Part shown: positions 1 through 64,000 of the stretch, one piece after another
Layout of the letters: the number at the start of each line of letters is the position of its first letter
Numbering within the stretch: position 1 is the stretch's first letter
Origin: Trichothermofontia sichuanensis B231
GTDB lineage: Bacteria; Cyanobacteriota; Cyanobacteriia; B231
Direction: 5' to 3'
Assembly (NCBI RefSeq): GCF_026240635.1
Contig: NZ_CP110848.1
Location: 1,242,501-1,306,500 of the forward strand
Length of the DNA stretch: 64,000 nt
Program-made: the position numbers and the translations under genes
Notes under the pieces: generated by a model
Seen by the model: only the letters and a program-made list of their open reading frames with translations
What the model was told of the DNA's origin: nothing
Database searches by the model: none

Positions 1-52
1 GAGGGGATGGCGAAAGGCTTCACTGGAAATGCCAGGATAGCTAGGCATGGCT

Positions 53-826
53 TTACTCACTCGCCTCGATATCCAACAAGACCTGCACCCACTCCGGTGG
101 GGCGGGGATCGAACTGCCCAAGCGCTCCAGCAACAACCAGGCGGCCAAGTGAACGACAAATAGGTAAATCACGCTATTGATCACCACCACCGCCACCGCA
201 ATCACCTGGATCAGCCAAAGGTCCGGTTGGGTTAATATCCCCAGCTTAGTAAAGATCCACTCCGCCAGGTTAGCAATTTGTACCATTGAGTAGGCCCACA
301 GGTCATCCCCCAGCAGCAGCGACACCAGCCAGATGCGAAAGAAAAAGCCCACGGTATTGAGCAGCGTACCCAGGGCGATTGCCACCCACCAGTTCACCGC
401 ATTCCGCCACAGCCACCCCAACAAAACCCCCAGCAACCCAAAAGGCACGATAAACAGAATACTGCGCGTCGGTCCCATCAACACCGACAAGAGTAACCCC
501 GATACCAGGGTAGCCATCCACGTCGCCCGATGCCCCCAGCGCAGGTAAACCAGCGTGATCGGCAGGGGAAAAAAGATCCGTAACAGCGGACCGATCGGAA
601 AATAATAGTTAACCAGCCAAATCAAGCTGGCCGTACTGGCCAAAAATGCCGTTTCCACCAGACTCAGGGGGGCGGGTGCTCTCAGGTGAGGCTCAGCTAA
701 GGAGGAGGGCACAGGTCCTGTGGCGGCTTCCGCAGGCGAGGGAGCCGCGTTGGGGATTTCCTCATCAGACACGCGATCGCTGGACGACGCCAAGGGCAGA
801 TCACGGCTGTTAGGCGACGAAGACAT
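53..826 (-). CDS. DUF2232 family integral membrane protein
   Basis: The 257-residue product has a hydrophilic Ser/Pro/Ala-rich N-terminus of about 50 residues. After it come several hydrophobic helices from about residue 55 to 240, with Trp- and Leu-rich segments typical of polytopic inner-membrane proteins. The pattern fits the DUF2232 family that is common in cyanobacteria; its function is not known. The gene starts 27 bp downstream of the stop of the Crp-type regulator on the same strand, so the two are probably one transcript. The start ATG gives a product of normal length. I see no frameshift or missing part. Confidence 0.75.
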   Translation of the reverse strand: MSSSPNSRDLPLASSSDRVSDEEIPNAAPSPAEAATGPVPSSLAEPHLRAPAPLSLVETAFLASTASLIWLVNYYFPIGPLLRIFFPLPITLVYLRWGHRATWMATLVSGLLLSVLMGPTRSILFIVPFGLLGVLLGWLWRNAVNWWVAIALGTLLNTVGFFFRIWLVSLLLGDDLWAYSMVQIANLAEWIFTKLGILTQPDLWLIQVIAVAVVVINSVIYLFVVHLAAWLLLERLGSSIPAPPEWVQVLLDIEASE

Positions 827-853
827 AGGGGCAGATCAGGCACATAGCAGTGC

Positions 854-1561
854 TTAGGAGAGCAACAGGCGATCGAGGGCATCGGTATCGGGAATACATA
901 GGACATCCCGTTCGCGTTGAATTAGCCCTTTTTTTTCTAGCTTACTCAAGACCCGCGTTACCGTTTCCCGCGCCAGCCCACTTAAACTACTCAGCTCCCG
1001 GTGGGGTAAGTTGGGAATCATGACCCCCTTCTCACTGGTTTGCCCCTGGCCATCCGCCAGAAATAGCAGAATATCCGCTACCCGCGAGGTACTGTCCGAC
1101 TCGCGTAATCGCAGCCGACGATTGACCTGCCGTAGCCGACGAGCCATAAGTTGAGCCAGACGAATTGCAGCTTGGGGTTCAGTTTGCAGCATTTGCACGA
1201 AATCCTGGGCAGGAACATTAGCAATCACTGTGGGGGCCAAGGTAATCACGTCCGTCGATCGCGGCACCGAATCCAGGGGAGCCATCTCGCCAAAAATTTC
1301 CCCCTTACCCAAAATATTCAGGGTGACTTCCTTGCCTTCCAGGTTATAGGTCCGAATTTTGACCCACCCATCCAGGATGAAATAGACCGAACTGCCCCAG
1401 TCATTTTCTAATAACAAAATCTGATTGGCGGGATGGCTACGCACAACCACATGAGCCGTGGCCTTCTCGACAATCTCAGCAGGGAGTCCCTGGAAAAAGG
1501 TCGAATGACGGAGCTGTTCTTCATTGGCGCGATGACTGCGAGAGACGTGCCGATCTTCCAT
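854..1561 (-). CDS. Crp/Fnr family transcriptional regulator
   Basis: The 235-residue protein has a cyclic-nucleotide-binding-type beta-roll (about residues 18-140, with the GEIFGEMAPLDSVPRS phosphate-binding-cassette-like segment). A long dimerisation helix and a C-terminal winged helix follow (about 175-225; the recognition helix reads SGLARETVTRVLSKLEKKG). The RS in the cassette matches effector-binding family members, so cAMP or a related ligand is possible but not proven. Its DNA targets cannot be read from the sequence. It is the first gene of a probable two-gene unit with the DUF2232 protein. It is divergent from the long coiled-coil gene across a 1-kb spacer. Confidence 0.88.
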   Translation of the reverse strand: MEDRHVSRSHRANEEQLRHSTFFQGLPAEIVEKATAHVVVRSHPANQILLLENDWGSSVYFILDGWVKIRTYNLEGKEVTLNILGKGEIFGEMAPLDSVPRSTDVITLAPTVIANVPAQDFVQMLQTEPQAAIRLAQLMARRLRQVNRRLRLRESDSTSRVADILLFLADGQGQTSEKGVMIPNLPHRELSSLSGLARETVTRVLSKLEKKGLIQRERDVLCIPDTDALDRLLLS

Positions 1562-2628
1562 CTGGCGTTACAAGCATTCAGGATCAGGATGAGGTCTTAA
1601 ACAAGCAATGTGATGGCTTTGCGACGCTGAAGGCATATTACTGATAAGCCCTACACCCCACTCGACACCAGCGCCGAATTGAGGTGCTCAGTTGGCGAAC
1701 ACCAGTCTAACCCGAAATCAGACCAAAACACGTTGGGCTAGCGGAGACCTTACCCACTGGGGATTGACAACCCGGGGCTATTCCCGTTTGCCTCCCAGCG
1801 CCAAAATCCGCCCGCCAAAACCCGCATCCATTGTTTGTGAGTAAGGTGACTCTAGACTGTTCTTAGCATACACCTTAAACTACAAGCACTGATTGATAAA
1901 GAGCCTGATTGAGTCCCTGATGACCCAGTGCTTAACCGTAGGAAAGGTCTATTGATCGCTGTGCCCACAGACCCTTTTCCCATAGACACCCGTTATTACT
2001 AACCCGGTGTCACCGGCGATAGGCACTGGCGGTGATCATGCCAAGATAGAATTGCCTCAAAATCCGGTTGCATTCGGGCAGTGGCCGTGCTCTAAAATTG
2101 CCCTGATGGGTTGCTACCCAATCGGAATGAAGGGATACGGATGCTGCACTCAGCCCCGTCTGCCTTACTCCCTGGGTTAGCGATCCCTCGGATTAAGCCT
2201 AATTAGGCTTCAGACCGAGTTAGCCAAGTCTGCTTGGGGGACGGTCCGATCGCCGATTAAGCTTAAGGGACCTACCTGGGGACAGGGGGCCAATGCTCTG
2301 CCAAGCTTGATAGTCGGATGGGTTAGGTTAATTTCAACCTGTAGGTGCATCCACCCCTGTTTAATCTAGGCATTGTTCCGTCATCAAGGTTACACTCATT
2401 GTCAAAATCACCGGCTGCAATAGGTCAATGGCACCGTCCCGCGCTCACCCAGAGTTGCCCGTCTCACCTGGACTCTTCCGGATTCAGAGACACAGGTCAG
2501 CTTAGGTTGTGCCGGTTCGCCCCTAGGTATCCAGCATGGCCCTCTTGCCTAGGACTCAACTGGAGGGTTCCCTTGACCGTTGCATACCCACTGGCTGCAT
2601 TCCCGTTGGAGATTTCAGAGGTTCTACC
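1562..2628. other. Long divergent intergenic region
   Basis: This is about 1.07 kb between the Crp-type gene and the long coiled-coil gene. I found no convincing coding frame in it on either strand. It is mixed in composition and contains a strong palindrome near 2187-2219. It must hold the divergent promoters and could hide a small RNA, but I recognise no known RNA family. Confidence 0.5.
2187..2219. repeat. Extended palindrome
   Basis: The core AAGCCTAATTAGGCTT at 2195-2210 is a perfect 16-bp palindrome. It is flanked by CTCGG (2187-2191) and CCGAG (2215-2219), which extend the symmetry after small internal bulges. No T-run follows, so it does not look like an intrinsic terminator. It could be an operator or an RNA hairpin in the leader of the downstream gene. 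Confidence 0.6.
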
Positions 2629-5565
2629 GTGACTCCTCAGCAGGCCCAAGCCCAGGCACTGATCCATGAAATTGACAGTGTCCTTCACAAAGCTAGCCCT
2701 CGTTTACCCTGGGTCATGTCCAACGAAGACGCCCAGCAGCGTCAGCTATTGCACCAACTGCGGTCTTATCTGGTAACCTCCCTCCAAGCGTCGTCACCGT
2801 CACTGCCAGAAGGCTCCTCCGCTGGTGTTTCCGGTGGTGAATCCCTCCCCGATCGGTCGCCAGCGGTCAGTATGAGCCAACTGGACGCGATGCAACAAAC
2901 CCTGCACGCCATGATGCAGGAGATGAACCACCTGCGGCGTACGGTCTTGCAACCGCTACAGGCGGATGTGGCAGAGTTACAGCAACAACGGGAGGCCCTG
3001 CGTCAGGAGGTACAACAACTGGAAAGTCAACGGCAAGCCGCGATCGCCGCGGCAGCCCCAACTGCTTCTGATACCCTTAGCCAGCAAGTCCTCCAGGAGG
3101 TATTGCACCTCCTGATGCAACGTCTTCAGGAAAGTTTAAGTCAACAGATCAGCCAGCAGATTCACCAAGCATTCCAACGGCTGCAAGCGACCCTACAACC
3201 TGCCCATGACCTATCCCCTGCCAATGCCACGACCGGTCTATTACCGGGAATGACGGCGGAACAGGTGAAAAACCTGGAAGCCCTCCAGGCACGCGCGGAT
3301 CAGGTGTTAACGACGATCGATGCCACGCTGCGGGTTGTATTTGAGTCGATGCAGCGTAATCTCGAAAGTTACCAGGATTCCCTCACCCGTGGTCTAGAAC
3401 GAATGCATGGGCTAGGACAACAGAGTGAGGCGCAATTTGCTGCCCTTCTTAACCACTTGGCCCAACGGCTAGGGCAAGAAGCCTCTGCCTATCTGAATGC
3501 ATCTCTACAAACCCAAGGGTTGATTGCACCGGAAGCCCCTGTTGCACGGGAAACTGTGCGCCCCGGCAGTGCTGCTCCCGCCGCTTTACCCACGGACGCG
3601 ATCGCCGAAGAGGCCTTGCCGTTTGCAGGTTCAGAGATCGGGAGAGGGGGAGCCGAGGTTTCCGTGTTCTCCCCCTCATCCCCTTCCCCTAGCCGGACCA
3701 GTCCATCGGCCCATCGCTCTGAAACGCTGCAACTGGACGATCTGGATCTGTCCGACTTTAATTTGGATGCTCTGGATACCAGTTTGATCGATGCCGAAGG
3801 GGCTGATCTGGAGGCACTCCCGTTAGCAGAAGGCGGCCCAGAAGCCGGGACTTTAGACCTAGGGAGCGACGATCGGGACATCGACGATTCGCCTACAGAG
3901 ATGCTGCGTGAACGCGGGGCCGAGCCGACGAATACACTGCCAACGGCTGTCATGGCCGAAGCGGAGACACTGGACTTCCTCAACCAATTGGCAGAGACCT
4001 TGGATGCTCCCGCCCTTGTCCAAGCGGCTGAATCCCAATCCTCCCCAGCGACCCCCACAAGCTGGACGGATAGCAGTACCACTGCTGAATTACGGGAACT
4101 GTACCAAAGTCTGTTTGGCTCCGATGAATTTGCCGGTGCTGCCCCCGCCACTCCCCCAGCAGCCACTCCCGATAGCCCGCCAACAAGTGTCCCCACGCTG
4201 GACAATCTCTTCGGGGAATTGGATGCCACGATTCATCCCGATAGCGCCTATCTCGATTCTCCGGGGGAAACGCTACGCGAACAGTTAGATACCGAGCCGT
4301 CTGGGTCTGATACGCTGCTGTTTGAGGGTGAGACCTCCGCCTCGCCGGGTCTAGAACCGGCGGCTGACCTCAGTGCTGATTGGACTGATCTGTCCCTGGG
4401 GATAGAGGATGTTGCCCCGTTGGGGACGCTGCCCGAACCCACAGCATCTTCCCAGGAGACGCGTCCCAGTTCTCTAGAAGACTTTTTCTTCCCGGAAGCG
4501 GCTCCTGCGGGTTCTTCGCTGCTTTCTGCCGACGCTGCCCCATCTGTGGAGGCGGAACTGTCCCTAGCCGGAAGCCCTGACGTTGAGGCTGAGTCGATCC
4601 CCCGCGGGGAACGCGACGCAAACGCATGGCTGGAGGAGGCTGCTTTGGAGCAGTTAAGTGAGCCAGCAACGGTAGAGCCAGCCCCCCGTACGGCTGCTCC
4701 TGATCTCCCTGATTTAGATACCGATCCCTTTAATTTAAGTGCTTTGGCCGCAGATTTTGCGGCTGAGCAAGAGACCGCCGCTACCGGGCCTGATCTGGCG
4801 GCTCTGCTGGCTGACATCGGTGCTACGGGAGCTATGCCTGGGGATGTCGCCGCGATCGAGACGGGCAGTGTCAGTGCCAGCTTAGAAGATAACTTTGATA
4901 CGGCTGCCCCTGATGAAGATCTCCTAGCGCCAGAAGACCTCCAATCTCCTCCTGGTCCAGAGCTGCTCCAGATCGATGACCAGACGTTACAACAATTGAG
5001 TGAAGATCTCTTTAGCCTGGAGTCCAGTGAGTTAGCCACGCCTGGGGAACTACCCTCCTTCCCGCCATTGGAAGGCGATCATAGCGTGTCTCCAACGGAA
5101 ACTCGACCCTCACTTGGAGACGACTTTGGTCAACCAGCTGCCGCCTTGGACCTAGCGCCCCAGACCACGGCGTTCAGTGTTGAGGACTTTGCTGCTGATC
5201 TGTTGGGTGGCCTTGGGGGGGATGACCGGGCGATCGCCGCCGCCCATCCCTCCCTTTCAGCCCCAGAGACCCGGGCGAGTGAGCAAGATCTCGACCCCTC
5301 CCTAGCGGCACTGGAGGATCTCTTTACCGATTCCCTCTCCCCTGATCTTCCCCCTGAACCACCCCCTCCTGAGCCAGTGGCCTCTCCCACGCCCAAGGGT
5401 TTTGTCGATGAAGACGCTGCACGAACGGATGGTGGCTTGTTAGATGATTTGTTTGCTGATTTTGGTGAGCTAGAGGTGGCCAGCCAGACAGCGGAGAACA
5501 ACCTAGCCAGTTTCCAGGCAGAATTTCCCGTGTGGGATGAAGACTCAGCAAAAAAAAAGTTCTGA
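2629..5565 (+). CDS. Coiled-coil/acidic protein, N-terminal half of a frameshift fusion
   Basis: I chose GTG 2629 (start VTPQQAQAQ) because an AGAGG lies 7 nt upstream and the sequence turns protein-like there. Residues about 82-290 are Gln/Leu-rich coiled coil. The rest (about 300-975) is low-complexity and very acidic, rich in Asp, Glu, Ser, Pro and Ala, with recurring short LDDLF/LEDLF-like motifs. The coiled coil is clearly homologous to the N-terminus of the EamA transporter at 13987-15837: IDATL..VFESMQRNLESYQ against LDATL..TFQSLEQDLSSYQ. The frame stops at TGA 5563-5565, directly after an A9 run. The -1 frame stays open into the next gene, so this is probably the short product of a frameshifting gene. 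Function unknown; a scaffold role is a guess. Confidence 0.75.
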   Translation: MTPQQAQAQALIHEIDSVLHKASPRLPWVMSNEDAQQRQLLHQLRSYLVTSLQASSPSLPEGSSAGVSGGESLPDRSPAVSMSQLDAMQQTLHAMMQEMNHLRRTVLQPLQADVAELQQQREALRQEVQQLESQRQAAIAAAAPTASDTLSQQVLQEVLHLLMQRLQESLSQQISQQIHQAFQRLQATLQPAHDLSPANATTGLLPGMTAEQVKNLEALQARADQVLTTIDATLRVVFESMQRNLESYQDSLTRGLERMHGLGQQSEAQFAALLNHLAQRLGQEASAYLNASLQTQGLIAPEAPVARETVRPGSAAPAALPTDAIAEEALPFAGSEIGRGGAEVSVFSPSSPSPSRTSPSAHRSETLQLDDLDLSDFNLDALDTSLIDAEGADLEALPLAEGGPEAGTLDLGSDDRDIDDSPTEMLRERGAEPTNTLPTAVMAEAETLDFLNQLAETLDAPALVQAAESQSSPATPTSWTDSSTTAELRELYQSLFGSDEFAGAAPATPPAATPDSPPTSVPTLDNLFGELDATIHPDSAYLDSPGETLREQLDTEPSGSDTLLFEGETSASPGLEPAADLSADWTDLSLGIEDVAPLGTLPEPTASSQETRPSSLEDFFFPEAAPAGSSLLSADAAPSVEAELSLAGSPDVEAESIPRGERDANAWLEEAALEQLSEPATVEPAPRTAAPDLPDLDTDPFNLSALAADFAAEQETAATGPDLAALLADIGATGAMPGDVAAIETGSVSASLEDNFDTAAPDEDLLAPEDLQSPPGPELLQIDDQTLQQLSEDLFSLESSELATPGELPSFPPLEGDHSVSPTETRPSLGDDFGQPAAALDLAPQTTAFSVEDFAADLLGGLGGDDRAIAAAHPSLSAPETRASEQDLDPSLAALEDLFTDSLSPDLPPEPPPPEPVASPTPKGFVDEDAARTDGGLLDDLFADFGELEVASQTAENNLASFQAEFPVWDEDSAKKKF
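5550..5565 (+). other. dnaX-type -1 slippery site with adjacent stop
   Basis: In the zero frame the sequence reads GCA AAA AAA AAG TTC TGA. It contains the heptamer A AAA AAG (5553-5559) in the phase required for tandem -1 slippage. The stop lies one codon further on. After a -1 shift the frame reads GTT CTG ACC and is open through to 7775. Transcriptional slippage on A9, or one base lost from a true A10 during sequencing, would give the same fusion. Confidence 0.65.
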
Positions 5566-5639
5566 CCCCAACGGCTGAGTTTCTGCGGGAAGCCAACCCA
5601 GCCTCTGTCCCAGAGATAGCGCCTGAGATAGCGCCTGAG

Positions 5640-7775
5640 ATGACGTCAGCAGTCATCCCTGAAACCATCCCTGCTTCTGCCGGTGACCCTGCGGCTGCTT
5701 ACCCTTCGCCAACGCTGCCAGTGACCCCGACCGCTTCCCCCGCCGGTGAAGAACTCTTCAGCCTGTCCGCGTTCGGGCAGCCTTCCCAACAGGGAATTGC
5801 TCCAACCGATTGGTACTTGGGGCTGGATATTGGCACAACCGCCCTCTCCGCTGTGCTCTGTCATCGTCCCACCGGGGCCGTCTATCCCCTCTATTGGTGG
5901 GTGGCGGCTACCGATCCCCCTAGCGCCAATCCGCCTTGGGGCATTCGTGAGTCGTCGTCTGCGGAAAATCGGGTTGGGTCGCCCCAGCCGCCTCGCTTAA
6001 GCTGGCCCCCCATCCCGTGCTTCCGGTTACCCAATCTGGCCTACCTCAGCGCCGAACAACTGACACAGCCCCCCCAGATGCCCACTGCCATTGGCTTACT
6101 GGCCCAAGCAGCTTATCCCGCGCCAGACTACCCCGATCAGCCTTTGTCTGAGTTGCTCCATACCCTAGAACCCCATTGGTCCCCTGGAGGAGGGGGCTTT
6201 TTCCTGCATGACTACCTCCCACTTCTGGATCTCACTTGGCCCTACTATTCCCCCCAATCCCTACGCTGGGAACCCCAACTGCAATGGTCAGAAACTCAAG
6301 TTTTGCCTTTAGGGTGGTGTCAACAGACGCTACAGGCCCTTATTCATAGCTTGTTAGACCCCCCTGGGACGGAAGTGCTGTCGATAGGAAGGTTACGGTG
6401 TGCGGCGGTGGGGTTAGACAGTCAAACCTTCCAAATGGCCCTGCGTCACCTGACGGGCGTTTGTGTGAGTGGTTGTATTGACCACTCGGATGTCTATGCC
6501 TACAACGTGCGGGAAGCGGTTTTAGCAACGGGGTTAGTGGCACAGCCGGAGCAAATTGTGCTGGTTGAAGGCCCGATCGCGGCCCTGTTGACGGAATTAC
6601 AAGGCTTACAACAAACGCGACGGTATGCGGACGATGGCACAACCCCCCTTTCCCAAGCGGGAGCTTGGACTTGGGACGGCTTTACCCTGGTCATTGAAGC
6701 GGGGGCGAGTCATACGGATTTACTCTTGAGTGACCTACCTGACCCTCTCTCAACCCTGACTTATCAAGATTTCTGGCTACGGGGGTTGGACTACGGCGGT
6801 CATGCCCTCGATCAGGATATTTTCTGCCAGTTGCTGTTACCCCAACTGTCGGTACGCCCCCCCGAATGGCAGGGGTTAACGATACCTGTGGTGGGTGAAC
6901 CCGATCGGGAGCGGCGTGCCCGGTTACAACAGCAGCTTGCCCATACCCCTCTGGGCTGGGTTTGGTTGCAATTTGCGCAGCAGATTAAGGGCCAGTTGGT
7001 CCAGGCAACTAGGCCACAGGCGGTTGGGCCGCGTGCCCAAGGCGAGATTGGACCCCAAACCTTTACCCTAGGGGAAACGGTCATCCACCTCAGTCCCCAG
7101 GACCTGGAAATCCAGATCTTTCTGCCCTATTTGCGACGTCTGAATCGCGAGTTAAATACCCTCCTCAGCCAAGCAGGGGTCGTTCCTGCTCAAATCCGGC
7201 AGGTTATCTGTACCGGGGGAACAGGGGCGATCGGGGCCATGACCCGATGGCTGCGGCAAAAGCTACCGAATGCGACGATTCTTCAGGATACCCAGCCCAA
7301 CCTCGCTCAACCCAGTTGTAGTCGCGTGGCCTATGGCCTAGCCCTAGTCTCACTCTACCCCCAGGTCATTGCTACCGATCGCCGCATCTATAGTGATAGC
7401 TTCCTACTGCTGGAATTGCTGCGCACGGTGCCGACTGAACCCATGTCCTTAACCCAAATCCTGGTGGCCTTGGCCCGTCGAGGGATTAATGTCAAGGTGT
7501 GTCGATCGCGCATCCAGCAGTTGCTCGCGGGCCACCTACCCCAGGGGCTGGGGTTCGACGATCGCCACCGCGTCTGGCTGAGTGCCAGTTCCCAGCAACA
7601 CCCGTTTTACACCACGATCGCGACGGCTCCCCTCTTTCAAGCCGTTGGTCCTGACACCTACGTTTTGAACGGGGAGCAGGCCCAGGCTTGGCACGGTTAC
7701 CTCACCCAAGTCCTTGCAGGTAAGCATCAGCGACTGGACGAACCGCTAGTCGTTAGTGGACTGCCTTCGCCGTGA
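5640..7775 (+). CDS. Actin/Hsp70-like ATPase-fold protein, C-terminal half of frameshift fusion
   Basis: The product carries hallmarks of the actin/Hsp70/sugar-kinase fold. Near the N-terminus is a phosphate-1 motif (YLGLDIGTTALSAVL). Mid-protein is a phosphate-2-like segment (VIEAGASHTDLLL), followed by GLDYGGHALDQDI. Late comes an adenosine-type motif (ICTGGTGAIGAM). A further 120 residues look like a small helical domain. ATG 5640 has no obvious ribosome site, and the frame is open upstream to the A9 run. I therefore infer it is translated mainly as a fusion with the upstream coiled-coil protein (about 1715 residues in all). The 3' end overlaps the convergent glycosyltransferase gene by 49 bp. 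The family is not one I can name. Confidence 0.75.
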   Translation: MTSAVIPETIPASAGDPAAAYPSPTLPVTPTASPAGEELFSLSAFGQPSQQGIAPTDWYLGLDIGTTALSAVLCHRPTGAVYPLYWWVAATDPPSANPPWGIRESSSAENRVGSPQPPRLSWPPIPCFRLPNLAYLSAEQLTQPPQMPTAIGLLAQAAYPAPDYPDQPLSELLHTLEPHWSPGGGGFFLHDYLPLLDLTWPYYSPQSLRWEPQLQWSETQVLPLGWCQQTLQALIHSLLDPPGTEVLSIGRLRCAAVGLDSQTFQMALRHLTGVCVSGCIDHSDVYAYNVREAVLATGLVAQPEQIVLVEGPIAALLTELQGLQQTRRYADDGTTPLSQAGAWTWDGFTLVIEAGASHTDLLLSDLPDPLSTLTYQDFWLRGLDYGGHALDQDIFCQLLLPQLSVRPPEWQGLTIPVVGEPDRERRARLQQQLAHTPLGWVWLQFAQQIKGQLVQATRPQAVGPRAQGEIGPQTFTLGETVIHLSPQDLEIQIFLPYLRRLNRELNTLLSQAGVVPAQIRQVICTGGTGAIGAMTRWLRQKLPNATILQDTQPNLAQPSCSRVAYGLALVSLYPQVIATDRRIYSDSFLLLELLRTVPTEPMSLTQILVALARRGINVKVCRSRIQQLLAGHLPQGLGFDDRHRVWLSASSQQHPFYTTIATAPLFQAVGPDTYVLNGEQAQAWHGYLTQVLAGKHQRLDEPLVVSGLPSP

Positions 7776-9163
7776 TGGATGGTCTTAACCCACTTCAGTC
7801 GTTTCGGTCGCACCGAAATGCGCATGGCCATCGTGGCGATCACCAGCATCCAATGCATCAGGTAGACATTGGCCTGTAACGTTTGCCAGCCTTGAACCCA
7901 GAGGGGTCGGTGTTGCGTGCGGCGTAGCCCCATCATCATACTGAGCATCGAAAAGCCGATCGCGAGGGCTACCAAGGGACTCAGCAGCGGCGGACAGTTC
8001 CGCAGGTAGGCCATCAAAAGGTCGGGCACGGCTGCCGTTGGCAGCAGGTACTGCATAACCCAGAACATCGCCAAATCGTAGGTTTTGCGCGGGCCAAGTC
8101 GATTCTGAATGAGCGGTTTCCAATAGTCGAGGTAACGCTGGTAACCCCCCTCGGCCCAGCGATTGCGTTGATGCCATAGCCCGATCGCCGTGGTCACCCC
8201 TTCTTCCAGGACCGCCACATCATTCAGGAACTCAATATCCCAACCTTGTATATGGAGGTGTAGGGTCAAATCGAGATCATCCGTAATCGTCGCTTCATTA
8301 AAACCACCGCAGGACTCCAATGCCTCCCGGCGAATGAATTGGCCATTACCCCGCAGTTCCCCAATCCCCCCAATCGCAATTCGCTGTTGTTGCACGCAGC
8401 TATCCAGGGCCATTTCCGCTGCTTGACACCGAGTCCAGAAGTTATGCTGGGCATTGGCGATCGCCTTACGGACCTGTACAGCCCCGATCCGCTCCTGGGT
8501 AAACAAAGGCAACACCCGTCGCAGGAGATCCGCCGGGACCTGGGCATCCGCATCAAACACGGCTAAAATCTCACCCGCTGCTTGGGGCCATACCTGATTG
8601 AGGGCACCCGACTTGCCACCGCCCGCACCCGGTCCCCGGCGAACAATGCGCAAATGGCTATACTGTTGGGCCAACTGTTTCAAGATAACGGGGGTTTGAT
8701 CATCGCTATTATCATCAATAATCCACAGCTCATAGCGATCACGAGGATAGTCCAGTTGGCAGAGAGATTCCACCAGTCGGGCAATCACAGCCTCCTCATT
8801 CTTGGCCGCCACGAGCAACGAGACGTAGGGACAATTCTCAGACCCATCAATGTCCAGGGGCAAAGGGGCCACATGGGGCCGCAGCCGCAACACGCGCAAG
8901 GCATGAACCCCCATTAGGGTCGTTAGTCCCAACACCAACCACAGCCCCCACGAGACGGAATGGAGGGCGATCGTACTGCCCCAAACCACTGTCAAGAGCA
9001 CGGCGGCTTTCTGGCGACGTCGATCCGAGCGTGGGCCAGCCGTTGCCCTTGGCTCCGGCATAGGCGTAACGCCGCTTGTGGCTATCGACTCCCCCAACTT
9101 GTCAGCTACCGTTGGGTCAATCACACTGTAGGAATGACTTTCGGACCAGGATGGCTCCGGCAT
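7727..9163 (-). CDS. mgdA: Beta-monoglucosyldiacylglycerol synthase, GT2 membrane glycosyltransferase
   Basis: The 478-residue protein has the domain order of cyanobacterial MgdA (Sll1377 type). A first hydrophobic segment is at about 53-93. The GT-A domain carries DDNSDD (150-155), DAD (204-206), TDDLD (294-298) and QRNRW (332-336). C-terminal membrane helices follow. The family transfers glucose from UDP-glucose to diacylglycerol, making the precursor that is epimerised to the thylakoid lipid MGDG. The N-terminal segment KAAVLLTVVWGSTIALH closely matches what I recall for MgdA. Its 3' end overlaps the convergent ATPase-fold gene. Confidence 0.85.
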   Translation of the reverse strand: MPEPSWSESHSYSVIDPTVADKLGESIATSGVTPMPEPRATAGPRSDRRRQKAAVLLTVVWGSTIALHSVSWGLWLVLGLTTLMGVHALRVLRLRPHVAPLPLDIDGSENCPYVSLLVAAKNEEAVIARLVESLCQLDYPRDRYELWIIDDNSDDQTPVILKQLAQQYSHLRIVRRGPGAGGGKSGALNQVWPQAAGEILAVFDADAQVPADLLRRVLPLFTQERIGAVQVRKAIANAQHNFWTRCQAAEMALDSCVQQQRIAIGGIGELRGNGQFIRREALESCGGFNEATITDDLDLTLHLHIQGWDIEFLNDVAVLEEGVTTAIGLWHQRNRWAEGGYQRYLDYWKPLIQNRLGPRKTYDLAMFWVMQYLLPTAAVPDLLMAYLRNCPPLLSPLVALAIGFSMLSMMMGLRRTQHRPLWVQGWQTLQANVYLMHWMLVIATMAMRISVRPKRLKWVKTIHHGEGSPLTTSGSSSR

Positions 9164-9773
9164 AGGCTACTTGCTTTAACCCCCAATAAGCATCAATTTC
9201 CTTGCCATCACAACCGTTGCGCCCAGAAGCGATCACCAATGCTGGCCAAGAGGCGCGATCGCTCCAGAAACGACAACGGCAGGGTTTGCCTGTCTTGAGG
9301 ACAGCTTCCCCACGGCAAGGGCTGTTTTATTTTAGCCAACCTTGGTCGGCTTCTTGGCATTTACCGCGATCGTCGCCTAGGCCGAAGGCCCACGCGGGGC
9401 CAATATTATAAACATTTATTAAAATTCATGAAAGATTTTATGAAAAATCTGCAAAGCAAGATTGCCCCCCTGTTCTTTCTCATAGCCGCGGTGGGTATCT
9501 TATAAGTGAGGATTGATGCTGTTCGTTGTCGAAAACGATCATAACGATCATAACGATCAAGGGACAGATCAACTGATCTACTTTTAGACAAGGGGGTCCC
9601 CTAAGGGGGGCCGCGGTTTGCCCAATTGTTGGGGGGCAACGGAAGTGATGGATTGAGGTCACTGGTTTTCTTGCTGATCACGGGCTGATCGCGCAACTTT
9701 AACGGGATGCGCCATTGGCAGTGCTCCGAATCGTTATGCTTAGTGTTAGATCCACGGTGGAGAAGAGGTACTG
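9164..9773. other. Intergenic region with 9-bp tandem repeats
   Basis: No gene is supported between mgdA and the EbsA-like gene, which are divergent. Three tandem 9-mers, AACGATCAT twice and AACGATCAA once, lie at 9534-9560. A GC-rich palindromic patch (GGGGTCCCC...GGGGGGCC) lies near 9593-9613. Around 9410-9480 the sequence is AT-rich and suits a promoter. Confidence 0.5.
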
Positions 9774-10148
9774 ATGCCCATTAATCAACCCAAGGCCGCA
9801 GCACCCGAAAAGGTCATGATCTACCAACCCTACTATCAGGGAAGTCGGCGCAATGCCCTTCCCTATGCCATCAGCCTTTACCAAGAAGGGTCACTAGAAG
9901 GCGAGCGGCGCATTGAGGGAGGAGAGAGTATCCCCTTTATTGCTTCCTGGGAAGTGACCTCCCTACCGCTACAGATGACCCGTTGTCGGGTGCAATTTGA
10001 TGGTAAGGCTGATCTCAGTTACCAAACGTCGATGAAGAGCCATGAACTGATTGATTTTCTGATTGATGCCTTTGTCCATTATCGCCGTAACCAGGTGGCT
10101 GACTTTCCCCCGGCCTTTTATCGCAAGCTACTGAATATGGAGGCTTAG
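9774..10148 (+). CDS. EbsA-like conserved cyanobacterial protein
   Basis: The 124-residue soluble protein has no signal peptide or membrane segment. It has a beta-rich middle (IPFIASWEVTSLPLQMTRCRVQF) and a C-terminal helix with YRRNQVADFPPAFYRKLL. The N-terminal segment (YQPYYQGSRRNALPYAISLYQEGSLEGERRIEGGESIPF) resembles the cyanobacterial EbsA family as I remember it. EbsA of Synechococcus elongatus works with PilB and Hfq in type IV pilus assembly and biofilm self-suppression. No pilus gene lies nearby. The family call is from memory and moderate; the gene itself is convincing. Confidence 0.6.
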   Translation: MPINQPKAAAPEKVMIYQPYYQGSRRNALPYAISLYQEGSLEGERRIEGGESIPFIASWEVTSLPLQMTRCRVQFDGKADLSYQTSMKSHELIDFLIDAFVHYRRNQVADFPPAFYRKLLNMEA

Positions 10149-10784
10149 GCGATCGATGGCGATCGCTAATATCGGTGGGTGTTCTTAAATCCAAGGCTCT
10201 CATCCTCTAACCCCTTCTCTCGGTTTGTGAGAAGGAGGAGAGATTCGGCTTGGCCTCCGTTTGCGGAGGGGCAGGGGATGGGAAATGCTGCTGTGGGGGT
10301 GCGGCACCAATAGTGCTTAGTGCTCGTTTCGGTTAATGAGCGCGGCTTACTAAGGGGCGATTTAGGGGTGATTGAGTGGCAATTGAGTGGCGATTGAGTT
10401 ATTGTGGCGGTTTAGAGGTTCAACGTGCCTTGACGACCTATCGGGGATACGATCGGCGCGAGCTTATAGTCATTGCCATTTAGGCCGAAACAGCCCCCTC
10501 ACCCCCAACGCTTCTCCCACAGGGGGAGAGGGGCTTAGACATCTCTTTCTAATCTGAAATCACTATAGTTCTGGTCTGGCTAGGAGCCTTGGCACTTGTC
10601 ATGGGGATACCGCTTCACTATCCCTACTGAGAAGTACTTGGCCCTAGGGTGCAAGGGTTGGCGCAACATGCCACCGGTGGCTACCCGCGTGCTTGTTTCT
10701 GTTGTCACGTCCCCCTCTCCCCTAGAATGGGGAAGATCAAGCGGGCAATTTTTACCCAGTTAGGATTTGGTAAGGAGTGGGGGT
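10149..10784. other. Intergenic region with repeats
   Basis: No gene is supported. A degenerate GC-rich repeat is at about 10200-10280. An 11-bp imperfect tandem (ATTGAGTGGC-type, three copies) lies near 10369-10400. A MITE-like element is at 10465-10567. The last 200 bp hold the promoter region of the next gene. Confidence 0.5.
10465..10567 (+). mobile_element. MITE-like element, family A, copy 1
   Basis: The element runs from TATAGTCATTGCC to ATCACTATA, so its ends form an imperfect terminal inverted repeat (TATAGTCATT against TATAGTGATT). The middle is the GC-rich CCCCCTCACCCCC...GGGGGAGAGGGG hairpin shared by all copies. It encodes nothing. This 103-bp version shares its right end with the copy at 13884-13986. 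Confidence 0.75.
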
Positions 10785-11861
10785 GTGCCGAGCGTAACAC
10801 CGTATTTACTTGTGGGGTCAACGGAAACGTATAGTGGCAAGTCTGCGACTATTTTAGGACTGGCCCATCAACTGACGGCCCGGGGGATGGATATTGCCTA
10901 TGGCAAGCCCTTGGGCACCTGTCTGAGTCCCACCGATGCCGGGGTGGACGAGGATATGGCGTTCGTGGTTGAGTCCCTGGCACTGGCGGCCAATCGGCTC
11001 TACCCGCCGGTCGCTTTTCAGGATACCCCCACCCTAACTCAGCAAATGCAGGCCAGCGTTGCCCTTCCCTATGGGCAGCAGCTCAGAGCACACTTTACGC
11101 CTCAAGGGGAGGATTTGATCTTGCTGGAGGGACCGTCTGGGATTTCAACGGAAGGGCGACTGCTGGGGCTGTCCCTGGGCCAGATAGCAGCCTGTTTGGA
11201 TGCCAATGTCCTTTTGGTCACGCGCTGTGGTTCGCTGCGGGTTGTGGACGCTTTGCTCTATGCCCGTGATATTCTGGGCGATCGCCTGGTTGGGGTGGTT
11301 TTGAACGATATTGCCCCAGACTTCATGACCCAAGTCCAGCAGGTCCTCGCCCCTTTTCTTGACGCTCAGGGGGTTACGGTATTGGGGGCCTTACCCAGTC
11401 ATCCCCTCCTGCGCAGTGTGAGTGTAGCAGAACTGGTTCGACAGTTGCAGGCAGAGGTCCTGTGTCGTCCCGATCGCCTCGGTCTAATGGTTGAGATGCT
11501 GAAAATTGGGGCAATGAATGTCAATTCGGCCCTGGAATATTTTCGCAAGGGGCACAATATGGCGGTAGTTACGGGCAGTGATCGCGCTGATATTCAACTG
11601 GCGGCCCTGGAGACTGCTACCCAATGTCTGATTTTGACCGGGCACCTGCCGCCCCCGGCAGAAGTGCTGGCACGGGCTGAAGAGTTAGAAATTCCGATTC
11701 TCTCGGTGCAGTTGGATACGCTGACGACGGTGGAAATTATCAACCGCACCTTCCGGCAAACCCGCCTGAATGAGCCGGCGAAGGTGCAGTGCATTCGCGA
11801 GATGATGGAGCGGTATTTTGATTGCGAGCGGCTGCTGGCCAAAATTAAGGCCCGTCCTTAG
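10785..11861 (+). CDS. Phosphotransacetylase-like/DRTGG domain protein with BioD-like P-loop domain
   Basis: I chose GTG 10785 because TAAGGAG ends 7 nt upstream, an excellent ribosome site. The N-terminal domain is a BioD/CobB-type P-loop fold (VGSTETYSGKSATILG near residues 8-23, then LLEGPSG). The C-terminal half contains the DRTGG domain (GAMNVNSALEYFRKGHNMAVVTGSDRADIQLAALE). This matches the cyanobacterial family annotated as phosphotransacetylase-like or cobyrinic-acid a,c-diamide synthase-like. The substrate is unknown. The 3' end overlaps the convergent DUF2062 gene by 17 bp. Confidence 0.8.
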   Translation: MPSVTPYLLVGSTETYSGKSATILGLAHQLTARGMDIAYGKPLGTCLSPTDAGVDEDMAFVVESLALAANRLYPPVAFQDTPTLTQQMQASVALPYGQQLRAHFTPQGEDLILLEGPSGISTEGRLLGLSLGQIAACLDANVLLVTRCGSLRVVDALLYARDILGDRLVGVVLNDIAPDFMTQVQQVLAPFLDAQGVTVLGALPSHPLLRSVSVAELVRQLQAEVLCRPDRLGLMVEMLKIGAMNVNSALEYFRKGHNMAVVTGSDRADIQLAALETATQCLILTGHLPPPAEVLARAEELEIPILSVQLDTLTTVEIINRTFRQTRLNEPAKVQCIREMMERYFDCERLLAKIKARP

Positions 11862-12429
11862 CGCTGAAGGGATAATGGCCCTGGAAAGCCGGTTGCGGTT
11901 GGCCAGCAGTGGTATGACGAGAACGGTAGGAACGGTGGCGGCCTGAGCGCAGATGTTGCAGGAGCCAGAGTCCCAGGTAATAACTCAGCACACTACTGAC
12001 GGCTCCGACGATAGCACTGCCCAACAGCAGTGCCGTAGCAACCTCGGCACCTAGGTCCCACCAGCCCTGCCAGGTTCTGAGGTCCGTGAGTGTGATCGGT
12101 GAGGCAGCAGACGCTAAAACCCAGCGTCCAACCTGGTAGTTGAAGGCAAAGATCGGTACATAGGTGAGGGGATTACTCACCCAGGTGCCGGCGATCGTTA
12201 GCAAGCGATTGCCGCGAATCAGAGTGGCGATCACGAGGCCGATCGCAATCTGGAAACCAAAGAAGGGGAAACACCCGGCAAAGACCCCTGCGGCTAAGCC
12301 CCGTGCCATTTCTCGTGGGGTTCCCCGCAGGCGCAATAACCGGCAGTAAACATACCGACAGGTGCGTCGCCAGGAGGCAGGCCGCTGGGGGAACGGGAGA
12401 GTCAGGGGAACAGGGAGTCGTTTAACCAT
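11845..12429 (-). CDS. DUF2062 domain membrane protein
   Basis: The 194-residue protein has the DUF2062 signature. It starts with PREMARGLAAGVFAGCFPFFGFQ, then a helix, then GNRLLTIAGTWVSNPLTYVPIF, followed by further hydrophobic helices and a basic C-terminal tail. It should sit in the inner membrane. Its function is unknown. It is convergent with the DRTGG gene, overlapping its last codons. Confidence 0.85.
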   Translation of the reverse strand: MVKRLPVPLTLPFPQRPASWRRTCRYVYCRLLRLRGTPREMARGLAAGVFAGCFPFFGFQIAIGLVIATLIRGNRLLTIAGTWVSNPLTYVPIFAFNYQVGRWVLASAASPITLTDLRTWQGWWDLGAEVATALLLGSAIVGAVSSVLSYYLGLWLLQHLRSGRHRSYRSRHTTAGQPQPAFQGHYPFSAKDGP

Positions 12430-12746
12430 ACCAAGGGGGATTGCACCAGCGTTAGTCCGAAAATACCACAGGCAGCTAGCTCTCTTCTGGAACGGGCTTT
12501 GACACCGGGCACACCGGGGGGCACGTTGAAGCTCTATCTTATCTAAGGCTAATCTAATATCCAGGTTAATCTATCAAGATGAGCCGCGATCACGACCTCT
12601 GATGAAGACGAGCCATTGCTTGGCCCTGTCCTCTGCATTGATCCTAGTTGCCCCCTTAGGCTCGCAACTGGCTGTGCCAGGATCGGTGCGGTGTGAAGCC
12701 GGGGCACTCAGCCAATTTTACCCTCTGTATGCTGATCAGGTGAGTT
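12430..12746. other. Intergenic region, divergent promoters
   Basis: This is about 320 bp between divergent genes. A frame starting at 12602 mimics a signal peptide but runs out of phase into the ParA-like gene and has no support. I see no repeat or RNA element here. Confidence 0.4.
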
Positions 12747-13883
12747 GTGTCCCACATTATTTGTGTTCATTCCTTTCGCCACGGGACGGGCAAGTCCAGT
12801 CTGACAGCAAACTTGGCGGTTTGTTTAGCCCGTCAAGGGCAGCGGGTGGGGATTATCGATACGGATTTTCAAGCCCCTGGTATCCATACCCTGTTTGATG
12901 TCGATCCCGATCACCTCGATCCAGCCCTCAATTATTATCTGTGGGGTGATGTCAATCCTGATGAAGCCGTCCACCCCACGGATCTCTGGCTGACGGTTGG
13001 TGATGGTCAGATTATCTTGATGGGGGGAGGAATTTATTTAGTACCCACCAGCCTCAAGTTGTCGGAAATGACCCGTCTCCTGCATCAGGGATATGATGTG
13101 GTCCGGCTGCAACAGGGCATTCTGGATTTGATGAACCGGCTGCGCCTGGATTTGCTCCTCATTGACTCTCATCCAGCCTGGGATGAGGGCGCTTTAGCCA
13201 CGATGGGGATGGTTGATATTGCTATCGTACTCATGTGCCTCGATCGTCAGGATTTCCAAGGTACTGCTGTTACCCTGGATATTACTGCGAATCTGGAAGT
13301 CCCCCATACTCTCCTGGTTGTTAACCAGGTGCTCTCCAGTTACGACCCGCAGATGGTTCGGGAGCAAATTATGGCGACTTACAACATCGCCGATGTTACG
13401 CTGTTACCCCTATCGCTCAAGATGGCCTTAATGGGGGGGCAAGGCATTTTCTGCCTCAAATACCCCCAGGATGAGCTAGCCCAAACGATCGCGGGCATTG
13501 CCCAAACGGTACTAACCCTGATCCAGGGACAGCCGCCTAAATTTAAGTACGCGCCGCTTCCCAGCACCGCCACTGGAACCAGGCCCCCCGTGAAATCAGG
13601 TTTACGCATGGTGGATCTGCTGGAGATGCCCCCTAAGCAACGCCGGTTAGTGCGTTGGTTGATGCGCCGCCCCCAAGCTAGCTTTACCGAGATTGCGACC
13701 TATGCAGCCCAAACCTGGCAGCAAAGTGAAGCCGAAGTCCAGACCCTGCTGGATACCTTGCGACAACAGCAATACCTCACCACCCGCGGGGAGGGAACTC
13801 GGCAGATTTACCAAGTGAACTTAGCCCCCAAACCCGGCCAGTCGGCAATTATAAACACTTGGTCGAAACTCGAAGCAGAATAA
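12747..13883 (+). CDS. ParA/MinD-like ATPase
   Basis: The 378-residue protein has a P-loop near the N-terminus (HSFRHGTGKSSLTANLA), switch regions (IIDTDFQAPG; LLIDSHPAWDE) and a C-terminal extension of about 90 residues that may form a winged helix (VRWLMRRPQASFTEIATYAAQTW). The deviant Walker A of ParA/MinD proteins begins with a signature lysine. Here that place holds arginine (R-H-G-T-G-K-S). I recall the same change in a cyanobacterial subgroup. Such ATPases position cargo on membranes or nucleoid, but this one's cargo is unknown. Start GTG 12747 has weak ribosome signals. The stop codon abuts a MITE-like element. Confidence 0.82.
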   Translation: MSHIICVHSFRHGTGKSSLTANLAVCLARQGQRVGIIDTDFQAPGIHTLFDVDPDHLDPALNYYLWGDVNPDEAVHPTDLWLTVGDGQIILMGGGIYLVPTSLKLSEMTRLLHQGYDVVRLQQGILDLMNRLRLDLLLIDSHPAWDEGALATMGMVDIAIVLMCLDRQDFQGTAVTLDITANLEVPHTLLVVNQVLSSYDPQMVREQIMATYNIADVTLLPLSLKMALMGGQGIFCLKYPQDELAQTIAGIAQTVLTLIQGQPPKFKYAPLPSTATGTRPPVKSGLRMVDLLEMPPKQRRLVRWLMRRPQASFTEIATYAAQTWQQSEAEVQTLLDTLRQQQYLTTRGEGTRQIYQVNLAPKPGQSAIINTWSKLEAE

Positions 13884-13986
13884 TATAGTCATTTCAATTG
13901 AGACTGAAACAGCCCCCTCACTCCCAACCCCTCTCCCACAGGGGGAGAGGAGCTTAGACATCTCTTTCTAATCTGAAATCACTATA
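13884..13986 (+). mobile_element. MITE-like element, family A, copy 2
   Basis: The 103-bp element starts with TATAGTCATTTCAATTGAG and ends with TGAAATCACTATA. The outer 13 bases of the two ends match with one mismatch. It fills the whole gap between two convergent genes: the preceding stop is TAA 13881-13883, and the EamA gene's stop is at 13987-13989. Its GC-rich hairpin could act as a terminator for both genes. Confidence 0.8.
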
Positions 13987-15837
13987 CTAGCGTGGAGGTT
14001 TGGTCTGTGTTTGGCTCTGGCTCTTGAGACGCTCAAAGCTGAGGGCAACCACGCCAAGCGTCACTAGGATGACCCCCAGAAATTGCAAACGTTGTAAGGT
14101 TTCCCCAATTAAGATCAGTGCCAAGAGGGCCGTAAAGGCAGGCCCGGTTGCACCGACGATCGCCGATCGCGCTGCCCCGGCCATCCGGATACCAAAATTG
14201 TTAGAGAGATACCCAGCTAACGTCGTCAGCGCCAGCAACAAGACCCCGATCGCTAAATGCGGCCACTGGTTGCTATTGACCCGAACCGCCCAGGTATTGG
14301 GCAGGGGAACCAGCGCCAGAATCAACCCACTACAGAAGAAAATGGTGGCGAATTGGACCAGGGTTACTGCCACCGCATTCAGCCTGCGGGTACTGCTCTG
14401 GGTATAGATGACAAAAAAGGCAAAGGCAACCCCCGACCCGATCGCGGCTGCTAGTCCGATTCCTGACAAGCTATTGGCACCAGTTCTTCCCCCTGATAAA
14501 GCAATCATGCCCACCCCCAGCAAGACGATAGCCGTAATTCCTAACCGGAATAACGTCGGGCGATCGCCAAAGAAAGCCCAGGACAGGAAAAGGGTCACAA
14601 TTGGGTAGATAAAAAAGATGGTAATCGCAATTCCCGTCGGAATTTGCCCTAGGGCGATATAAATGAACAATTGTGACAGGAACAAACAAAAGCCACTGCC
14701 GAACACATTTCGTTGTAAGGTGCGATCGCGCGCCGTTAAAAATTGCCGCAGATCTCGCCAAACGTGGGGATAGAACCCCCGTGCTAGCAGGGCCAGTACC
14801 GGCAGCACCAGCACCACCCGCAGGAAGAGAATTAACAGCGAATTCCCAAAGCTGGGTGAAATCACTCCCCCCCACTGGAACCATCCCAACACCAATTGCG
14901 GTTTGAGAATCACCCGTAGGACCACATTCTGTAAGGACAGGAAAAACGACGAGAGCAGAATCAACACCAGTCCCACCTGGACCGGAGAGAGACGTTGGGG
15001 CGCGGGAACCGCCGGGGGCGGCGCCGCCCGTTCTGACCTTTCCGGCACAGTTGCTGGCGGCTCGGTGGCCGCCGGGGATAACGGCGGATCAGGCCGGGGT
15101 GGATAACTACGAGACGAGAAGGGGGGCGGGGGGGGTGCTGTCCAATCGATCGGGGCACGATTCTCCAGCGGCGAGGTGGCGTGAACACGGGGGAGCGCCG
15201 CTAATCGCTGGTCCTCTAGGGGGGCAAACCGGGAACTGGTGGGGAGCTTGGCTACCTCTTCCTCCAGTACTGCCTTGAGACGGTTGACCAAGGCTGTGAG
15301 AATGGCTTCCCCCTGTTGCTCTAGGTTGTGCATCCGGCTCAGTTGCTGCGATAGCGCACTCTGGTAGCTACTAAGGTCCTGCTCTAGGGATTGAAACGTG
15401 GTGTTGAGGGTGGCATCGAGAGACGCAATCATTTGATAGGCTCGCTCGCTATACCCATTACTGTGGGCGGGAGTGGCTGACGCTTGGGCGGTAGCTGTGG
15501 TTTGGGCAGCCAACTGGTGGAGTTCTTCGCTCAGACGATGCTGGAGGTGAGCCGCGATCACCTGGGCCAGTTTTTTGGCCCACTGTTGCTGTCGGAGTAA
15601 TTCCTGGCGGCTAAACGCTTGCTGGTGCTCGGCCCGGAGGGTCTCAATTTCACGGACGAGGCGTTCCTTCTCCTGTTGCAGCCATTGAATATCCTGGGCC
15701 AATTGGGCTACCAGGCTTTCCTGCAATTTTTGCAGTTCTTGTGTCATGGCATTTAAGGCGGTATCTGCTGCCCGTGCCGCCGCCGGACCCGACAGACCAC
15801 CGCTCCCACTTCCCAATCGCTGATTGGATTGCGCCAT
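13987..15837 (-). CDS. EamA/DMT-family transporter with N-terminal coiled-coil domain
   Basis: Residues about 26-197 are coiled coil, and about 205-285 are Pro/Ala-rich linker. From about 290 there are ten hydrophobic helices in two repeats, as in the EamA (drug/metabolite transporter) family, for example YIALGQIPTGIAITIFFIYPI. The N-terminal domain is homologous to that of the long protein at 2629 (about 200 residues, best in LDATL...SYQ...LSRMH). DMT proteins export or import small metabolites; the substrate is not evident. Normal EamA proteins are about 300 residues, so half of this protein is extra cytosolic domain. Only a MITE-like element separates its stop from the ParA-like gene. Confidence 0.85.
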   Translation of the reverse strand: MAQSNQRLGSGSGGLSGPAAARAADTALNAMTQELQKLQESLVAQLAQDIQWLQQEKERLVREIETLRAEHQQAFSRQELLRQQQWAKKLAQVIAAHLQHRLSEELHQLAAQTTATAQASATPAHSNGYSERAYQMIASLDATLNTTFQSLEQDLSSYQSALSQQLSRMHNLEQQGEAILTALVNRLKAVLEEEVAKLPTSSRFAPLEDQRLAALPRVHATSPLENRAPIDWTAPPPPPFSSRSYPPRPDPPLSPAATEPPATVPERSERAAPPPAVPAPQRLSPVQVGLVLILLSSFFLSLQNVVLRVILKPQLVLGWFQWGGVISPSFGNSLLILFLRVVLVLPVLALLARGFYPHVWRDLRQFLTARDRTLQRNVFGSGFCLFLSQLFIYIALGQIPTGIAITIFFIYPIVTLFLSWAFFGDRPTLFRLGITAIVLLGVGMIALSGGRTGANSLSGIGLAAAIGSGVAFAFFVIYTQSSTRRLNAVAVTLVQFATIFFCSGLILALVPLPNTWAVRVNSNQWPHLAIGVLLLALTTLAGYLSNNFGIRMAGAARSAIVGATGPAFTALLALILIGETLQRLQFLGVILVTLGVVALSFERLKSQSQTQTKPPR

Positions 15838-16029
15838 TAGAGTTTGCCCCCCTCAGACTGCCCTACATCATAAGTAAAAAATTCCAAAAGGGCCGCATCG
15901 CTAAAAATGTTTTCAATCTTACTTGCCGATCGCGGCAGCAACGGCCAGCGCCCCCCTCGGTTGGCCCGCAAAGTTCGATTCAAGCGTTAGACTAACGACA
16001 AATTAAGGTTTAAGTACGCATGGAGTCGA

Positions 16030-17526
16030 ATGAAATTTCATACGGTTGAGACGGCTCCCCAGGACTGGCGTGGGGATGGGCTGGCGATTGGACTATGGCA
16101 AACGGCGACGACCGAGGATCAAGACCCCCCGATCGCCCTTGCCAACGAATGGGCGGCCCTGGATACCCAGTTCAACGGTGCCCTGACAGAATTGATCACG
16201 GAGATGGAATTTAAGGCCAAAGCCGGGAGTACGATCGTCACCCGACTGGGAGGCAACGCCCCCATCCGTAAGCTTATCCTGGTGGGGATGGGTAAGGTAG
16301 CGGATCTCACCCTGGATTGGGTCCGGCGTGCTGCTGCGGCTGTGGCCCGTTTAGCCAGGAAAGAACGCTGCAAAACCCTTGCCCTGTGCCTGCCCTTAGG
16401 GGATCTGAACCCCAGTCTGGCAGTCCAAGCCATGACCGAGGGGATCGAACTAGCCCTGTATCAGGATCTCCGTTTTAAATCCGAACCAGAGAAGGTGCCA
16501 TCGCCGGAGCGCATTGACTTTCTGGGCTATGGGGATCAACTGGCCGCGATCGCCCGTGCCCAGGCCATTTGCGCCGGGGTACAACTGGCACGGGAACTCG
16601 TGGCCGCCCCGGCCAATGTCGTCACCCCCCTTACCCTCGCTCAGACCGCCCAGGAAATTGCAGAAACGGCTGGCTGGCAAGTCGAAGTGTTGGGTAAAGC
16701 CGAATGTGAGCAACTTGGCATGGGGGCTTACCTAGGGGTGGCCCAGGCCTCAGACCTTCCTCCCCAATTCATCCATTTGAGCTATCAACCGTCCGGGACC
16801 CCTCGCCGTAAACTGGCCATTATTGGCAAGGGCCTCACCTTTGATTCCGGTGGCCTCAACATTAAGGGGGCCGGCAGTGGCATTGAAATGATGAAAATCG
16901 ATATGGCCGGCGCTGGGGCCATGTTGGGGGCAGCCAAGGCCCTCAGCCTGCTCAATCCGCCCGACGTTGAACTGCATTTCATCAGCCCGGCTACCGAAAA
17001 TATGATCAGCGGCCATGCCCTTCACCCAGGCGACGTGGTGACCGCCTCCAATGGCAAAACGATCGAAGTCAACAATACCGATGCCGAAGGTCGCCTTACC
17101 CTGGCCGATGCCCTGGTCTTTGCTGAAAAATTGGGCGTGGATGCGATCGTCGATCTGGCGACCCTCACCGGAGCCTGTGTGATTGCCCTGGGGGATCAGA
17201 TGGCTGGGTTATGGAGTTCCGATGCGGCCCTGAGTGAAGCCTTGCAGCAAGCGGCGACCCAAGCCGGGGAGAAACTCTGGCCCATGCCCCTAGAGGAAAA
17301 ATACTTCGAGGGCATGAAATCCCAGATCGCTGATATGAAAAATACTGGCCCTCGCAACGCGGGTGCGATCACCGCAGCCCTCTTCCTCAAGCAATTTGTC
17401 AAAGACACCCCCTGGGCGCACCTGGATATTGCGGGTCCCGCCTGGTTGGAGAAGGAGGATGGCTACAACAGTGCGGGCGCGACGGGATTTGGGGTGCGCA
17501 CCCTGGTCAATTGGGTCCTGAGCTAG
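16030..17526 (+). CDS. pepA: Cytosol (leucyl) aminopeptidase, M17
   Basis: The 498-residue protein has the full M17 C-terminal catalytic domain. It contains [16 protein letters not shown] (metal-binding Lys and Asp), [11 protein letters not shown], and the signature [15 protein letters not shown] with metal-binding Asp and Glu. The N-terminal domain ([19 protein letters not shown]) is also normal. The enzyme is a cytosolic hexamer with two metal ions per subunit that removes N-terminal residues from peptides. The length is typical, and ATG 16030 is the natural start. It stands as a single gene. Confidence 0.95.
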
Positions 17527-17814
17527 GGATAGCAGGGACGGGGAGGCACTCCTTCGTCCCCCGCGATTAGTCCCCGACAGCCCCCGCAGATCCCACTCAC
17601 GTTAATGTCAAGAAAGGTAAACCTGCGGGGGAACTAGACAGAACCAAGGGGGGACTCAGTAGAATGTGCGTAATATGATGAGGGGACTGGGCGATCGCTG
17701 GCGTGTTATCGGTGCCTGTGGGTGTGATCACAGCCTAGCCAGCCCCAGAGCCTTATCGTTAACGGTTAGCCGTCCCTACGGCCCATCGAAACATATCGGA
17801 ACACTTAAACACCT

Positions 17815-18342
17815 GTGAGCTTAAAAAAAACCAATCGCGATCTTCCCCAAATCAACGAGCGCATTCGCTTTCGCGAAATTCGAGTCATCGATACGGATGG
17901 CGGTCAACTCGGCATCATGACGCCCGCCGAAGCCCTACGCATGGCGGAGGAAAAGGACCTGGACCTTGTGTTACTGAGTGACAAGGCCGAGCCACCGGTT
18001 TGCCGGATCATGGACTACGGTAAGTATAAATTCGAGCAAGAGAAGAAGGCCCGCGAGGCCAAGAAGAAACAACACGCTGCCGAAGTCAAGGAAGTCAAGA
18101 TGCGCTACAAGATCGAAGAGCACGACTACAATGTGCGCATCAATCAGGCGGAACGTTTCCTCAAATCGGGTGATAAAGTCAAAGCCACGGTTACCTTTCG
18201 CGGTCGGGAAATTCAGCACGCTGACTTGGCGGAAGACCTCCTGAAGCGGATGGCGACAGACCTGCAGGAGATTGCGGAAGTGCAGCAATCCCCCAAGCGG
18301 GAGGGTCGCAATATGATGATGCTCCTGTCGCCGAAGAAGTAA
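17815..18342 (+). CDS. infC: Translation initiation factor IF-3
   Basis: The 175-residue protein has both IF-3 domains and the basic linker helix. The N-domain signature is [23 protein letters not shown], the linker is [17 protein letters not shown], and the C-domain contains [24 protein letters not shown]. It binds the 30S subunit and monitors start-codon and initiator-tRNA choice. The start is GTG 17815, with no strong ribosome site. IF-3 genes often use unusual starts and control themselves, so a slightly different start is possible. The 288-bp leader contains TGTGATCACA near 17731. Confidence 0.95.
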
Positions 18343-18378
18343 GCCCTTGGGTTGATGACGCCCGCGTGCCAGCCGCCC

Positions 18379-19134
18379 TCAAGCGAGGGCGAGCACCCGG
18401 TATTGGGCGCCCGTTTCAAAAATGCGCGTGCCACCCCCCTCGGCGATCGTTTGGCGGAGGGCCACCGGATCGGTCACCGCCACCCCCGCCAGATAGGCAA
18501 TGCCCATGTCGGCGAAGTCAGGTAACCAGGGCACCGTCGGTCCCATCAACACAATCTTGGCCCCCTGGGACAGTTCCACCAAGCGGGGAAAGGTCTTATT
18601 CGCGATCGAGGTAGCCGTGAGGAACACCCAATCAGCCTCTGGCAAGACATATTCACAGGCCGGGTCGGGCAGATCCGCTGCCCCCGGTTGCCGTTCAATC
18701 ACGGTCAGTGCCGCTGCCTGCTCGTACTGAGCTAAACCAGGATAGCGACCAATCACCACCACCCGCTGCCCCCGTATCTGGGGCAAAAAATACTCAAAAA
18801 CGGCTAAATTCGCCGGCCCGGTGGGGACGAGAGGTTGGGCTTGAGCGACCAGGGGAGAGGTCGCATTGATGGCCGCATTAATCGCCGCCAGACCCACAGT
18901 AGCTTGGTAGCTATCCCAGGCCCACACCCACGGAGCCACATCGGCTAAGGTTCGCTGTGTCAATGTTCCTGACCAAGGCAGGGTGCGAGTGGGTATCCCA
19001 GGACTCATGCATAACCCCACGCCTTCCGCCCGACACAGCGTCCAAGTTAAACCAATAATGACCTCCTGGATACGGGCAGGGGTGCGACTTGCGGCTAAGA
19101 GGCGATCGTAAAGGGTGCGCGGGTGCCGTTTCAT
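18379..19134 (-). CDS. DUF4213/DUF364 domain protein (putative heavy-metal chelation family)
   Basis: The 251-residue protein has an N-terminal DUF4213-like part (about 1-95) and a Rossmann-like DUF364 domain. The latter shows VVVIGRYPGLAQ, LPEADWVFLTATSIANKTFPRL and VLMGPTVPWLPDF, which match the family well. Structures of the family show an enolase-N/Rossmann arrangement, and metal chelation has been suggested. No substrate is known. It is convergent with infC, 36 bp apart. A short GCCCTC/GAGGGC hairpin near 18374-18389 lies at the junction. Confidence 0.8.
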   Translation of the reverse strand: MKRHPRTLYDRLLAASRTPARIQEVIIGLTWTLCRAEGVGLCMSPGIPTRTLPWSGTLTQRTLADVAPWVWAWDSYQATVGLAAINAAINATSPLVAQAQPLVPTGPANLAVFEYFLPQIRGQRVVVIGRYPGLAQYEQAAALTVIERQPGAADLPDPACEYVLPEADWVFLTATSIANKTFPRLVELSQGAKIVLMGPTVPWLPDFADMGIAYLAGVAVTDPVALRQTIAEGGGTRIFETGAQYRVLALA

Positions 19135-19789
19135 GGTCTCGTTTGGTCTCGTTTGGTTTTATTGCGTTACACCTTGATTTCGTTACACCAGATGTGACGG
19201 ACTCTATCATTTCCCTCAGCATTTCCCTCAGCGAAGCTCTGCTCAGCGGCAGCCACGGTCATACCCTACGTCAGACGATTGCCCGCCCATAACCAACCTG
19301 CATCCACTAGCCCCCGGCTCTCCACTCGGAATGTTCTGCGCACAAACTCTAGACAATCTCCCAGAAAATCCCAAAATTCACCGAATCCCAACCTTGGCCT
19401 CACGTGTGCCTTAGGAACACAATCACTGCTACACCCTTGGACCGCGATCGCCCCCTCAGAGGTTTCTTGCTTAAGGATAGACATTTGTCAATCTGAGATT
19501 GTTTTACATAAAGTAACATTACGATCCCTAGGTTCATGGGCCTGTGGCCAGCGGGGCCTGCGAATTTTGTTGCATAGGATGCATTGTCACCCCAAAATTC
19601 TGGGTACCCTAAGGCTAGGGAGCAAACCGCAGCGGGAGGAGAACCGTTTCTCAGAATCAGTTGAGTTATCTGAGAGAGAATGTTACAATTATTGACAATA
19701 GAACATACGATTTAATCTCGCTAGCGCTTGCCGTTAGCGCCGGGAAGTTTTTATTCGTCTTTATTATCTGCCTTACCTGGATTGCCGCC
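19135..19789. other. Intergenic region upstream of the sigma factor gene
   Basis: No gene is supported. A TTGACA lies at about 19692-19697, just upstream of the sigma gene's leader, and could be part of its promoter. The frame of the sigma factor is open upstream to 19661, but that stretch does not resemble the family. Confidence 0.4.
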
Positions 19790-20746
19790 ATGAAGACATC
19801 TCAGCGTTCAACAGACTTAGTGCGGGCCTACCTGCGGGAGATTGGTCGGGTACCCTTACTCACCCACGACCAGGAAATTGAATTTGGTCGTCAGGTCCAG
19901 CGCTTAGCGAAACTTCAGAAAAATAAGGAAAATTTAATAAACTCCCTGGGTCATGAGCCAACACTGAGTGAGTGGGCGGCCTGTGTCGATCTGTCGGAAA
20001 GCGAACTGTCCCAAGCCATTACGGAGGGGGAGACGGCTAAGCGCAAGATGGTGGAGGCCAACCTGCGGTTGGTGGTTTCGGTGGCGAAGAAGTACATCAA
20101 GCGCAATGTGGATCTGCTCGACCTGATCCAGGAGGGCACGATCGGGATGCAACGGGGGGTAGAGAAATTCGATCCGGCCAAGGGCTATCGCTTTTCTACC
20201 TATGCTTACTGGTGGATTCGCCAAGCCATTACGCGGGCGATCGCTGAGAAGGGGCGTACCATTCGTCTGCCGATCCACATCACCGAGAAGCTGAATAAGA
20301 TCAAAAAAACCCAACGCCAGTTATCGCAACAGTTGGGGCGGGCTGCGACGACGGCGGAGTTAGCGGCTGCTCTGGATCTGAAACCCGAGCAGGTCCGGGA
20401 GTATCTGGAGCGATCGCGCCAGCCCCTCTCCCTTGATTTGCGGGTGGGGGATAACCAAGATACGGAGTTGGTGGAATTGCTGGAGGATGCGGGGCCACAA
20501 CCGGAGGACTACGTGAAGCAAAATGCCCTGCGTCAAGATCTGGAAACTCTCATGGCGGATCTGACGCCGCAGCAACGGGAAGTCTTGGCCCTGCGCTTTG
20601 GTCTGGAAGACGGGCGGCAATTAACCCTGGCCAAAATTGGCGATCGTCTCAATATCAGCCGTGAGCGCGTCCGGCAGATCGAGCGGGAAGCCCTCACCAA
20701 GCTGCGCAAGCGTAAGGGTGATATGCACGAATACCTGGCGAGTTAA
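19790..20746 (+). CDS. Group 2 RNA polymerase sigma-70 family factor
   Basis: I take ATG 19790 ([19 protein letters not shown]) as the start because the family begins there, giving 318 residues. Region 1.2 is [18 protein letters not shown]. Region 2 has [17 protein letters not shown] and [32 protein letters not shown]. Region 3 has [15 protein letters not shown], and region 4.2 has [24 protein letters not shown]. There is no long N-terminal 1.1 region, which separates it from the principal SigA. Cyanobacterial group 2 factors (SigB-SigE) adjust transcription to light, carbon, nitrogen and stress. Which one this is cannot be fixed here. Confidence 0.93.
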
Positions 20747-20769
20747 TTGGCACCTATCTATGCCGCTGA

Positions 20770-20914
20770 TTGACTGACAAAACCTGAGCTGCCCTCACCT
20801 CAACTGCGCTCCCAGGGCGGGAGAGGGGTTTCGAGCCAAGTTTTTGGGTTAAAGTCCTTTTACCCCTTGTGGGCGAAGGGATTTAGGGATGAGGGGCAAA
20901 GATGGGTCAGTCAA
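20770..20914 (+). mobile_element. MITE-like element, family B, copy 1
   Basis: The 145-bp element starts with TTGACTGACAAAAC and ends with GATGGGTCAGTCAA. The ends form a terminal inverted repeat of TTGACTGAC. It contains two GC-rich inverted stretches (CTCCCAGGGCGGGAG and CCCCTTGTGGGCGAAGGG). It is non-coding. A second copy lies at 45502-45648. Confidence 0.7.
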
Positions 20915-20925
20915 CCAAGTCTACG

Positions 20926-20985
20926 CTGAGATTAATTCAGATTAATTGGGATTAACTGAGATTAATTCAGATTAATTGGGATTAA
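20926..20985. repeat. 30-bp perfect tandem duplication
   Basis: Two identical 30-bp units (CTGAGATTAATTCAGATTAA...) stand head to tail, 20926-20955 and 20956-20985. Each unit is made of shorter GATTAATT-type subrepeats. They lie between the family B element and a terminator-like hairpin. Confidence 0.85.
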
Positions 20986-20993
20986 TAATTTTG

Positions 20994-21022
20994 TGGGCAG
21001 GGATCTCACCTGCCCAGTTTTT
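20994..21022 (+). terminator. Intrinsic terminator-like hairpin
   Basis: TGGGCAGG (20994-21001) and CCTGCCCA (21009-21016) form a perfect 8-bp stem with a 7-nt loop, followed by GTTTTT. It is 250 bp beyond the sigma-factor stop and is the first good terminator after it. Confidence 0.6.
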
Positions 21023-21858
21023 ATGGAGTGGCCAGATGGCAGCAAGCTGTTACCAAAGGTTTGGGACAATCATTAGGCAACATCAGTGAGCCGTAAAACC
21101 AACAAACAGGAGGGGCAACAGCAGGGAGAGGGCAACAATGAGGAGCAAGGTGCCAGGGTCAACATTGAGGATCAGAGGCTGACCCTTTTTCGTAACAGTT
21201 TTCGTAACTGGTTTTTCGGGCATAAGGGGTGCTCCATAATACTTGGGATCAGTCCGATCGTAGCAGGAATTTCCTGATAAATATTCTTAAACCCTTGTCA
21301 ATTTGACTCTTCTGCAATTTTGGGAATCTCGATTAATTGGGGTGGACGGCTCCGCCACTCACCCCAATCCTTTATGATTGCGTGAGCACGATTGCGGAAA
21401 TTTCAATTTTTCGAGGTGCCCTTTGGGTACAAACAGTATCAGCAACTACAATCAATACTTTGACATACTCTGAAATGCTCTGAAATGCTCTGAAACGTTT
21501 TACCGCCTTTACCTCAATCATAAATGTAGAGTTTTATAGTCATTGCCATTTAGACTGAAACAGCACCCTCACCCCCAGTCCCTCTGCCAGAGCGGGAGAG
21601 GGGAGTGAAAAACTGTATCGCTCTTATTTGGATTGACCATACATGGGTAGGCGGGATGCAGCCCGCCACCGCCGCAGCCCTGACCCTAAATTTCTCTCTC
21701 AGAGCGGGAGAGGGGCTGGCAAATCTGGCTCCCCTTTGCCCGATCTCCCCGCAAGCGACTGAGTCCATTAGGTAATGGCTGTCTCTGAAATGTCTGAATA
21801 ATGTCTTAATGGTGAGGCCGCATAGCGCCTCCACTATCAACTCAGAGCAGCCGTCAAG
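21023..21858. other. Intergenic region with repeats
   Basis: No gene is supported. Segments CAGTATCAGCAACTACAA (about 21434) and CCTTTACCTCAATCATAAA (about 21507) recur near 55379 and 53510. A MITE-like element is at 21535-21641. A second, decayed GC-rich repeat runs to about 21750. A 63-codon frame at 21086 is Gln/Glu-rich but shows no family features. Confidence 0.4.
21535..21641 (+). mobile_element. MITE-like element, family A, copy 3
   Basis: The 107-bp element runs from TATAGTCATTGCCATTTAG to GGATTGACCATA. This version has the alternative right end (CTCTTATTTGGATTGACCATA), shared with the copies at 44547, 55855, 58207 and 61001. Confidence 0.75.
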
Positions 21859-22221
21859 TTAATATTGGCGTAAGGAAGGGTCAATCCGAATAGCATAAGC
21901 ATCGATGCCTCCCACCACATTTTTTACCTGCTGAAACCCCTGGGAGACGAGCCATGCGCACATGTGTTGCGATCGCATCCCGTGATGACAGAGGACGATG
22001 GTTTCCTGATTAGGATCAAACCGTTGGCTAATTTGACCCGACCACGTTTCAAATTGACTCAGGGGCAATAGTTCAAAGCCATCCAGGTGAACGATCGCCC
22101 ACTCGTGGGGTTCACGCACATCGATTAGCTGTAGTGTCCCCGGGGCAGCCGTGGCTAGCTGTGTAGCGAGTTCTTCCACGCTGATTTGGGTGATGGGGAC
22201 ATCGGCATTGGGAACTGTCAT
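21859..22221 (-). CDS. Rhodanese-like domain protein
   Basis: This is a single rhodanese domain of 120 residues. It contains LQLIDVREPHEWAIVHL near the N-terminus and the active-site loop IVLCHHGMRSQHMC, in which the Cys is the sulfur acceptor. The C-terminal VKNVVGGIDAYA is also typical. Such small cytosolic proteins carry persulfide sulfur; the partner is unknown. The gene stands alone and starts at ATG 22221. Confidence 0.9.
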   Translation of the reverse strand: MTVPNADVPITQISVEELATQLATAAPGTLQLIDVREPHEWAIVHLDGFELLPLSQFETWSGQISQRFDPNQETIVLCHHGMRSQHMCAWLVSQGFQQVKNVVGGIDAYAIRIDPSLRQY

Positions 22222-22428
22222 AGCAGGTGTCAGGCGATAATATCCACTTCCTCAGCATAGAGCTAACCGAACCCACTGGGGGGCAAAGCCCGTATGCTTT
22301 TGCCCTGCCCCTTGCAGCCAAGTCTCCTTAAAATAGAGGCTAATAGGCAGATAATCGTTCTCTAAACGTTTTTTAGAGCTTTATCACCTTCTTTCTCACC
22401 TTACTGAGCAGAACGAGGCAACGGAGCT

Positions 22429-23100
22429 ATGATTTTCCACCCATCAATGGTGATTTTGATTCCGGGGATTATCCTCATGTACTGGGCACAAAGCCGGGTA
22501 CAAGGCACTTACCAAAAATACTCAGACATGCGTTCCTCCTTGGGGCTAACGGGTGCCCAAGTTGCCGAAACCATTTTGCAACGGATGGGTGTCTCTGGGG
22601 TACGGGTTGAGCCTGTCGCGGGTGTCTTGACCGATCACTACGATCCCGCCGCCAAGGCGGTGCGTCTCTCCCAGGGGATCTATGGGTCCAGTTCCCTGGC
22701 TGCTGCTGCCGTGGCTGCCCATGAGTGTGGACACGTCTTGCAAGATGTCAAGGGCTATTCACCGATGAACTGGCGGGCAGCCATTGTCCCCGCCGCCAAC
22801 TTCGGTTCCCAGTTGGGTCCCCTCCTGGTGCTGGGAGGGATACTGTTGAATGCCACGGGTCTGATCAACGTGGGCATCGTCCTCTTTGCCGCTGTGATCG
22901 CCTTCCACCTGGTGACCCTACCCGTTGAGTTTGACGCGTCCCGCCGTGCCCTGAAGTTGGTGGATGAATTAGGGATTCTGCAAGGAGATGAGCGGGAGGG
23001 TGCCCGTCAAGTTCTCAATGCTGCCGCCTGGACTTACGTAGCCACCGCCTTATATGCGATTCTGCAACTGATTCAATTGTTGATGATTCGCCGCGACTAG
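22429..23100 (+). CDS. Zinc-dependent membrane metallopeptidase (YugP family)
   Basis: The 223-residue protein begins with a membrane helix (MVILIPGIILMYWAQSRVQ). It carries the zinc motif AAHECGHVLQD near residue 105, and further hydrophobic helices follow. QGIYGSSSLAAAAVAAHE and LPVEFDASRRAL are family-typical. It is an intact member of the neutral zinc metallopeptidase family PF04298. Substrates are unknown. Confidence 0.88.
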   Translation: MIFHPSMVILIPGIILMYWAQSRVQGTYQKYSDMRSSLGLTGAQVAETILQRMGVSGVRVEPVAGVLTDHYDPAAKAVRLSQGIYGSSSLAAAAVAAHECGHVLQDVKGYSPMNWRAAIVPAANFGSQLGPLLVLGGILLNATGLINVGIVLFAAVIAFHLVTLPVEFDASRRALKLVDELGILQGDEREGARQVLNAAAWTYVATALYAILQLIQLLMIRRD

Positions 23101-23268
23101 GGGTACGCCCCTGTTGCCCCGGCCCCTTAACCCCAAGCACAAAGTTACCCCGGTCTCTCGCGATCGTGGTAACTTCGTGCGCTTTGTGTCTTTGTGGTTA
23201 TAGCCACGTCTCGATGCCCCACCTGCCAATCCCCAAAGGCCCCTCAGCCCATTCATCCCCTAACAAGC

Positions 23269-24147
23269 ATGACCTCCCCACCTATTCAATGGTATCCCGG
23301 CCACATTGCCAAGGCCGAAAAAGCCCTGCTCGACCAACTGAAACGGGTGGATCTGATCCTGGAAGTGCGCGATTTCCGGATTCCCCTAGCTACTGCCCAC
23401 CCTAAACTCCCCCAGTGGATTGGGAACAAAGCCCATTTGCTGATCTTGAATCGGATGGATATGGTGCCAGCAGCCGTGCAAACCCAATGGCTGCAATGGT
23501 TCGAGCAGCAGAATATCTCTGCTTATCCGACTGATGCCAAACAGGGGAAGGGGATCCCTGCGATCCTGCAAGCGGTCCAAACCGTCAGTGTCGGGATTAA
23601 TCAGCGACGCCAGCAGCGGGGAATGCTCCCCCGACCGGTCCGAGCGGTTGTGATTGGATTTCCGAATGTGGGGAAGTCAGCCTTGATCAATCGTTTACTC
23701 AAACGGCGCGTGGTGGAGAGTGCACGGCGGCCTGGGGTAACCCGCCAGTTGCGCTGGGTACGGGTATCGGATCAGATCGAATTACTCGATGCCCCTGGGA
23801 TTTTGCCAGCGGCCCTCCGCGATCAGGATGCGGCCTTAAATTTGGCGATTTGCGACGATATTGGGGAAGCCGCCTACGACTATCAGCGGGTAGCAGCGGC
23901 TCTGGTGGAGCGGCTCAAACGGTTGCAAATCACTGCCCCAGCCCTGTTGCCCCAGTCTCCCTTGGGCAGCCGCTATGGCTTGGAGCCGGAGACATTGACC
24001 GGCGAGGACTATGTCGCTCAACTGGCTCACGATCGCCATCACGGGGATAGGGAACGCACGGCCAAGGAGCTACTGAATGACTTTCGCAAAGGCGTGCTGG
24101 GGCGGATCCCGCTGGAACTTCCGGATGCATGCCAGAAAGGGCTATAG
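23269..24147 (+). CDS. rbgA: Ribosome biogenesis GTPase YlqF/RbgA
   Basis: I start at ATG 23269 (MTSPPIQWYPGHIAKAEKAL) because the family begins with this WYPGHM-like motif; the frame is open further upstream. The order of GTPase motifs is circularly permuted: G4 (LNRMDM) comes first, then G1 (GFPNVGKSALINRL) and G3 (LDAPGI). The C-terminal helical domain is present. In bacteria RbgA helps late assembly of the 50S subunit. The length of 292 residues is normal. Confidence 0.93.
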   Translation: MTSPPIQWYPGHIAKAEKALLDQLKRVDLILEVRDFRIPLATAHPKLPQWIGNKAHLLILNRMDMVPAAVQTQWLQWFEQQNISAYPTDAKQGKGIPAILQAVQTVSVGINQRRQQRGMLPRPVRAVVIGFPNVGKSALINRLLKRRVVESARRPGVTRQLRWVRVSDQIELLDAPGILPAALRDQDAALNLAICDDIGEAAYDYQRVAAALVERLKRLQITAPALLPQSPLGSRYGLEPETLTGEDYVAQLAHDRHHGDRERTAKELLNDFRKGVLGRIPLELPDACQKGL

Positions 24148-24192
24148 ATGTCTATAGATGCGCTGTCTCTGCCGATCGCGAGCATCTGGAAT

Positions 24193-25887
24193 TTACTCAA
24201 TACTCACTCCCCGCACGGTTTGGGGACGCTTGCGACCGGCAACGGGGGCTTGGGCAGCTTCCCGATCCTGTTGATGGTGGGCCTGGAAGTAGGATTGCCA
24301 CAGAGCAGGGGCATTGAGGGTTTCGCCGCCGTGCTGGGTGAGTCGCTGACGGACTTGACAGAGCACAGGGGTATTCACACAAGCTCCGGCAATAATCACC
24401 TGGCCCTTGGTGAGGGCGGGAAGTTCTTTGAGCAAATCGCGTCCGGCAGCTTCCACCCCATATTTGAGGCTGTCCTGATCGACCGGATTGACGATGCGCA
24501 TGATGAACTGGCTCATGCACTGGGAGAGCACATCGGAGTCGAGCTTGCCGGGACGCTGGGTGATTAGCCCGACCCCCAGGCCGAATTTGCGACCCTCACT
24601 CAGGATCGTGCGCAGGACGGCCTTGCAGCGGGAGGGTTCGTGGGCCGGGGCAAAGCGGTGGGCCTCTTCCAGGAGAATAAATACGGGATAGGGCAGATAA
24701 TTCTCGTCGTCGGGGGTAATCTTCTCTTTTTGGGTATTCATGCGGGCGTGGTATGCCTGCCGGAGGACGGCGGCACAGATAACCTGTTGTTCTTCCTGGC
24801 TGATTTCGTTCATTTGCATGACGGTCACTTGACCCGGTTCAAACAAGTCTTTGGGGGTGCAGTGTTGCAACGGATCAAAGTAGGGCGATCGCGCCAATTT
24901 TTCCAACTTCCATTCGATCGCGGGGGCGGAAGATCCCGATTTCTCATTATCGGTTTGGGTATCGGCTTCGTAGACGGCGGCGATGAGATCGGAAACGTCC
25001 CAGCGATAATCTCCCCGTTTGGGGCGTTTGAGGATCGCATAGGCTTTGCTGAGGATGGACTGCTGACGATCGCTCATCTCTGGTAGCAAGGGAAGCAAGT
25101 CGTAGTAATCGAGTGAAGAGATACGAATGCGGATGTTATCGGGGGTCAGAATTTTGACCGTGGGGGCATAGCCGTCCTGACTCTTGAAGGCAGCATGACC
25201 GCGAATCGCTGCTAGGGTGCCGTATTCCCCGTGGGGGTCGAAAATCAGCACGGCAGCGCGGTTGTAGGGGCGCAGGAGTTCTTCAACCAAAACCCCAGCA
25301 GTATAGGATTTCCCCGATCCGGTTCCGGCCAGGATTGCCATGTGGGTGCTAACCAGTTCTTTTACGTCCAGGGTAATCGGCACGGCGTCGCGATCGCGCA
25401 GGAGCAATGAACCAATGTGGGCCGACCCCACCTCACCCACCGGACGCCGGTTCAAGATCTCCCGCAGGGTGGCATCACTGGCTAGGTAGACTTTGGCTCC
25501 GGGATCGGGGGTTTGACGCGGGTTCATGAACCCCAGGTTGCGATCGAAGTAGCCAATGACATCAACGGTAACTTCGTAGATTTCGGGATTGGTATAGGTG
25601 AATCCCACTAGGGCTGCAATGACTTCTGGGCTGGTTTCCGTGTCGGCAAAAATGCGATCGGGCAAATGATCGATCAGCTTGCGGGCGGAGATTTTCCCCA
25701 GAATTTGCTGACGCCGCGTTTGAACCGGCGCTTCGTAGTACACAAATTCGCCAATTTTGACGTGCTGATTGTCGGCGGTGATAAATACATACTGGTTGCC
25801 GTCTTGGCCGGGGCCTTTGACGGTACCGATGGTTTGCGGGGTTAGGGCGTGCTGAAGAATGGCTAGGTCTGTTTGCTGAAGGTCCAT
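24193..25887 (-). CDS. HerA-like DNA translocase/ATPase
   Basis: The 564-residue protein has an N-terminal beta-barrel (HAS-barrel) domain. The DUF87 RecA-like ATPase core follows, with Walker A ILAGTGSGKSYTAGVLVEELL, then FDPHGEYG, Walker B YPVFILLEEAHRFAP, and a late GLGVGLITQRPGKLDSDVLSQC. HerA forms a hexamer and acts with the NurA nuclease in DNA end processing or defence. No intact nurA lies next to it. A decayed fragment that might be NurA-like lies 15 kb away at 41172-41376. The gene is convergent with rbgA. Confidence 0.88.
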   Translation of the reverse strand: MDLQQTDLAILQHALTPQTIGTVKGPGQDGNQYVFITADNQHVKIGEFVYYEAPVQTRRQQILGKISARKLIDHLPDRIFADTETSPEVIAALVGFTYTNPEIYEVTVDVIGYFDRNLGFMNPRQTPDPGAKVYLASDATLREILNRRPVGEVGSAHIGSLLLRDRDAVPITLDVKELVSTHMAILAGTGSGKSYTAGVLVEELLRPYNRAAVLIFDPHGEYGTLAAIRGHAAFKSQDGYAPTVKILTPDNIRIRISSLDYYDLLPLLPEMSDRQQSILSKAYAILKRPKRGDYRWDVSDLIAAVYEADTQTDNEKSGSSAPAIEWKLEKLARSPYFDPLQHCTPKDLFEPGQVTVMQMNEISQEEQQVICAAVLRQAYHARMNTQKEKITPDDENYLPYPVFILLEEAHRFAPAHEPSRCKAVLRTILSEGRKFGLGVGLITQRPGKLDSDVLSQCMSQFIMRIVNPVDQDSLKYGVEAAGRDLLKELPALTKGQVIIAGACVNTPVLCQVRQRLTQHGGETLNAPALWQSYFQAHHQQDREAAQAPVAGRKRPQTVRGVSIE

Positions 25888-26207
25888 TGCTTGCTTAAAG
25901 GGGGTGGCAAAGTCTGGGGATGGGTGCTGTTTGCCCTCACCCCCGGCCCCTCTCCCAGAGCGGGCGAGGGGAGTGAGATCGGTCCCCCTTCTCCCGGCTT
26001 GGGAGAAGGGGTTAGGGGATGAGGGTCTTCGGTATTTTCGGTATTAATGACACCCATCTACTTTAAGGTCGCTACTCCCAATTGTGAGGTTAGCAGTGCT
26101 CTAAAGTTGTGACGCCAAACTGAGAGGAGTCTATCCTGAAATCGCTAATATGCCGCCATTTGGGGCGGGTCGCTATAATCAGCTTACCTGTTGAAATCCC
26201 CTTGTGC
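25888..26207. other. Intergenic region with decayed GC-rich repeat
   Basis: At 25932-26026 there are two inverted GC-rich stretches (CCCTCTCCCAGAGCGGGCGAGGGG and CTTCTCCCGGCTTGGGAGAAGG, described here in part). They are related to the interiors of the MITE-like elements but lack clear ends. The rest is promoter space for the divergent gene pair. Confidence 0.45.
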
Positions 26208-27458
26208 ATGAGCGTTCTTCGTCCCACTCCCCAACGCTTGGGGCTGGGTCTGCTTACCCTGATGGTGGGGGTCAGTCTGATCACGGGTTGTTCCCAGGGG
26301 CCGCCTGCCAGGATGGCTGGGGGACTGCCGCCCGGTGTGCCCGCCCGGTTGGCTACGGTGTCGACCCAACCGCTGGAAACTACCTCTGAGTTTGTGGGGA
26401 CTTTGGAAGCGCGCCAGTCGGTGTCCCTGCGGCCAGAGGTGAATGGCTATGTTAAACAAATTTTTGTCCAGGCGGGCGATCGCGTTCCGGCGGGAAAAAC
26501 GGTGGCGTTGCTGAGTTTGGATAAGCAGCAGGCCCAACTGGATCGGGAGATTGCGGCTCTCAATGCGGCTACTGCTCGACGCGGTAGCGCGATCGCAACT
26601 CTGCGCACCCTAGAAGCAGAACTGGTGACGGCGGAGGCAGAGGTAGAGCTGCAAAAGGCGGAATATGACCGGATTGCCAAACTGGTGGAAGAGGGTGCCC
26701 TGGCCCAGCAAGCCCTCGATCGCGTCCAGCGCGATCGCACCAAGGCCGAGGCGGACCTGCGGGCCAAACGTCAGCAGATCGAAGCGGCCCGTGCCAGTGT
26801 CACCGAAGCCGAAGCTGACCTCAAACAAGCCCAGGCCCAGGTCACCCTGGAGTCGGAACGGTTACGGGATGCCACAGTCACGGCTCCCTTCGCGGGCGTG
26901 ATTGGCGATATTCCCGTCAAAGTGGGGGCCTATGTGGAGTCCGGGGATACCCTGATGACGATTACCCAGAATCAGGTGTTGGAGTTGCGCCTGCCCATTC
27001 CCCTAGAACGGGGTCCCGATTTGCGCCTGGGGCTACCGGTACGGATCGAGGATGCCCAGGGTAGAGCATTGGGCAATGGTCAGGTGACCTTTATTTCGCC
27101 CCAAGTGAATGCCGATGCCCAGACGATTCTGGCCAAGGTGACGATCGACAATCCCCAGGGCCAGTTGCGGGATGGGCAATTTGTTCGGGCTAAGGTGATC
27201 TGGAAGCGGCAACCCCGCGCGATCGTGATTCCCAGTACCGCGATCGTCGCCCAGGGGACTGAGCGGCTGGTCTACCTGGCGGTCCCTGGGGAAGCCAAGG
27301 GCAGCCTGGTGGCGAAATCCCAACCGATCCAGGTGGGCCAAATTCAGGGGGATGTGACTGAAGTGGTTCGGGGGCTGGAGGTAGGTAATCAAATTGTGGT
27401 GTCGGGTACCCAAAAACTGGCAGAGGGGGTGCCGATCGTGCCTTTGGGGCAGCCCTAG
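26208..27458 (+). CDS. RND efflux periplasmic adaptor (membrane fusion lipoprotein)
   Basis: I start at ATG 26208 because the product then begins with a lipoprotein signal peptide and a lipobox LITGC with Cys at residue 28. Barrel-sandwich halves (SLRPEVNGYVKQIFVQAGDRVPAG and VTAPFAGVIGDIPVKVGAYVESGD) flank a long alpha-hairpin rich in Ala, Glu and Gln. The C-terminal domains are also present. The protein links an inner-membrane RND pump to an outer-membrane channel. The pump gene follows 238 bp downstream. No TolC-like gene is nearby. Confidence 0.92.
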   Translation: MSVLRPTPQRLGLGLLTLMVGVSLITGCSQGPPARMAGGLPPGVPARLATVSTQPLETTSEFVGTLEARQSVSLRPEVNGYVKQIFVQAGDRVPAGKTVALLSLDKQQAQLDREIAALNAATARRGSAIATLRTLEAELVTAEAEVELQKAEYDRIAKLVEEGALAQQALDRVQRDRTKAEADLRAKRQQIEAARASVTEAEADLKQAQAQVTLESERLRDATVTAPFAGVIGDIPVKVGAYVESGDTLMTITQNQVLELRLPIPLERGPDLRLGLPVRIEDAQGRALGNGQVTFISPQVNADAQTILAKVTIDNPQGQLRDGQFVRAKVIWKRQPRAIVIPSTAIVAQGTERLVYLAVPGEAKGSLVAKSQPIQVGQIQGDVTEVVRGLEVGNQIVVSGTQKLAEGVPIVPLGQP

Positions 27459-27696
27459 GACGCTGACGTTACAAACTGTCACGGCTTTGAGGTCATTTCA
27501 TGGGACAACGTTCTTTTGAACCTTCCAATCTGTCCACCTGCACAAAGGAGACATGCACCGATCTTGTGGCTGAGAAGTACAGGTTACCGGAGTTGGAACA
27601 GTGACTCTTTGTGATGCATCTCCTTTGATTGCTTTGGCTAACCAGTTTGATCTTGTCCGATCGTGCCCGATCGCTGTTCCCATCCCGTAACAGCTC

Positions 27697-30600
27697 ATGT
27701 TTACGAATTTCTTCATCCGCCGTCCCGTTTTCGCCTCGGTTTGCTCGCTGCTGATTGTCCTGATTGGGTTAGTCAGCTATAGCCGGTTGCCGTTGCAGGA
27801 ATACCCCAGCATCGACCCGCCCGTCGTGAGTGTGCGTACCATCTATCCAGGAGCCAATCCGTTGGTGGTGGAAACGGAGGTGACGGAAATCCTGGAAAAG
27901 GAAATCAACGGCATTGAAGGAATTCGGACACTGACTTCAGAAAGTCGGGATTCCGTAAGTACGATTACGATCCAGTTCAACCTCAATCGCGATCTGGAGG
28001 CAGCAGCCCAGGATGTGCGAGCACGGGTGGCACGGGTGGGAGGGGACTTGCCCGATGATGCCGAGGCTCCTGTCGTGGAGAAGGAAGCGGGGGATGCCTC
28101 GCCCATTATTTGGTTCGCACTCTATGGCGAAAATTTCACGCCGCTAGAGTTGAGTAATTACGCCGATCGCTTTGTGGTAGATGCCCTAGAAATGGTGCCG
28201 GGGGTGAGCAGTATTTTTGTGGGCGGGGAACGGCGGTATGCGATGCGTCTGTGGTTAGATCCCCAACGGCTAGCGGCGCGGAATTTGACGGTGCTGGATG
28301 TGGAAACGGCCCTGCGGCAGGAGAACGTGGAAATTCCCAGTGGCCGGATCGAGGGGGCAACGACGGAGTTTTCGGTGCGAACCCTGGGGCGGTTACAAAC
28401 GCCGGCAGAATATGAGGCCCTGGTCATCAAACGCAATGCAGACGGTTCCCAGGTGTTGCTGCGGGATGTAGGATGGGCAGAACTGGGGGCCGAGGACGAT
28501 CGCGTGATCGCCCGGTTTAATGGCAAACCAGCAGTGGCACTGGGGGTAGTGAAACTGTCGGGGGCCAATACGCTGGCAGTGGCCAAAGGGGCACGGGCCA
28601 AAATGGCGGAACTGGCCCGATCGTTCCCGGCGGGCATGGCCTATCGGGTGGCCTACGATCAGGCGGAATTTGTGCAGTTGGCAATCACGGAAGTATTTCG
28701 ATCCTTGTATCTGGCGATCGGGCTGGTGGTGCTGGTCATTTTCTTCTTCCTGCACGATTGGCGGGCCACATTGATCCCGGCGATTACCATTCCCATCTCC
28801 TTGATTGGAGCCTTCGGAGTGATGTTTTTCCTGGGCTTTTCCATCAACACCCTGACCCTCTTTGCGCTGACCTTGGCGACGGGGCTGGTGGTGGATGACA
28901 CGATCGTCGTGCTGGAAAATATTGTCCGCTACATCCGGGAGAAGGGGTATGCTCCCTTTGCCGCCGCCCAAGCAGCGATGGCTGAAGTTGTCTTTGCCGT
29001 CATTGCGACCACTGTCGTCTTGATCGCCGTCTTCCTACCCGTAGGATTTACAGGAGGAACGACCGGACGGCTGTTTAATGAATTTGCCCTGACCTTGGCG
29101 GGTGCGGTGGTTGTCTCCACGATCGTGGCTTTGACCCTCGCCCCGGCGATCGCGGCCCGGTTACTCAAAGCAGAGTCAGGCTCATCGATCCCCCTGCTAG
29201 ACAGCTTTTTTCAGCTATCCGAGTGGGCACTGACCCAGGCCCGGCATGGTTACGGTGTGGCCCTGCGCTGGCTCCTGGGCTGGAAGTGGGTAGTGGTGGG
29301 TGGTTTTGTCCTGGCCCTATTCGCGACCGGCATCATCTATCAACAGTTACCACGGGGGTTTCTGCCCGTGGAGGATCGGGGTGCGATCTTCATCCCGGTG
29401 ATTGCACCGGAGGGGGTGAGTCTGGCCTATACCGATCATGTGATGCGCCAGATCGAGGACCAGCTTCAGCAAGTACCAGAGGTGGAAAGCTACTTTACCC
29501 TGGCGGGGTTTAGCTTTGGGGCACCGCTGGCCAATTCCGGGTTTGCCTTCACCCGCCTTATCCCTTGGTCAGAACGGACGGCTCCCCACCAATCCCAGCA
29601 GGCGGTGGTGGGCCGCCTGTTTGGTGGCTTTATGCAAATTAGCGATGCCCTGGTGTTCCCGATCAATCCGCCTTCGCTACCGGGGGTCGGGTTCCAGCAG
29701 CCTGTGCAGTATGTCTTGCAAGGCAGTGATCTGGACACTCTGGCCCGGGTGTCCCAGGAATTTACCAACCAGGCGCGGCAATTGCCCCAACTGGTGAATG
29801 TGGATTCGACGCTGAAGCTGAATAAGCCGGAATTGTCCCTCAGGGTCGATCGCGCCCAGGCAGCCAACCTAGGGGTTGCTGTCCGGGATATTGCGCGGAC
29901 GCTCCAGATCCTGTTGGGTGGTGAAAAGATTACGAGCTTTAACCAGAACGATCGCCGTTATGAGGTGGTTGTCCAGGCGGAAAAAGCCTTTCGCGATGCC
30001 CCAGAGGATATTGGCCAGTTTTATGTACGGACCCATCGGACGGGGGTCTCCCCGGGCGATCGGACAGATACGGGAACGGAGCGCGCCCCCCAGGCGGGTA
30101 ATCAGTTAGTCCCCCTGAGCCAGATGGTAACGGTTGAAGCCACGACGACCCCACCGAAGATCAATCGGTTCAATCGGTTTCGGGCGGCTACCCTAGAAGC
30201 AGGTTTAGCCCCTGGCGTTAGTTTAGGCGAAGCACTGGCGGCTCTGGATGCACTCGCCCAACGGGTCCTCCCCCCTGACATGCGCACCACCCTCAGCGGG
30301 GAATCCCTTGAGTTTCGCGAGGCCGGTCAGGCAACTCTATTTATCTTTGGGTTGGCCTTGGCCTTTATCTTTCTGGTGTTGGCAGCCCAGTTTGAAAGCT
30401 ATCTGGACCCCTTGATTATCCTGTTGGCTGTCCCCCTCTCCCTATTGGGAGCTTTTTTGGGGTTGTGGTTACGGGGCTTGGAACTCAATATTTTTAGTCA
30501 GATTGGCCTAATTATTCTGATTGGCCTGGTGACCAAGAACTCAATTCTGATCGTGGAATTTGCCAACCAATTGCGGGCACAGGGATTGCCAATCGCCCAA

Positions 30601-30870
30601 GCTGCCCTCGAAGCCAGCCGGATTCGCTTTCGGCCAATTTTGATGACGGCTTTTTCAACCATTTTTGGCCTTGTACCGCTTGCATTTGCTACCGGGGCCG
30701 GCGCTGCCAGCCGGATCGCGATCGGGACCGCTGTTCTGGGTGGAATGCTCATTTCGACCCTACTGAGTTTGTTTATTATTCCGGTTTTCTATGTGATTGC
30801 CACCTCTGGGCAATACCACTTACTTCATTCCCAGCCAAAAACCACTAAGAACGATCTAGAGCAACCGTAA
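27697..30870 (+). CDS. RND efflux pump, HAE1/AcrB-type inner-membrane transporter
   Basis: The 1057-residue protein starts MFTNFFIRRPVFASV, the usual RND N-terminus. It has the proton-relay Asp pair in TM4 (GLVVDDTIVVLENIVRYI), two large periplasmic loops, and the TM10-11 segment GLVTKNSILIVEFANQLR. It should form a trimer that exports amphiphilic compounds using the proton gradient. It is paired with the adaptor upstream. Its last 15 bp overlap the convergent sbcD-like gene. Confidence 0.95.
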   Translation: MFTNFFIRRPVFASVCSLLIVLIGLVSYSRLPLQEYPSIDPPVVSVRTIYPGANPLVVETEVTEILEKEINGIEGIRTLTSESRDSVSTITIQFNLNRDLEAAAQDVRARVARVGGDLPDDAEAPVVEKEAGDASPIIWFALYGENFTPLELSNYADRFVVDALEMVPGVSSIFVGGERRYAMRLWLDPQRLAARNLTVLDVETALRQENVEIPSGRIEGATTEFSVRTLGRLQTPAEYEALVIKRNADGSQVLLRDVGWAELGAEDDRVIARFNGKPAVALGVVKLSGANTLAVAKGARAKMAELARSFPAGMAYRVAYDQAEFVQLAITEVFRSLYLAIGLVVLVIFFFLHDWRATLIPAITIPISLIGAFGVMFFLGFSINTLTLFALTLATGLVVDDTIVVLENIVRYIREKGYAPFAAAQAAMAEVVFAVIATTVVLIAVFLPVGFTGGTTGRLFNEFALTLAGAVVVSTIVALTLAPAIAARLLKAESGSSIPLLDSFFQLSEWALTQARHGYGVALRWLLGWKWVVVGGFVLALFATGIIYQQLPRGFLPVEDRGAIFIPVIAPEGVSLAYTDHVMRQIEDQLQQVPEVESYFTLAGFSFGAPLANSGFAFTRLIPWSERTAPHQSQQAVVGRLFGGFMQISDALVFPINPPSLPGVGFQQPVQYVLQGSDLDTLARVSQEFTNQARQLPQLVNVDSTLKLNKPELSLRVDRAQAANLGVAVRDIARTLQILLGGEKITSFNQNDRRYEVVVQAEKAFRDAPEDIGQFYVRTHRTGVSPGDRTDTGTERAPQAGNQLVPLSQMVTVEATTTPPKINRFNRFRAATLEAGLAPGVSLGEALAALDALAQRVLPPDMRTTLSGESLEFREAGQATLFIFGLALAFIFLVLAAQFESYLDPLIILLAVPLSLLGAFLGLWLRGLELNIFSQIGLIILIGLVTKNSILIVEFANQLRAQGLPIAQAALEASRIRFRPILMTAFSTIFGLVPLAFATGAGAASRIAIGTAVLGGMLISTLLSLFIIPVFYVIATSGQYHLLHSQPKTTKNDLEQP

Positions 30871-32232
30871 TTGGGTATCCTGCCCACTATAGCAGTCGGC
30901 TTGGGGGAGCGGGGGGGCGATTGCCGGCCCACGGGAAGGCAAGGGGTCTGGCTCAGGGGGTATTCCTGCGGCGACAGTCACCGGCTGTTCCGCTGGCTCG
31001 GTTGGCCTGTCGGCATCATCATTAGCTGCAAGCATCGCCGCGGCAGTGGTCAGGAGATCAGGGGCCAGTTCCTGGAGATCAGGGCGGCTGTCGAGATAGG
31101 CTTTCAGGGCATCCAGAGGGTCGATATTGACCCCTACCCCCAATTCTGGCACCCGCGATCGCGTCCATTGACTGACCAACTCTGGCTGGATGGTATAGCT
31201 GTGGGCAAGGGCGAGGGCGTCGTGAAGTGTTCGGTTGTCGATCGCACTGAGTTGCTCCGGTCGGAGCTGGTAGACAAGACGAACCACCGCATCCTGAACC
31301 TGATCCGGCGCGATCGCGGCTAATAGGGTTGCTTGGGGATCCTCAGCACTCGCCAGATCTACCTGAATAGTCAGAAACCGCCGCACGGGTAGGGGACAGA
31401 ACTGGGCCTGGGTTTGCCGCCGTGCCAGGGTGACCAGCATAAAGCCTTTAGCTTCTTTCTCTTCGCTAAAATCAACCCGTTCAATACTGCCAGGATAGAC
31501 CACCCACGGCGATTGGCAGAGCACCTGGTGGCGGTGGACGTGACCGAGGGCCACATAGTCAAAACAATCGCGGGTTAACAGGGATAGGGGAACGGTAAAC
31601 CCCTTACCCACGGCCAAAAACCGCTCCGCCCCATAGCGAGCCGTATCCACCATCAAATGCCCCAATAAAACCGTGGGCACATCGGGATCGAGGGATCGAA
31701 TTTCACCTTCCAAAGCCACCCGCAGGCGATCGATCAATAACTGATTAACCGCAGCTAACGAGAGACCTTCGGTTTCGGGTCGGGTTAAGAGCATCGATCG
31801 CGTTACCCACGGTAAGGTGATCACCTGTACCGGCCCATTGCGGGTTTCAATGCGATGGGTTTCCAGCCGATCGCCGACGATAAATCCCGGCACCCCCAGA
31901 GTGCGATAAATACACAAACTCGCCCCTCCCTGACCCTGAGCATGTTGGTCATGGTTGCCGACCAGCAACACGGTGGGAATTTGGGCCGCAACCAGGCGGC
32001 AAAACTCACGGGCAAACGCTTCCTGCACCAGCGGCAGTGGCGTGGCATCGGGAAAAGCATCTCCCCCAAACAGGACCAGATCGACCGGTTCCGCCAAGGC
32101 ACGATCGATACACCGACCCAGGGTTTGGACAAAATCTTCCAAGCGGGTATTCAACCCCGTTTGAGGATTAACCCGTCCGTGGGAAAATCCACTACCTAGG
32201 TGAATATCCGACAGGTGGAGTAACTTGATCAT
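30856..32232 (-). CDS. sbcD: SbcD/Mre11-like DNA repair exonuclease subunit
   Basis: The 458-residue protein carries the calcineurin-like phosphoesterase motifs DIHLG (near residue 9), GGDAF, GNHDQH and GHVHRH in order, plus VYPGSIERVDF, which is typical of SbcD. The family forms a complex with the SbcC ATPase and opens DNA hairpins and double-strand ends. No sbcC lies next to it. The C-terminus is Pro-rich and variable. Start ATG 32232 follows the family N-terminus (MIKLLHLSDIHLG). Confidence 0.88.
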   Translation of the reverse strand: MIKLLHLSDIHLGSGFSHGRVNPQTGLNTRLEDFVQTLGRCIDRALAEPVDLVLFGGDAFPDATPLPLVQEAFAREFCRLVAAQIPTVLLVGNHDQHAQGQGGASLCIYRTLGVPGFIVGDRLETHRIETRNGPVQVITLPWVTRSMLLTRPETEGLSLAAVNQLLIDRLRVALEGEIRSLDPDVPTVLLGHLMVDTARYGAERFLAVGKGFTVPLSLLTRDCFDYVALGHVHRHQVLCQSPWVVYPGSIERVDFSEEKEAKGFMLVTLARRQTQAQFCPLPVRRFLTIQVDLASAEDPQATLLAAIAPDQVQDAVVRLVYQLRPEQLSAIDNRTLHDALALAHSYTIQPELVSQWTRSRVPELGVGVNIDPLDALKAYLDSRPDLQELAPDLLTTAAAMLAANDDADRPTEPAEQPVTVAAGIPPEPDPLPSRGPAIAPPLPQADCYSGQDTQLRLL

Positions 32233-32790
32233 GAACGCAACAAAAAGCCGACTGAGAACCCTATTAACACGTTAAACACAGGACAAGATACCCAGAGTGA
32301 TCATAGAGGCATCTCTACCAGGTTTATAAAGTGGGAGACCCGCTCCAACACCGTGGGTTCACAATCGACTTACGCTAGGGTTGGCAGAAGATAGAGGACC
32401 ACTGACTAGTTCGCTATCGCGGATACTGCAATCGCAAGTGACTACCGCAAGTTGTCATCGCCAATTGCCATCGCAAATGTTAACCCCCCAGTAACCTACC
32501 GGCAGGTCCCGCAAGCATAACTACCTAGTATTTAATTCAATCTTCTGGTAACCCCTACCAGTACTACCTGATTAATCAGTGTGGCTAAATTCTGAGAAAA
32601 AAGTTGCCAAGATTACAAAAAAATTAAATTTATTTACGCATCGTAACAACCTCAACTGGCCCCCTGGCTTGGCGCTGTCGGGTGCGATCTCTTACAATCT
32701 TTTACAATTGAGAATAGGTGCCCCCTAAAAACAGACACCCCCTGTCAGGAAAAACGATCGCGCTGGGCACCCTAAAACTTAAATAACCCT
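32233..32790. other. Intergenic region left of the insertion sequence
   Basis: I see no gene here. The sequence is AT-rich around 32590-32720. The last 8 bp (ATAACCCT, 32783-32790) are the left target-site duplication of the IS1-family element. Confidence 0.5.
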
Positions 32791-32863
32791 GAGAGTTTCA
32801 AGTAAATAATGATATTCTATAATAGACTATAAAAGTCTACCATCAAGCGTCAAGGATAGTCCA

Positions 32864-33283
32864 ATGGCAGAGTGTTGCGTCAAGTGTGGTCACCCGCATG
32901 TGGTCAAGAATGGCTTCGTAGCTGGACGCCAACGCTTCAAGTGTAAGTCCTGTCACTACCAGTTCACAACTGAGAAGCTAGAGCGAGGTAAACCCCTATG
33001 GATGAAGTTAGAAGCGGTTCTACTCTATATTAGTGGTCTGTCCCTGAATGCCATTGCTGAGAACTTGGATGTATCGGCTCAGGCGGTGTTGAACTGGGTT
33101 CGCGACTTTGCTAGGGCCAATATTGAGAAGCCGGAACCGGGCAAAGTGGTTGTCGTGGAGTTAGATGAGTTCTGGCATTTCGTCGAGTCAAAAAAAACCG
33201 AATATGGATCTGGAAAGCGTATGACCGTGATCATGGGCAACTTATTGACTGGGAATTGGGAAATCGTGATTGTGAGACTGTAG
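32864..33283 (+). CDS. IS1-family transposase, first frame (InsA-like)
   Basis: The N-terminus is a zinc-finger and HTH domain (CVKCGHPHVVKNG, FKCKSCHYQF, then LNAIAENLDVSAQAVLNWVRDFA), which binds the terminal repeats. It then enters the catalytic domain (VVVELDEFWHFVESKK) with the first DDE Asp. The run TCA AAA AAA ACC at 33188-33199 is the slip site. In the zero frame the protein ends with an unrelated tail at 33283. Without slippage this is a short product that could act as a repressor, as InsA does in IS1. Confidence 0.88.
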   Translation: MAECCVKCGHPHVVKNGFVAGRQRFKCKSCHYQFTTEKLERGKPLWMKLEAVLLYISGLSLNAIAENLDVSAQAVLNWVRDFARANIEKPEPGKVVVVELDEFWHFVESKKTEYGSGKRMTVIMGNLLTGNWEIVIVRL

Positions 33284-33588
33284 AGAGACTGCTGGAACGC
33301 TTAGCACAGTGGCAAGTTACGGTTTACTGCACCGATGGTTGGCAGGGCTTTGAATCCCTGCTGGACGAGCATCCGGATGCTTATCATGTCGCAACTAAGA
33401 CTGAAACGAAGGCGATCGAACGGAACAACTCAGATCACCGTCATTGGTTTGCTCGCTTTAAGCGGAAAAGCAAGGTTGTCTCCAAAAGTCTGGAAATGGT
33501 CGATCTGACAATGGCACTATTTGCAAAGTTTCGCGTCAATGGCAATATTGAGTTACTGCGAAATTGGAGGCTATCATTACTTACTTGA
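33190..33588 (+). CDS. IS1-family transposase, second frame (InsB-like, made by -1 frameshift)
   Basis: From the A8 run (33190-33197) the -1 frame reads KKNRIWIWKAYDRDHGQLIDW and continues through YCTDGWQGF (second Asp), HYHVATKTETKAIERNNSDHR-like sequence (conserved Glu/Asn region) and SLEMVDLTMALFAKFRVN. Joined to the first frame it gives a full transposase of about 240 residues. The signal matches the known IS1 A6C-type programmed frameshift. An internal start at 33256 would give only a fragment. Confidence 0.85.
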   Translation, partial: KKNRIWIWKAYDRDHGQLIDWELGNRDCETVERLLERLAQWQVTVYCTDGWQGFESLLDEHPDAYHVATKTETKAIERNNSDHRHWFARFKRKSKVVSKSLEMVDLTMALFAKFRVNGNIELLRNWRLSLLT

Positions 33589-33774
33589 AACTCTCATAAC
33601 CCTGTAACCTAACCCTGTAACCCTGAAGTAAAGAACTTTAGAGGACTCTGACGCAGACCCCAATCAAGCTGCCCCAACCCCCCAGATGGCTTCGACGGAC
33701 GGCCCGATGCTGGCACACTCACCTTCTTAACTTCTTAACCGACACTCTCTATCTACTTCTGCATCTCTTCTGCT

Positions 33775-36642
33775 ATGTCTTCTGCTACTGACCTACTCCA
33801 GGAGGGGATCAAGGCTGTTCGCCAGGGGCGCTACGCTGAGGCGATCGCCCCCCTGATAGCCTTTTCCCAGGCATGCACTAACCCGCAATCGATGGACTTT
33901 TTACAGGCCCAGCGCGGTTTGCTCAAAGCCTATCAAGCTACGGGGCAAATTGACGCAGCCCGTGATCTGTGCCAACGGTTGCTAGAGATTGATGATCCGG
34001 CCCTCAGGGCATTGGCTAATAAGGCCCTGGCGGCTCTGGCTAGTGCCGAAACCACCCCCAGCCCTGAACCCTCAGCGGCGGCACCCTCCACGCCAACCGC
34101 ACCCTCCCCCGCCCAAACAGAGCGACTGGATCTCCTGAAGCAGGGCATTCAGCTGGCGCGACGGGGGGATTATGCAGCCGCGATCGCGCCCCTGCAAGAA
34201 TATTCCGAAAGTTGCGCTAACCAGGGGTCTAACTATTTCCTGCAAGCCCAACGGGCGTTAGTAAAGTCATACCAAGCCCTGGGCCAAGTGGAGCAGGCGA
34301 TCGCCCGCTGCGAACAGTTCCGTGACAGCGAACATCCAGCCCTGAAAGCCTGGGCCAACCAATGTCTGGCTGCCCTTGCACCAGCCATGCCTACACCAGA
34401 GACCACAGCGACGGCCACTTCTCCGGTTGCACCAGAGGCATCGGCGGCAGCCACTTCCCCGGCCCCAAGACCGCGATCGGGTCGAGGAGTCAAGTCTACC
34501 AACACCTCAGCAATAGCCCTGCAAAAGGCGGGACGGGCAGCGAAGGCTGGGGTCAAGCTCACAATGGCGGGCGTAGGCGGCAGCTTAGTCCTAGCCTCCA
34601 CGGTCACCCTGTCGTTACTGTTCGGCATGGTCTTTGTCCTGATCCTGGGTCTCCTCCTGATTCAAGGCAGCATCAACCCCACCCTGGGTTTCGCGATCGC
34701 CCTGGGTTTCACGCTCCTCTTCAATCTGGCCAGCTTTTTCATTGCACCGTTCTGGATGGATCTGATGCAGGCTTGGCTCTACGGCACCCGTTGGGTCACC
34801 CTCAGCGATATTGAGCGACGCAGCCCGGAATCGGGGCGCACTATTCGCCGCGTCTGTGCCGAGTACAAGCTCAAACAACCGCGCCTGGGCCTGATCTCCG
34901 ACCAGAATCCTACGGCATTTACCTATGGCTCTTTCCCCAATGCCTCGCGCCTAGTGGTGAGTCAGGGGCTGTTTACCTATCTTGATGACGATGAGATTGC
35001 GGCGGTCTATGCCCATGAGTTGGGACACATTGTCCATTGGGACTTTGCCATCATGACCCTCGCTTCGACACTGGTGCAAACAGCTTATCTTGTCTATGTC
35101 TACGTCCGCCGGATGACCACCCATCTCGGTAAGAAGCAACGGGAAGCGGCGACTAATTTAGCGCTGGCGGCCTACGTTTTTTATGTGATTGGTACCTATC
35201 TCCTGCTCTATCTGTCGCGGGTGCGGGAATATTTCGCCAATCATTTTGCGGCTGAGGTGACGGGGAACCCCAATGCCCTGTCTCGTGCCCTCGTGAAAAT
35301 CGCCTATGGCATTTTAGAGGAAGGCAAACGGGCCGAGGAACCCAGTCGCCTAGTGGAAGGGACTCGTGCCCTGGGGATTTATGACGCCCGTGCCGCAGCC
35401 GGGGTGGGGACGGCCTATCGAGTGGTTTCGGAACCGGCCCAGATCGGACGGGTTTTCCTCTGGGATTTGTTTAACCCCTGGGCCTGGTGGATGGAGTTGA
35501 ACTCAACGCACCCCTTGACGGGGAAACGGGTCCGGGCGCTCTCCACCTATGCGGAACAGTTGGGCCTGGACGTCGAGTTTGACATGGGTAAGGTGGTGGC
35601 TGAAGGCAAGAAGCTGAATAAGCGCAAGCTCTATGGTCACTTCGTCCTGGATGTGTTGCTGTATTTGTCGCCGGCGATCGGGTTCCTGGTGGGGTTAGCC
35701 GTGGGTATCGCCCTTTTCCTGTGGACCTGGAATTGGGGGGCGTTGCTGGGCATGATGCTTCTGGGCTTTGGCATCGGCCAGTTGTGCCAAACCCTGGCTC
35801 TGTTCCCCAATTTCGGGCGGGCACCCCAGAAGGATATCTTGACGCTCATGTCTGATCCCTATGCCAGTCCCCTGCGCGGTCAACCCGTCAAGTTGGCGGG
35901 GACCGTGATTGGTCGGGGCGATGTGGGCTATCGCTTTGGCTCCGATCTCAAATTCCAGGATGGGACGGGGATGGTCTTTGTGCGCTATAGTTCGCGCTTT
36001 GGGCCGTTGGGCAACTTCCTGTTTGGGGCCAGTCAGGCAGACGGCTTTGTGAACCGAGAGGCGAGTGTGACGGGGTGGTTCCGGCGGGGGGTGATGTCTT
36101 GGGTGGATCTCATCCAACTGCGTCGCCAAAACGATGGCCGGGTTGTGAACAGTTATCACCGCTTCTGGGGGTTCCTGCTGGCGATCGGCGCGATCGTGCT
36201 TAGCTTCTTGATTATGGCCAATGCTCCTGCCCCCCAAGGCAAACCCTTCCCGGCTGGTCAGGGGCCGACAACGGGCGTGGTGGCAGCGGATGTCCCCAGT
36301 TTGCAGGATGAGTGGGTCCCGGTCGGGAAAGTGGGCGAAATGGCGATCGCGGTTCATACCGACTCTTTAAGCAAAACCGGAACCACAGCCCAAGTGTGGG
36401 CTAGCATGAAGCCAGCGAATGTCCCCACCCAAATCCAAGAGATCCCCACCCAACTGCAACAGATGACCGTCAATTGCCCAACCAAAATGGTGCAATGGCA
36501 GCGGTCAGTCATCGTTGATCCGTCGGGACAAGTGCTCGTGGATAGCCAAACCGCAGAAGAGATGCCAGCGGCGTCACCCCCCTCACAACTGGCAACAGTA
36601 GAAAATGGTCTCGATTCCATCGTCCGTTACGTCTGCCGTTAA
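33775..36642 (+). CDS. M48-family metallopeptidase with duplicated TPR-like N-terminus
   Basis: The 955-residue protein opens with two copies of an 80-residue TPR-like unit (residues about 6-85 and 120-200), each with a QAQR.L.K.YQA.GQ core, and Ala/Pro-rich linkers. Two membrane helices follow near 265-325. The M48 catalytic domain has HELGH at 414-418 and VREYFANHFAAEVTG with the third ligand. Near 620-660 is a further membrane pair, then a soluble tail with another helix near 800. The catalytic part resembles HtpX membrane proteases. Its substrates are unknown; quality control in the cytoplasmic membrane is a family-based inference. Confidence 0.88.
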   Translation: MSSATDLLQEGIKAVRQGRYAEAIAPLIAFSQACTNPQSMDFLQAQRGLLKAYQATGQIDAARDLCQRLLEIDDPALRALANKALAALASAETTPSPEPSAAAPSTPTAPSPAQTERLDLLKQGIQLARRGDYAAAIAPLQEYSESCANQGSNYFLQAQRALVKSYQALGQVEQAIARCEQFRDSEHPALKAWANQCLAALAPAMPTPETTATATSPVAPEASAAATSPAPRPRSGRGVKSTNTSAIALQKAGRAAKAGVKLTMAGVGGSLVLASTVTLSLLFGMVFVLILGLLLIQGSINPTLGFAIALGFTLLFNLASFFIAPFWMDLMQAWLYGTRWVTLSDIERRSPESGRTIRRVCAEYKLKQPRLGLISDQNPTAFTYGSFPNASRLVVSQGLFTYLDDDEIAAVYAHELGHIVHWDFAIMTLASTLVQTAYLVYVYVRRMTTHLGKKQREAATNLALAAYVFYVIGTYLLLYLSRVREYFANHFAAEVTGNPNALSRALVKIAYGILEEGKRAEEPSRLVEGTRALGIYDARAAAGVGTAYRVVSEPAQIGRVFLWDLFNPWAWWMELNSTHPLTGKRVRALSTYAEQLGLDVEFDMGKVVAEGKKLNKRKLYGHFVLDVLLYLSPAIGFLVGLAVGIALFLWTWNWGALLGMMLLGFGIGQLCQTLALFPNFGRAPQKDILTLMSDPYASPLRGQPVKLAGTVIGRGDVGYRFGSDLKFQDGTGMVFVRYSSRFGPLGNFLFGASQADGFVNREASVTGWFRRGVMSWVDLIQLRRQNDGRVVNSYHRFWGFLLAIGAIVLSFLIMANAPAPQGKPFPAGQGPTTGVVAADVPSLQDEWVPVGKVGEMAIAVHTDSLSKTGTTAQVWASMKPANVPTQIQEIPTQLQQMTVNCPTKMVQWQRSVIVDPSGQVLVDSQTAEEMPAASPPSQLATVENGLDSIVRYVCR

Positions 36643-36654
36643 GGTGAATCCGCG

Positions 36655-36840
36655 CCGCCAATTCCCCTCCTGGGAGGGGCGAGGGGTGGGTCCTGCCTGG
36701 GAGATGCAAAGATTGACCCACCCCGCCCTGCGGGCACCCCTCCGAGGAGAGGAGGGAAGTGGGTGGGGCCATCCCTGCATCCCGAACGGGCACAAGCTGC
36801 GGGCACCCCTCCGAGGCGGGGAGGGAAGTGGGAGCGGTTG
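36655..36840. repeat. GC-rich interspersed repeat with internal duplication
   Basis: The segment contains GCGGGCACCCCTCCGAGG followed by AGGGAAGTGGG twice, near 36731-36765 and 36799-36832, plus CCCCTCCTGGGAGGGG at the left. It is non-coding and of a type often repeated in cyanobacterial spacers. It lies directly upstream of the HsdS remnant. Confidence 0.55.
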
Positions 36841-36841
36841 C

Positions 36842-36973
36842 CTGGAAGCAACGATCGCCGAAAACCTGGAACGAGCGGAAACTCTATGCCAAAGCATTCT
36901 CAAGCGAGCTTTTGCGGGCAAGCGGGTGCCCCAAGGCCCCAACGACGAACCTGCCTCGGTGCTGCTAGAGTGA
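36842..36973 (+). pseudogene. 3' remnant of a type I restriction specificity subunit (HsdS)
   Basis: These 43 codons read LEATIAENLERAETLCQSIL and continue to KRAFAGKRVPQGPNDEPASV and LLE, then stop. This is the conserved C-terminal helix and tail of HsdS proteins (usual form SILKRAFEGKLVPQDPNDEPA). The rest of the gene is gone and is replaced by repeat sequence. No hsdM or hsdR is present. This is a relic of a lost type I restriction system. Confidence 0.8.
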
Positions 36974-37008
36974 ATTCGACGATATTGCCCGATGCTGGCG
37001 CGATGGGA

Positions 37009-37164
37009 CTAATGCGCAGAGGCAGGGCGACGGCGACGGCAGCGCTCCGAACAATACTTAACCTCATCCCAACAGGTGGCCCATTTTTTCCGCCAAGTGA
37101 AAGGTCGCTGGCAAACGGGGCAGATTTTTTGCGGTAAGTCGGATTTTCGCGTCTGGCGGGGCAT
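37009..37164 (-). CDS. DUF2256 small zinc-ribbon-like protein
   Basis: The frame of 51 residues reads [20 protein letters not shown], then [20 protein letters not shown] and [11 protein letters not shown]. The family core CPVCxRPFxWRKKW...[14 protein letters not shown] is complete, with two Cys pairs that probably bind zinc. Its function is unknown. It is short but has the exact family length and signature, so I consider it a real gene. It starts at ATG 37164. Confidence 0.85.
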
Positions 37165-37377
37165 GGGGGTGAGGGGTGAGGAGTGAGGAGTGAGGAGTGA
37201 GTATGGACTTATTTTGCTTCTGGTTTTTTGCTGATTGTGCCGCGATCTTCTCGCGACCTATGGTAGAAAGGTAGCCACTTAGTCGTTGATCGGGGTACCG
37301 GGTTTTTACCCTTGGCCGGGTTGCTGGGTATTGGAGTTGTCTTTGGCCAATGTCTACGTCGCTGTGAGCCTGTGCCC

Positions 37378-38328
37378 ATGTCTGCGATCGCCGACTCATC
37401 CCTATCTGGAACCGGGTTAGATCATGTCCGGATTGTTCTGGTTGAGCCAGCAGGTGCTCGCAATGTGGGGGCGATCGCACGGGTGATGAAAAACTTTGGG
37501 CTACGCCAGTTGGTTTTGGTTAACCCCCACTGTGATCCCCTGGGAGCGGAAGCCCGACAAATGGCGGTTCATGCGGCAGACCTCTTGGCCCAGGCCCAAA
37601 CGGTAAGCCATTTGCCAGAGGCTTTGGCCGGTTGTCAGCGGGCGATCGCGACGACCGATCGGCCCCGCACGCTCAATATTCCCCTGGAGGCTCCCCGAAC
37701 CGCGCTTCCCTGGCTCCTGGAAGCACCCGCTGCCCTCATCTTTGGACCTGAAGATCGGGGTCTCAATAATCAGGAACTTAACTATGCCCAGCGCTGGGTT
37801 GGTATTCCCACCAGTCGGGAGTACTCTTCGCTCAATCTGGCCCAGGCAGTAGCGGTTTGCTGCTATGAGCTACACTTGAGCCAACAGTCTTTTGCGGTGC
37901 CGCCGTCCGTGACTTCCCCTGCGGTCATCGTCCCAAGTAGGGGGCCAGTTCTGGCCGCGGCTTCGGATGCCGGAACGTCGATAAAAAACTTAACCTCCGT
38001 TTTACCAGATCAGCCCCCCCCCCCAACGGCTACATGCCTTGATAATTCTGAATTACCAGCAACGTTAGAAGCATTAGCTGCCTATTATGCGCATTTAGAA
38101 GCCGTCCTCCTAAAAATCGGTTATCTTTATGCCCATACTGCGGCGAGTCGAATGCAAAAGTTCAAAAGACTTTATAATCGCTGTCAACTTTCCGCCAACG
38201 AGCTAGCCATGTTGCGCGGTGTGTTAAGACAAGTTGAATGGGTGATGGCTCATCCTCATCAGGCGAACGCGATCGCAGTTAACCCCGTTCCAATTGCCGA
38301 TACTTTGGACCAGTCTGGCAGTGAATAG
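37378..38328 (+). CDS. TrmJ-type SPOUT tRNA/rRNA 2'-O-methyltransferase
   Basis: I start at ATG 37378 (MSAIADSSLSGTGLDHVRIV); the frame is open further upstream but unlike the family. SPOUT motifs are present: VEPAGARNVGAIARVMKNFG, LIFGPEDRGLNNQEL and YSSLNLAQAVAVCCYEL. The C-terminus has about 70 helical residues, as in TrmJ. The TrmJ branch methylates the ribose of tRNA position 32 with SAM. The exact target here is inferred from family only. The stop overlaps the start of the next gene by 8 bp. Confidence 0.85.
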   Translation: MSAIADSSLSGTGLDHVRIVLVEPAGARNVGAIARVMKNFGLRQLVLVNPHCDPLGAEARQMAVHAADLLAQAQTVSHLPEALAGCQRAIATTDRPRTLNIPLEAPRTALPWLLEAPAALIFGPEDRGLNNQELNYAQRWVGIPTSREYSSLNLAQAVAVCCYELHLSQQSFAVPPSVTSPAVIVPSRGPVLAAASDAGTSIKNLTSVLPDQPPPPTATCLDNSELPATLEALAAYYAHLEAVLLKIGYLYAHTAASRMQKFKRLYNRCQLSANELAMLRGVLRQVEWVMAHPHQANAIAVNPVPIADTLDQSGSE

Positions 38329-40081
38329 AGCACAGAATCAACCCTCCAACCCCCAGTTTGGCGAACAGTTTGGCGCAGAGTCAGACAAGACTGCTTCCCT
38401 GCGTCCGCGACGGCGGGTGCGCGCCCGCACAGCCCCGAAGGGACCGAATTTGTCTGTGGTGGTCCATCCGGCGGCCAGAACGGCCAGTCAACGCACTCAG
38501 GCAGAGACGCCCCCCTTGCCCAGTGACCCCTTGCAACGGGCCAGACGGCAACACCAAATGGGGGGGGTGTCTACCTCGGCTGGTAGAAGCCCAGCACGGG
38601 AGTGGGACCCGCTGTCGGACTTGGTCGGGCCACCGCCCAGTTTACCCAGTCAGCGATATCGGGCAGGGGTACGCTCAACTCTCGAACCCAGCCGCAATGA
38701 GGCGCGAGCAGGCGGTGATCTACGACGGCGATCGCGCGGGCGGCGGACTCACCTGCCCCTTAGTAGTGCTGCGAGTTTTACCAATACTGGCAGTGCCTAT
38801 GCCGCACCGGGTCAGCAAACGATGGCTCGTCCAAGTAAGGCCCTAGCCCGTAGCAGCACCTCGCGGCAACGATCGCGGCTTTTGGCCCCCTTCCTCTATG
38901 CCCTGCGGCTGCTGATCTTGGGTGTGGGCTTGGGGGTGATTGCGGGGACGGTCTTATCTGTGTGGGACCCGACGGGACGCTACATGACGGGCATCGGGCC
39001 AATGGGTGAGCCAGCCTTGCCCACGGCAACGACGACGCAACCGGAAACGCCGCCAACTAGCCCGCCCGCCCTAGATCTGGGGCAGGAAATGACGGTGCTC
39101 AAGCAACAGGTGCAAGCTCTGGCAAGTACCCAGCCGGATCTGACGCCGGGGGTCTTTATGATTGACTTGGATACCAACGCCTATGTGGACCTCAACGGCA
39201 GCATGGTATTTCCAGCCGCGAGCATGATCAAGGTACCGATTCTGGTGGCGTTTTTCCAGGATGTGGATGCAGGTAAGATTCGCCTCGATGAAGAACTGCC
39301 CCTCACGGAGGATGTCGTTGCGGAGGGGTCGGGGGATTTGCAATATCAGCCGATTGGGAGTAAATTTTCAGCCCTGGAAACGGCGACGCTGATGATTGTC
39401 ATCAGCGATAATACGGCCACAAATATGCTGATCAAACGGTTAGGGGGCAAGGAAGCCCTTAATCAACGTTTCCAAAGTTGGGGCCTCTCCCATACGGTCA
39501 TCAACAGTCCTCTGGCGGATCTGGCGGGCACAAATACGACAACGCCGAAGGATCTGGTTAGCCTGATGGCCTTGGTGAATCGGGGGGATTTGGTGTCCTT
39601 ACGATCGCGCGATCGGTTGCTGGACATCATGCGGCGTACCGAAACGAATACGCTCCTGCCCCAGGGCTTGGGGCCTAATGCCACGATCGCCCACAAGACA
39701 GGCGATATTGCCTCAACGGTGGGGGATGTGGGCTTGATCGATCTGCCTGATGGTAAGCGCTATTTGGCTACGGTGATTGTGAAGCGTCCGGATAATGACG
39801 ATCGGGCACAGGAGTTAATCCGGCAAATTTCTAAGGTCGCCTATACGGCTTTTGCGCAGCAGGCAGCGGCAACTCCAACCCCAGCCCCCGCTAGCCCGAC
39901 GGCTCCAACTGCGGCTCCCACGGGTGCGATCGCTCCGATGGCTCCCAATCCCTCAGCTGATCCCACGGCATCCACCCGTGAACCCAGGATTGATCCGATT
40001 GACGAGGTTACGCCAGGGGCATCGCCTGGAGCGGCAGCCCAACCTAACGCGGCACCGGCAGCCCCGATGCCAGAACCCTAA
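38321..40081 (+). CDS. Class A beta-lactamase-like serine hydrolase, membrane-anchored
   Basis: GTG 38321 sits inside the last codons of the upstream gene (GTGAATAG), which suggests translational coupling. Residues 1-190 are basic, Pro/Arg/Ser-rich and low-complexity. A single membrane helix is at about 194-214. The penicillin-binding-type domain follows, with SMIK (301-304), SDN (362-364) and KTG (459-461). A Pro/Ala-rich tail of about 75 residues ends it. All three catalytic motifs are intact, so activity is likely; the substrate could be a beta-lactam or a peptidoglycan peptide. Confidence 0.85.
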   Translation: MNRAQNQPSNPQFGEQFGAESDKTASLRPRRRVRARTAPKGPNLSVVVHPAARTASQRTQAETPPLPSDPLQRARRQHQMGGVSTSAGRSPAREWDPLSDLVGPPPSLPSQRYRAGVRSTLEPSRNEARAGGDLRRRSRGRRTHLPLSSAASFTNTGSAYAAPGQQTMARPSKALARSSTSRQRSRLLAPFLYALRLLILGVGLGVIAGTVLSVWDPTGRYMTGIGPMGEPALPTATTTQPETPPTSPPALDLGQEMTVLKQQVQALASTQPDLTPGVFMIDLDTNAYVDLNGSMVFPAASMIKVPILVAFFQDVDAGKIRLDEELPLTEDVVAEGSGDLQYQPIGSKFSALETATLMIVISDNTATNMLIKRLGGKEALNQRFQSWGLSHTVINSPLADLAGTNTTTPKDLVSLMALVNRGDLVSLRSRDRLLDIMRRTETNTLLPQGLGPNATIAHKTGDIASTVGDVGLIDLPDGKRYLATVIVKRPDNDDRAQELIRQISKVAYTAFAQQAAATPTPAPASPTAPTAAPTGAIAPMAPNPSADPTASTREPRIDPIDEVTPGASPGAAAQPNAAPAAPMPEP

Positions 40082-40162
40082 TGTTGGCCAGTAGTCACCC
40101 CAATGGCTGCCCGAGCGAACTATTGTGGTAACTATTGTGGGTAGCTACTGTGGGAAACTGCT

Positions 40163-41155
40163 GTGTTTTTTAGTGTTGTCATCCCAACCTATAATCGCCT
40201 ACCCATTCTGGAGAAATGTCTCCGGGCGCTAGCCCAACAACGGTGGGAGCCAATGGTAGGCATTACGGGGTACGAGGTGGTGGTGGTGGATGACGGTTCC
40301 ACCGATGGCACGATCGCCTGGTTGACAACTCACCAGGATGAACTCCCCCAGGTACGCTGGTTAGAGCAGGCGCATCTCGGCCCCGCTGCGGCCCGGAATT
40401 TGGGTGTACAAGCGGCTAAGGGGGAATGGATTATTTTTATCGATAGTGATCTGGTGGTGACGGATACCTTTTTACAGGCTCATGCCCAACGATTACGTCA
40501 GGAACAGGCGCGATTAGGTCTCCAATCGCCAGAGAAACTCCCTTGTTTTACCTATGGCCGGGTCATTAACACCTGTAATTTTGAACATCCAACGGCAGAA
40601 CCGTATAAGGTGACCGATTTTTCGGCGGCTTATTTTGCAACCGGTAATGTGGCGATTGCCCGTCATTGGCTGGAAACTGCCGGGCTATTCGATACCCAAT
40701 TTCAACTCTATGGTTGGGAGGATTTGGAACTGGGGGTACGCCTGAAAAAACTGGGATTACGGTTACTCAAATGTCCCGAAGCGGTGGGATATCACTGGCA
40801 CCCCCCCTTTGCCCTCAGCCAGATTCCCAGCCTTATTGACAAGGAAATGCAACGGGGACGCATGGGGGTCTTGTTTTATCAAAAACATCCGACCTGGGAA
40901 GTCCGGATGATGATTCAGATGACTTGGCTGCATCGCCTTCTCTGGGGTATCTTATCGCTGGGGGGATGCCTCAATGAAAAAACGATGGCACCGCTGTTGC
41001 AGTGGCTGATCGATCGCAACCAGCCGCAACTGGCCCTCGAAATTGCTCGCATTTTCCTCAACTGGTATAATGTGCAGGGGGTTTACGCGGCCCAGAACGA
41101 TTGGATTCTTAAGACCAGGGCAAACCTAAGGCAAGGGAAAGATGCGAAGGTTTGA
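40163..41155 (+). CDS. Glycosyltransferase family 2
   Basis: The 330-residue protein begins FFSVVIPTYNRLPILEKCL and shows the GT-A elements VVVVDDGSTDGT, GPAAARNLGV, FIDSDLVV (DxD) and YGWEDLELGVRLKKLG (the ED base region). There are no strong membrane helices. Such enzymes build exopolysaccharide, glycolipid or O-antigen. The acceptor cannot be told. Start GTG 40163 is used in the absence of a better ATG. Confidence 0.85.
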   Translation: MFFSVVIPTYNRLPILEKCLRALAQQRWEPMVGITGYEVVVVDDGSTDGTIAWLTTHQDELPQVRWLEQAHLGPAAARNLGVQAAKGEWIIFIDSDLVVTDTFLQAHAQRLRQEQARLGLQSPEKLPCFTYGRVINTCNFEHPTAEPYKVTDFSAAYFATGNVAIARHWLETAGLFDTQFQLYGWEDLELGVRLKKLGLRLLKCPEAVGYHWHPPFALSQIPSLIDKEMQRGRMGVLFYQKHPTWEVRMMIQMTWLHRLLWGILSLGGCLNEKTMAPLLQWLIDRNQPQLALEIARIFLNWYNVQGVYAAQNDWILKTRANLRQGKDAKV

Positions 41156-41171
41156 CGCAATTGGAGAAGTG

Positions 41172-41376
41172 AACTGAAACGGTCATTGGCTGGCTCTGCG
41201 GCGAACTGATTAGCGGTCAAGGTTATCCCTATACCCTTGAAGCAGGGGATCAATTGGCGGTTCTTCAGGGGAGCGATCGCTAGGCCCTCCTCAAGCAATT
41301 GCAGGTATGGGTGGAGAGCGTGGGCATGGAACTGCGCTATAGCCGCAAATGGGTAAATAAACAACAGCGACATTAG
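41172..41376 (+). pseudogene. Decayed 3' gene fragment, possibly NurA-like
   Basis: One frame reads VIGWLCGELISGQGYPYTLE then AGDQLAVLQGSDR, an in-frame TAG, then ALLKQLQVWVESVGMELRYS and a basic end with stop at 41374-41376. It looks like the C-terminal end of a lost gene with a nonsense mutation. The GYPYTLEAGDxxAVLxGSDR pattern reminds me of the end of NurA nuclease domains, which would fit the HerA-like gene in this window. This identification is weak. Confidence 0.4.
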
Positions 41377-41378
41377 CT

Positions 41379-42875
41379 TTACTCGGATAAGTTTTGTAGC
41401 TCATTGAGAGCCTGTTCCAGGTCTTGTTGCGACCTCGGCATCCAATCTTTGCCCCGCAGTCGCCGCAGCATTTCTAGGGCTTCCTCACGGGTTTGACCGG
41501 TATTTTGTTGGTGCCGTTGCCAGAAGTCATCCCACCAGCCGGGGGGTTCCTGCTTGCTGCCTGTGTATTCTGTGGGGCGGCCAGTGTCGCCATCAATGAC
41601 GAGGCTACCGACATAATCAGCATTGCTATAGACCTTGGCAATTTGATCGTTGATGTGGCGCATATCCTCGGCGGAGACAACGCCATTGTCGGTGGCTTTA
41701 TAGAATTGCACTGTGACGCGGATCGGGAAGCGGGGATCGCGTTCGATGGGCAGGTTATCAATTTCAGTGAAGGGGCCTTCCACCTTGCCATAGCTAATTA
41801 CGGCTGCCTCCACATTGGAGCGACCAGCGCTGGGTGCCGCTTCCATCACGGCGGGTGCTGGCATTGAGAAAAGGAGCATGGGCGATCGTGGACGAGGCGC
41901 TTGCTTCAGAGGCACTTGGATCAGCATCACCATATTCATTCCCGCCGCTTCTGCTTGGGCGGAGGTGATTTCGCCACTGCCGGTGCTTACCCCAAAATCA
42001 CTGGCACGCTGTCCCACAAGACTTGCCCGTTCGCCATTTTTATTGAAAAACAAGCGCTGCCCCCACGTTTGCCCCGCTTCAAAGGCATCCCGCTTGTTGT
42101 CAATGACGGTGGCACTCGTGCCTTGGCGGGTGACGAGAATCGCCAAAACTGCTGGATTTTTTTCGTAGCTCTGGTAGTTAAAGAGGACGGGGTTAAAGGT
42201 GGCTTCCCCCTGGGGGGGAATGGGCAAGAAACAGGCTTGGGCACTCACTAGCACATGGCTATCGCGATCGGCCAAAAGGGAGCGACGGTTGCCTGCCCAC
42301 GATCGCGGGTTGTGGAGATAGTTGCGGAAGTTGCCGAGAAATTCCCTGAGGTTGACCCGTTGCAGGGGCTTACCCTTTTCATTCCCCACAAGGATAAAGA
42401 AGCGTTCGAGGGGAATATCCGCTGTGCGATCGCTAAAATTGGGAAAACGAATCACGGGCATTAAGCTCAGTTCATAGCCCTCTGTGCGCGGGTTGTACTG
42501 CTGGATTTGAATGGTCATGTCACTGATATTGGGTCCGACAGCGGAGTTGTGGTAGCGCGCCGTGTCTTCCCACGTGATGTCAAGAATGTTCAAACCATAC
42601 TGCTGCGCCAGTCGCTGCGCCTCTGGGTTGTGGATCATGCTGCGGGTGCGCTCAATGACTTGGCGATAGCGATCGTAGTCGGTTACAGAAACGCGCGGCG
42701 GCGGTTCCGGTTGGGTGGGTCGAGAGACCGAAGAGCCTGATTCAATGCCCCAACTGGGCTGACCTTGGGCAGAAGACATAAAGCTTTCTCCTGGGGAGAG
42801 TAACTTCCCTGCTAAAAGGGTGCCAAGAGCAAGTAAACCAACAAAACTAAGGGCGAGTTTGAGGGACACAGCCAT
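41379..42875 (-). CDS. Exported or membrane-anchored protein of unknown function
   Basis: The 498-residue protein starts with a hydrophobic signal or anchor (MAVSLKLALSFVGLLALGTLLAG). It then has a Pro/Ser linker to about residue 65 and a long mixed alpha/beta region. A DUF-like beta-rich core (WEDTARYHNSAVGPNISDMTI) and ILVTRQGTSATVIDN are visible, as is a later RVTVQFYKATDNGVVSAEDM segment. The C-terminus is acidic and helical. I recognise no catalytic motif or named family. It probably faces the periplasm. A gene remnant ends 2 bp from its stop. Confidence 0.7.
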   Translation of the reverse strand: MAVSLKLALSFVGLLALGTLLAGKLLSPGESFMSSAQGQPSWGIESGSSVSRPTQPEPPPRVSVTDYDRYRQVIERTRSMIHNPEAQRLAQQYGLNILDITWEDTARYHNSAVGPNISDMTIQIQQYNPRTEGYELSLMPVIRFPNFSDRTADIPLERFFILVGNEKGKPLQRVNLREFLGNFRNYLHNPRSWAGNRRSLLADRDSHVLVSAQACFLPIPPQGEATFNPVLFNYQSYEKNPAVLAILVTRQGTSATVIDNKRDAFEAGQTWGQRLFFNKNGERASLVGQRASDFGVSTGSGEITSAQAEAAGMNMVMLIQVPLKQAPRPRSPMLLFSMPAPAVMEAAPSAGRSNVEAAVISYGKVEGPFTEIDNLPIERDPRFPIRVTVQFYKATDNGVVSAEDMRHINDQIAKVYSNADYVGSLVIDGDTGRPTEYTGSKQEPPGWWDDFWQRHQQNTGQTREEALEMLRRLRGKDWMPRSQQDLEQALNELQNLSE

Positions 42876-43048
42876 AGAGCAGTTCTAAATCCTACCCTCT
42901 AGCCTAGTCAAGGCGACCGAAAATCCAGCCTTGGTTTCACTTTTTGCAACGGAGTTTTAGGCTCAAAAAGCATCCTTGCCCACACTATGGACGGTGTTAT
43001 CCGCTGCTGAAATTCGCGATCGGGCCACCCGCCTCAAATCAACAGAGC

Positions 43049-43138
43049 ATGACCCAAGACTATCCCCTTGCAGTCCAAGCTGGCGCAACGATGGTGCGCA
43101 TTGGCACCGCTATTTTTGGCGATCGCCCCCTGCCTTAG
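43049..43138 (+). pseudogene. 3' remnant of YggS-type PLP homeostasis protein
   Basis: The 29 codons MTQDYPLAVQAGATMVRIGT and AIFGDRPLP match the C-terminal end of the YggS/PROSC family (usual LSMGMSxDxxxAIxxGxTxVRIGxAIFGxR). The preceding 90 bp are open but do not look like the rest of YggS. The catalytic N-terminal part with the PLP lysine is absent. It is a truncated relic. Confidence 0.7.
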
Positions 43139-43452
43139 GTCAAGCTAAAACTCCCTAACTGTCGCCTGCGGGTGGTGTATGACAACGGCACGCAAAGTGA
43201 TTTACTACTGCGATCGCTCCAACGCGCTTTAAATAAAGACAAAGCCAGCCGCCGCATTACCAAACAACTGCCGATTTCGGTCCTTTTTTTCGCACGTTGA
43301 AGCAGAAGACGACTTACCCACTGGCTACATCTACGTGCTTTTTAACTGCGCGCGACTCGATGTTAAACTTCAGGATCGCTTCCGCATCCCCGTCAACCCC
43401 AGAGAATGGTTTCTGGTGCCTCTGGAGACCATCGAGACCGCAATTGAAAAAT
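43139..43452 (+). pseudogene. Decayed GIY-YIG nuclease gene
   Basis: The first part reads RLRVVYDNGTQSDLLLRSLQ then RALNKDKASRRIT. After a frame change at the T7 run near 43286-43292 it reads EDDLPTGYIYVL. That joins abruptly to CARLDVKLQDRFRIPVNPRE and WFLVPLETIETAIEK. This is the order of a cyanobacterial GIY-YIG (T5orf172-like) protein in which the centre of the nuclease domain has been deleted. It has both a frameshift and an internal deletion, so it is dead. Confidence 0.72.
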
Positions 43453-43545
43453 CAAGGAATCGAGCTAGGTTTTGGGGTTCAAGTCCCTTCGCCCCTGGTG
43501 GGAGAAGGGATTTAGGGATGAGGGGAAAACATTTGCCCCCGACCG

Positions 43546-44382
43546 TTAATCCTGCTGATGGGAAAACAGATAGGCCCCCGCGATCGCCAGGCCCACTGTC
43601 ACAATCAACAGCACTGGAATCGTAAACCACGGAAACTCAGCCAGGGGCGCAAACGCCGCCGATCGCAACCCCAGGGTTGTATAGGTCAGCGGTAATAGGA
43701 AGACGATCCCCTTGAGAATAGGTGGGAGCGTGCTGGGATCAAAGAAGGTTCCCCCCAGGAACGACATGGGGACGATCAGGAAATTGTTATAGAGACCGAC
43801 ACTTTCGAGCGATCGCACCGTCAGCCCCACCAATACCCCGATCCCGGCAAACACGGCACAGTTGAGCACCAGCAGCAACAGGAACAAAGGATTGAGAAAA
43901 CTGCCCACCCGTCCTGTGAATAATACTGCCACCAGGATCACCGAGCCAGCCGTCATCAGCCCGCGCAGCACCCCCGCCATCATTTTGCCTAGATACAGCG
44001 ACAGGGGATGGATCGGCACCAACAGCATTTCCTCAAACGTTTTGGCAAATAGGCGCTCGCCACAGATGGAAAATGTCGTTCCCCCAAAGCTGATCGTCAT
44101 CGAAGAGAGGGCCACCATCCCCGGCAGGATAAATTCTAGGTAGGTATTCCCCAGGGGCGGCGTGGTCACCGCATCGAGGGTACGGCCCAAGCCCAACCCA
44201 AAGGCCAGGATGTAAATTAAGGGTGACACCAGGCCGGAGGCGGCAATCTGAGGCAGGCGGGCGCGTAGATCGAGCCAGTCCCCCCACAGGATCGTCAGGC
44301 TATCCTGCCAAATTTGACGCAGCGATCGCAGCCAGCGGCGATGATAAGGCGGGCTGAATTCCCCAAAACTGACAGATTTCAT
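43546..44382 (-). CDS. ABC-2 type transporter permease
   Basis: The product has six hydrophobic segments and the ABC-2 pattern. It contains FGLGLGRTLD, the periplasmic YLEFILPGMVALSSM, then ERLFAKTFEEMLLVPIHPLSLYLGKM, and late MSFLGGTFFDPSTLPPILKGI. I prefer ATG 44382 (MKSVSFGEFSPPYHRRW). An ATG at 44463 would add 27 residues that do not resemble the family. It should pair with an ABC ATPase, but none lies next to it. Such permeases export polysaccharide, lipid or drugs. Confidence 0.85.
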   Translation of the reverse strand: MKSVSFGEFSPPYHRRWLRSLRQIWQDSLTILWGDWLDLRARLPQIAASGLVSPLIYILAFGLGLGRTLDAVTTPPLGNTYLEFILPGMVALSSMTISFGGTTFSICGERLFAKTFEEMLLVPIHPLSLYLGKMMAGVLRGLMTAGSVILVAVLFTGRVGSFLNPLFLLLLVLNCAVFAGIGVLVGLTVRSLESVGLYNNFLIVPMSFLGGTFFDPSTLPPILKGIVFLLPLTYTTLGLRSAAFAPLAEFPWFTIPVLLIVTVGLAIAGAYLFSHQQD

Positions 44383-44546
44383 AGGCAGTGGTATCAAGGT
44401 AGATCGGCTATAGTCAGCCAACTCAATGATACGGTGACTCCTGCGATGGCGTTTCCATACCATCGCACCCGTTTGGTCAGCCTTGCAAATACCGCGGGGA
44501 TTAGGGGTACCATTCTCCTAGAGCAGTGCTCGGCGATCGCCGCTCT

Positions 44547-44653
44547 TATCGTCATTGCAATTTAGGCTGAAACAGCCCCCTCACCCCTAGCCCCTCTCCC
44601 AGAGCGGGAGAGGGGAGTGAAAAACTGTATCGCTCTTATTTGGATTGACCATA
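44547..44653 (+). mobile_element. MITE-like element, family A, copy 4
   Basis: The 107-bp element runs from TATCGTCATTGCAATTTAGG to GGATTGACCATA. Its right edge touches the stop codon of the slipin gene (44654-44656). Together with copy 5 in the same orientation it brackets that gene. Confidence 0.75.
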
Positions 44654-45379
44654 CTAGGGCTTACTATTCTGTGGCCATTCGCCAATGACAAAGGTGTGGT
44701 TGCCTTTAGCCGCAATTTTGGTCATCGTCTCCAGAAACTGGAAGAACCGGATGTTTTCATTCTCTTTGATCAAGTCCGCTGCATTTTTCAAAGCACGGGC
44801 TGCGGCAACCGTCGTGCGGGCATTTTCTAGGTCTGCCTTGGCCCGAATTTTGGCTTCCAGTTGCTTAGCAAACAAATTCTGGATGGTTTTGGGGAAGGTA
44901 ATGTCGCGCAGCGTCAGGCGTAGGAGTGAGATTCCGTATTCGGCTAAGCACTGCTGGAGGATTTCAGGAACCGTAGCTAAAAGGGTTTGCCGATGTTCAT
45001 GCAAATGTTCACTATCTAGCTGAGCAATGGCCTCGCGCCAGTAAATTTGTGACAAGTTGCTGATGACCTGCTCCGCCTCGTAAGGATAGAAATTTTCCGC
45101 TTGTGAAAACGCATCAAAGTGAGCAAGAAAACGCTCTCCATCTACGATCGCATACTCAACTAGATAGGAAAACCGCAGGGCGATCGCATCCTTGGTGAGG
45201 ACTTCCTGGTTGGTGATGGTACACAGCCGACTCTGGGCTGGTAAGTACGCAACTGTGATTTCATTCACCCAATCCCAAAAATAATAGATACCTGGTTCTA
45301 ACCGCCGTCTAAACCGATTTTTGACGTACAAATATCCCACTTGATGGGGCTTAATGGAGATCTGCTTACGAAACAACAT
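44654..45379 (-). CDS. Slipin/SPFH-domain protein
   Basis: The 241-residue protein has an SPFH (stomatin/prohibitin) core. LYVKNRFRRRLEPGIYYFWD is followed by VLTKDAIALRFSYLVEYAIVD and then by the coiled-coil-forming FAKQLEAKIRAKADLENARTTVAAARALKNAADLI. It lacks an obvious N-terminal membrane helix, so membrane contact may be through a partner or lipid. SPFH proteins organise membrane microdomains. Two MITE-like copies flank the gene (44547-44653 and 45414-45500). Confidence 0.8.
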   Translation of the reverse strand: MLFRKQISIKPHQVGYLYVKNRFRRRLEPGIYYFWDWVNEITVAYLPAQSRLCTITNQEVLTKDAIALRFSYLVEYAIVDGERFLAHFDAFSQAENFYPYEAEQVISNLSQIYWREAIAQLDSEHLHEHRQTLLATVPEILQQCLAEYGISLLRLTLRDITFPKTIQNLFAKQLEAKIRAKADLENARTTVAAARALKNAADLIKENENIRFFQFLETMTKIAAKGNHTFVIGEWPQNSKP

Positions 45380-45413
45380 GTAGGAACCTCTATCAACCTA
45401 GTTTTTCTGGATT

Positions 45414-45500
45414 TATAGTCATTGCAATTTAGACTGAAACAGCCCCCTCACCCCCAACCCCTCTCCCAGAGTGGGAGAGGGGAGTGAAAAACTGTATCGT
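45414..45500 (+). mobile_element. MITE-like element, family A, copy 5 (right end lost)
   Basis: The left end TATAGTCATTGCAATTTAG and the GC-rich middle are normal. The right end breaks off after AACTGTATCGTT, where a family B element begins (45502). A later insertion or deletion of B probably removed A's end. Confidence 0.7.
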
Positions 45501-45501
45501 T

Positions 45502-45648
45502 TTGATAGACAAAACTCGAACTGCCCTCACCCCCACCCCTGGTCCAGAGTAGGCGAGGTGCTCATGAGCCAGGGGTTTGCGGTTCAAATCCCTTCTCCCC
45601 TTGTGGGAGAAGGGATTTAGGGATGAGGGGCAAAGATTGATCAGTCAA
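45502..45648 (+). mobile_element. MITE-like element, family B, copy 2
   Basis: The element runs from TTGATAGACAAAACTCGAACTG to GATTGATCAGTCAA and carries the same two GC-rich inverted stretches as copy 1 at 20770. A further right end (GATGGGTCAGTCAA) is at about 45723-45736, so a broken third copy lies next to it. Confidence 0.65.
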
Positions 45649-45944
45649 CCAGGAGCAGAGGGGTCTTCTCCCAGCTTACCTCACTCCTCTCTTCGCTTTT
45701 CTCTCTCCCCACGTAGGGGGCAAAGATGGGTCAGTCAAGCAGGTTACCTGTACTGTCTACAACAAAATTTCAACAGGGCCATCAATCTGAAGGGGGATCG
45801 CTCGAGGAAGAACATCGGACTGTGGGGAAACTCGATTGAGGGCAAACTCGCCAGTCAGCCCGGTATCCTCCAGTTTGCTGCCGCAGCCCGATTGTGCTGA
45901 CGCACCGCTCTTCCCTGTCAAAGCGAGCCAAGGACTACATCCGC

Positions 45945-46011
45945 GTGTAGCGAGGGAATCGAACCCCCTAAAGAGACTTGCCACCGCAATACCCTACACC
46001 TGACAAGTCTC
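45945..46011 (-). ncRNA. tRNA-like/pseudoknot RNA candidate
   Basis: On the minus strand, GAGACTTG (46011-46004) pairs with CAAGTCTC (45980-45973). GTGTAG (45999-45994) pairs with CTACAC (45950-45945). The order A-B-A'-B' is that of a pseudoknot. Between A' and B' is a textbook T-arm (GGGGG TTCGATT CCCTC), followed by exactly seven acceptor-like bases, as in tRNA. The body is only 55 nt from GTGTAG to CTACAC and has no anticodon arm. It may be a tRNA-like RNA, a tRNA remnant or an att site. Expression is unknown. Confidence 0.4.
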
Positions 46012-46088
46012 CTGCGTTGGGTAGGTGACGGTTATTTTGATCATACCCAGGCGATCGCCCGGATCATAAGGATGGCTAACCAGGATGG

Positions 46089-46520
46089 CTAGCCTGGTTT
46101 TGCCTCAATTCGACCAGACTGCACCGCCTCTAGCAGCAGTCGATGGTCTTGCTCCACTTGGTCAGCATAGGCCACAGCGAAATCCGTCACTGCCTGATCA
46201 AAGGCATCGCTTTTACCCAGATAGCCGCTAATCATGGCCGAGTCACCTGTGCGCGCATGGGCACGAGCCAGGGCCGCACCACAAATCTCGGCATAATCTT
46301 CCAGGCTGCGAGCCGACATCCCCTTGAGCTTAATAGCCGTTTTCATGTCCTTGAGCTGTCGGAAGTAAAAGTCTTGCCCCTACACATTGGTTGTCCAGCC
46401 GAGAAAGATGTCGCTGGCTGCCTGCATCAACCGCTGCCCGCTGACAATGCGTTGTCCTTCATGGGGATAGGGACTCTTGCCGACATAGGGTTCCAGAACT
46501 GAGGGTCGGGCTTCTTTGAT
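46089..46520 (-). pseudogene. DUF2252 gene remnant
   Basis: Reading from 46520 the frame gives IKEARPSVLEPYVGKSPYPH, then EGQRIVSGQRLMQAASDIFL, GWTTNV, a stop (TAG), GQDFYFRQLKDMK, and an open frame of 85 codons to 46089 with ARAHARTGDSAMISGYLGKS. This is the C-terminal third of DUF2252 proteins (normally about 400 residues) with a nonsense codon. The N-terminal two thirds are missing. A start at 46346 would give only a fragment, so I consider it dead. Confidence 0.8.
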
Positions 46521-46825
46521 TGAGCAGGAATTTGGTTAATAGGATGGGGGCAGCCCGCGGGTGCGGTCCTCACCCTCAATCCCTCTCCCAGAGCGGGAGC
46601 CGGACTTGAACGTCAGGCTCCCGCCCCATTTGGGAGAAGGAGGTGGGGGATGCGGGCTGCCGGTCGGATCGAGATCCAAACCTTAACTGTGTACTGAGTA
46701 AATTAGGTAAAGGCTGTAGAGTCTGTGCAGAAAATGTTGCGAATATAGCCTTTCCCGATCTGTTGGGGTACAATATCGTCAAAGTATCCTAGCTTACAAG
46801 GAGCTACGGCAGCCATTGTCGTTAC
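46521..46825. repeat. Spacer with GC-rich element bounded by inverted ends
   Basis: GGCAGCCCGC (46549-46558) and GCGGGCTGCC (46652-46661) are perfect 10-bp inverted ends of a 113-bp segment. Its interior carries the CCCTCTCCCAGAGCGGGAG and TTTGGGAGAAGG motifs seen in the MITE-like families. It may be a third short mobile family. No gene is seen in the rest. Confidence 0.5.
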
Positions 46826-49510
46826 CTAACGTAATAGCCGTACCGATCGCTGATCACATAAGCGCAAAGCCCGTACAACTAATAAATAGAGGTGTTGGTA
46901 GGCTTCTTCACTGGGCGTGAAATAACTGCTTAAGTTCATTTCCTCTACGGGATACGTTGCTTTCAGAAGGGTGACCGGTTCAGGCTGGAAAGTTTCAGGT
47001 AGAAATCGAGCTAAATTACGCCAACTCTGCTCAATTGCTGTTGCAGCTCCTGGATGCAGTACTAGCTGTCGGATCTTTGCTACGTCATTGGTTCCCCAGC
47101 CTTCAGCCCATGCTGAATGATGCCGCCCGATCGCCAACAGCACAACCCCCATTAAAGCATTGATTTGATCATCATTGGCCTGAAACTGGGCTTCTAATAA
47201 CGGTGCTAAGGATTGATCGAGCAATTCCCAGGCTAAAAAGGCACTTTCTAGGGCATGATTGGGTCGCCGATGTTTTTTTTCATAGGCTTTCAAAGCTTGC
47301 TTTTGCCTAGTATCTTCTGGGTTATAGTCTGTGTGGGCCAAAAGATAGGTTTTAGGGTCACGTCCGCCAAAGCGCTCATGGGCGATCGCTTGCCATCCGC
47401 GCATCGCGTTTTGCCAGGAGTCCTGCAACTTACCCAAATCATGGGTCAAGATCGCAAAAAAGACTAAGATCTCAAATAACGCTTCTGTCGCATCGATCGG
47501 GGCCTCTGGGAAAATTTGCTGCTTAATGAGTTTGCCGCCAGTCGATAATAATATCGATCGCACGCTACGATAAATCCGCCCCTCTGGTTGACCAACAGGG
47601 GAGGGCAACCGCATCGCCTTGCGCCAACACTGCCACATACAGCCCAGATGTCCCACATAGGTATCCATGCGATAGGTATATTCACTGCGGTTGGCTGTTG
47701 TTACTCGTGGCGGCGATCGAAACTCACCTAAACTTTCGACATTGAGAATTAAACCAATCTCTGCATCATAATGGGCATAACAAGGATTGACCAGAACTCG
47801 ATAACTAGCTTTAAGCTGCGATAAAGTAGTAATCGGGGCACAAACTGGTTGGCTATAGGTTTCTACTCGCCGCTTAGGAATTTGAATTGATTGAAAAATA
47901 CGATTGACCCCATACTGAACTTCTGTCATCTTATTGAAGAGTGTACATAGAACCGATAGTGGTAACGAAAAGGCCATCAGCTTTTGTGGATCAATCTCTA
48001 CGTCAGCCGCACCATCAAAAATACTACTCCCTGAATCAGCAATATAGATATTGCGACTATCAATATCGCGAATCAAGTCCGATCGTGCGGAAGCGTTCCC
48101 TCGGGAAAAAGCGGCCTCAAATTTTCTATAAAACTCTGCTTGATCATTAAGCCGACGCTGCTGATTTGCTATATCTTCCTGGGTATGTACCTGGTTAACC
48201 CAGGCTAGTTCCACTGTATACCCGACGGACTGTTCAGTTAGCCCCGAATCTTCATGTGCTTGTAGAACCTGCCACGTGGCCTCACACAGTTCTTTGCGAT
48301 AAGGTAAAAAACGATTGACCTGGGGTTCATCTTCCTGCAATAATTCTGGCTCTTCTGCTTCGTATTCACCCTCAGCCAATACAGCTACAATTTGACTGAC
48401 TGCTAGCGATCGATATACATACACCTCTCCATACTCTTGGGCAAACCGCGCACACCGTCCTGCCCGTTGCAATAACGCATTCATAGGACACAACTGTGTA
48501 TGCAAAACCTCACTGGTAATATTTAAGCCCGCCTCCACCACCTGCGTCGCAATCAAAACGTGGCACTGACCATCAGACTCCCAACCTTGGCCAAATGCGA
48601 TTTGTAAATACTGTTCTTTTGCAGCACGATCTTCGGGTAAAAAGCGGGAATGCAGTAGCGTTAGCTTTAAGCATTGCCCTTGATCGATCTCCCGTAGATC
48701 TTGATATAATCCCTGTGCTTGCATAACTGTGTTACAAATTACCAGTACTCGTTGGCGATCGCGAGCTATAATCTCGTCCCAGACTCGCTGTGCCGAGAGT
48801 GGTTCTGAGCTTGCCCGAAATACTCGATGCCGTCCCTGTCCTAAGGACACCAGTTCATCTTCAGAAATGGTAATCAACTGCTCCCAGTGGGTATCTATAT
48901 GCCTGGCTATTTCATCTGTTAATGTGGCTGTCATTAATAAAAATCGCGCCAGTCCTTTTACCCGTCTCAAGACTTCCAAAAGTGTTGTCAAGGATCGCTT
49001 AGGATCTAATAAATGAATCTCGTCAAATACGAGGTAAGAGGCAAATGCTACCCCCGCATTCACATTAGCTGAGCCACCCCCTAAGGAGTAAGGAACTTGT
49101 AAAAAGCTACTCAATAATTGATCGATCGTACAAAAGATGATATCACCCTCAAAACGGGGATCTTCGGGATTCTCGCCGGTCTGTAAGGTTACGACCAATG
49201 GTCGCACTCTTGGAAAGTGAACCTGCCATCGCGTCACCAACTGCTCGGCCCGCTGCCGTAAACTATTGGCCAAGGTCCGAAGGGGAACCACATAAATCAA
49301 CTGTTTAGGAAAATCAACGCCCATCGCTTGGGCCAAAAGAAAAGGCGCGATCGCAGCTTCCGTTTTCCCGGAACCAGTGGGTGCTCGTAGTAAAATATCT
49401 TGCCCCTGAAGGAGCGCCGCGATCGTCTGTTGCTGAAAGGGCTGTGGTTGAAAGGTTGTTAACTGCTGAAAATAGGTTTCTAGTGTTTGGAGCATCAATC
49501 CATCTGTCAT
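46826..49510 (-). CDS. cas3: Orphan Cas3-type protein: DExH helicase followed by HD nuclease
   Basis: I take ATG 49510 (MTDGLMLQTLETYF); a TTG six codons earlier is possible. Helicase motifs are complete: Walker A APTGSGKTEAA (43-53), PLRTLA, DEIH (163-166), TAT (194-196), and motif VI LLQRAGRCAR (347-356). A Cas3-type HD domain follows at the C-terminus, with GHLG (about 620), THDLGK (689-694), PNHALES (750-756) and RHH (796-798). The order helicase-HD is the reverse of most Cas3 proteins but is known from subtype I-G. In type I CRISPR systems Cas3 unwinds and shreds target DNA recruited by Cascade. No other cas gene or array is in the window. Flanks are a DUF2252 remnant and cbiT. Confidence 0.85.
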   Translation of the reverse strand: MTDGLMLQTLETYFQQLTTFQPQPFQQQTIAALLQGQDILLRAPTGSGKTEAAIAPFLLAQAMGVDFPKQLIYVVPLRTLANSLRQRAEQLVTRWQVHFPRVRPLVVTLQTGENPEDPRFEGDIIFCTIDQLLSSFLQVPYSLGGGSANVNAGVAFASYLVFDEIHLLDPKRSLTTLLEVLRRVKGLARFLLMTATLTDEIARHIDTHWEQLITISEDELVSLGQGRHRVFRASSEPLSAQRVWDEIIARDRQRVLVICNTVMQAQGLYQDLREIDQGQCLKLTLLHSRFLPEDRAAKEQYLQIAFGQGWESDGQCHVLIATQVVEAGLNITSEVLHTQLCPMNALLQRAGRCARFAQEYGEVYVYRSLAVSQIVAVLAEGEYEAEEPELLQEDEPQVNRFLPYRKELCEATWQVLQAHEDSGLTEQSVGYTVELAWVNQVHTQEDIANQQRRLNDQAEFYRKFEAAFSRGNASARSDLIRDIDSRNIYIADSGSSIFDGAADVEIDPQKLMAFSLPLSVLCTLFNKMTEVQYGVNRIFQSIQIPKRRVETYSQPVCAPITTLSQLKASYRVLVNPCYAHYDAEIGLILNVESLGEFRSPPRVTTANRSEYTYRMDTYVGHLGCMWQCWRKAMRLPSPVGQPEGRIYRSVRSILLSTGGKLIKQQIFPEAPIDATEALFEILVFFAILTHDLGKLQDSWQNAMRGWQAIAHERFGGRDPKTYLLAHTDYNPEDTRQKQALKAYEKKHRRPNHALESAFLAWELLDQSLAPLLEAQFQANDDQINALMGVVLLAIGRHHSAWAEGWGTNDVAKIRQLVLHPGAATAIEQSWRNLARFLPETFQPEPVTLLKATYPVEEMNLSSYFTPSEEAYQHLYLLVVRALRLCDQRSVRLLR

Positions 49511-49676
49511 TTTATTCAGTGCTTGCAACCTATTGATCTTGCCTAGGCGATCGCTGGCCCCGCGGTAGAGGGTCTCGGTTCATCGTTAGTCCTGAGCGGG
49601 GATTCATTCCAAACGTGCCTATCATCCTGAATTCTGGGTTTACTGATCCCTAGCCGCCACTCTATAGGCTCTGACT

Positions 49677-50276
49677 CTAGAGTTTTTCACCACTGAGGAT
49701 AAAAACCGGGTCAACGGCAGCAAAGGTTTGGTGAAGGCCGCGTTTTTCCAGGCGCGTGGCGGCGGACTGGACTACCTCGATATTCCGAGCCTGAAGTTCC
49801 GCAAAACTTTCGGATACGCTGTAGAGTGCTTCCAGGTTGTTCGCGGTGGCCACTACCCGACCTGGGGTGGCCAGGTATTGCCATACCGCTTGAAACATGG
49901 ATTTGACCGATCGCCCCCCTTCAATACACACACAATCGGGGGCGTGCTCTAGTTCGGCCAGACAATCGGGGGCACTGCCTTCAATCACCTGCACGTTGCT
50001 CACCTCAAAGCGCTGGCAGTTGCGGCGAATCAAACCGGCAACTTCCGGATCACGCTCGATCGCCATAATCTGACTTTGAGGGCACAGGAGACCTAACTCG
50101 ATCGGGATCGTCCCTGTCCCCGCGCCAATATCCCACAGGATACCATTCGGTTTCAGGCGCAGATGGGCAATCAACAGTAAGCGCACCTCCCGTTTGCTTA
50201 GGGGAATGCCGGGTAACCGTTCAAACAGGTCGTCGGGAATGCCGGGGGTACCATAGGGCCAAAGCGAACAGGGCAT
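49677..50276 (-). CDS. cbiT: Precorrin-6Y C15-methyltransferase (decarboxylating), CbiT subunit
   Basis: The 199-residue protein is a Rossmann SAM methyltransferase with the CbiT start GIPDDLFERLPGIPLSKREVR, motif I LWDIGAGTGTIPIEL, and IERDPEVAGLIRRN. It methylates and decarboxylates the precorrin-8 precursor stage in cobalamin synthesis. The usual partner CbiE is not nearby and must be elsewhere. It lies 80 bp downstream of the decarboxylase gene on the same strand. Confidence 0.9.
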   Translation of the reverse strand: MPCSLWPYGTPGIPDDLFERLPGIPLSKREVRLLLIAHLRLKPNGILWDIGAGTGTIPIELGLLCPQSQIMAIERDPEVAGLIRRNCQRFEVSNVQVIEGSAPDCLAELEHAPDCVCIEGGRSVKSMFQAVWQYLATPGRVVATANNLEALYSVSESFAELQARNIEVVQSAATRLEKRGLHQTFAAVDPVFILSGEKL

Positions 50277-50355
50277 AGGGTTTCACGGTTAGGTCAAGCA
50301 TGGGGTTCAGCCGGGAGGTACAATCTGGCGGTGCAACCATTCTCGGTTGGAGACG

Positions 50356-51864
50356 CTACGCGATCGCGGCGACCGTGAGGGTTTGCAAGTGCGGGTCTCG
50401 GCAGCCTGTGATCACCCCTCCCTGGTTAAGCACCTGCTGTAGGCATTCTACGGCAGTTTCCGTAATTTGCTCGCCCGGTAAGAGCACGGGAATCCCAGGG
50501 GGATAGGGACACACCCATTCGGCACTAATTCGGCCAATCGCCGCTGCGATCGGAACCACCGTTTGCGGTCCAAAGTAAACCTCACGCGGCGAAAGGGGAA
50601 AGGGTTGCACCGTAGGGACGGGGTTAACCCAGCCTGTATCGCTCATTCCAGGGTCCTTATTGAAACCGGCTTTCACACTGGTTTGCAGTTTCCAGGTTGA
50701 AGTTTCCAACTTAAATTGGCTTAGGGCTTGGTAGAGACGATCGCAATCGGCTTGGGTGTTGCCGAGGCTGAGGATAAAGGTGAGGTGGTGTTGGGTGGGG
50801 AGTTCGGCAGTGACGCCCCGTTCCTGGAGCCAAGTGTCGAGGGCAAAGCCGCTCAGGCCAAGGCTGGGGGTGATGATCGTGAGACGTGTGGGGTCGAGGT
50901 GGCTAAAACCGGGGGACCTGAAGGGAGGCGCATTGGGCTGGAGGAGGGTGAGATACGGTAGGGTCTGGAGGCGCGATCGTAAGGCTTGGGCGAGATCGAG
51001 GGTACGTTGCATCAGGGAATGCCCCTCGGTAGCGATTTGCTGACGGGCTGCGTCAAGGGAGGCGAGCAGGATGTAGTTAGGGCTGGTGGATTGGACGAGT
51101 TGCAGGGCGGATTGGATACGGTGCGGATCGATACGATCGCTGTTCAGATGTAGCATGGCAGCCTGACTGAGGGCCGAAAGCACCTTGTGGGTCGATTGAA
51201 CGCTAAGATCCGCACCACAGGCTAGGGCCGCCGGGGGTAGATCGGGATGAAACCCAAAATGGGGACCGTGGGCCTCATCAACCAGGAGGGGAATGCTGTG
51301 GGCATGGGCCAGTTCCGCGATCGCCCGCACGTCAGTACTGATGCCCTGGTAAGTAGGAGCCAGGAGCAGAATTGCCGCAGCATCAGGATGATGGTGGAGG
51401 GCCTCAGCAACCGCAGTCGCCGTCAGCCCTCCCACCAGATCGCTGGTGGGGTCGTAGGCAGGGGTGACAAACAGCGGCAGGGCACCGGAGAGAATTAGGC
51501 CTGCGATCGCCGACTGGTGGCAATTGCGGGGCAGGATCAGTTTACGGCCTGGGGGACAGGTAGCCAGAATGGCGGCAATCATGCCTGCGGTGGAGCCGTT
51601 GGCTAGGAACCAGGTCTGGCGGGCACCAAACGCTTCAGCAGCCAAGTCTTGGGCGGCTTGGATTACACCCGTTGGGGCAAAGAGGTTATCGAGGGCTGGC
51701 AGTTCTGGCAAATCGGCCTGGAGCAGCGATCGCCCGACAAGGTCCACCAAGGCAACGGGGCTGCCCTGGCCCCGTTTGTGCCCAGGGGCATAGAAGACTG
51801 CTTCTGCCTGCTGGGCACAGGCTTTCAGGGCAGTGAGCAGCGGCGTGTCTGCTTGATTAGCCAT
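50356..51864 (-). CDS. Orn/Lys/Arg decarboxylase family PLP enzyme
   Basis: The 502-residue protein is fold-type I. It shows FYAPGHKRGQG at the N-terminus, FLANGSTAGMIAAI, PRNCHQSAI, LLLAPTYQGIS, LLVDEAHGPHFGFH and the PLP-lysine motif LSVQSTHKVLSALSQAAML. The C-terminal domain is of the Orn/Lys/Arg decarboxylase type (CPYPPGIPVLLPGE). This short form (about 490 residues, no wing domain) is widespread in cyanobacteria. Which amino acid is decarboxylated is not clear. An AraC regulator lies 33 bp upstream on the same strand. Confidence 0.88.
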   Translation of the reverse strand: MANQADTPLLTALKACAQQAEAVFYAPGHKRGQGSPVALVDLVGRSLLQADLPELPALDNLFAPTGVIQAAQDLAAEAFGARQTWFLANGSTAGMIAAILATCPPGRKLILPRNCHQSAIAGLILSGALPLFVTPAYDPTSDLVGGLTATAVAEALHHHPDAAAILLLAPTYQGISTDVRAIAELAHAHSIPLLVDEAHGPHFGFHPDLPPAALACGADLSVQSTHKVLSALSQAAMLHLNSDRIDPHRIQSALQLVQSTSPNYILLASLDAARQQIATEGHSLMQRTLDLAQALRSRLQTLPYLTLLQPNAPPFRSPGFSHLDPTRLTIITPSLGLSGFALDTWLQERGVTAELPTQHHLTFILSLGNTQADCDRLYQALSQFKLETSTWKLQTSVKAGFNKDPGMSDTGWVNPVPTVQPFPLSPREVYFGPQTVVPIAAAIGRISAEWVCPYPPGIPVLLPGEQITETAVECLQQVLNQGGVITGCRDPHLQTLTVAAIA

Positions 51865-51897
51865 GTGAATTCCCCTGGCGGTTGCGGCACAGATGAC

Positions 51898-52950
51898 TCA
51901 CAATTGCCTTACGGAAACGCGACCTGAACGGCGCAGGGTTTGGGAGGGCGACTCGTTAAACATGGCCTTGTAGTCCTGAGAGAAGTGGCCCATGTGCTGA
52001 AAGCCCCATTGCAGAGCAATGTCTTTTACCCTGGCGACTTCAGGATCGGCGGCTTTTAATTGACGGTGAACGCCATTAAGACGCTGGGCTTTGAAGTAAG
52101 CCATTGGACTCATATCGAATATGTCTTGAAAGCTATAAATAAGGGTACGTTCGCTGGTCTGCAAGGCGCGACAAAGGGTCGCTAGCGTTAAGGGCTGGTG
52201 AGGGTTGGCATTGACCAATTCCTCGGCTTGCTTGACCAGGCGGATACGCTTGGCCGAATAGGGCCGCGGGGCTGGCTGGTCGATCGTAGAGGCGATCGCG
52301 GTCAACAGTAAGGAGAAAATATCCTGAACAAAGACGGTTTGTAAGGGGGATTGGCCGAGGCTCTGGGGATGGCGCTTAACCCAGGCAAAAAATAGGCGAA
52401 GATAGGCAGCTAGAGCATTCAAGGTTTCAGGTTTGGGTTGCAACACAATTGGCAACTGCCCGGTTTTATCCAGGCTAGGGCAAAAGCGCTGAAGCTGCTG
52501 TTGAAACCGTATTTTGTCAACCGTAAGCACAGCCATTTCATAGTTGTCAGTGGCTTTGAGATCAACCTCGCGATCGGGGTTAACCAACAAATGACGCTGA
52601 TCGCAACCATAATTACGCCACGTAGCTTTCCCTTGAACTGATAAATGCACCCCAAAGGCGATCGTCCCAGGTGGAGATTGTCCCCGTGCCAGGAGGGCCT
52701 GACTCCAGGCAGCCCGAAGTAGTTGGATGCCACCAATATGAATCTGTTGTAGTTCGCCCGTGAATAATCCTGGCTGGAGCCGTTGATATTCGTGATCCCA
52801 AAACCGAACAGCTTGAGAGAGTTCATCAATATCGTGGCTACTAATAGACATTACCAGGTCATCAAACCGGACACTGGTGGCTCCAAACGTGGGGGGGGGA
52901 TTATTGGGAAATTCAAGTATTTTTTCGGATGTCGATGCACTAATTTCCAT
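51898..52950 (-). CDS. AraC-family transcriptional regulator
   Basis: The 350-residue protein has a non-conserved N-terminal sensor domain and a C-terminal double HTH (about 250-345). The HTH contains LTLATLCRALQTSERTLIYSFQDIFDMSPMAYFKAQRLN and, in the second helix pair, DIALQWGFQHMGHFSQDYKAMFNESPSQTLRRS. It is upstream of and co-directional with the decarboxylase gene, so it may control it and cbiT. The ligand is unknown. The start is ATG 52950. Confidence 0.9.
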   Translation of the reverse strand: MEISASTSEKILEFPNNPPPTFGATSVRFDDLVMSISSHDIDELSQAVRFWDHEYQRLQPGLFTGELQQIHIGGIQLLRAAWSQALLARGQSPPGTIAFGVHLSVQGKATWRNYGCDQRHLLVNPDREVDLKATDNYEMAVLTVDKIRFQQQLQRFCPSLDKTGQLPIVLQPKPETLNALAAYLRLFFAWVKRHPQSLGQSPLQTVFVQDIFSLLLTAIASTIDQPAPRPYSAKRIRLVKQAEELVNANPHQPLTLATLCRALQTSERTLIYSFQDIFDMSPMAYFKAQRLNGVHRQLKAADPEVARVKDIALQWGFQHMGHFSQDYKAMFNESPSQTLRRSGRVSVRQL

Positions 52951-54070
52951 ACGTTCAGCAACTCTTTGTCAAGAAATGTAAAACAAGACTAATCCTCTGA
53001 TAATAGAGGTAAAGTCATTGCGATCTGTGAGATTCCGAAGCTGCTTCGTTTAGTTCTAAGTCTTTTATTGTAATCTTTTTTGATGGCTTATCTCAACTAG
53101 AGATAGGGGATTTTCAGGATGATCCCGATAGGGAAATAGGGATTAAAACCTGAGATGATAGGGAAGGTACCACTAGCAAAGATGGGCTATGGAGGTGGAC
53201 AGACGCTGGTAACCATCCAGGGGGGGGATAGTTCCGAGCATCTTTTTAACCCTGAAAACTTTAACTTTCAAAGCTCTGCCTTTGAAGACAAGGATCGCGC
53301 TTAAGTGTGTGCGAGACTAACAGTAGGCTCCGTAGGGAGTATCTGCTATTAATAGTTGATTGAAAAATCATGGAAATTTTACATTTAGTGGCTAAAATCT
53401 GACAAAAATTTAAAATAATCGGAGTTGTGAGCGTCAGTCTTTTGTTAGAACGACACTGATTGTTAAGGGTTATCAAGAGTTATCAAGGGTTGAGCAGCAA
53501 GTTACAGCCTTTACCTCAATCATAAAGTACAGCTTGACCTGGGTAGGATGAGTGTATCCCCTTGGGGCGACCCTCACCCTAAATCCCTCTCCCAGAGCGG
53601 GAGAGGGACTTAAAAAGGGGGGAGGGAACGAACTGGCAGTGCCACGGCGGTTTGCACGGGGAGGGTAGACGATCGCGTGGGTGGCGCGGCGGTGCGATCG
53701 CTAGACAGCCATATAAAGAGGCGCTCTGGAGTCCTAAGCTATTTTGCAATAGCCGTGGTCGAGCGCCGGTAGCTATGTTTAAGGGATATATTAAGAACCT
53801 AGAGAAGCCGTCGGCTCTTGCGATATTGGGCTATCAACCGTATAAGCAGCTACAAACACAAGATTTGAAATGTTAGGTTTATGGTGGGAGCGCTAAGCAC
53901 TCTCACCATAAACCCAGGAGAGCCAACCGTCCTAGAAGGATGGGGCTTGTATCCCCCACTCTTTCGGTCAAATGGCCGTTGGTAGTCTAGTCATCGGTGC
54001 AACCCGCCCCTATGGACAACCCTGTCCCACGAAACAGCCCTCATCGGTCCCTGTGGTTGATGACGAGAAA
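52951..54070. other. Long gene-poor intergenic region with repeats
   Basis: I find no convincing gene in 1.1 kb. CCTTTACCTCAATCATAAA (near 53510) repeats a segment at 21507. A GC-rich CCCTCTCCCAGAGCGGGAGAGGG stretch at 53586-53608 is an orphan MITE-type hairpin. A long hairpin repeat lies at 53876-53914. A 74-codon frame at 53652 has no family features and spans repeat sequence. Confidence 0.45.
53876..53914. repeat. Hairpin repeat, copy 1
   Basis: GGTTTATGGTGGGAG and CTCTCACCATAAACC form a long, nearly perfect stem around a short loop. It is followed by CAGGAGAGCC. The same hairpin, with the same downstream bases, occurs at 55418-55458. Confidence 0.7.
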
Positions 54071-54484
54071 TCAGGTGCTTGGTTCAAAATCAAGGGCAAC
54101 GGAGTTCATGCAGTAGCGTTGCCCAGTGGGGGCGGGGCCGTCGTTGAAGACGTGCCCAAGGTGGGCACCGCAGGCAGCACACAACACTTCGGTACGACGC
54201 ATCAATAGGCTGAAGTCGTTCTCCAGTTGGAGGCGATCGGGCGCGATCGGTGCCCAGAAGCTAGGCCAGCCAGTCCCGGAGTCGAATTTGGTTTCAGAAC
54301 TAAAAAGCGGAGTCCCGCAACAGATACATTTGTAAATGCCTGGGTCTTTGCGGTTGTAATGCTCACCGCTGAAGGCACGTTCAGTACCCTTGCGACGGGT
54401 TACGCGGTATTGTTCTGGCGTTAGTTGTTGCCGCCATTCTTCGTCAGTTTTCTGTACTTTGAGTTTTTGTACTTGGGGTGACAT
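54071..54484 (-). CDS. msrB: Peptide-methionine (R)-S-oxide reductase
   Basis: The 137-residue protein is a complete Msr[25 protein letters not shown] and [14 protein letters not shown] supply the four zinc cysteines. [11 protein letters not shown] lines the active site, and [11 protein letters not shown] holds the catalytic Cys. It reduces the R epimer of methionine sulfoxide in proteins after oxidative damage. It follows 29 bp before the stop side of a GNAT gene on the same strand. The start is ATG 54484. Confidence 0.95.
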
Positions 54485-54513
54485 ACTCAGAGAACCACTC
54501 TTGTTACAAATCG

Positions 54514-55017
54514 TTACACTCCAATTTTAGCGGTTTCCTGGGTGGGGTGAGCGATCGCGGGAAGGGGGTAGGGGTCCGTCAGCGGTTGGTTGAGGAGGAC
54601 CATCGTGGTGCTTTCATTGGTTTGGAAGCCAATGCGTTCGTAGAAGGATTGCTGGTAAGTGGTCATGAGGTAGACCCGTTCAACTCGGCAAATATGGGGA
54701 TCACTGAGGACGGTTTCAACGAGTTTGCGACCAAGGCCAAGGCCCTGATAGTCAGGGTGGACAACAACGTCCCAGATAGTAGCGCGGTAGATGCCGTCGG
54801 AGGTGGCGCGGGCAAAGCCAATCAAACGATTGTGATCCCACATGCTGATGACGGGCTTACTGTGGGTTAGGGCAATTTTGAGGTCGCTGAGCGATCGCTT
54901 CTGTGCCCAGAAGGCAGCAAGGTTGAAGAGTTCCTGAAGTTGTTTGAGATCAATGCGATCGGGATCTTTGCAGAACTGGATGTGGCGACAATCCATATAT
55001 CGGGTCTCCTGTCCCAA
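54514..55017 (-). CDS. GNAT-family N-acetyltransferase
   Basis: The 167-residue protein has a GNAT fold with the acetyl-CoA loop [22 protein letters not shown] and a typical end ([25 protein letters not shown]). The acceptor is unknown. It lies 29 bp upstream of msrB on the same strand, so the two are likely co-transcribed. Confidence 0.88.
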
Positions 55018-55417
55018 TGGATAAGTGCCGGACTTGGCCGGAGGTATGAAGTTTCAAGTTTCCAGTTTTCTAGGATAGATCGTCTGTTGGCACTGGTGGG
55101 CAAAAATACTGGAAAATTCTCCTAGGACGCTGACAAAGGATCTGCATAGTTCCCTGCTTTGGCACGGTTGGCGATCGCCCACAGACTCGCAGGCTTTGCG
55201 ATCGCAAAGCCCCAAAGTCACAAAAGCTATTTTGAGCTTTCTAAGTAGCAGGGCCAGAAGGGGCTGATTGATTGACAAAACTCGCAGCTTTATTAATTTT
55301 GTAATTTTTTAACCTGTTGTGAGGATCTGAGGAAGATTTGGATTTTCGTCTTTCTGGCTCTTCTGGGATTTTGGGGTAAACAGTATCAGCAACTACAAAT
55401 AAACGATCGGAAGCGTT

Positions 55418-55458
55418 GAGTTTATGGTGGGGGCGCGTAGCGCCCCCACCATAAACTC
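55418..55458. repeat. Hairpin repeat, copy 2
   Basis: GAGTTTATGGTGGGGGCGC and its exact complement form a perfect 19-bp stem with a 3-nt loop. It is preceded by CAGTATCAGCAACTACAAA, which recurs near 21434, and followed by CAGGAGAGCC as in copy 1. Confidence 0.8.
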
Positions 55459-55854
55459 AGGAGAGCCGTCTTTCTATCTCATGCACTAATGCAGTAATCA
55501 TGGCTATTTCCCAGAAAAGATTCAATCTTTTTGACACAATTTTTAGCTAAAAAGCTGTCAGCTTATTTGACAGAAATTGACAAAATATCGAAATCTTATC
55601 GTTAACTGTAAGGTTTTAGAATCTTAAATGAGATATTAAAAATCAATTATAGACTCATAATGAGACTCAGAATAGTCTTACAATGCCAATATAAGTCTTA
55701 TTATTAGACTAAAAGTGAGTATTTTAATCTTAAATGAGATAGATTTTGAGGGACTTAAGGCACTGAGTGGGGGTACCGGGGGTTATGTGCGATCGCTAAA
55801 GGTGAATCAATGCGTTGGGAGTTGCAGGTTCGACACAACGTACGATCGGTCATT

Positions 55855-55961
55855 TATAGTCGTTGCCATTTAGGCTGAAACAGCACCCTCACCCCCAGCC
55901 CCTCTCCCGCTCTGGGACAGGGGAGTGAACAACTGTAGCGTTCTTATTTGGAGTGACCATA
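55855..55961 (+). mobile_element. MITE-like element, family A, copy 6
   Basis: The 107-bp element runs from TATAGTCGTTGCCATTTAGG to GGAGTGACCATA. Its central hairpin and right half are as in copies 3 and 4. Confidence 0.75.
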
Positions 55962-56287
55962 ACACTTGACACTGCCCTAGCCCTACAGGAGGGGTGGTGC
56001 AATTGTTCTATAACGAGACAATAAGACTTTTAATTAGACTTATATTGAGATAAGTAATCGTATTTGAGATTTTTAAGGTAACGTTTTTTGAGGGTACCCG
56101 TCTGGTTGCGGGACAGCCGCTTATATAGGCTTGGCAGGACCTTAAACTGGGTCTAGGGCGAGGAAATCATGTCTTTTATGAGGTAGAAAGGCCGTTTACG
56201 AGATTCAAGGTAAAATTTTTAGTATTCGATGGGATTTTTTAAGGTTGGATAAAAAGCGATCGACGAAGTTAGAAGCACCGGATTTTT

Positions 56288-56422
56288 ATGAGTTTTGAAG
56301 ATGCTTGGGAGTTGGCCCTGAGAATGGTGCGTCAAGAATACCGTCAGGTGACGTTTTCCGATCGCTGGCCCTACTCGCGATCGCTAGAGGATATGCTAAC
56401 TATTGAATTTTGGCTAGATTAG
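56288..56422 (+). CDS. Small hypothetical protein (44 residues)
   Basis: The frame starts MSFEDAWELALRMVRQEYRQ and runs to LTIEFWLD, with an even, protein-like composition and helical first half. It is the only such frame in a gene-poor stretch. I recognise no family. The upstream AT-rich sequence could be a promoter, but the ribosome site is weak. It may be a real small gene or the start of a truncated one. Confidence 0.3.
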   Translation: MSFEDAWELALRMVRQEYRQVTFSDRWPYSRSLEDMLTIEFWLD

Positions 56423-56532
56423 GGAGTCAGGCTGATTGCTTGGGCGAGGTGCCCATTGAACCAGGTTTTGTCAAGTCCCTTCTCCCATAAGGGCGAAGGG
56501 ATTTCGGGATGAGGGGCAAAGGTTTATGAATC

Positions 56533-57261
56533 TTAGAGCCATTTGCCCCGCGTGACCCAACGGCGGACAAAGACACCCAGGAGCAGGGTGAAAATCAGAA
56601 CAAACCAGAAGAGAGAATAATGGCTGGTTTCGAGGCCGTTGGCTAAATTCATGCCAAAAACGCAAGAAATCGCGGTTAAAGGATAGAAAATGGCTGCCAG
56701 GATATTAAGGCGATGGCTGGCTTCAACAGATTTCATGCCAATCTTATTTTGTTCCTCGGCTTGTTTAGCGATGCTAAAATCCATTGCATTTTTAGTATTC
56801 TCATAGATGAGATTAAGGGTGCGCTCAATGTCGTAGGCCCAATCGCGCAGACTGATGAGATCGCGATCGTGAGGAACAGCTTCACGGGCGGCCTGAAGGG
56901 TGGCATGGAGGTTCTGGGCCGCAAGCCGGACGGGAAAAATCACTTCTAGTAATCGAAAGTAATCCTCGACGTCTGTGGCTTTGGCGTAGTCTTGCTCAAA
57001 TTGATCGACGGCGGTGTTGTACTCCTGAAGATGTTTAATCAGGGTGTCAATGCCAATACCGCCACTGCTGTGTTCCCAGGAACCGTTGGGTTTGCGCCAG
57101 AAAAAAACGGGTTGGCGATCGCGAGCGCCGGGTTGAGGCACCCGATGTAGGACTAGCAGCAGGTGGTCATCCGCCGTCATGGCCCGCTGTTTACCGGCAG
57201 TATTTGGGCCAAAGCGATTAGTGATACTGGCAGGGAGTTTCCAAGAAGGGGGTAGTTTCAT
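56533..57261 (-). CDS. CorA-like Mg2+ transporter family protein
   Basis: The 242-residue protein has a cytosolic helical domain and two C-terminal membrane helices. The first contains ILAAIFYPLTAISCVFGMNLAN, where FGMN replaces the usual YGMN/GMN signature. The C-terminus is basic (RRWVTRGKWL). It is shorter than typical CorA (about 320), mainly at the N-terminus, but internally complete. It may carry divalent cations or be a regulatory relative. Confidence 0.8.
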   Translation of the reverse strand: MKLPPSWKLPASITNRFGPNTAGKQRAMTADDHLLLVLHRVPQPGARDRQPVFFWRKPNGSWEHSSGGIGIDTLIKHLQEYNTAVDQFEQDYAKATDVEDYFRLLEVIFPVRLAAQNLHATLQAAREAVPHDRDLISLRDWAYDIERTLNLIYENTKNAMDFSIAKQAEEQNKIGMKSVEASHRLNILAAIFYPLTAISCVFGMNLANGLETSHYSLFWFVLIFTLLLGVFVRRWVTRGKWL

Positions 57262-57656
57262 AATTCAATGACTCGCTAGGGCTGGCCGAACCTTGAGCTA
57301 TAAAACTGGTCAAAGGTTAAATAAATTCGATCGTCAGCAGGAGCAAACTCAGGACAATCAGGTTACGCTAGTCTTAGTATGGCAAGGGTTTTAAACTTTG
57401 GGACTGCCCCTGTGATCGCACCGAAAAGTCCCGATGAAATTTAGTCCAAATTTAGTCCAAAATCAATTTTCTATTGCTCAAGTGCTCTTCAGGAAAGGGA
57501 TTCAGGAGTTTGGTTACCTGCGTAGCCCGCAGGTAACCAGCAATTTTGCGTTGTTAACAGCCGTTAACAGGTGTTGTGTCAGTCCCACCGGCTAGGCATT
57601 ACCCCAGCTTATCGATCCGTGCTAACTTGAAACTGGAACGCTATCAACTCGTGAGT
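57262..57656. other. Intergenic region between divergent genes
   Basis: No gene is supported in these 395 bp. A perfect 12-bp hairpin is at 57511-57539. A frame from 57576 leads into the small gene below, but the family start is at 57657. Confidence 0.45.
57511..57539. repeat. Perfect hairpin with TAGCC loop
   Basis: TGGTTACCTGCG (57511-57522) pairs fully with CGCAGGTAACCA (57528-57539) around TAGCC. Like the repeats at 53876 and 55418 it has a GCGTAGC-type tip. It lies upstream of the small broken gene and has no T-run. Confidence 0.65.
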
Positions 57657-57873
57657 ATGGGGCATGGGGGCCGGCGGGTGGGGGCGGGACGTAAGCCGAA
57701 GTTTTCCAGTCCCGCTGATCGCGTGGTCAGGGTGCCGTCATCTGTAGCCGATCAGGTGTTGGCGATCGCGGCGATCCTCGATGCTTATGCCGATCGCTTA
57801 TGCTGATCGGGACTTGCCGCCAGAGCTGGTGCGGCGGGCGCTAATGGCTGAAATTGAGGCAATCCTGCGATGA
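57657..57873 (+). pseudogene. Small basic protein gene broken by a 13-bp tandem duplication
   Basis: ATG 57657 starts MGHGGRRVGAGRKPKFSSPA, a GGxRxGAGRxxK motif seen in many small DNA-binding proteins, and runs to DAYADRLC and stop (57806). The 13-mer GCTTATGCYGATC is present twice in tandem (57783-57808). If one copy is removed the frame runs on as DAYADRDLPPELVRRALMAE and IEAILR, with stop TGA 57871-57873 overlapping the next start in ATGA. So the original gene was 67-68 residues and translationally coupled to its neighbour. The present allele gives a shortened 49-residue product. Confidence 0.7.
57783..57808. repeat. 13-bp tandem duplication causing a frameshift
   Basis: The copies are GCTTATGCCGATC (57783-57795) and GCTTATGCTGATC (57796-57808), with one mismatch. 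Thirteen is not a multiple of three, so the extra unit shifts the frame by one. Confidence 0.85.
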
Positions 57874-58157
57874 GTGTTGAACGGTGGACGGATGAGCGCT
57901 TAGATCAGTTGGCGCAGTTGGTTGACTCTAACAGTCGGGCAATCCAGGCTTTAGCCAACTTGGCGGCTGAGGACCGGCAAGAAGGGGTAGCGATTCTGCA
58001 ATCCCTCCAAGTCATGCAACAGCAGGTAGCGGTGATGCAGCAGCAAGTCCAGGAGATTCAGCAGGAAGTCCGGGGGGTGCAGACTGAGAATCAACGGATA
58101 CTCGATATCCTTCTCAAGGAGCGCCGTCCCGACGGTCCCGACAATCCTGAAAACTAA
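57870..58157 (+). CDS. Small coiled-coil protein of unknown function
   Basis: The 95-residue protein starts MSVERWTDERLDQLAQLVDS and has a long Gln-rich coiled coil with repeated MQQQVAVMQQQVQEIQQEV heptads (about 48-80), then a charged tail. Similar small proteins occur next to GGRRxGAGRK proteins in cyanobacteria. Its ATG overlaps the ancestral stop of the upstream gene. The pair resembles a two-gene module, possibly of toxin-antitoxin type, but nothing shows toxicity. Confidence 0.7.
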   Translation: MSVERWTDERLDQLAQLVDSNSRAIQALANLAAEDRQEGVAILQSLQVMQQQVAVMQQQVQEIQQEVRGVQTENQRILDILLKERRPDGPDNPEN

Positions 58158-58206
58158 CCCCTAGCCCAGCTAGGGTGCTTGGCGGTCGGTTGCCCAACCC
58201 CGAGGT

Positions 58207-58313
58207 TATAGTTATTGCCATTTAGGCTGAAACAGCCCCCTCACCTCCAGACCCTCTCCCAGAGCGGGAGAAGGGAGCGAATAACTATATCGTTCTTATT
58301 TGAATTGACCATA
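58207..58313 (+). mobile_element. MITE-like element, family A, copy 7
   Basis: The 107-bp element runs from TATAGTTATTGCCATTTAGG to GAATTGACCATA. It ends 4 bp before the stop codon of the convergent glycosyltransferase gene. Confidence 0.75.
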
Positions 58314-58317
58314 CGCT

Positions 58318-59247
58318 TCAAAAGCGCTCACTGCGTTTGTCAATCATGTCCGCCAACAGGGCAAACATCCCGATCTGGGTGGCGGTGACGAACAGGATCA
58401 GGGTTCGTTCCGTCAGGTCGCGCCGATCGAAAATATCCTGGTAAAGCGTGATCAAGGCGCCGATGTAGAAAATGCCCGCGATCGGTAGAAAAACCCGTAG
58501 GGGGGCAAAGTAAATCCCGGTGCGCAGGATTAACTGGATAAACCGCAGGGTATCGCGAATCGGCTTGATTTTGCTTTTGCCCAGGCGGGGGTAGTAGTCG
58601 ATCGGCACATAGCGCACGATGTAGCGGTTGGTCAGCAGGGCGATCGTAATTGTGGTCGTGAAGCTAAAGGTATCGGGCAGGATACTCAAAAATCGTTCAA
58701 CGACGCTTTTGCGAAAAACCCGCAGGCCACTGTTGAGATCGGGAATTCGGGTTTTCGTCAACCACTGGGCAAAGCGCACCAGGAACCACTTGGGAATCTT
58801 GCGAATGGTTGGATATTGAATATTGGCCCCGATCCGGGCACCAACGACCATATCGGCCTGGCTGGCCTGGGCCACCAGATCGGGAATGCGATCGTTAGGA
58901 TAGGTGCCATCAGCATCGGTAATCACAATCAGGGGATACTGGGCCACCCGAATCCCGGTTTTCAGCGCCGCCCCATAGCCCAGATTGGTACTATGCTCCA
59001 CTAAGCGAATATCCGTGCGATCGCGCAGGATTGGCCCAGAGCAATCGGTCGAACCGTCATTGACCACCACGATCTCGTAGGGACAGGGGACACCTTTTAG
59101 CTGTTCCTGGAGGCGATCGAGGGTGCTGGTAATCCCTTCCTCTTCATTAAAAACCGGGATCACCACCGAAAAGGCCGAGAGGCTAGCCCCCGGCGGATCG
59201 CTATAGCACGCCCGTTGAGATAAATCCGGTTTGATCTCCTCCAGCAT
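58318..59247 (-). CDS. Family 2 glycosyltransferase, dolichyl/undecaprenyl-phosphate type with C-terminal membrane helices
   Basis: I start at ATG 59247 (MLEEIKPDLSQ); an upstream ATG at 59298 is less likely. The GT-A domain shows FSVVIPVFNEEEGITSTL, VVVNDGSTDCSG, NLGYGAALKTGI, ITDADGTYP and DLNSGLRVFRKSV. Two or three membrane helices follow (FLPIAGIFYIGALITLY and LFVTATQIGMFALLADMI). This matches DPM1/ArnC/GtrB-like enzymes that load a sugar onto a polyprenyl phosphate. Which sugar is unknown. No other sugar gene is adjacent. Confidence 0.85.
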   Translation of the reverse strand: MLEEIKPDLSQRACYSDPPGASLSAFSVVIPVFNEEEGITSTLDRLQEQLKGVPCPYEIVVVNDGSTDCSGPILRDRTDIRLVEHSTNLGYGAALKTGIRVAQYPLIVITDADGTYPNDRIPDLVAQASQADMVVGARIGANIQYPTIRKIPKWFLVRFAQWLTKTRIPDLNSGLRVFRKSVVERFLSILPDTFSFTTTITIALLTNRYIVRYVPIDYYPRLGKSKIKPIRDTLRFIQLILRTGIYFAPLRVFLPIAGIFYIGALITLYQDIFDRRDLTERTLILFVTATQIGMFALLADMIDKRSERF

Positions 59248-59692
59248 GGTCCTGATCGCAACGCGAATCCCCCAAAACAATGAGAATGTTAGTATCAACC
59301 AAAGTTAGAGACATATCAACTGTGTTCCGGTTGGTGTCCTGGTTGTTTATACCCGTATTCCTGGAGTCAGTTGGCAGAGTGTCCACCCCGACCGGGCAAA
59401 GTCCTATTGCCAATGCCAAGCAGCCGCCCTACTGTATAAATGCCCAATACCTGACTGGCCTAGGTTGGCTGGCAGTTGCAAGGGGGGGAGATCGCGGCAC
59501 AAAGCCCCCGCATTAACCAGCGATCGAGGTTAATTTAAAGAGTGACACACTGGGCGCTTAGGGGTGATGCCGCAAGCTTTACCGTAGGAGACAACAGGTG
59601 AATGGGGCGCTGGCTAGCCCGCCGATCCTGACCAGAGGGTCAGCTAGCTAGATTGCCTTCAGACAAGGTGCAGATCTACCACAGGCGAGAAG
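59248..59692. other. Intergenic region between divergent genes
   Basis: No gene or repeat is supported in this 445-bp stretch, which must hold both promoters. The most promising coding-looking part (59280-59516) shows no family features. Confidence 0.4.
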
Positions 59693-60943
59693 ATGAATAC
59701 CCAATCAGCCAACTCCCCTGGCTCCCAAGGCCAAAATTCTAGTGAAGTGAGGGTCCTCGACCCCGCTGCTCCAACGGCCACTACCGCCGCCACTCCCCCA
59801 CCAGCTGCTTCTGGCCTGAATTTGCAGGAACTCGGTGAGCTATTGCTCCAGGAATTGCAGGCTGAAGTTCGCTCCCGCACGGGACAAGCTGTGGCCACCC
59901 GCATTGCCAAGGAAGTCGATCGCATCTGTCAGAAAAGCGATCGCATCCAAACATCGGGCGAAGTCCAAACCTGGCAACTCACCCTAGCACGGCACCGTCT
60001 CCACAAATGTCTGGCCTACTATCGCCTCGGTTCGCAGCAGGGACGGGTGGAATTGCACAGTACCTTAAGTACGATCGTCTACCGCCACATTGTCCCCATG
60101 CATCTCAAGCTAGGGTTCCAGGCCCGCCACGCCCTGATCGAAGACTTTCTGCAAGGCTTTTATATGGAGGCCCTCAAGGTCTTCCGGCGCGAAAATGAAC
60201 TTGCCCCCGACTACAGCCCCCGCACCCAGTTGGAACTGGCTGAATACATGGCGTTTACGGAACACTACGCCAAACGCCGCATTGCCCTCCCCGGTCACAA
60301 TAGTCAACAGTTGATCGTCCTGCGTGCCCAAGGGTTTGCCCGCCGTCAACCCCAGGAAGCTACGCTTGATTTTGAATTGGCAATGGAATCCCCCAAGCGG
60401 GAAGAAAGCGAAGGTCATAGTCGCTCTGCGGTGGTGCAGCAGGTACGCGAACAAATGGTGGCCGATGCGGTGGATTTGGCCGAAGGGGTCTTGCGCGATC
60501 GCGTGGTCACCGAATTAATCCAATACCTGCAAGCCCAGGGGCAATCGGATTGTATTGATTATTTAGTCTTGAAACTGCAAGATCTCTCCGCTCCGGAAAT
60601 TGATAGCATTCTGGGCCTGACGGCACGGCAGCGGGATTATTTACAACAGCGGTTTAAGTATCACGTGGAAAAATTTGCCCGTTCCCACCAGTGGCAACTA
60701 GTCCACCAATGGTTAGGCGCTGATCTGGATCAAAACCTGGGTATGGCTCCCGCCCAATGGCAAGCCTTTTTAGCCCAGTTAACCCCAGAACAACGGACAT
60801 TACTAACGATGAAACAAGAACACGCTAGCGATGAGGCGATCGCCAAGGCGATTAAATGCACCCCCAAGCAAGCCCAAAAACGCTGGTATCGGATTCTGGA
60901 GTTGGCATGGCAAGCCCGCAATCAAACTTCCAAGGAAGCGTAA
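59693..60943 (+). CDS. HetZ-type (HetZ or HetZ-related) protein
   Basis: The 416-residue protein has a variable Ala/Pro/Ser-rich N-terminus (about 1-45). The conserved body follows, with HRLHKCLAYYRLGSQQGRVELHS, LIEDFLQGFYMEALKVFRRENEL, PRTQLELAEYMAFTEHYAKRRI, a QQVREQMVADAVD segment and a long C-terminal LGLTARQRDYLQQRFKYHVEKFAR. An HTH-like end (DEAIAKAIKCTPKQAQKRWYRILE) suggests DNA binding. I match this from memory to HetZ-family proteins, which control heterocyst patterning in Nostoc but also occur in species without heterocysts. Whether it is HetZ itself is uncertain. Confidence 0.65.
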   Translation: MNTQSANSPGSQGQNSSEVRVLDPAAPTATTAATPPPAASGLNLQELGELLLQELQAEVRSRTGQAVATRIAKEVDRICQKSDRIQTSGEVQTWQLTLARHRLHKCLAYYRLGSQQGRVELHSTLSTIVYRHIVPMHLKLGFQARHALIEDFLQGFYMEALKVFRRENELAPDYSPRTQLELAEYMAFTEHYAKRRIALPGHNSQQLIVLRAQGFARRQPQEATLDFELAMESPKREESEGHSRSAVVQQVREQMVADAVDLAEGVLRDRVVTELIQYLQAQGQSDCIDYLVLKLQDLSAPEIDSILGLTARQRDYLQQRFKYHVEKFARSHQWQLVHQWLGADLDQNLGMAPAQWQAFLAQLTPEQRTLLTMKQEHASDEAIAKAIKCTPKQAQKRWYRILELAWQARNQTSKEA

Positions 60944-61000
60944 AGGGATGGGCTAAGTGAAGTCATCGTCAGGAGCTTCATGCTCTATCACCCTGCTAAT

Positions 61001-61123
61001 TATGGTCAATCCAAATAATGGTCAATCCAAATAAGAACGACACAGTTTTTGACTCCCCTCTCCCGCTCTGGGAGAGGGGTGGGGGGTGAGGGTGCTGTTT
61101 CAGCCTAAATTGCAATGACTATA
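61001..61123 (-). mobile_element. MITE-like element, family A, copy 8 (inverted)
   Basis: Read on the minus strand it begins TATAGTCATTGCAATTTAGG and ends at GGATTGACCATT. Its right-end 16-mer (ATGGTCAATCCAAATA on the plus strand) is duplicated in tandem (61002-61017 and 61018-61033). It lies 26 bp from the stop of the restriction enzyme gene. Confidence 0.75.
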
Positions 61124-61149
61124 ACAGTGAAGTTAGGTGGCTGTTGCTT

Positions 61150-62118
61150 CTACAAACTGCATAACCAACGAGAAATAGATGCAACTTGGTTCTCCTCATT
61201 TAAGTTCGCAGCATTACTGAGCATCCCGCTTTCTAGTTGCTCCCAAATTTCGCGAGCCATCCTTCTTTCAATCGCTGCTCCTACAAAAAATGTCAGGGGT
61301 GCGTGCCCAGCATCTGCAAATGCCTGCCGTATACGATTCAGTGCCGCTTGTGCCGTTTTCCAATGCTCGTCAGCACCGGCTGGATCAATGCCGCCCTTCA
61401 GTTCTCCCAAGGCAATTGTGTAAGGTTCAACTTCAACAGGTTTGATCTTGCTGGATTTATTCGCTGGCAGAGCTTCTGGTGCAAGATTGAACAAACAGAG
61501 ATCTACATTACTTCTGACTAATGGAATATTTAGGTTATAGATAAGAGTACGGCTGCCGCGATCACTTTCCCAACTGAGTCCGCGTAAAGACAATTCAATT
61601 TCCGCATCGTCGTTGGTCATCGCTATCCACTTTTTTGTCTTTGAATGCTGCCAATGATAGCTTTGACCGGCAATGGTCAGGGTTGAAAGGATAGTACGAG
61701 TCAGCTTCCTCTGGGCGAGTGCTCCACCAACATTACGCATTGAACCACCGAGCGTATCGCCACGGGTCAATAGAAATCTAAAGATTAACTCCTCGACAAA
61801 GTTTGTACCTGCTGGTTCAAGAAAGGTCTTGATTAGACCATTAATCGCATCAATCTTATCCTCCTGGGTCAAATGAGCGAGAGACTTGTCGGACAACCCT
61901 GCCGCAGTCAATAATCCCATCTCAATACCCTGAATATTTAACAAATCAGCAGGGTTTTTAGCTTGATTTGCTGCTGCTTGCAGTGCCCTTGCTTCCGCAA
62001 CATAAGGGGTAGCTCGTCGATTCTTCTCAAGTGCAAGTGCTACAAATCCCGCACGAGTTGCCTCATAGGTTGTTACAAGATCATCACTAGACTGAAGATG
62101 GTTACGATAAGCAGTCAT
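61150..62118 (-). CDS. AvaI/BsoBI-family type II restriction endonuclease
   Basis: The 322-residue protein resembles AvaI and BsoBI throughout. [20 protein letters not shown] is at the N-terminus, [20 protein letters not shown] lies mid-protein, and [20 protein letters not shown] holds the active site. The PD-ExK residues are probably Asp206 (NVDLCLF) and Glu239/Lys241 (ELK). These enzymes cut CYCGRG. The gene starts 9 bp after the methyltransferase stop, so the pair is one operon. No HIP1 octamer is seen in the pair and the sequence is more AT-rich than its neighbours, which suggests transfer. Confidence 0.88.
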
Positions 62119-62127
62119 AGGATTAGA

Positions 62128-63561
62128 TTACTGTTTTCTCCATACATAAACACATTTCCTCAGAGGATCACGACCGTGATTTCCCATCTGCTGGCTACTA
62201 TTACCCTTATCACCAGGTAAAACGAGAATGTGCTCAACTGCAAAACCTAGTTTCTCCGCAAAGTCAGAGAGGATCATATCCACTGAAATACTGATGCCGG
62301 AGTAACGCACATTATCATTAACCATAAACAAAAGTGCTCCAGGCTTGAGGACGCGGGAACATTCCTGTATAACACAAGCCATTTCATAAAAGTAACCTCT
62401 CACCATCCTGGGTATACCATTATTATTTAAAACACCCTGGAGTTTTTGATGATCTAAATAGTTCAGAATAGCCTGAAGCAAAGGTTGTGAATTCGCAGCC
62501 TTTAAAGCTAATTCCCAATTTGGGTTAATACTTAATAAGTCTTTTGATCGATTTTCGACTGTACAGCTTAACATTTCCTGTCGAAGATCAATAAGTCCTT
62601 TTTCAGAGACATTTAACAATGCCAGTTCTAAGGCATAAGTACGAGTGTAGTCATATCGATTGCAATAGGGTGGAGACGTAATCACGACATCATAAATTGC
62701 ATTGGGCAAACTTGGTAGCAATTTGAGGCAAGACCCTTTGTAAAGTTGAATTTTACCTTGTGATCTCTTGACCGAAAAAAGTTCTACTTGATGGGTAGGA
62801 GGTTCCAGATCATCAACGATTTCTTCGAGTTTACGGGTGATAGCAGCATCAAAATCTAGGATTTCACCTTTATTGAAAGGCTTTTTCCCTTGCCCACGAC
62901 CGGAACGATAGTCCCAACGAAGATATTGACCATCTTTGCGAGTGTAGCTTATGGACTCTAAAACGCAAAGCAAAGCCAAGAGTAAAACTTCTCGAACTCT
63001 TTCATTCTCCTGACACAGAGAACCGAGATATTGCTCAATTGCTCCCTTATTTTCTGTAGAGTAAGCTCCTTTTGTAATCCTAAATTCTGGCAGGCATACT
63101 TCCTGTTTAGCTTGTTTCCATTTCTGCAAACTTATCCACGTCTTGAGACGTTTTAAATCATCCGGTTCAAATTCAATATCGAGAATCTGCTTAGTTTCAA
63201 TAATTTGTTGACCGATGGGTAATAATTCAACACCATCGGCATCAAATCCTAAATCACTAGCAGCAAACAAAGCTGTTCCACTCCCTGCAAACGGATCTAA
63301 TAGCTTGCCCTGCTTAATCCCGTATTTTTGCAGTAAAAGCTCAACCAGAGCAGCAGAGAAGGCTTCTTTATACTTGTACCATCGATAAATTGGTCTTGTT
63401 TTGTTGGCTTGAAAACTCACTAAAAGTCTAGTGAGGGCGGGTTGAACTAAAAACTTAGGCTGGAAATGATGCTGTAATTGCTGGTCAAGGTTGATAATTT
63501 CCTTAAGAATACTATTTTGCACTTCAGGAGCAATATCGGAGATGCTTGACAGACTTGCCAC
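62128..63561 (-). CDS. N4-cytosine-type DNA methyltransferase, AvaI-like modification enzyme
   Basis: The 477-residue protein has SAM-binding motif [22 protein letters not shown] (DPFAGSGT at 89-96), motif II DGVELLP, and the catalytic motif [20 protein letters not shown] (TSPPY at 295-299). SPPY is usual for m4C enzymes. The 200 residues between the motifs probably hold target recognition. It should protect CYCGRG from the partner nuclease. Start GTG 63561 gives the [10 protein letters not shown] start. It is transcribed before the nuclease, which suits establishment in a new host. Confidence 0.87.
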
Positions 63562-63686
63562 CAGTACTAGTCCTCATTAAACATAGAGCTGCCTATTATA
63601 ATAGTACCTCCAGTAGCCTGCTGGATTGAGGTTACATCGAATGATTTATTAACATTGCTCTGACAGATATGTGACAGCCAGTTAAC

Positions 63687-64000
63687 TCACAGGTAACTGC
63701 GTGACTCGCTAGCGGAGATGCCGCGCGATCGCAGATCCGGGGCAAAGGCCAACCACAGGGGAAATTGCAACAGTGAGAGGCTCACCATCTCCTCAGTTTC
63801 ATCGATCAGGATCAGGGGTAAATCCCCATTTTTCTGGATGCGTTCGGCCTTGATCGCCAGCGACTCCGGTGACTCAAACAGACCAATGCCGGCATTGGGA
63901 CCAAAGTCCGTCCGGGCAATCCCTAGGCAATCCTGTAACCCCCGTCGCCAATCCCCCAGCCGTTCGGGCGTATTGGCCAGCACCAGCGTCCGCAGACGAT
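63687..64000 (-). CDS. Partial gene of unknown function, cut by the window end
   Basis: The frame is open from the window edge to a TGA at 63687. The visible 104 residues include TLVLANTPERLGDWRRGLQD, then FGPNAGIGLFESPESLAIKA and LPLILIDETEEMVSLSLLQF. It looks like the end of a soluble alpha/beta protein. HIP1-like words and high GC return here, so it belongs to the host backbone. The start lies outside the window and I do not recognise the family. Confidence 0.65.
   Translation of the reverse strand, partial: RLRTLVLANTPERLGDWRRGLQDCLGIARTDFGPNAGIGLFESPESLAIKAERIQKNGDLPLILIDETEEMVSLSLLQFPLWLAFAPDLRSRGISASESRSYL

Follow-up and report, generated by a model that had tools for sequence, protein, structure and literature searches.

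A conserved poly-A run between a coiled-coil scaffold and an Hsp70-type domain: a probable transcriptional slip site in a cyanobacterial gene family

Transposons, dnaX, endosymbionts and a small number of secretion genes account for most of the confirmed cases of productive poly-A slippage in bacteria. In tssM1 of Citrobacter rodentium, slippage on an A11 run has been shown by mRNA masses, and the short and full-length forms are both required (PMC4256274), while in Thermus thermophilus dnaX an A9 run within the coding sequence, with stops nearby in the other frames, leads to a short and a long product (PMC5009743). In IS630-type transposases, slippage on an A-run joins two frames, with both directions of shift represented among relatives (PMC3711429, PMC1088944), and the IS elements of Nostoc PCC 7120 have runs of 8-10 A's (PMC1088944). 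Bacterial polymerase slips once an A-run reaches a length of about nine (PMC5009743, PMC1088944), and frameshifting in E. coli reporters amounts to 40% at A9 and 63% at A11; the presence of both shift directions among orthologues has been read as transcriptional realignment and that of a single direction as ribosomal frameshifting (PMC3711429).

The gene described here lies in a window of 64,000 nucleotides (the whole stretch of DNA that was analysed) from a cyanobacterial genome of 4.44 Mb in a single contig. It resembles tssM1 in being chromosomal, with an upstream frame that stops just past the run, but whereas tssM1 is one gene of a few enterobacteria, the family here extends across many families of cyanobacteria and keeps the run while the frame changes. 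Like Thermus dnaX, it has an A9 within coding sequence and nearby stops in other frames, although the genomic frame of dnaX is the full-length one, which is the case in only 28 of the 96 run-bearing orthologues here. It shares with the IS630-type transposases the A-run at the joint of two frames and the occurrence of both directions among relatives; unlike those mobile elements, it is a single-copy cellular gene with a conserved neighbourhood. The in-phase A AAA AAG of the window recalls the -1 ribosomal frameshift of E. coli dnaX, from which the family differs in lacking stimulators, in having a run that is never shorter than nine and in a direction that is not conserved. The mechanism is a known one. 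Within the literature searched, some surveys (Sharma et al. 2011, GeneTack supplement) lying outside it, this family and the breadth of its conservation appear to be new.

Layout of the two frames and conservation of the run

The upstream frame is a scaffold ORF of 978 aa (2629..5565, + strand) with a GTG start, which is backed by the orthologue N-terminus VTSQKDQIQ..., where V/GTG-type starts are found as well. It comprises a conserved coiled-coil region of ~300 aa (2629..3558; delimited by blastp to orthologues and AlphaFold) and a long acidic low-complexity part that ends KKKF-stop. The letters of the junction are GAC TCA GCA AAA AAA AAG TTC TGA. The A9 run, the proposed transcriptional slip site, occupies 5550-5558, and the zero-frame TGA follows 4 nt 3' of it (5563-5565); the frame of this TGA is +1 relative to the downstream domain and is usually closed in orthologues. 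The -1 frame, also on the + strand, holds the nucleotide-binding fold and overlaps the scaffold frame by 25 nt (5541..5565), continuing through a linker (5559..5810) without an ATG bearing a Shine-Dalgarno sequence, the predicted Hsp70-type nucleotide-binding domain (5811..7355; AlphaFold, VIA-align) and a mostly helical C-terminal part up to the stop codon (7356..7775). Much of this had been described in the earlier note and was borne out, including the stop of the scaffold frame just past GCA AAA AAA AAG, the A AAA AAG heptamer in slip phase, a first ATG at 5640 without a ribosome site (no Shine-Dalgarno-like sequence is present there) and a trans-frame product of ~1,715 aa; the -1 frame, which the note had as open from 5550 to 7775, is free of stops from 5541 already. 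Since sites of A>=9 number only about a dozen in the whole genome, counting both strands, an A-run would fall within the 25-nt overlap by chance in ~3 of 100,000 cases. Two further sense-strand A9 runs of this genome lie in IS630-like transposase ORFs (L227:1977-2360 and L231:1590-2079), and in L227 the first frame, a short ORF, reaches its stop two codons past the A9, a layout known from slippage transposases. Another A9, in frame and on the - strand of locus L229, falls close to the C-terminal end of an ORF for a predicted membrane protein of 247 aa.

The downstream domain is present in 205 of 390 genomes of the class (genome search), and in many lineages one uninterrupted frame, of 1,189 to 2,611 residues, spans both this domain and the N-terminal region known from the window. 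An N-terminus VTSQKDQIQ.LI..ID is common to fused and two-frame orthologues, and residues 30-330 of the window protein have 35-46% identity to orthologues (blastp). The single-frame fusions elsewhere, together with the common N-terminus, indicate that the window frames are the halves of one ancestral protein. That the coiled-coil protein and the nucleotide-binding part are joined, as had been claimed, is therefore supported by relatives that fuse both without interruption, and the comparisons indicate that both frames of the window belong to one product, crossed at the A-run. The dN/dS of the domain, 0.06-0.31 in pairs drawn from -1 and +1 clades, argues that the domain is made and used despite its out-of-frame position in the genome, and by this measure it is under purifying selection while the genomic frame changes.

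Orthologue loci were drawn from the genomes of the class and from named GTDB contigs and oriented, yielding 165 distinct loci and then 33 more that were usable (~200), with the junction defined as the longest A-run in the 1,700 nt 5' of the domain. Where two frames cross at the run, it is A9, A10 or A11 in 68/68 orthologues, never A6-A8 and never longer than A11, and the linker of another 28 orthologues, which have a single frame, likewise contains A9-A11. Within 768 kb of these genes, 86 runs of A>=9 are at the junction and one is elsewhere, and no run of T>=9 was found. The first set contained 83 loci with a domain frame crossing an A9-A11 run (45 in -1, 12 in +1 and 26 in frame 0), to which the second set added 10, 1 and 2, respectively, for totals of 55, 13 and 28 (n = 96). 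A comparison of orthologues, suggested in the earlier note as a check, thus finds the run kept at the junction in both the two-frame and the single-frame members, and an accident of a sole genome amongst uniformly single-frame, run-free relatives does not describe a two-frame layout that recurs with A9-A11. A broader claim, that every two-frame orthologue has the run, fails in a further 34 loci, among which 11 two-frame loci have A9-A10 but others are run-free split genes whose stop-to-stop frames overlap by chance; the claim is narrowed here to frames crossing at the run.

About half of the sampled gene-bearing genomes have no run, with fusions or split genes instead, and slippage is therefore not essential to the protein. 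Run-free fusions occur in large clades (L035, L037, L055, Leptolyngbya PCC 7375, Nodosilinea and many Fischerella). The Nostocales are in frame 0; some of their species have A10, and others have A7-A8 or no run, as decay of an unneeded run would predict. L042 has an A9, and in a genus sister to it GAAGGAATGA stands in place of the run (L049:10466-10491, and L050), accompanied by an ATGA overlap and a Shine-Dalgarno-like sequence. Three loci (L061, L063 and L064) have an ATGA overlap a few nt past an A9, and slippage and translational coupling may coexist there. One locus has, besides its A10, a second frame break within the nucleotide-binding domain (L084:7624-8020), reflecting assembly error or decay.

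Frame changes, slippage and competing explanations

The genomic frame clusters by clade, and some close sister pairs differ in it. A FastTree tree of the domain requires at least 18 frame changes among the 83 run-bearers, with some frame placements unsure on long branches, compared with at least 24 (mean 32) when frame labels are shuffled. Close sisters of differing frame include L068 (+1) and L069 (-1), L108 (-1, A10) and L109 (+1, A11), and L093 (0) and L098 (+1), while seven of seven species of one genus and three of three of another are -1 and 12/12 run-bearing Nostocales are frame 0. In the frame that is +1 to the domain, a stop falls no more than 13 nt past the run in 91% (-1 class), 92% (+1 class) and 54% (frame-0 class) of loci, against ~24% at control positions, and the later of the two stops is reached by 30 nt past the run in 50-58%, compared with 10-14% under the null. 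With stops near the run in all classes, conservation extends to the run's downstream side but not to the zero frame.

The conserved run, the unconserved direction and the minimum of nine A's favour transcriptional slippage over a dnaX-type ribosomal -1 shift, and we consider it likely that slippage by RNA polymerase on the poly-A run joins the two halves and gives a short and a long protein. A single gene would encode the coiled-coil/acidic scaffold and then the Hsp70-like nucleotide-binding domain, with the run of 9-11 A's just 5' of the second domain held by selection. Slipping on this run would produce mRNAs of mixed A count, of which those placing the domain in frame would give full-length scaffold plus domain by ordinary translation, while other counts would give the scaffold alone by way of the stops close behind the run; because all A counts would be sampled, the genomic frame would be free to vary. 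We infer the slipping itself, the product ratio and the usefulness of both products from the pattern of run and frame. The IS630-like A9 at L227, in the window's own genome, would count by analogy for slippage, and the lack of a run in about half of the gene-bearing genomes would count against it.

It is unlikely that the polymerase copies the run faithfully and that the frames are instead joined by ribosomal frameshifting, either a dnaX-like -1 shift or poly-A sliding. Most -1 members do have a heptamer in phase, either A AAA AAG or A AAA AAA, which on its face speaks for the ribosome and against the polymerase. Chloroplast machinery descends from cyanobacteria. Frame correction at an A run in chloroplast atpB has been ascribed to ribosomes, with no mRNA slippage above a detection limit of 5-15% (PMC8254509), and this would likewise weigh, by analogy, against polymerase slippage here. 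The -1 mechanism of the dnaX type, which the earlier note had favoured, is nevertheless a poor match to a family in which orthologues need -1, +1 or no shift and in which frame-0 members bearing the run exist. Some 12-13 orthologues need +1, and we know of no established bacterial ribosomal site for a +1 shift on an A-run. Six A's and a G suffice for a ribosomal A AAA AAG site, yet the run is never shorter than nine. Stimulators are not enriched either: a Shine-Dalgarno-like sequence is found 5' of the run in only 12/83 run-bearers (5/45 of the -1 class), no conserved structure follows the run, where folding (z ~0) is the same as in control stretches, and the hairpin that had been drawn downstream in the window (5573-5594) does not exceed shuffled sequence in stability (z ~-0.5 to +0.4).

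Phase variation, in which the length of the run would change in DNA replication and switch the domain on or off between cells or strains, is very unlikely. Runs of A's this long mutate readily and the frames of orthologues differ, but the frame is stable within clades rather than random among close relatives, the 18 changes on the tree are far below the shuffled minimum and mean, and purifying selection acts on the domain in clades where it would be permanently off.

Separate genes, with the domain translated from its own start or by coupling and the A-run incidental, would be a highly improbable account of the run-bearing loci. Genuine split-gene orthologues exist (L087, L104, L126, L248-L253, L255, L258-L261 and others), with an ATG/GTG 4-23 codons before the domain; L049 and L050, of one genus, have GAAGGA ahead of their ATGA overlap, and in L061, L063 and L064 an ATGA overlap and an A9 are both present. 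In the run class, however, the domain frame opens at or 5' of the run and never 3' of it, an ATG lies between run and domain in only 26/68 two-frame run loci and an ATG/GTG start preceded by a Shine-Dalgarno-like sequence in 9/68, and the run itself would be left without explanation. No credible internal promoter or terminator was found between the halves.

Little credence can be given to a sequencing or assembly error, by which a true A10 in the window genome would make the gene one plain frame: homopolymers are error-prone and one extra A would give a single frame, but dozens of independent assemblies show this layout, each of the three frames is represented among single-contig genomes (-1 in the window, L046, L076, L099 and L108; +1 in L041 and L098; 0 in L054), so that error is not a general explanation, and a true A10 would only shift the window genome to the run-bearing frame-0 class, which exists.

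Transcriptional slippage remains the reading we prefer, and it may extend further: at a little less than an even chance, the run is a frame-blind slip device in an ordinary cellular gene, with stabilising selection holding it at A9-A11 (mode A10) and thereby setting the ratio of scaffold alone to scaffold plus domain. The frame would drift through all three states, each supplied by slippage, and loss of the device would lead to a plain fusion, to ATGA coupling or to gene splitting.

Predicted products and gene neighbourhood

The downstream domain, predicted by AlphaFold at a pLDDT of 84.9, aligns with the nucleotide-binding domains of DnaK/Hsp70 at Z 21-24 over 330-368 residues (VIA-align), with Z 23.6 over 358 residues at 3.3 A for a DnaK model; Foldseek places it with the Hsp70 nucleotide-binding fold at E 2e-10. 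Pfam HSP70 did not match the window domain and matched weakly in 5/41 relatives (best E 3e-4), and Pfam PilM_2 matched weakly in 17/41 relatives (best E 1.7e-5), the window not among them. Three residues hardly vary, Asp6 and Gly8 in the first phosphate motif and Gly469 in the adenosine motif. The catalytic-Asp position of the phosphate-2 motif (DxGGGT), equated by motif rather than by structural alignment, is Asn/Ser in 130/164 and Asp in 10. On the model, the domain has an Hsp70-type nucleotide-binding fold; judging from its motifs it probably binds nucleotide, and hydrolysis is uncertain. Of the 'actin-like ATPase' named in the earlier note, the actin/Hsp70-like fold stands, as Hsp70-type and not plainly actin-like, while ATPase activity is doubtful with the Asp mostly replaced by Asn/Ser. 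The domain shares its predicted nucleotide-binding fold with Hsp70/DnaK and may share it with PilM; it differs from them in its C-terminal position after a scaffold, in having no substrate-binding domain recognised by sequence and in the Asn/Ser of most members at the phosphate-2 Asp.

The scaffold N-terminus is predicted to be all-helical with long helices (AlphaFold; pLDDT 74.9, pTM 0.31). Searches of Pfam, NCBIfam and PADLOC gave a convincing family for neither half; weak coiled-coil matches to XopZ, ZorA, SMC and ZapB were taken as low-complexity, and CyDiv (All2320) was rejected as a name for the gene, All2320 being a 197-aa membrane protein. For the cellular role, we infer a nucleotide-dependent scaffold or assembly factor.

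Divergent to the gene, on the - strand of the window (53-1561), are a DUF2232 membrane protein and a Crp/Fnr-family regulator (854..1561; Pfam cNMP_binding, HTH_Crp_2). A homologous Crp-family regulator neighbours the gene in 95 loci, with the DUF2232 protein beyond it in 75, and a third recurrent neighbour (59 loci) is one that we take to resemble a CobT-type protein. The regulator is probably not part of the slip device. A Family 2 glycosyltransferase on the - strand (7727-9163) is convergent with the gene, and most relatives do not share the gene order 3' of the domain.

If the slippage reading is true, cyanobacteria would possess a chromosomal gene family, extending across many of their families, with a conserved run and an unconserved frame. 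Such genes are split or truncated by present annotation. The many frame switches, losses of the run and splits of the gene that occur naturally would offer direct tests of the effects of run length and of product ratio, and the same variants may serve to test whether polymerase or ribosome is the point of slipping in cyanobacteria.

Follow-up and report, generated by a model that had tools for sequence, protein, structure and literature searches.

Does a coiled-coil domain that stands on two proteins of one cyanobacterium mark them as partners, and what are these proteins? The DNA analysed here (the window, 64,000 nt, part of a single-contig 4.44 Mb genome) encodes a coil on an EamA-type transporter and a second coil next to an actin-like ATPase (Table 1). 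A preliminary description of the DNA read the latter pair as a fusion and suggested that the two coil-bearing proteins may co-assemble.

Table 1. Positions of the features discussed, numbered from the first letter of the window
Feature	Position	Strand	Basis or remark
DUF2232 membrane protein	53..826	-	conserved neighbour of coil-ATPase gene
Divergent Crp-family regulator	854..1561	-	conserved neighbour of coil-ATPase gene
Coil + acidic linker ORF (P0001)	2629..5565	+	ORF-list start ATG 2536; conserved GTG 2629
SepJ-type coil domain, P0001 aa 112-324	2869..3507	+	homology to P0002 coil
Linker, long, acidic, Ser/Pro-rich, low-complexity	3508..5549	+	from sequence
A9 run, GCA AAA AAA AAG, candidate slippage site	5550..5558	+	coil-linker / ATPase frame junction
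Coil ORF stop codon	5563-5565	+	4 nt past A9 run
ATPase open frame (P0003), 744 aa	5541..7775	+	frame -1 relative to coil ORF; own ATG 5640
Hsp70-type nucleotide-binding domain + C-terminal extension, P0003 aa 56-698	5805..7733	+	predicted model, Foldseek, VIA-align, profiles
SepJ/FraG-type protein (P0002), 616 aa: coil, disordered linker, EamA/DMT permease	13987..15837	-	
DMT/EamA permease domain, P0002 aa 282-611	14005..14994	-	Pfam; SLC35/DMT folds
Coil of SepJ-type protein, P0002 aa 22-207, two long helices 19-116, 129-197	15217..15774	-	

The similarity of about 200 residues claimed in the preliminary description was borne out: residues 123-317 of P0001 aligned with residues 28-196 of P0002 at 30% identity over about 195 residues (BLASTP E = 7e-17), and the motif that it had pointed out, DATL..F.S...L.SYQ..L...L.RMH...Q.E, was found in both proteins, its key residues hardly varying across 56 sequences drawn from both kinds. 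The resemblance goes beyond composition, as the local alignment score was 237 against a maximum of 118 among 3,000 shuffles (1,000 each of full, local and heptad-register shuffles), and a 56-row profile separated both proteins from the rest of their own genome, in which P0001 and P0002 were the sole matches (E = 5e-58 and 6e-55, respectively; next 0.2). Furthermore, the start at 2629 that it had assigned fits the relatives, which share the same conserved GTG (V-T-S/P-...) and retain the N-terminus VTSQKDQIQxLIxEIDxVLxKxxPRLPWVMSG. The same profile yielded no third coil protein with an E-value better than 5e-5 in 24 genomes, that of the window included. A candidate third protein of about 500-550 aa, possibly SepI, which weak matches in the heterocystous family f32 had brought up, was rejected after two loci (L294 and L296) were read; the match there was to an oxidoreductase-like protein, unrelated judging by its sequence, and to a fragment of it.

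The transporter could be identified further. Its reading as an EamA protein was correct (Pfam PF00892, E = 1e-19; matches to SLC35/DMT-fold transporters), and its SepJ identity had been missed. In the predicted model of P0002 (mc19fe401a588), a two-part N-terminal coil of about 180 aa precedes disorder up to residue 284, with a Pro/Ser/Thr-rich unstructured linker at residues 198-284 (mostly pLDDT < 50), followed by a C-terminal permease of the DME/DMT type; the accessible part of a published description gives the layout of SepJ as coil 28-207, linker 208-411 and permease 412-751 (PMC6463045). P0002 aligns over its full length with proteins adjoining HetR in seven of seven sampled f32 genomes, as expected of orthologues, the SepJ-type and HetR matches lying 0.4-1.6 kb apart and HetR being confirmed by Pfam in one locus (L144). 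Because this architecture, the hetR neighbourhood of the orthologues and the published numbering (sepJ, alr2338; hetR, alr2339; PMC8472315, as far as that source could be consulted) all agree, we class P0002, on sequence and predicted structure, as a SepJ/FraG-type septal protein; by analogy, septal location and a role in filament integrity are putative. How SepJ acts, and on which side of the membrane its coil lies, is disputed in print, the part of Flores 2025 available to us placing the coil in the periplasm.

The second protein is ordered as coil, long acidic linker and an ATPase of the actin superfamily whose predicted nucleotide-binding fold is of the Hsp70 type. The linker matched no Pfam family above the cut-off. 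The predicted model of the nucleotide-binding domain (NBD; m4d3a094662e4, pLDDT 83.4, pTM 0.86), in which a C-terminal extension follows the domain, matched Hsp70 in Foldseek (E = 1e-10) and DnaK in VIA-align (Z = 22.5, 371 aligned, rmsd 3.9; Z = 21.8, 354 aligned, rmsd 3.1); all matches listed by VIA-align were of the Hsp70 type, a list that says nothing against actin, MreB or FtsA. Sequence profiles matched Sse1/DnaK (5e-4) and PilM chains (0.004), with a weak Pfam match to PilM_2 (E = 0.41), while neither Pfam nor NCBIfam gave an Hsp70 family match at E = 1 or placed P0003 in any family. Of the three motifs that we take to be phosphate-1, phosphate-2 and connect-1, in name and in role, the phosphate-1 Asp was present in 47 of 47 ungapped rows of the alignment and the connect-1 Glu/Asp in 47 of 49; the catalytic Asp at the phosphate-2 position was present in nine of 49 rows, with Glu in one. 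Since the first two are kept and the phosphate-2 Asp is mostly lost, nucleotide binding by the domain is likely and fast hydrolysis doubtful, as is the label 'ATPase' for the protein, judging from these residues. The coil-ATPase protein was not described in what our literature search found; the anonymous filament-specific genes of Table 4 in Stucken 2010 may include it, as far as the accessible part of that source goes (PMC2821919). A second, more remote relative of this ATPase profile (about 30-43 bits; ORFs of about 530 aa) is conserved across most sampled cyanobacteria, its copy in the genome of the window lying outside the window (G000:C1:230305-230622), and in one further locus (L298, 3459-8029) an internal partial coil copy breaks up the ATPase part of the coil-ATPase gene.

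Coil-ATPase loci recurrently have the Crp-type regulator and the DUF2232 protein upstream and, in some cases, a sugar transferase and a CDP-alcohol phosphatidyltransferase downstream. A DRTGG/AAA_26 domain protein (10767-11861, +) sits between the coil-ATPase and SepJ-type genes of the window, and a ParA/MinD-like ATPase gene (12747-13883, +) is convergent with the latter; this ParA-like gene was rejected as a conserved neighbour, since the relatives' loci do not conserve it. A MinD-like gene (Pfam CbiA/ParA in L121) adjoins the SepJ-type gene in six loci of one family (L054, L111, L112, L116, L120 and L121), to which such minCD-like neighbours are limited and which share two more conserved genes, minC-like and kinase-like. 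The SepJ-type gene often has a gene for a PHO4/PiT-type phosphate permease as its neighbour (L046, L048, L056 and 17 other loci).

The co-occurrence on which the proposed partnership depends was then compared across 145 genomes of the class, sorted by hand by presence and absence. The coil profile matched in 91 of them, a strong ATPase was found in 78 and a full coil-EamA protein in 73; both occurred in 68 genomes and neither in 62, and 15 held one alone (ATPase only, ten; coil-EamA only, five). Both were present in all seven named near-complete records, and the ATPase-type coil was found in 141 of 145 genomes of family f32. Among the ten ATPase-only genomes, three (G003, G008 and G107) have broken contigs or frameshifts, one (G069) has an EamA ORF on which no coil was found, and four belong to genus g36, which kept the coil-ATPase; in the two of these that were read (G045 and G070) the EamA orthologue is without the second half of the coil. 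Conversely, the complete genome G142 has the SepJ-type protein and no ATPase. HetR was found in 73 of the 145 genomes and in 65 of the 78 with the ATPase; the phylogenetic profile thus largely follows the filamentous habit, and co-occurrence can therefore be a matter of lifestyle.

This leads to the alternative that survives best, that one coil came, through an ancient duplication, to stand on two proteins of the septum or of division, which have separate jobs in a shared filamentous lifestyle, both binding a common third partner (the divisome, peptidoglycan) and not each other. We consider it a serious contender, if on the improbable side. That the profile tracks HetR and filamentous genomes and that either protein can be lost alone speak for it, as does the coil tree (110 rows), in which a single branch separates the two kinds (SH-aLRT 93); the coils, on that tree, are the product of one old divergence followed by joint inheritance. 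Against it stands the correlation of evolutionary distances between the two coils, which across 38 genomes was 0.80 and, given ATPase and permease, remained at 0.47, compared with a partial correlation of 0.17 between the attached ATPase and permease. The difference was seen with a composition control (0.34 versus -0.01) and a Crp control (0.51 versus 0.19), and composition, Crp and thinning controls together kept the coil-coil value at 0.34-0.51, although shared lineage effects may be reflected in it. Joint change also argues against separate jobs: four genomes of an f15 clade (G033, G047, G094 and G114) have lost the ATPase, keep a short coil protein and carry a SepJ coil from which at least the second half is missing. 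This counts as one event because the four form one clade (99*) on the permease tree. A fifth genome (G061) has no ATPase and gave no EamA match. In the loci of the f15 clade (L146, L148, L150, L152, L145, L147, L149, L151 and L153), HetR is kept where the ATPase has been lost together with part of the SepJ coil, and the short coil proteins (346-460 aa) stay in the same gene neighbourhood.

The coil-ATPase protein could also be a septal protein already known, SepI (Alr3364), which the accessible part of its report describes as having coil and linker-like domains arranged as in SepJ, without a permease, and as interacting with SepJ in BACTH (PMC12096826). A short form of the coil-ATPase protein would look alike, yet SepI has 521 aa, which argues against its being the coil half of the coil-ATPase protein, and the f32 open frame exceeds 1150 aa in 138 of the 141 genomes that gave a match; we regard the identity as unlikely. 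SepI offers instead, by analogy, a precedent for a SepJ-binding coil protein. This precedent and the coil-coil distance correlation support the idea that the two proteins of the window may co-assemble, and the genomes that hold one protein without the other weaken it.

How, then, is the coil joined to the ATPase? In the window the two are separate ORFs in different frames (2536-5565 and 5640-7775), so that the literal fusion of the preliminary description is wrong for this DNA, although it holds in many relatives. In 57 ATPase loci (the window and L045-L164) there were 28 single-ORF fusions, 27 pairs of adjacent ORFs and two loci with no coil in the stretch (L161 and L163), and among 80 named relatives, all cyanobacterial records, 57 were fused, 11 split and 12 undecided, mostly at contig ends. 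The window's ATPase frame is open upstream of its ATG, however, and overlaps the coil ORF at the A9 run. Such an overlap was found in 33 of 35 split loci, with a run of A7-A11 inside it in 31 (A9 or more in 30), the arrangement expected of a conserved slippage site. The exceptions are L084 and L160, which have no overlap and a long A run nearby, L162, which has no run, and L208, which has an ambiguous base. For these counts, four loci (L172, L182, L217 and L224), whose ORFs are as long as those of L085, L086, L083 and L090, respectively, were dropped as presumed duplicates, and L225 was dropped for its broken coil ORF; L053, L084 and L128 contain N and were omitted from some alignments.

The position and conservation of the run, more than its existence, carry the argument. 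The A9 run is the only one in the window, where shuffling gives an expectation of 0.77, so that one A9 in 64 kb is not rare; across 1.50 Mb (L045-L164 and the window), 34 of 39 A/T runs of at least nine fall at a coil/ATPase junction. In 22 of 31 genes no more than 12 nt separate the coil stop from the run, whereas random points drawn in these genes would give 18.7% (binomial P = 3e-10), and six split loci have no ATG, GTG or TTG between the run and the ATP motif. Fused genes keep a run of A8 or more in frame in the linker in 22 of 78 distinct cases, and in 11 of these the +1 frame runs into a stop no more than 8 nt away, a mirrored version of the split arrangement; the other 56 have no A8 run. 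Relative to the coil ORF, the ATPase frame is offset by -1 in 27 and by +1 in four of the 31 run-bearing split genes, runs followed by C or T also occur, and no consistent downstream stimulatory RNA fold was found in the 31 genes (mean fold z = -0.45), for which reason a functional RNA 3' of the run was rejected as a frameshift stimulator. Because of these three properties, we favour, from the sequences compared, transcriptional slippage over a ribosomal -1 shift, and joining of coil and ATPase in the window through slippage is probable. As the split frames overlap at the run, slippage of the dnaX type would yield a coil-linker and a coil-linker-ATPase protein.

Alternatively, the split genes could be ordinary two-gene operons in which the ATPase starts at its own codon (ATG 5640 in the window) and the A run is there by chance or as a relic. 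A start codon does follow the run in most split loci, the window included, and plain fusions without a run exist in many lineages; but the run inside the overlap common to 31 of 35 loci, the concentration of long runs at the junction, the non-random placement of the stop and the six loci without a usable start make this reading improbable. It is very unlikely that wrong homopolymer lengths, from sequencing or assembly, have split what is truly one ORF. Error-prone A9-A11 runs and a run length that toggles between fused and split genes would suit such a reading, but the split is seen in many unrelated genomes, single-contig ones included (G000, G024 and G134), and errors leave unexplained why a stop in the alternative frame, just past the run, is under selection in fused and split genes alike.

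Taken together, we propose that filamentous cyanobacteria carry one homologous coiled-coil hairpin on two proteins, SepJ, the septal permease that joins their cells, and a soluble coil-linker-NBD protein encoded at 2629-7775, and that the latter, which slippage would produce in two lengths, may serve SepJ as a cytoplasmic partner, a proposal to which we give an even chance. Transcripts with one extra A at 5550-5558 would carry the coil-linker frame into the ATPase frame and give the long form as a single protein; alternatively, ribosomes could slip by -1 on A AAA AAG to the same end, and unslipped reading would end at the stop just past the run and give the short form, the coil-linker alone. 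The coil of the soluble protein would pair with that of SepJ or share its binding site, and its Hsp70/PilM/FtsA-like domain would bind ATP and act at the septum as a scaffold or recruiter that depends on nucleotide, not as a strong ATPase. Counted against the proposal are the four of 31 split genes that need the other frame, the 56 fused genes without an A8 run and the periplasmic SepJ coil of Flores 2025, in the part accessible, which would be separated from a cytoplasmic partner. A bolder version, which we hold rather doubtful, is that SepJ and the coil-Hsp70-like protein form mixed septal coiled-coil bundles in which a nucleotide-gated cytoplasmic subunit, its long-to-short ratio set by poly-A slippage, would anchor or open the cell-cell joining machinery, with the SepJ coil at least partly cytoplasmic, against the periplasmic model.

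SepJ holds a central place in bacterial multicellularity, and its coil has a homologue on a soluble, Hsp70-like protein, near-universal in the sampled heterocystous family, which provides a concrete candidate for a SepJ partner and a direct test of the topology of the coil. It suggests that cell-cell joining in filamentous cyanobacteria may involve an unrecognised partner, a coil-Hsp70/actin-like protein; should the homologous coil act on the cytoplasmic side, the already contested periplasmic placement of the SepJ coil would need a second look. The conserved A run, if it is a true slippage site, would be a dnaX-like case in a gene linked to multicellularity.

Among known systems, P0002 resembles SepJ (FraG, Alr2338) of Anabaena PCC 7120, here compared by published description, in its two-helix coil of about 180 residues, disordered Pro/Ser-rich linker and DMT permease, and its orthologues adjoin hetR as sepJ does; it differs in its short linker (about 85 aa) and in a gene that is not beside hetR in the window. 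SepI is set apart from the coil-ATPase protein by length and by description, no ATPase domain being reported in the accessible part of its source. P0003 shares with the NBD of Hsp70/DnaK the predicted fold (Z about 22), the phosphate-1 Asp and the connect-1 Glu/Asp, and departs from it in the missing Hsp70 Pfam match and the mostly lost phosphate-2 Asp; furthermore, the coil-ATPase protein has an N-terminal coil and linker, apparently in place of the C-terminal substrate domain of Hsp70, although a C-terminal extension is modelled. The PilM/FtsA-type actin-like scaffolds, of which cyanobacteria are reported to lack FtsA (PMC7766704), are echoed in the weak PilM profile match and, by analogy, in a possible role as a nucleotide-binding scaffold of a membrane complex, although the protein is without a family assignment. 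Finally, the junction geometry, from which slippage is predicted here, is like that of Thermus thermophilus dnaX, where an A9 run has a stop close behind it, and of Shigella mxiE, where slippage joins two overlapping ORFs, both as given in the accessible part of PMC1088944.
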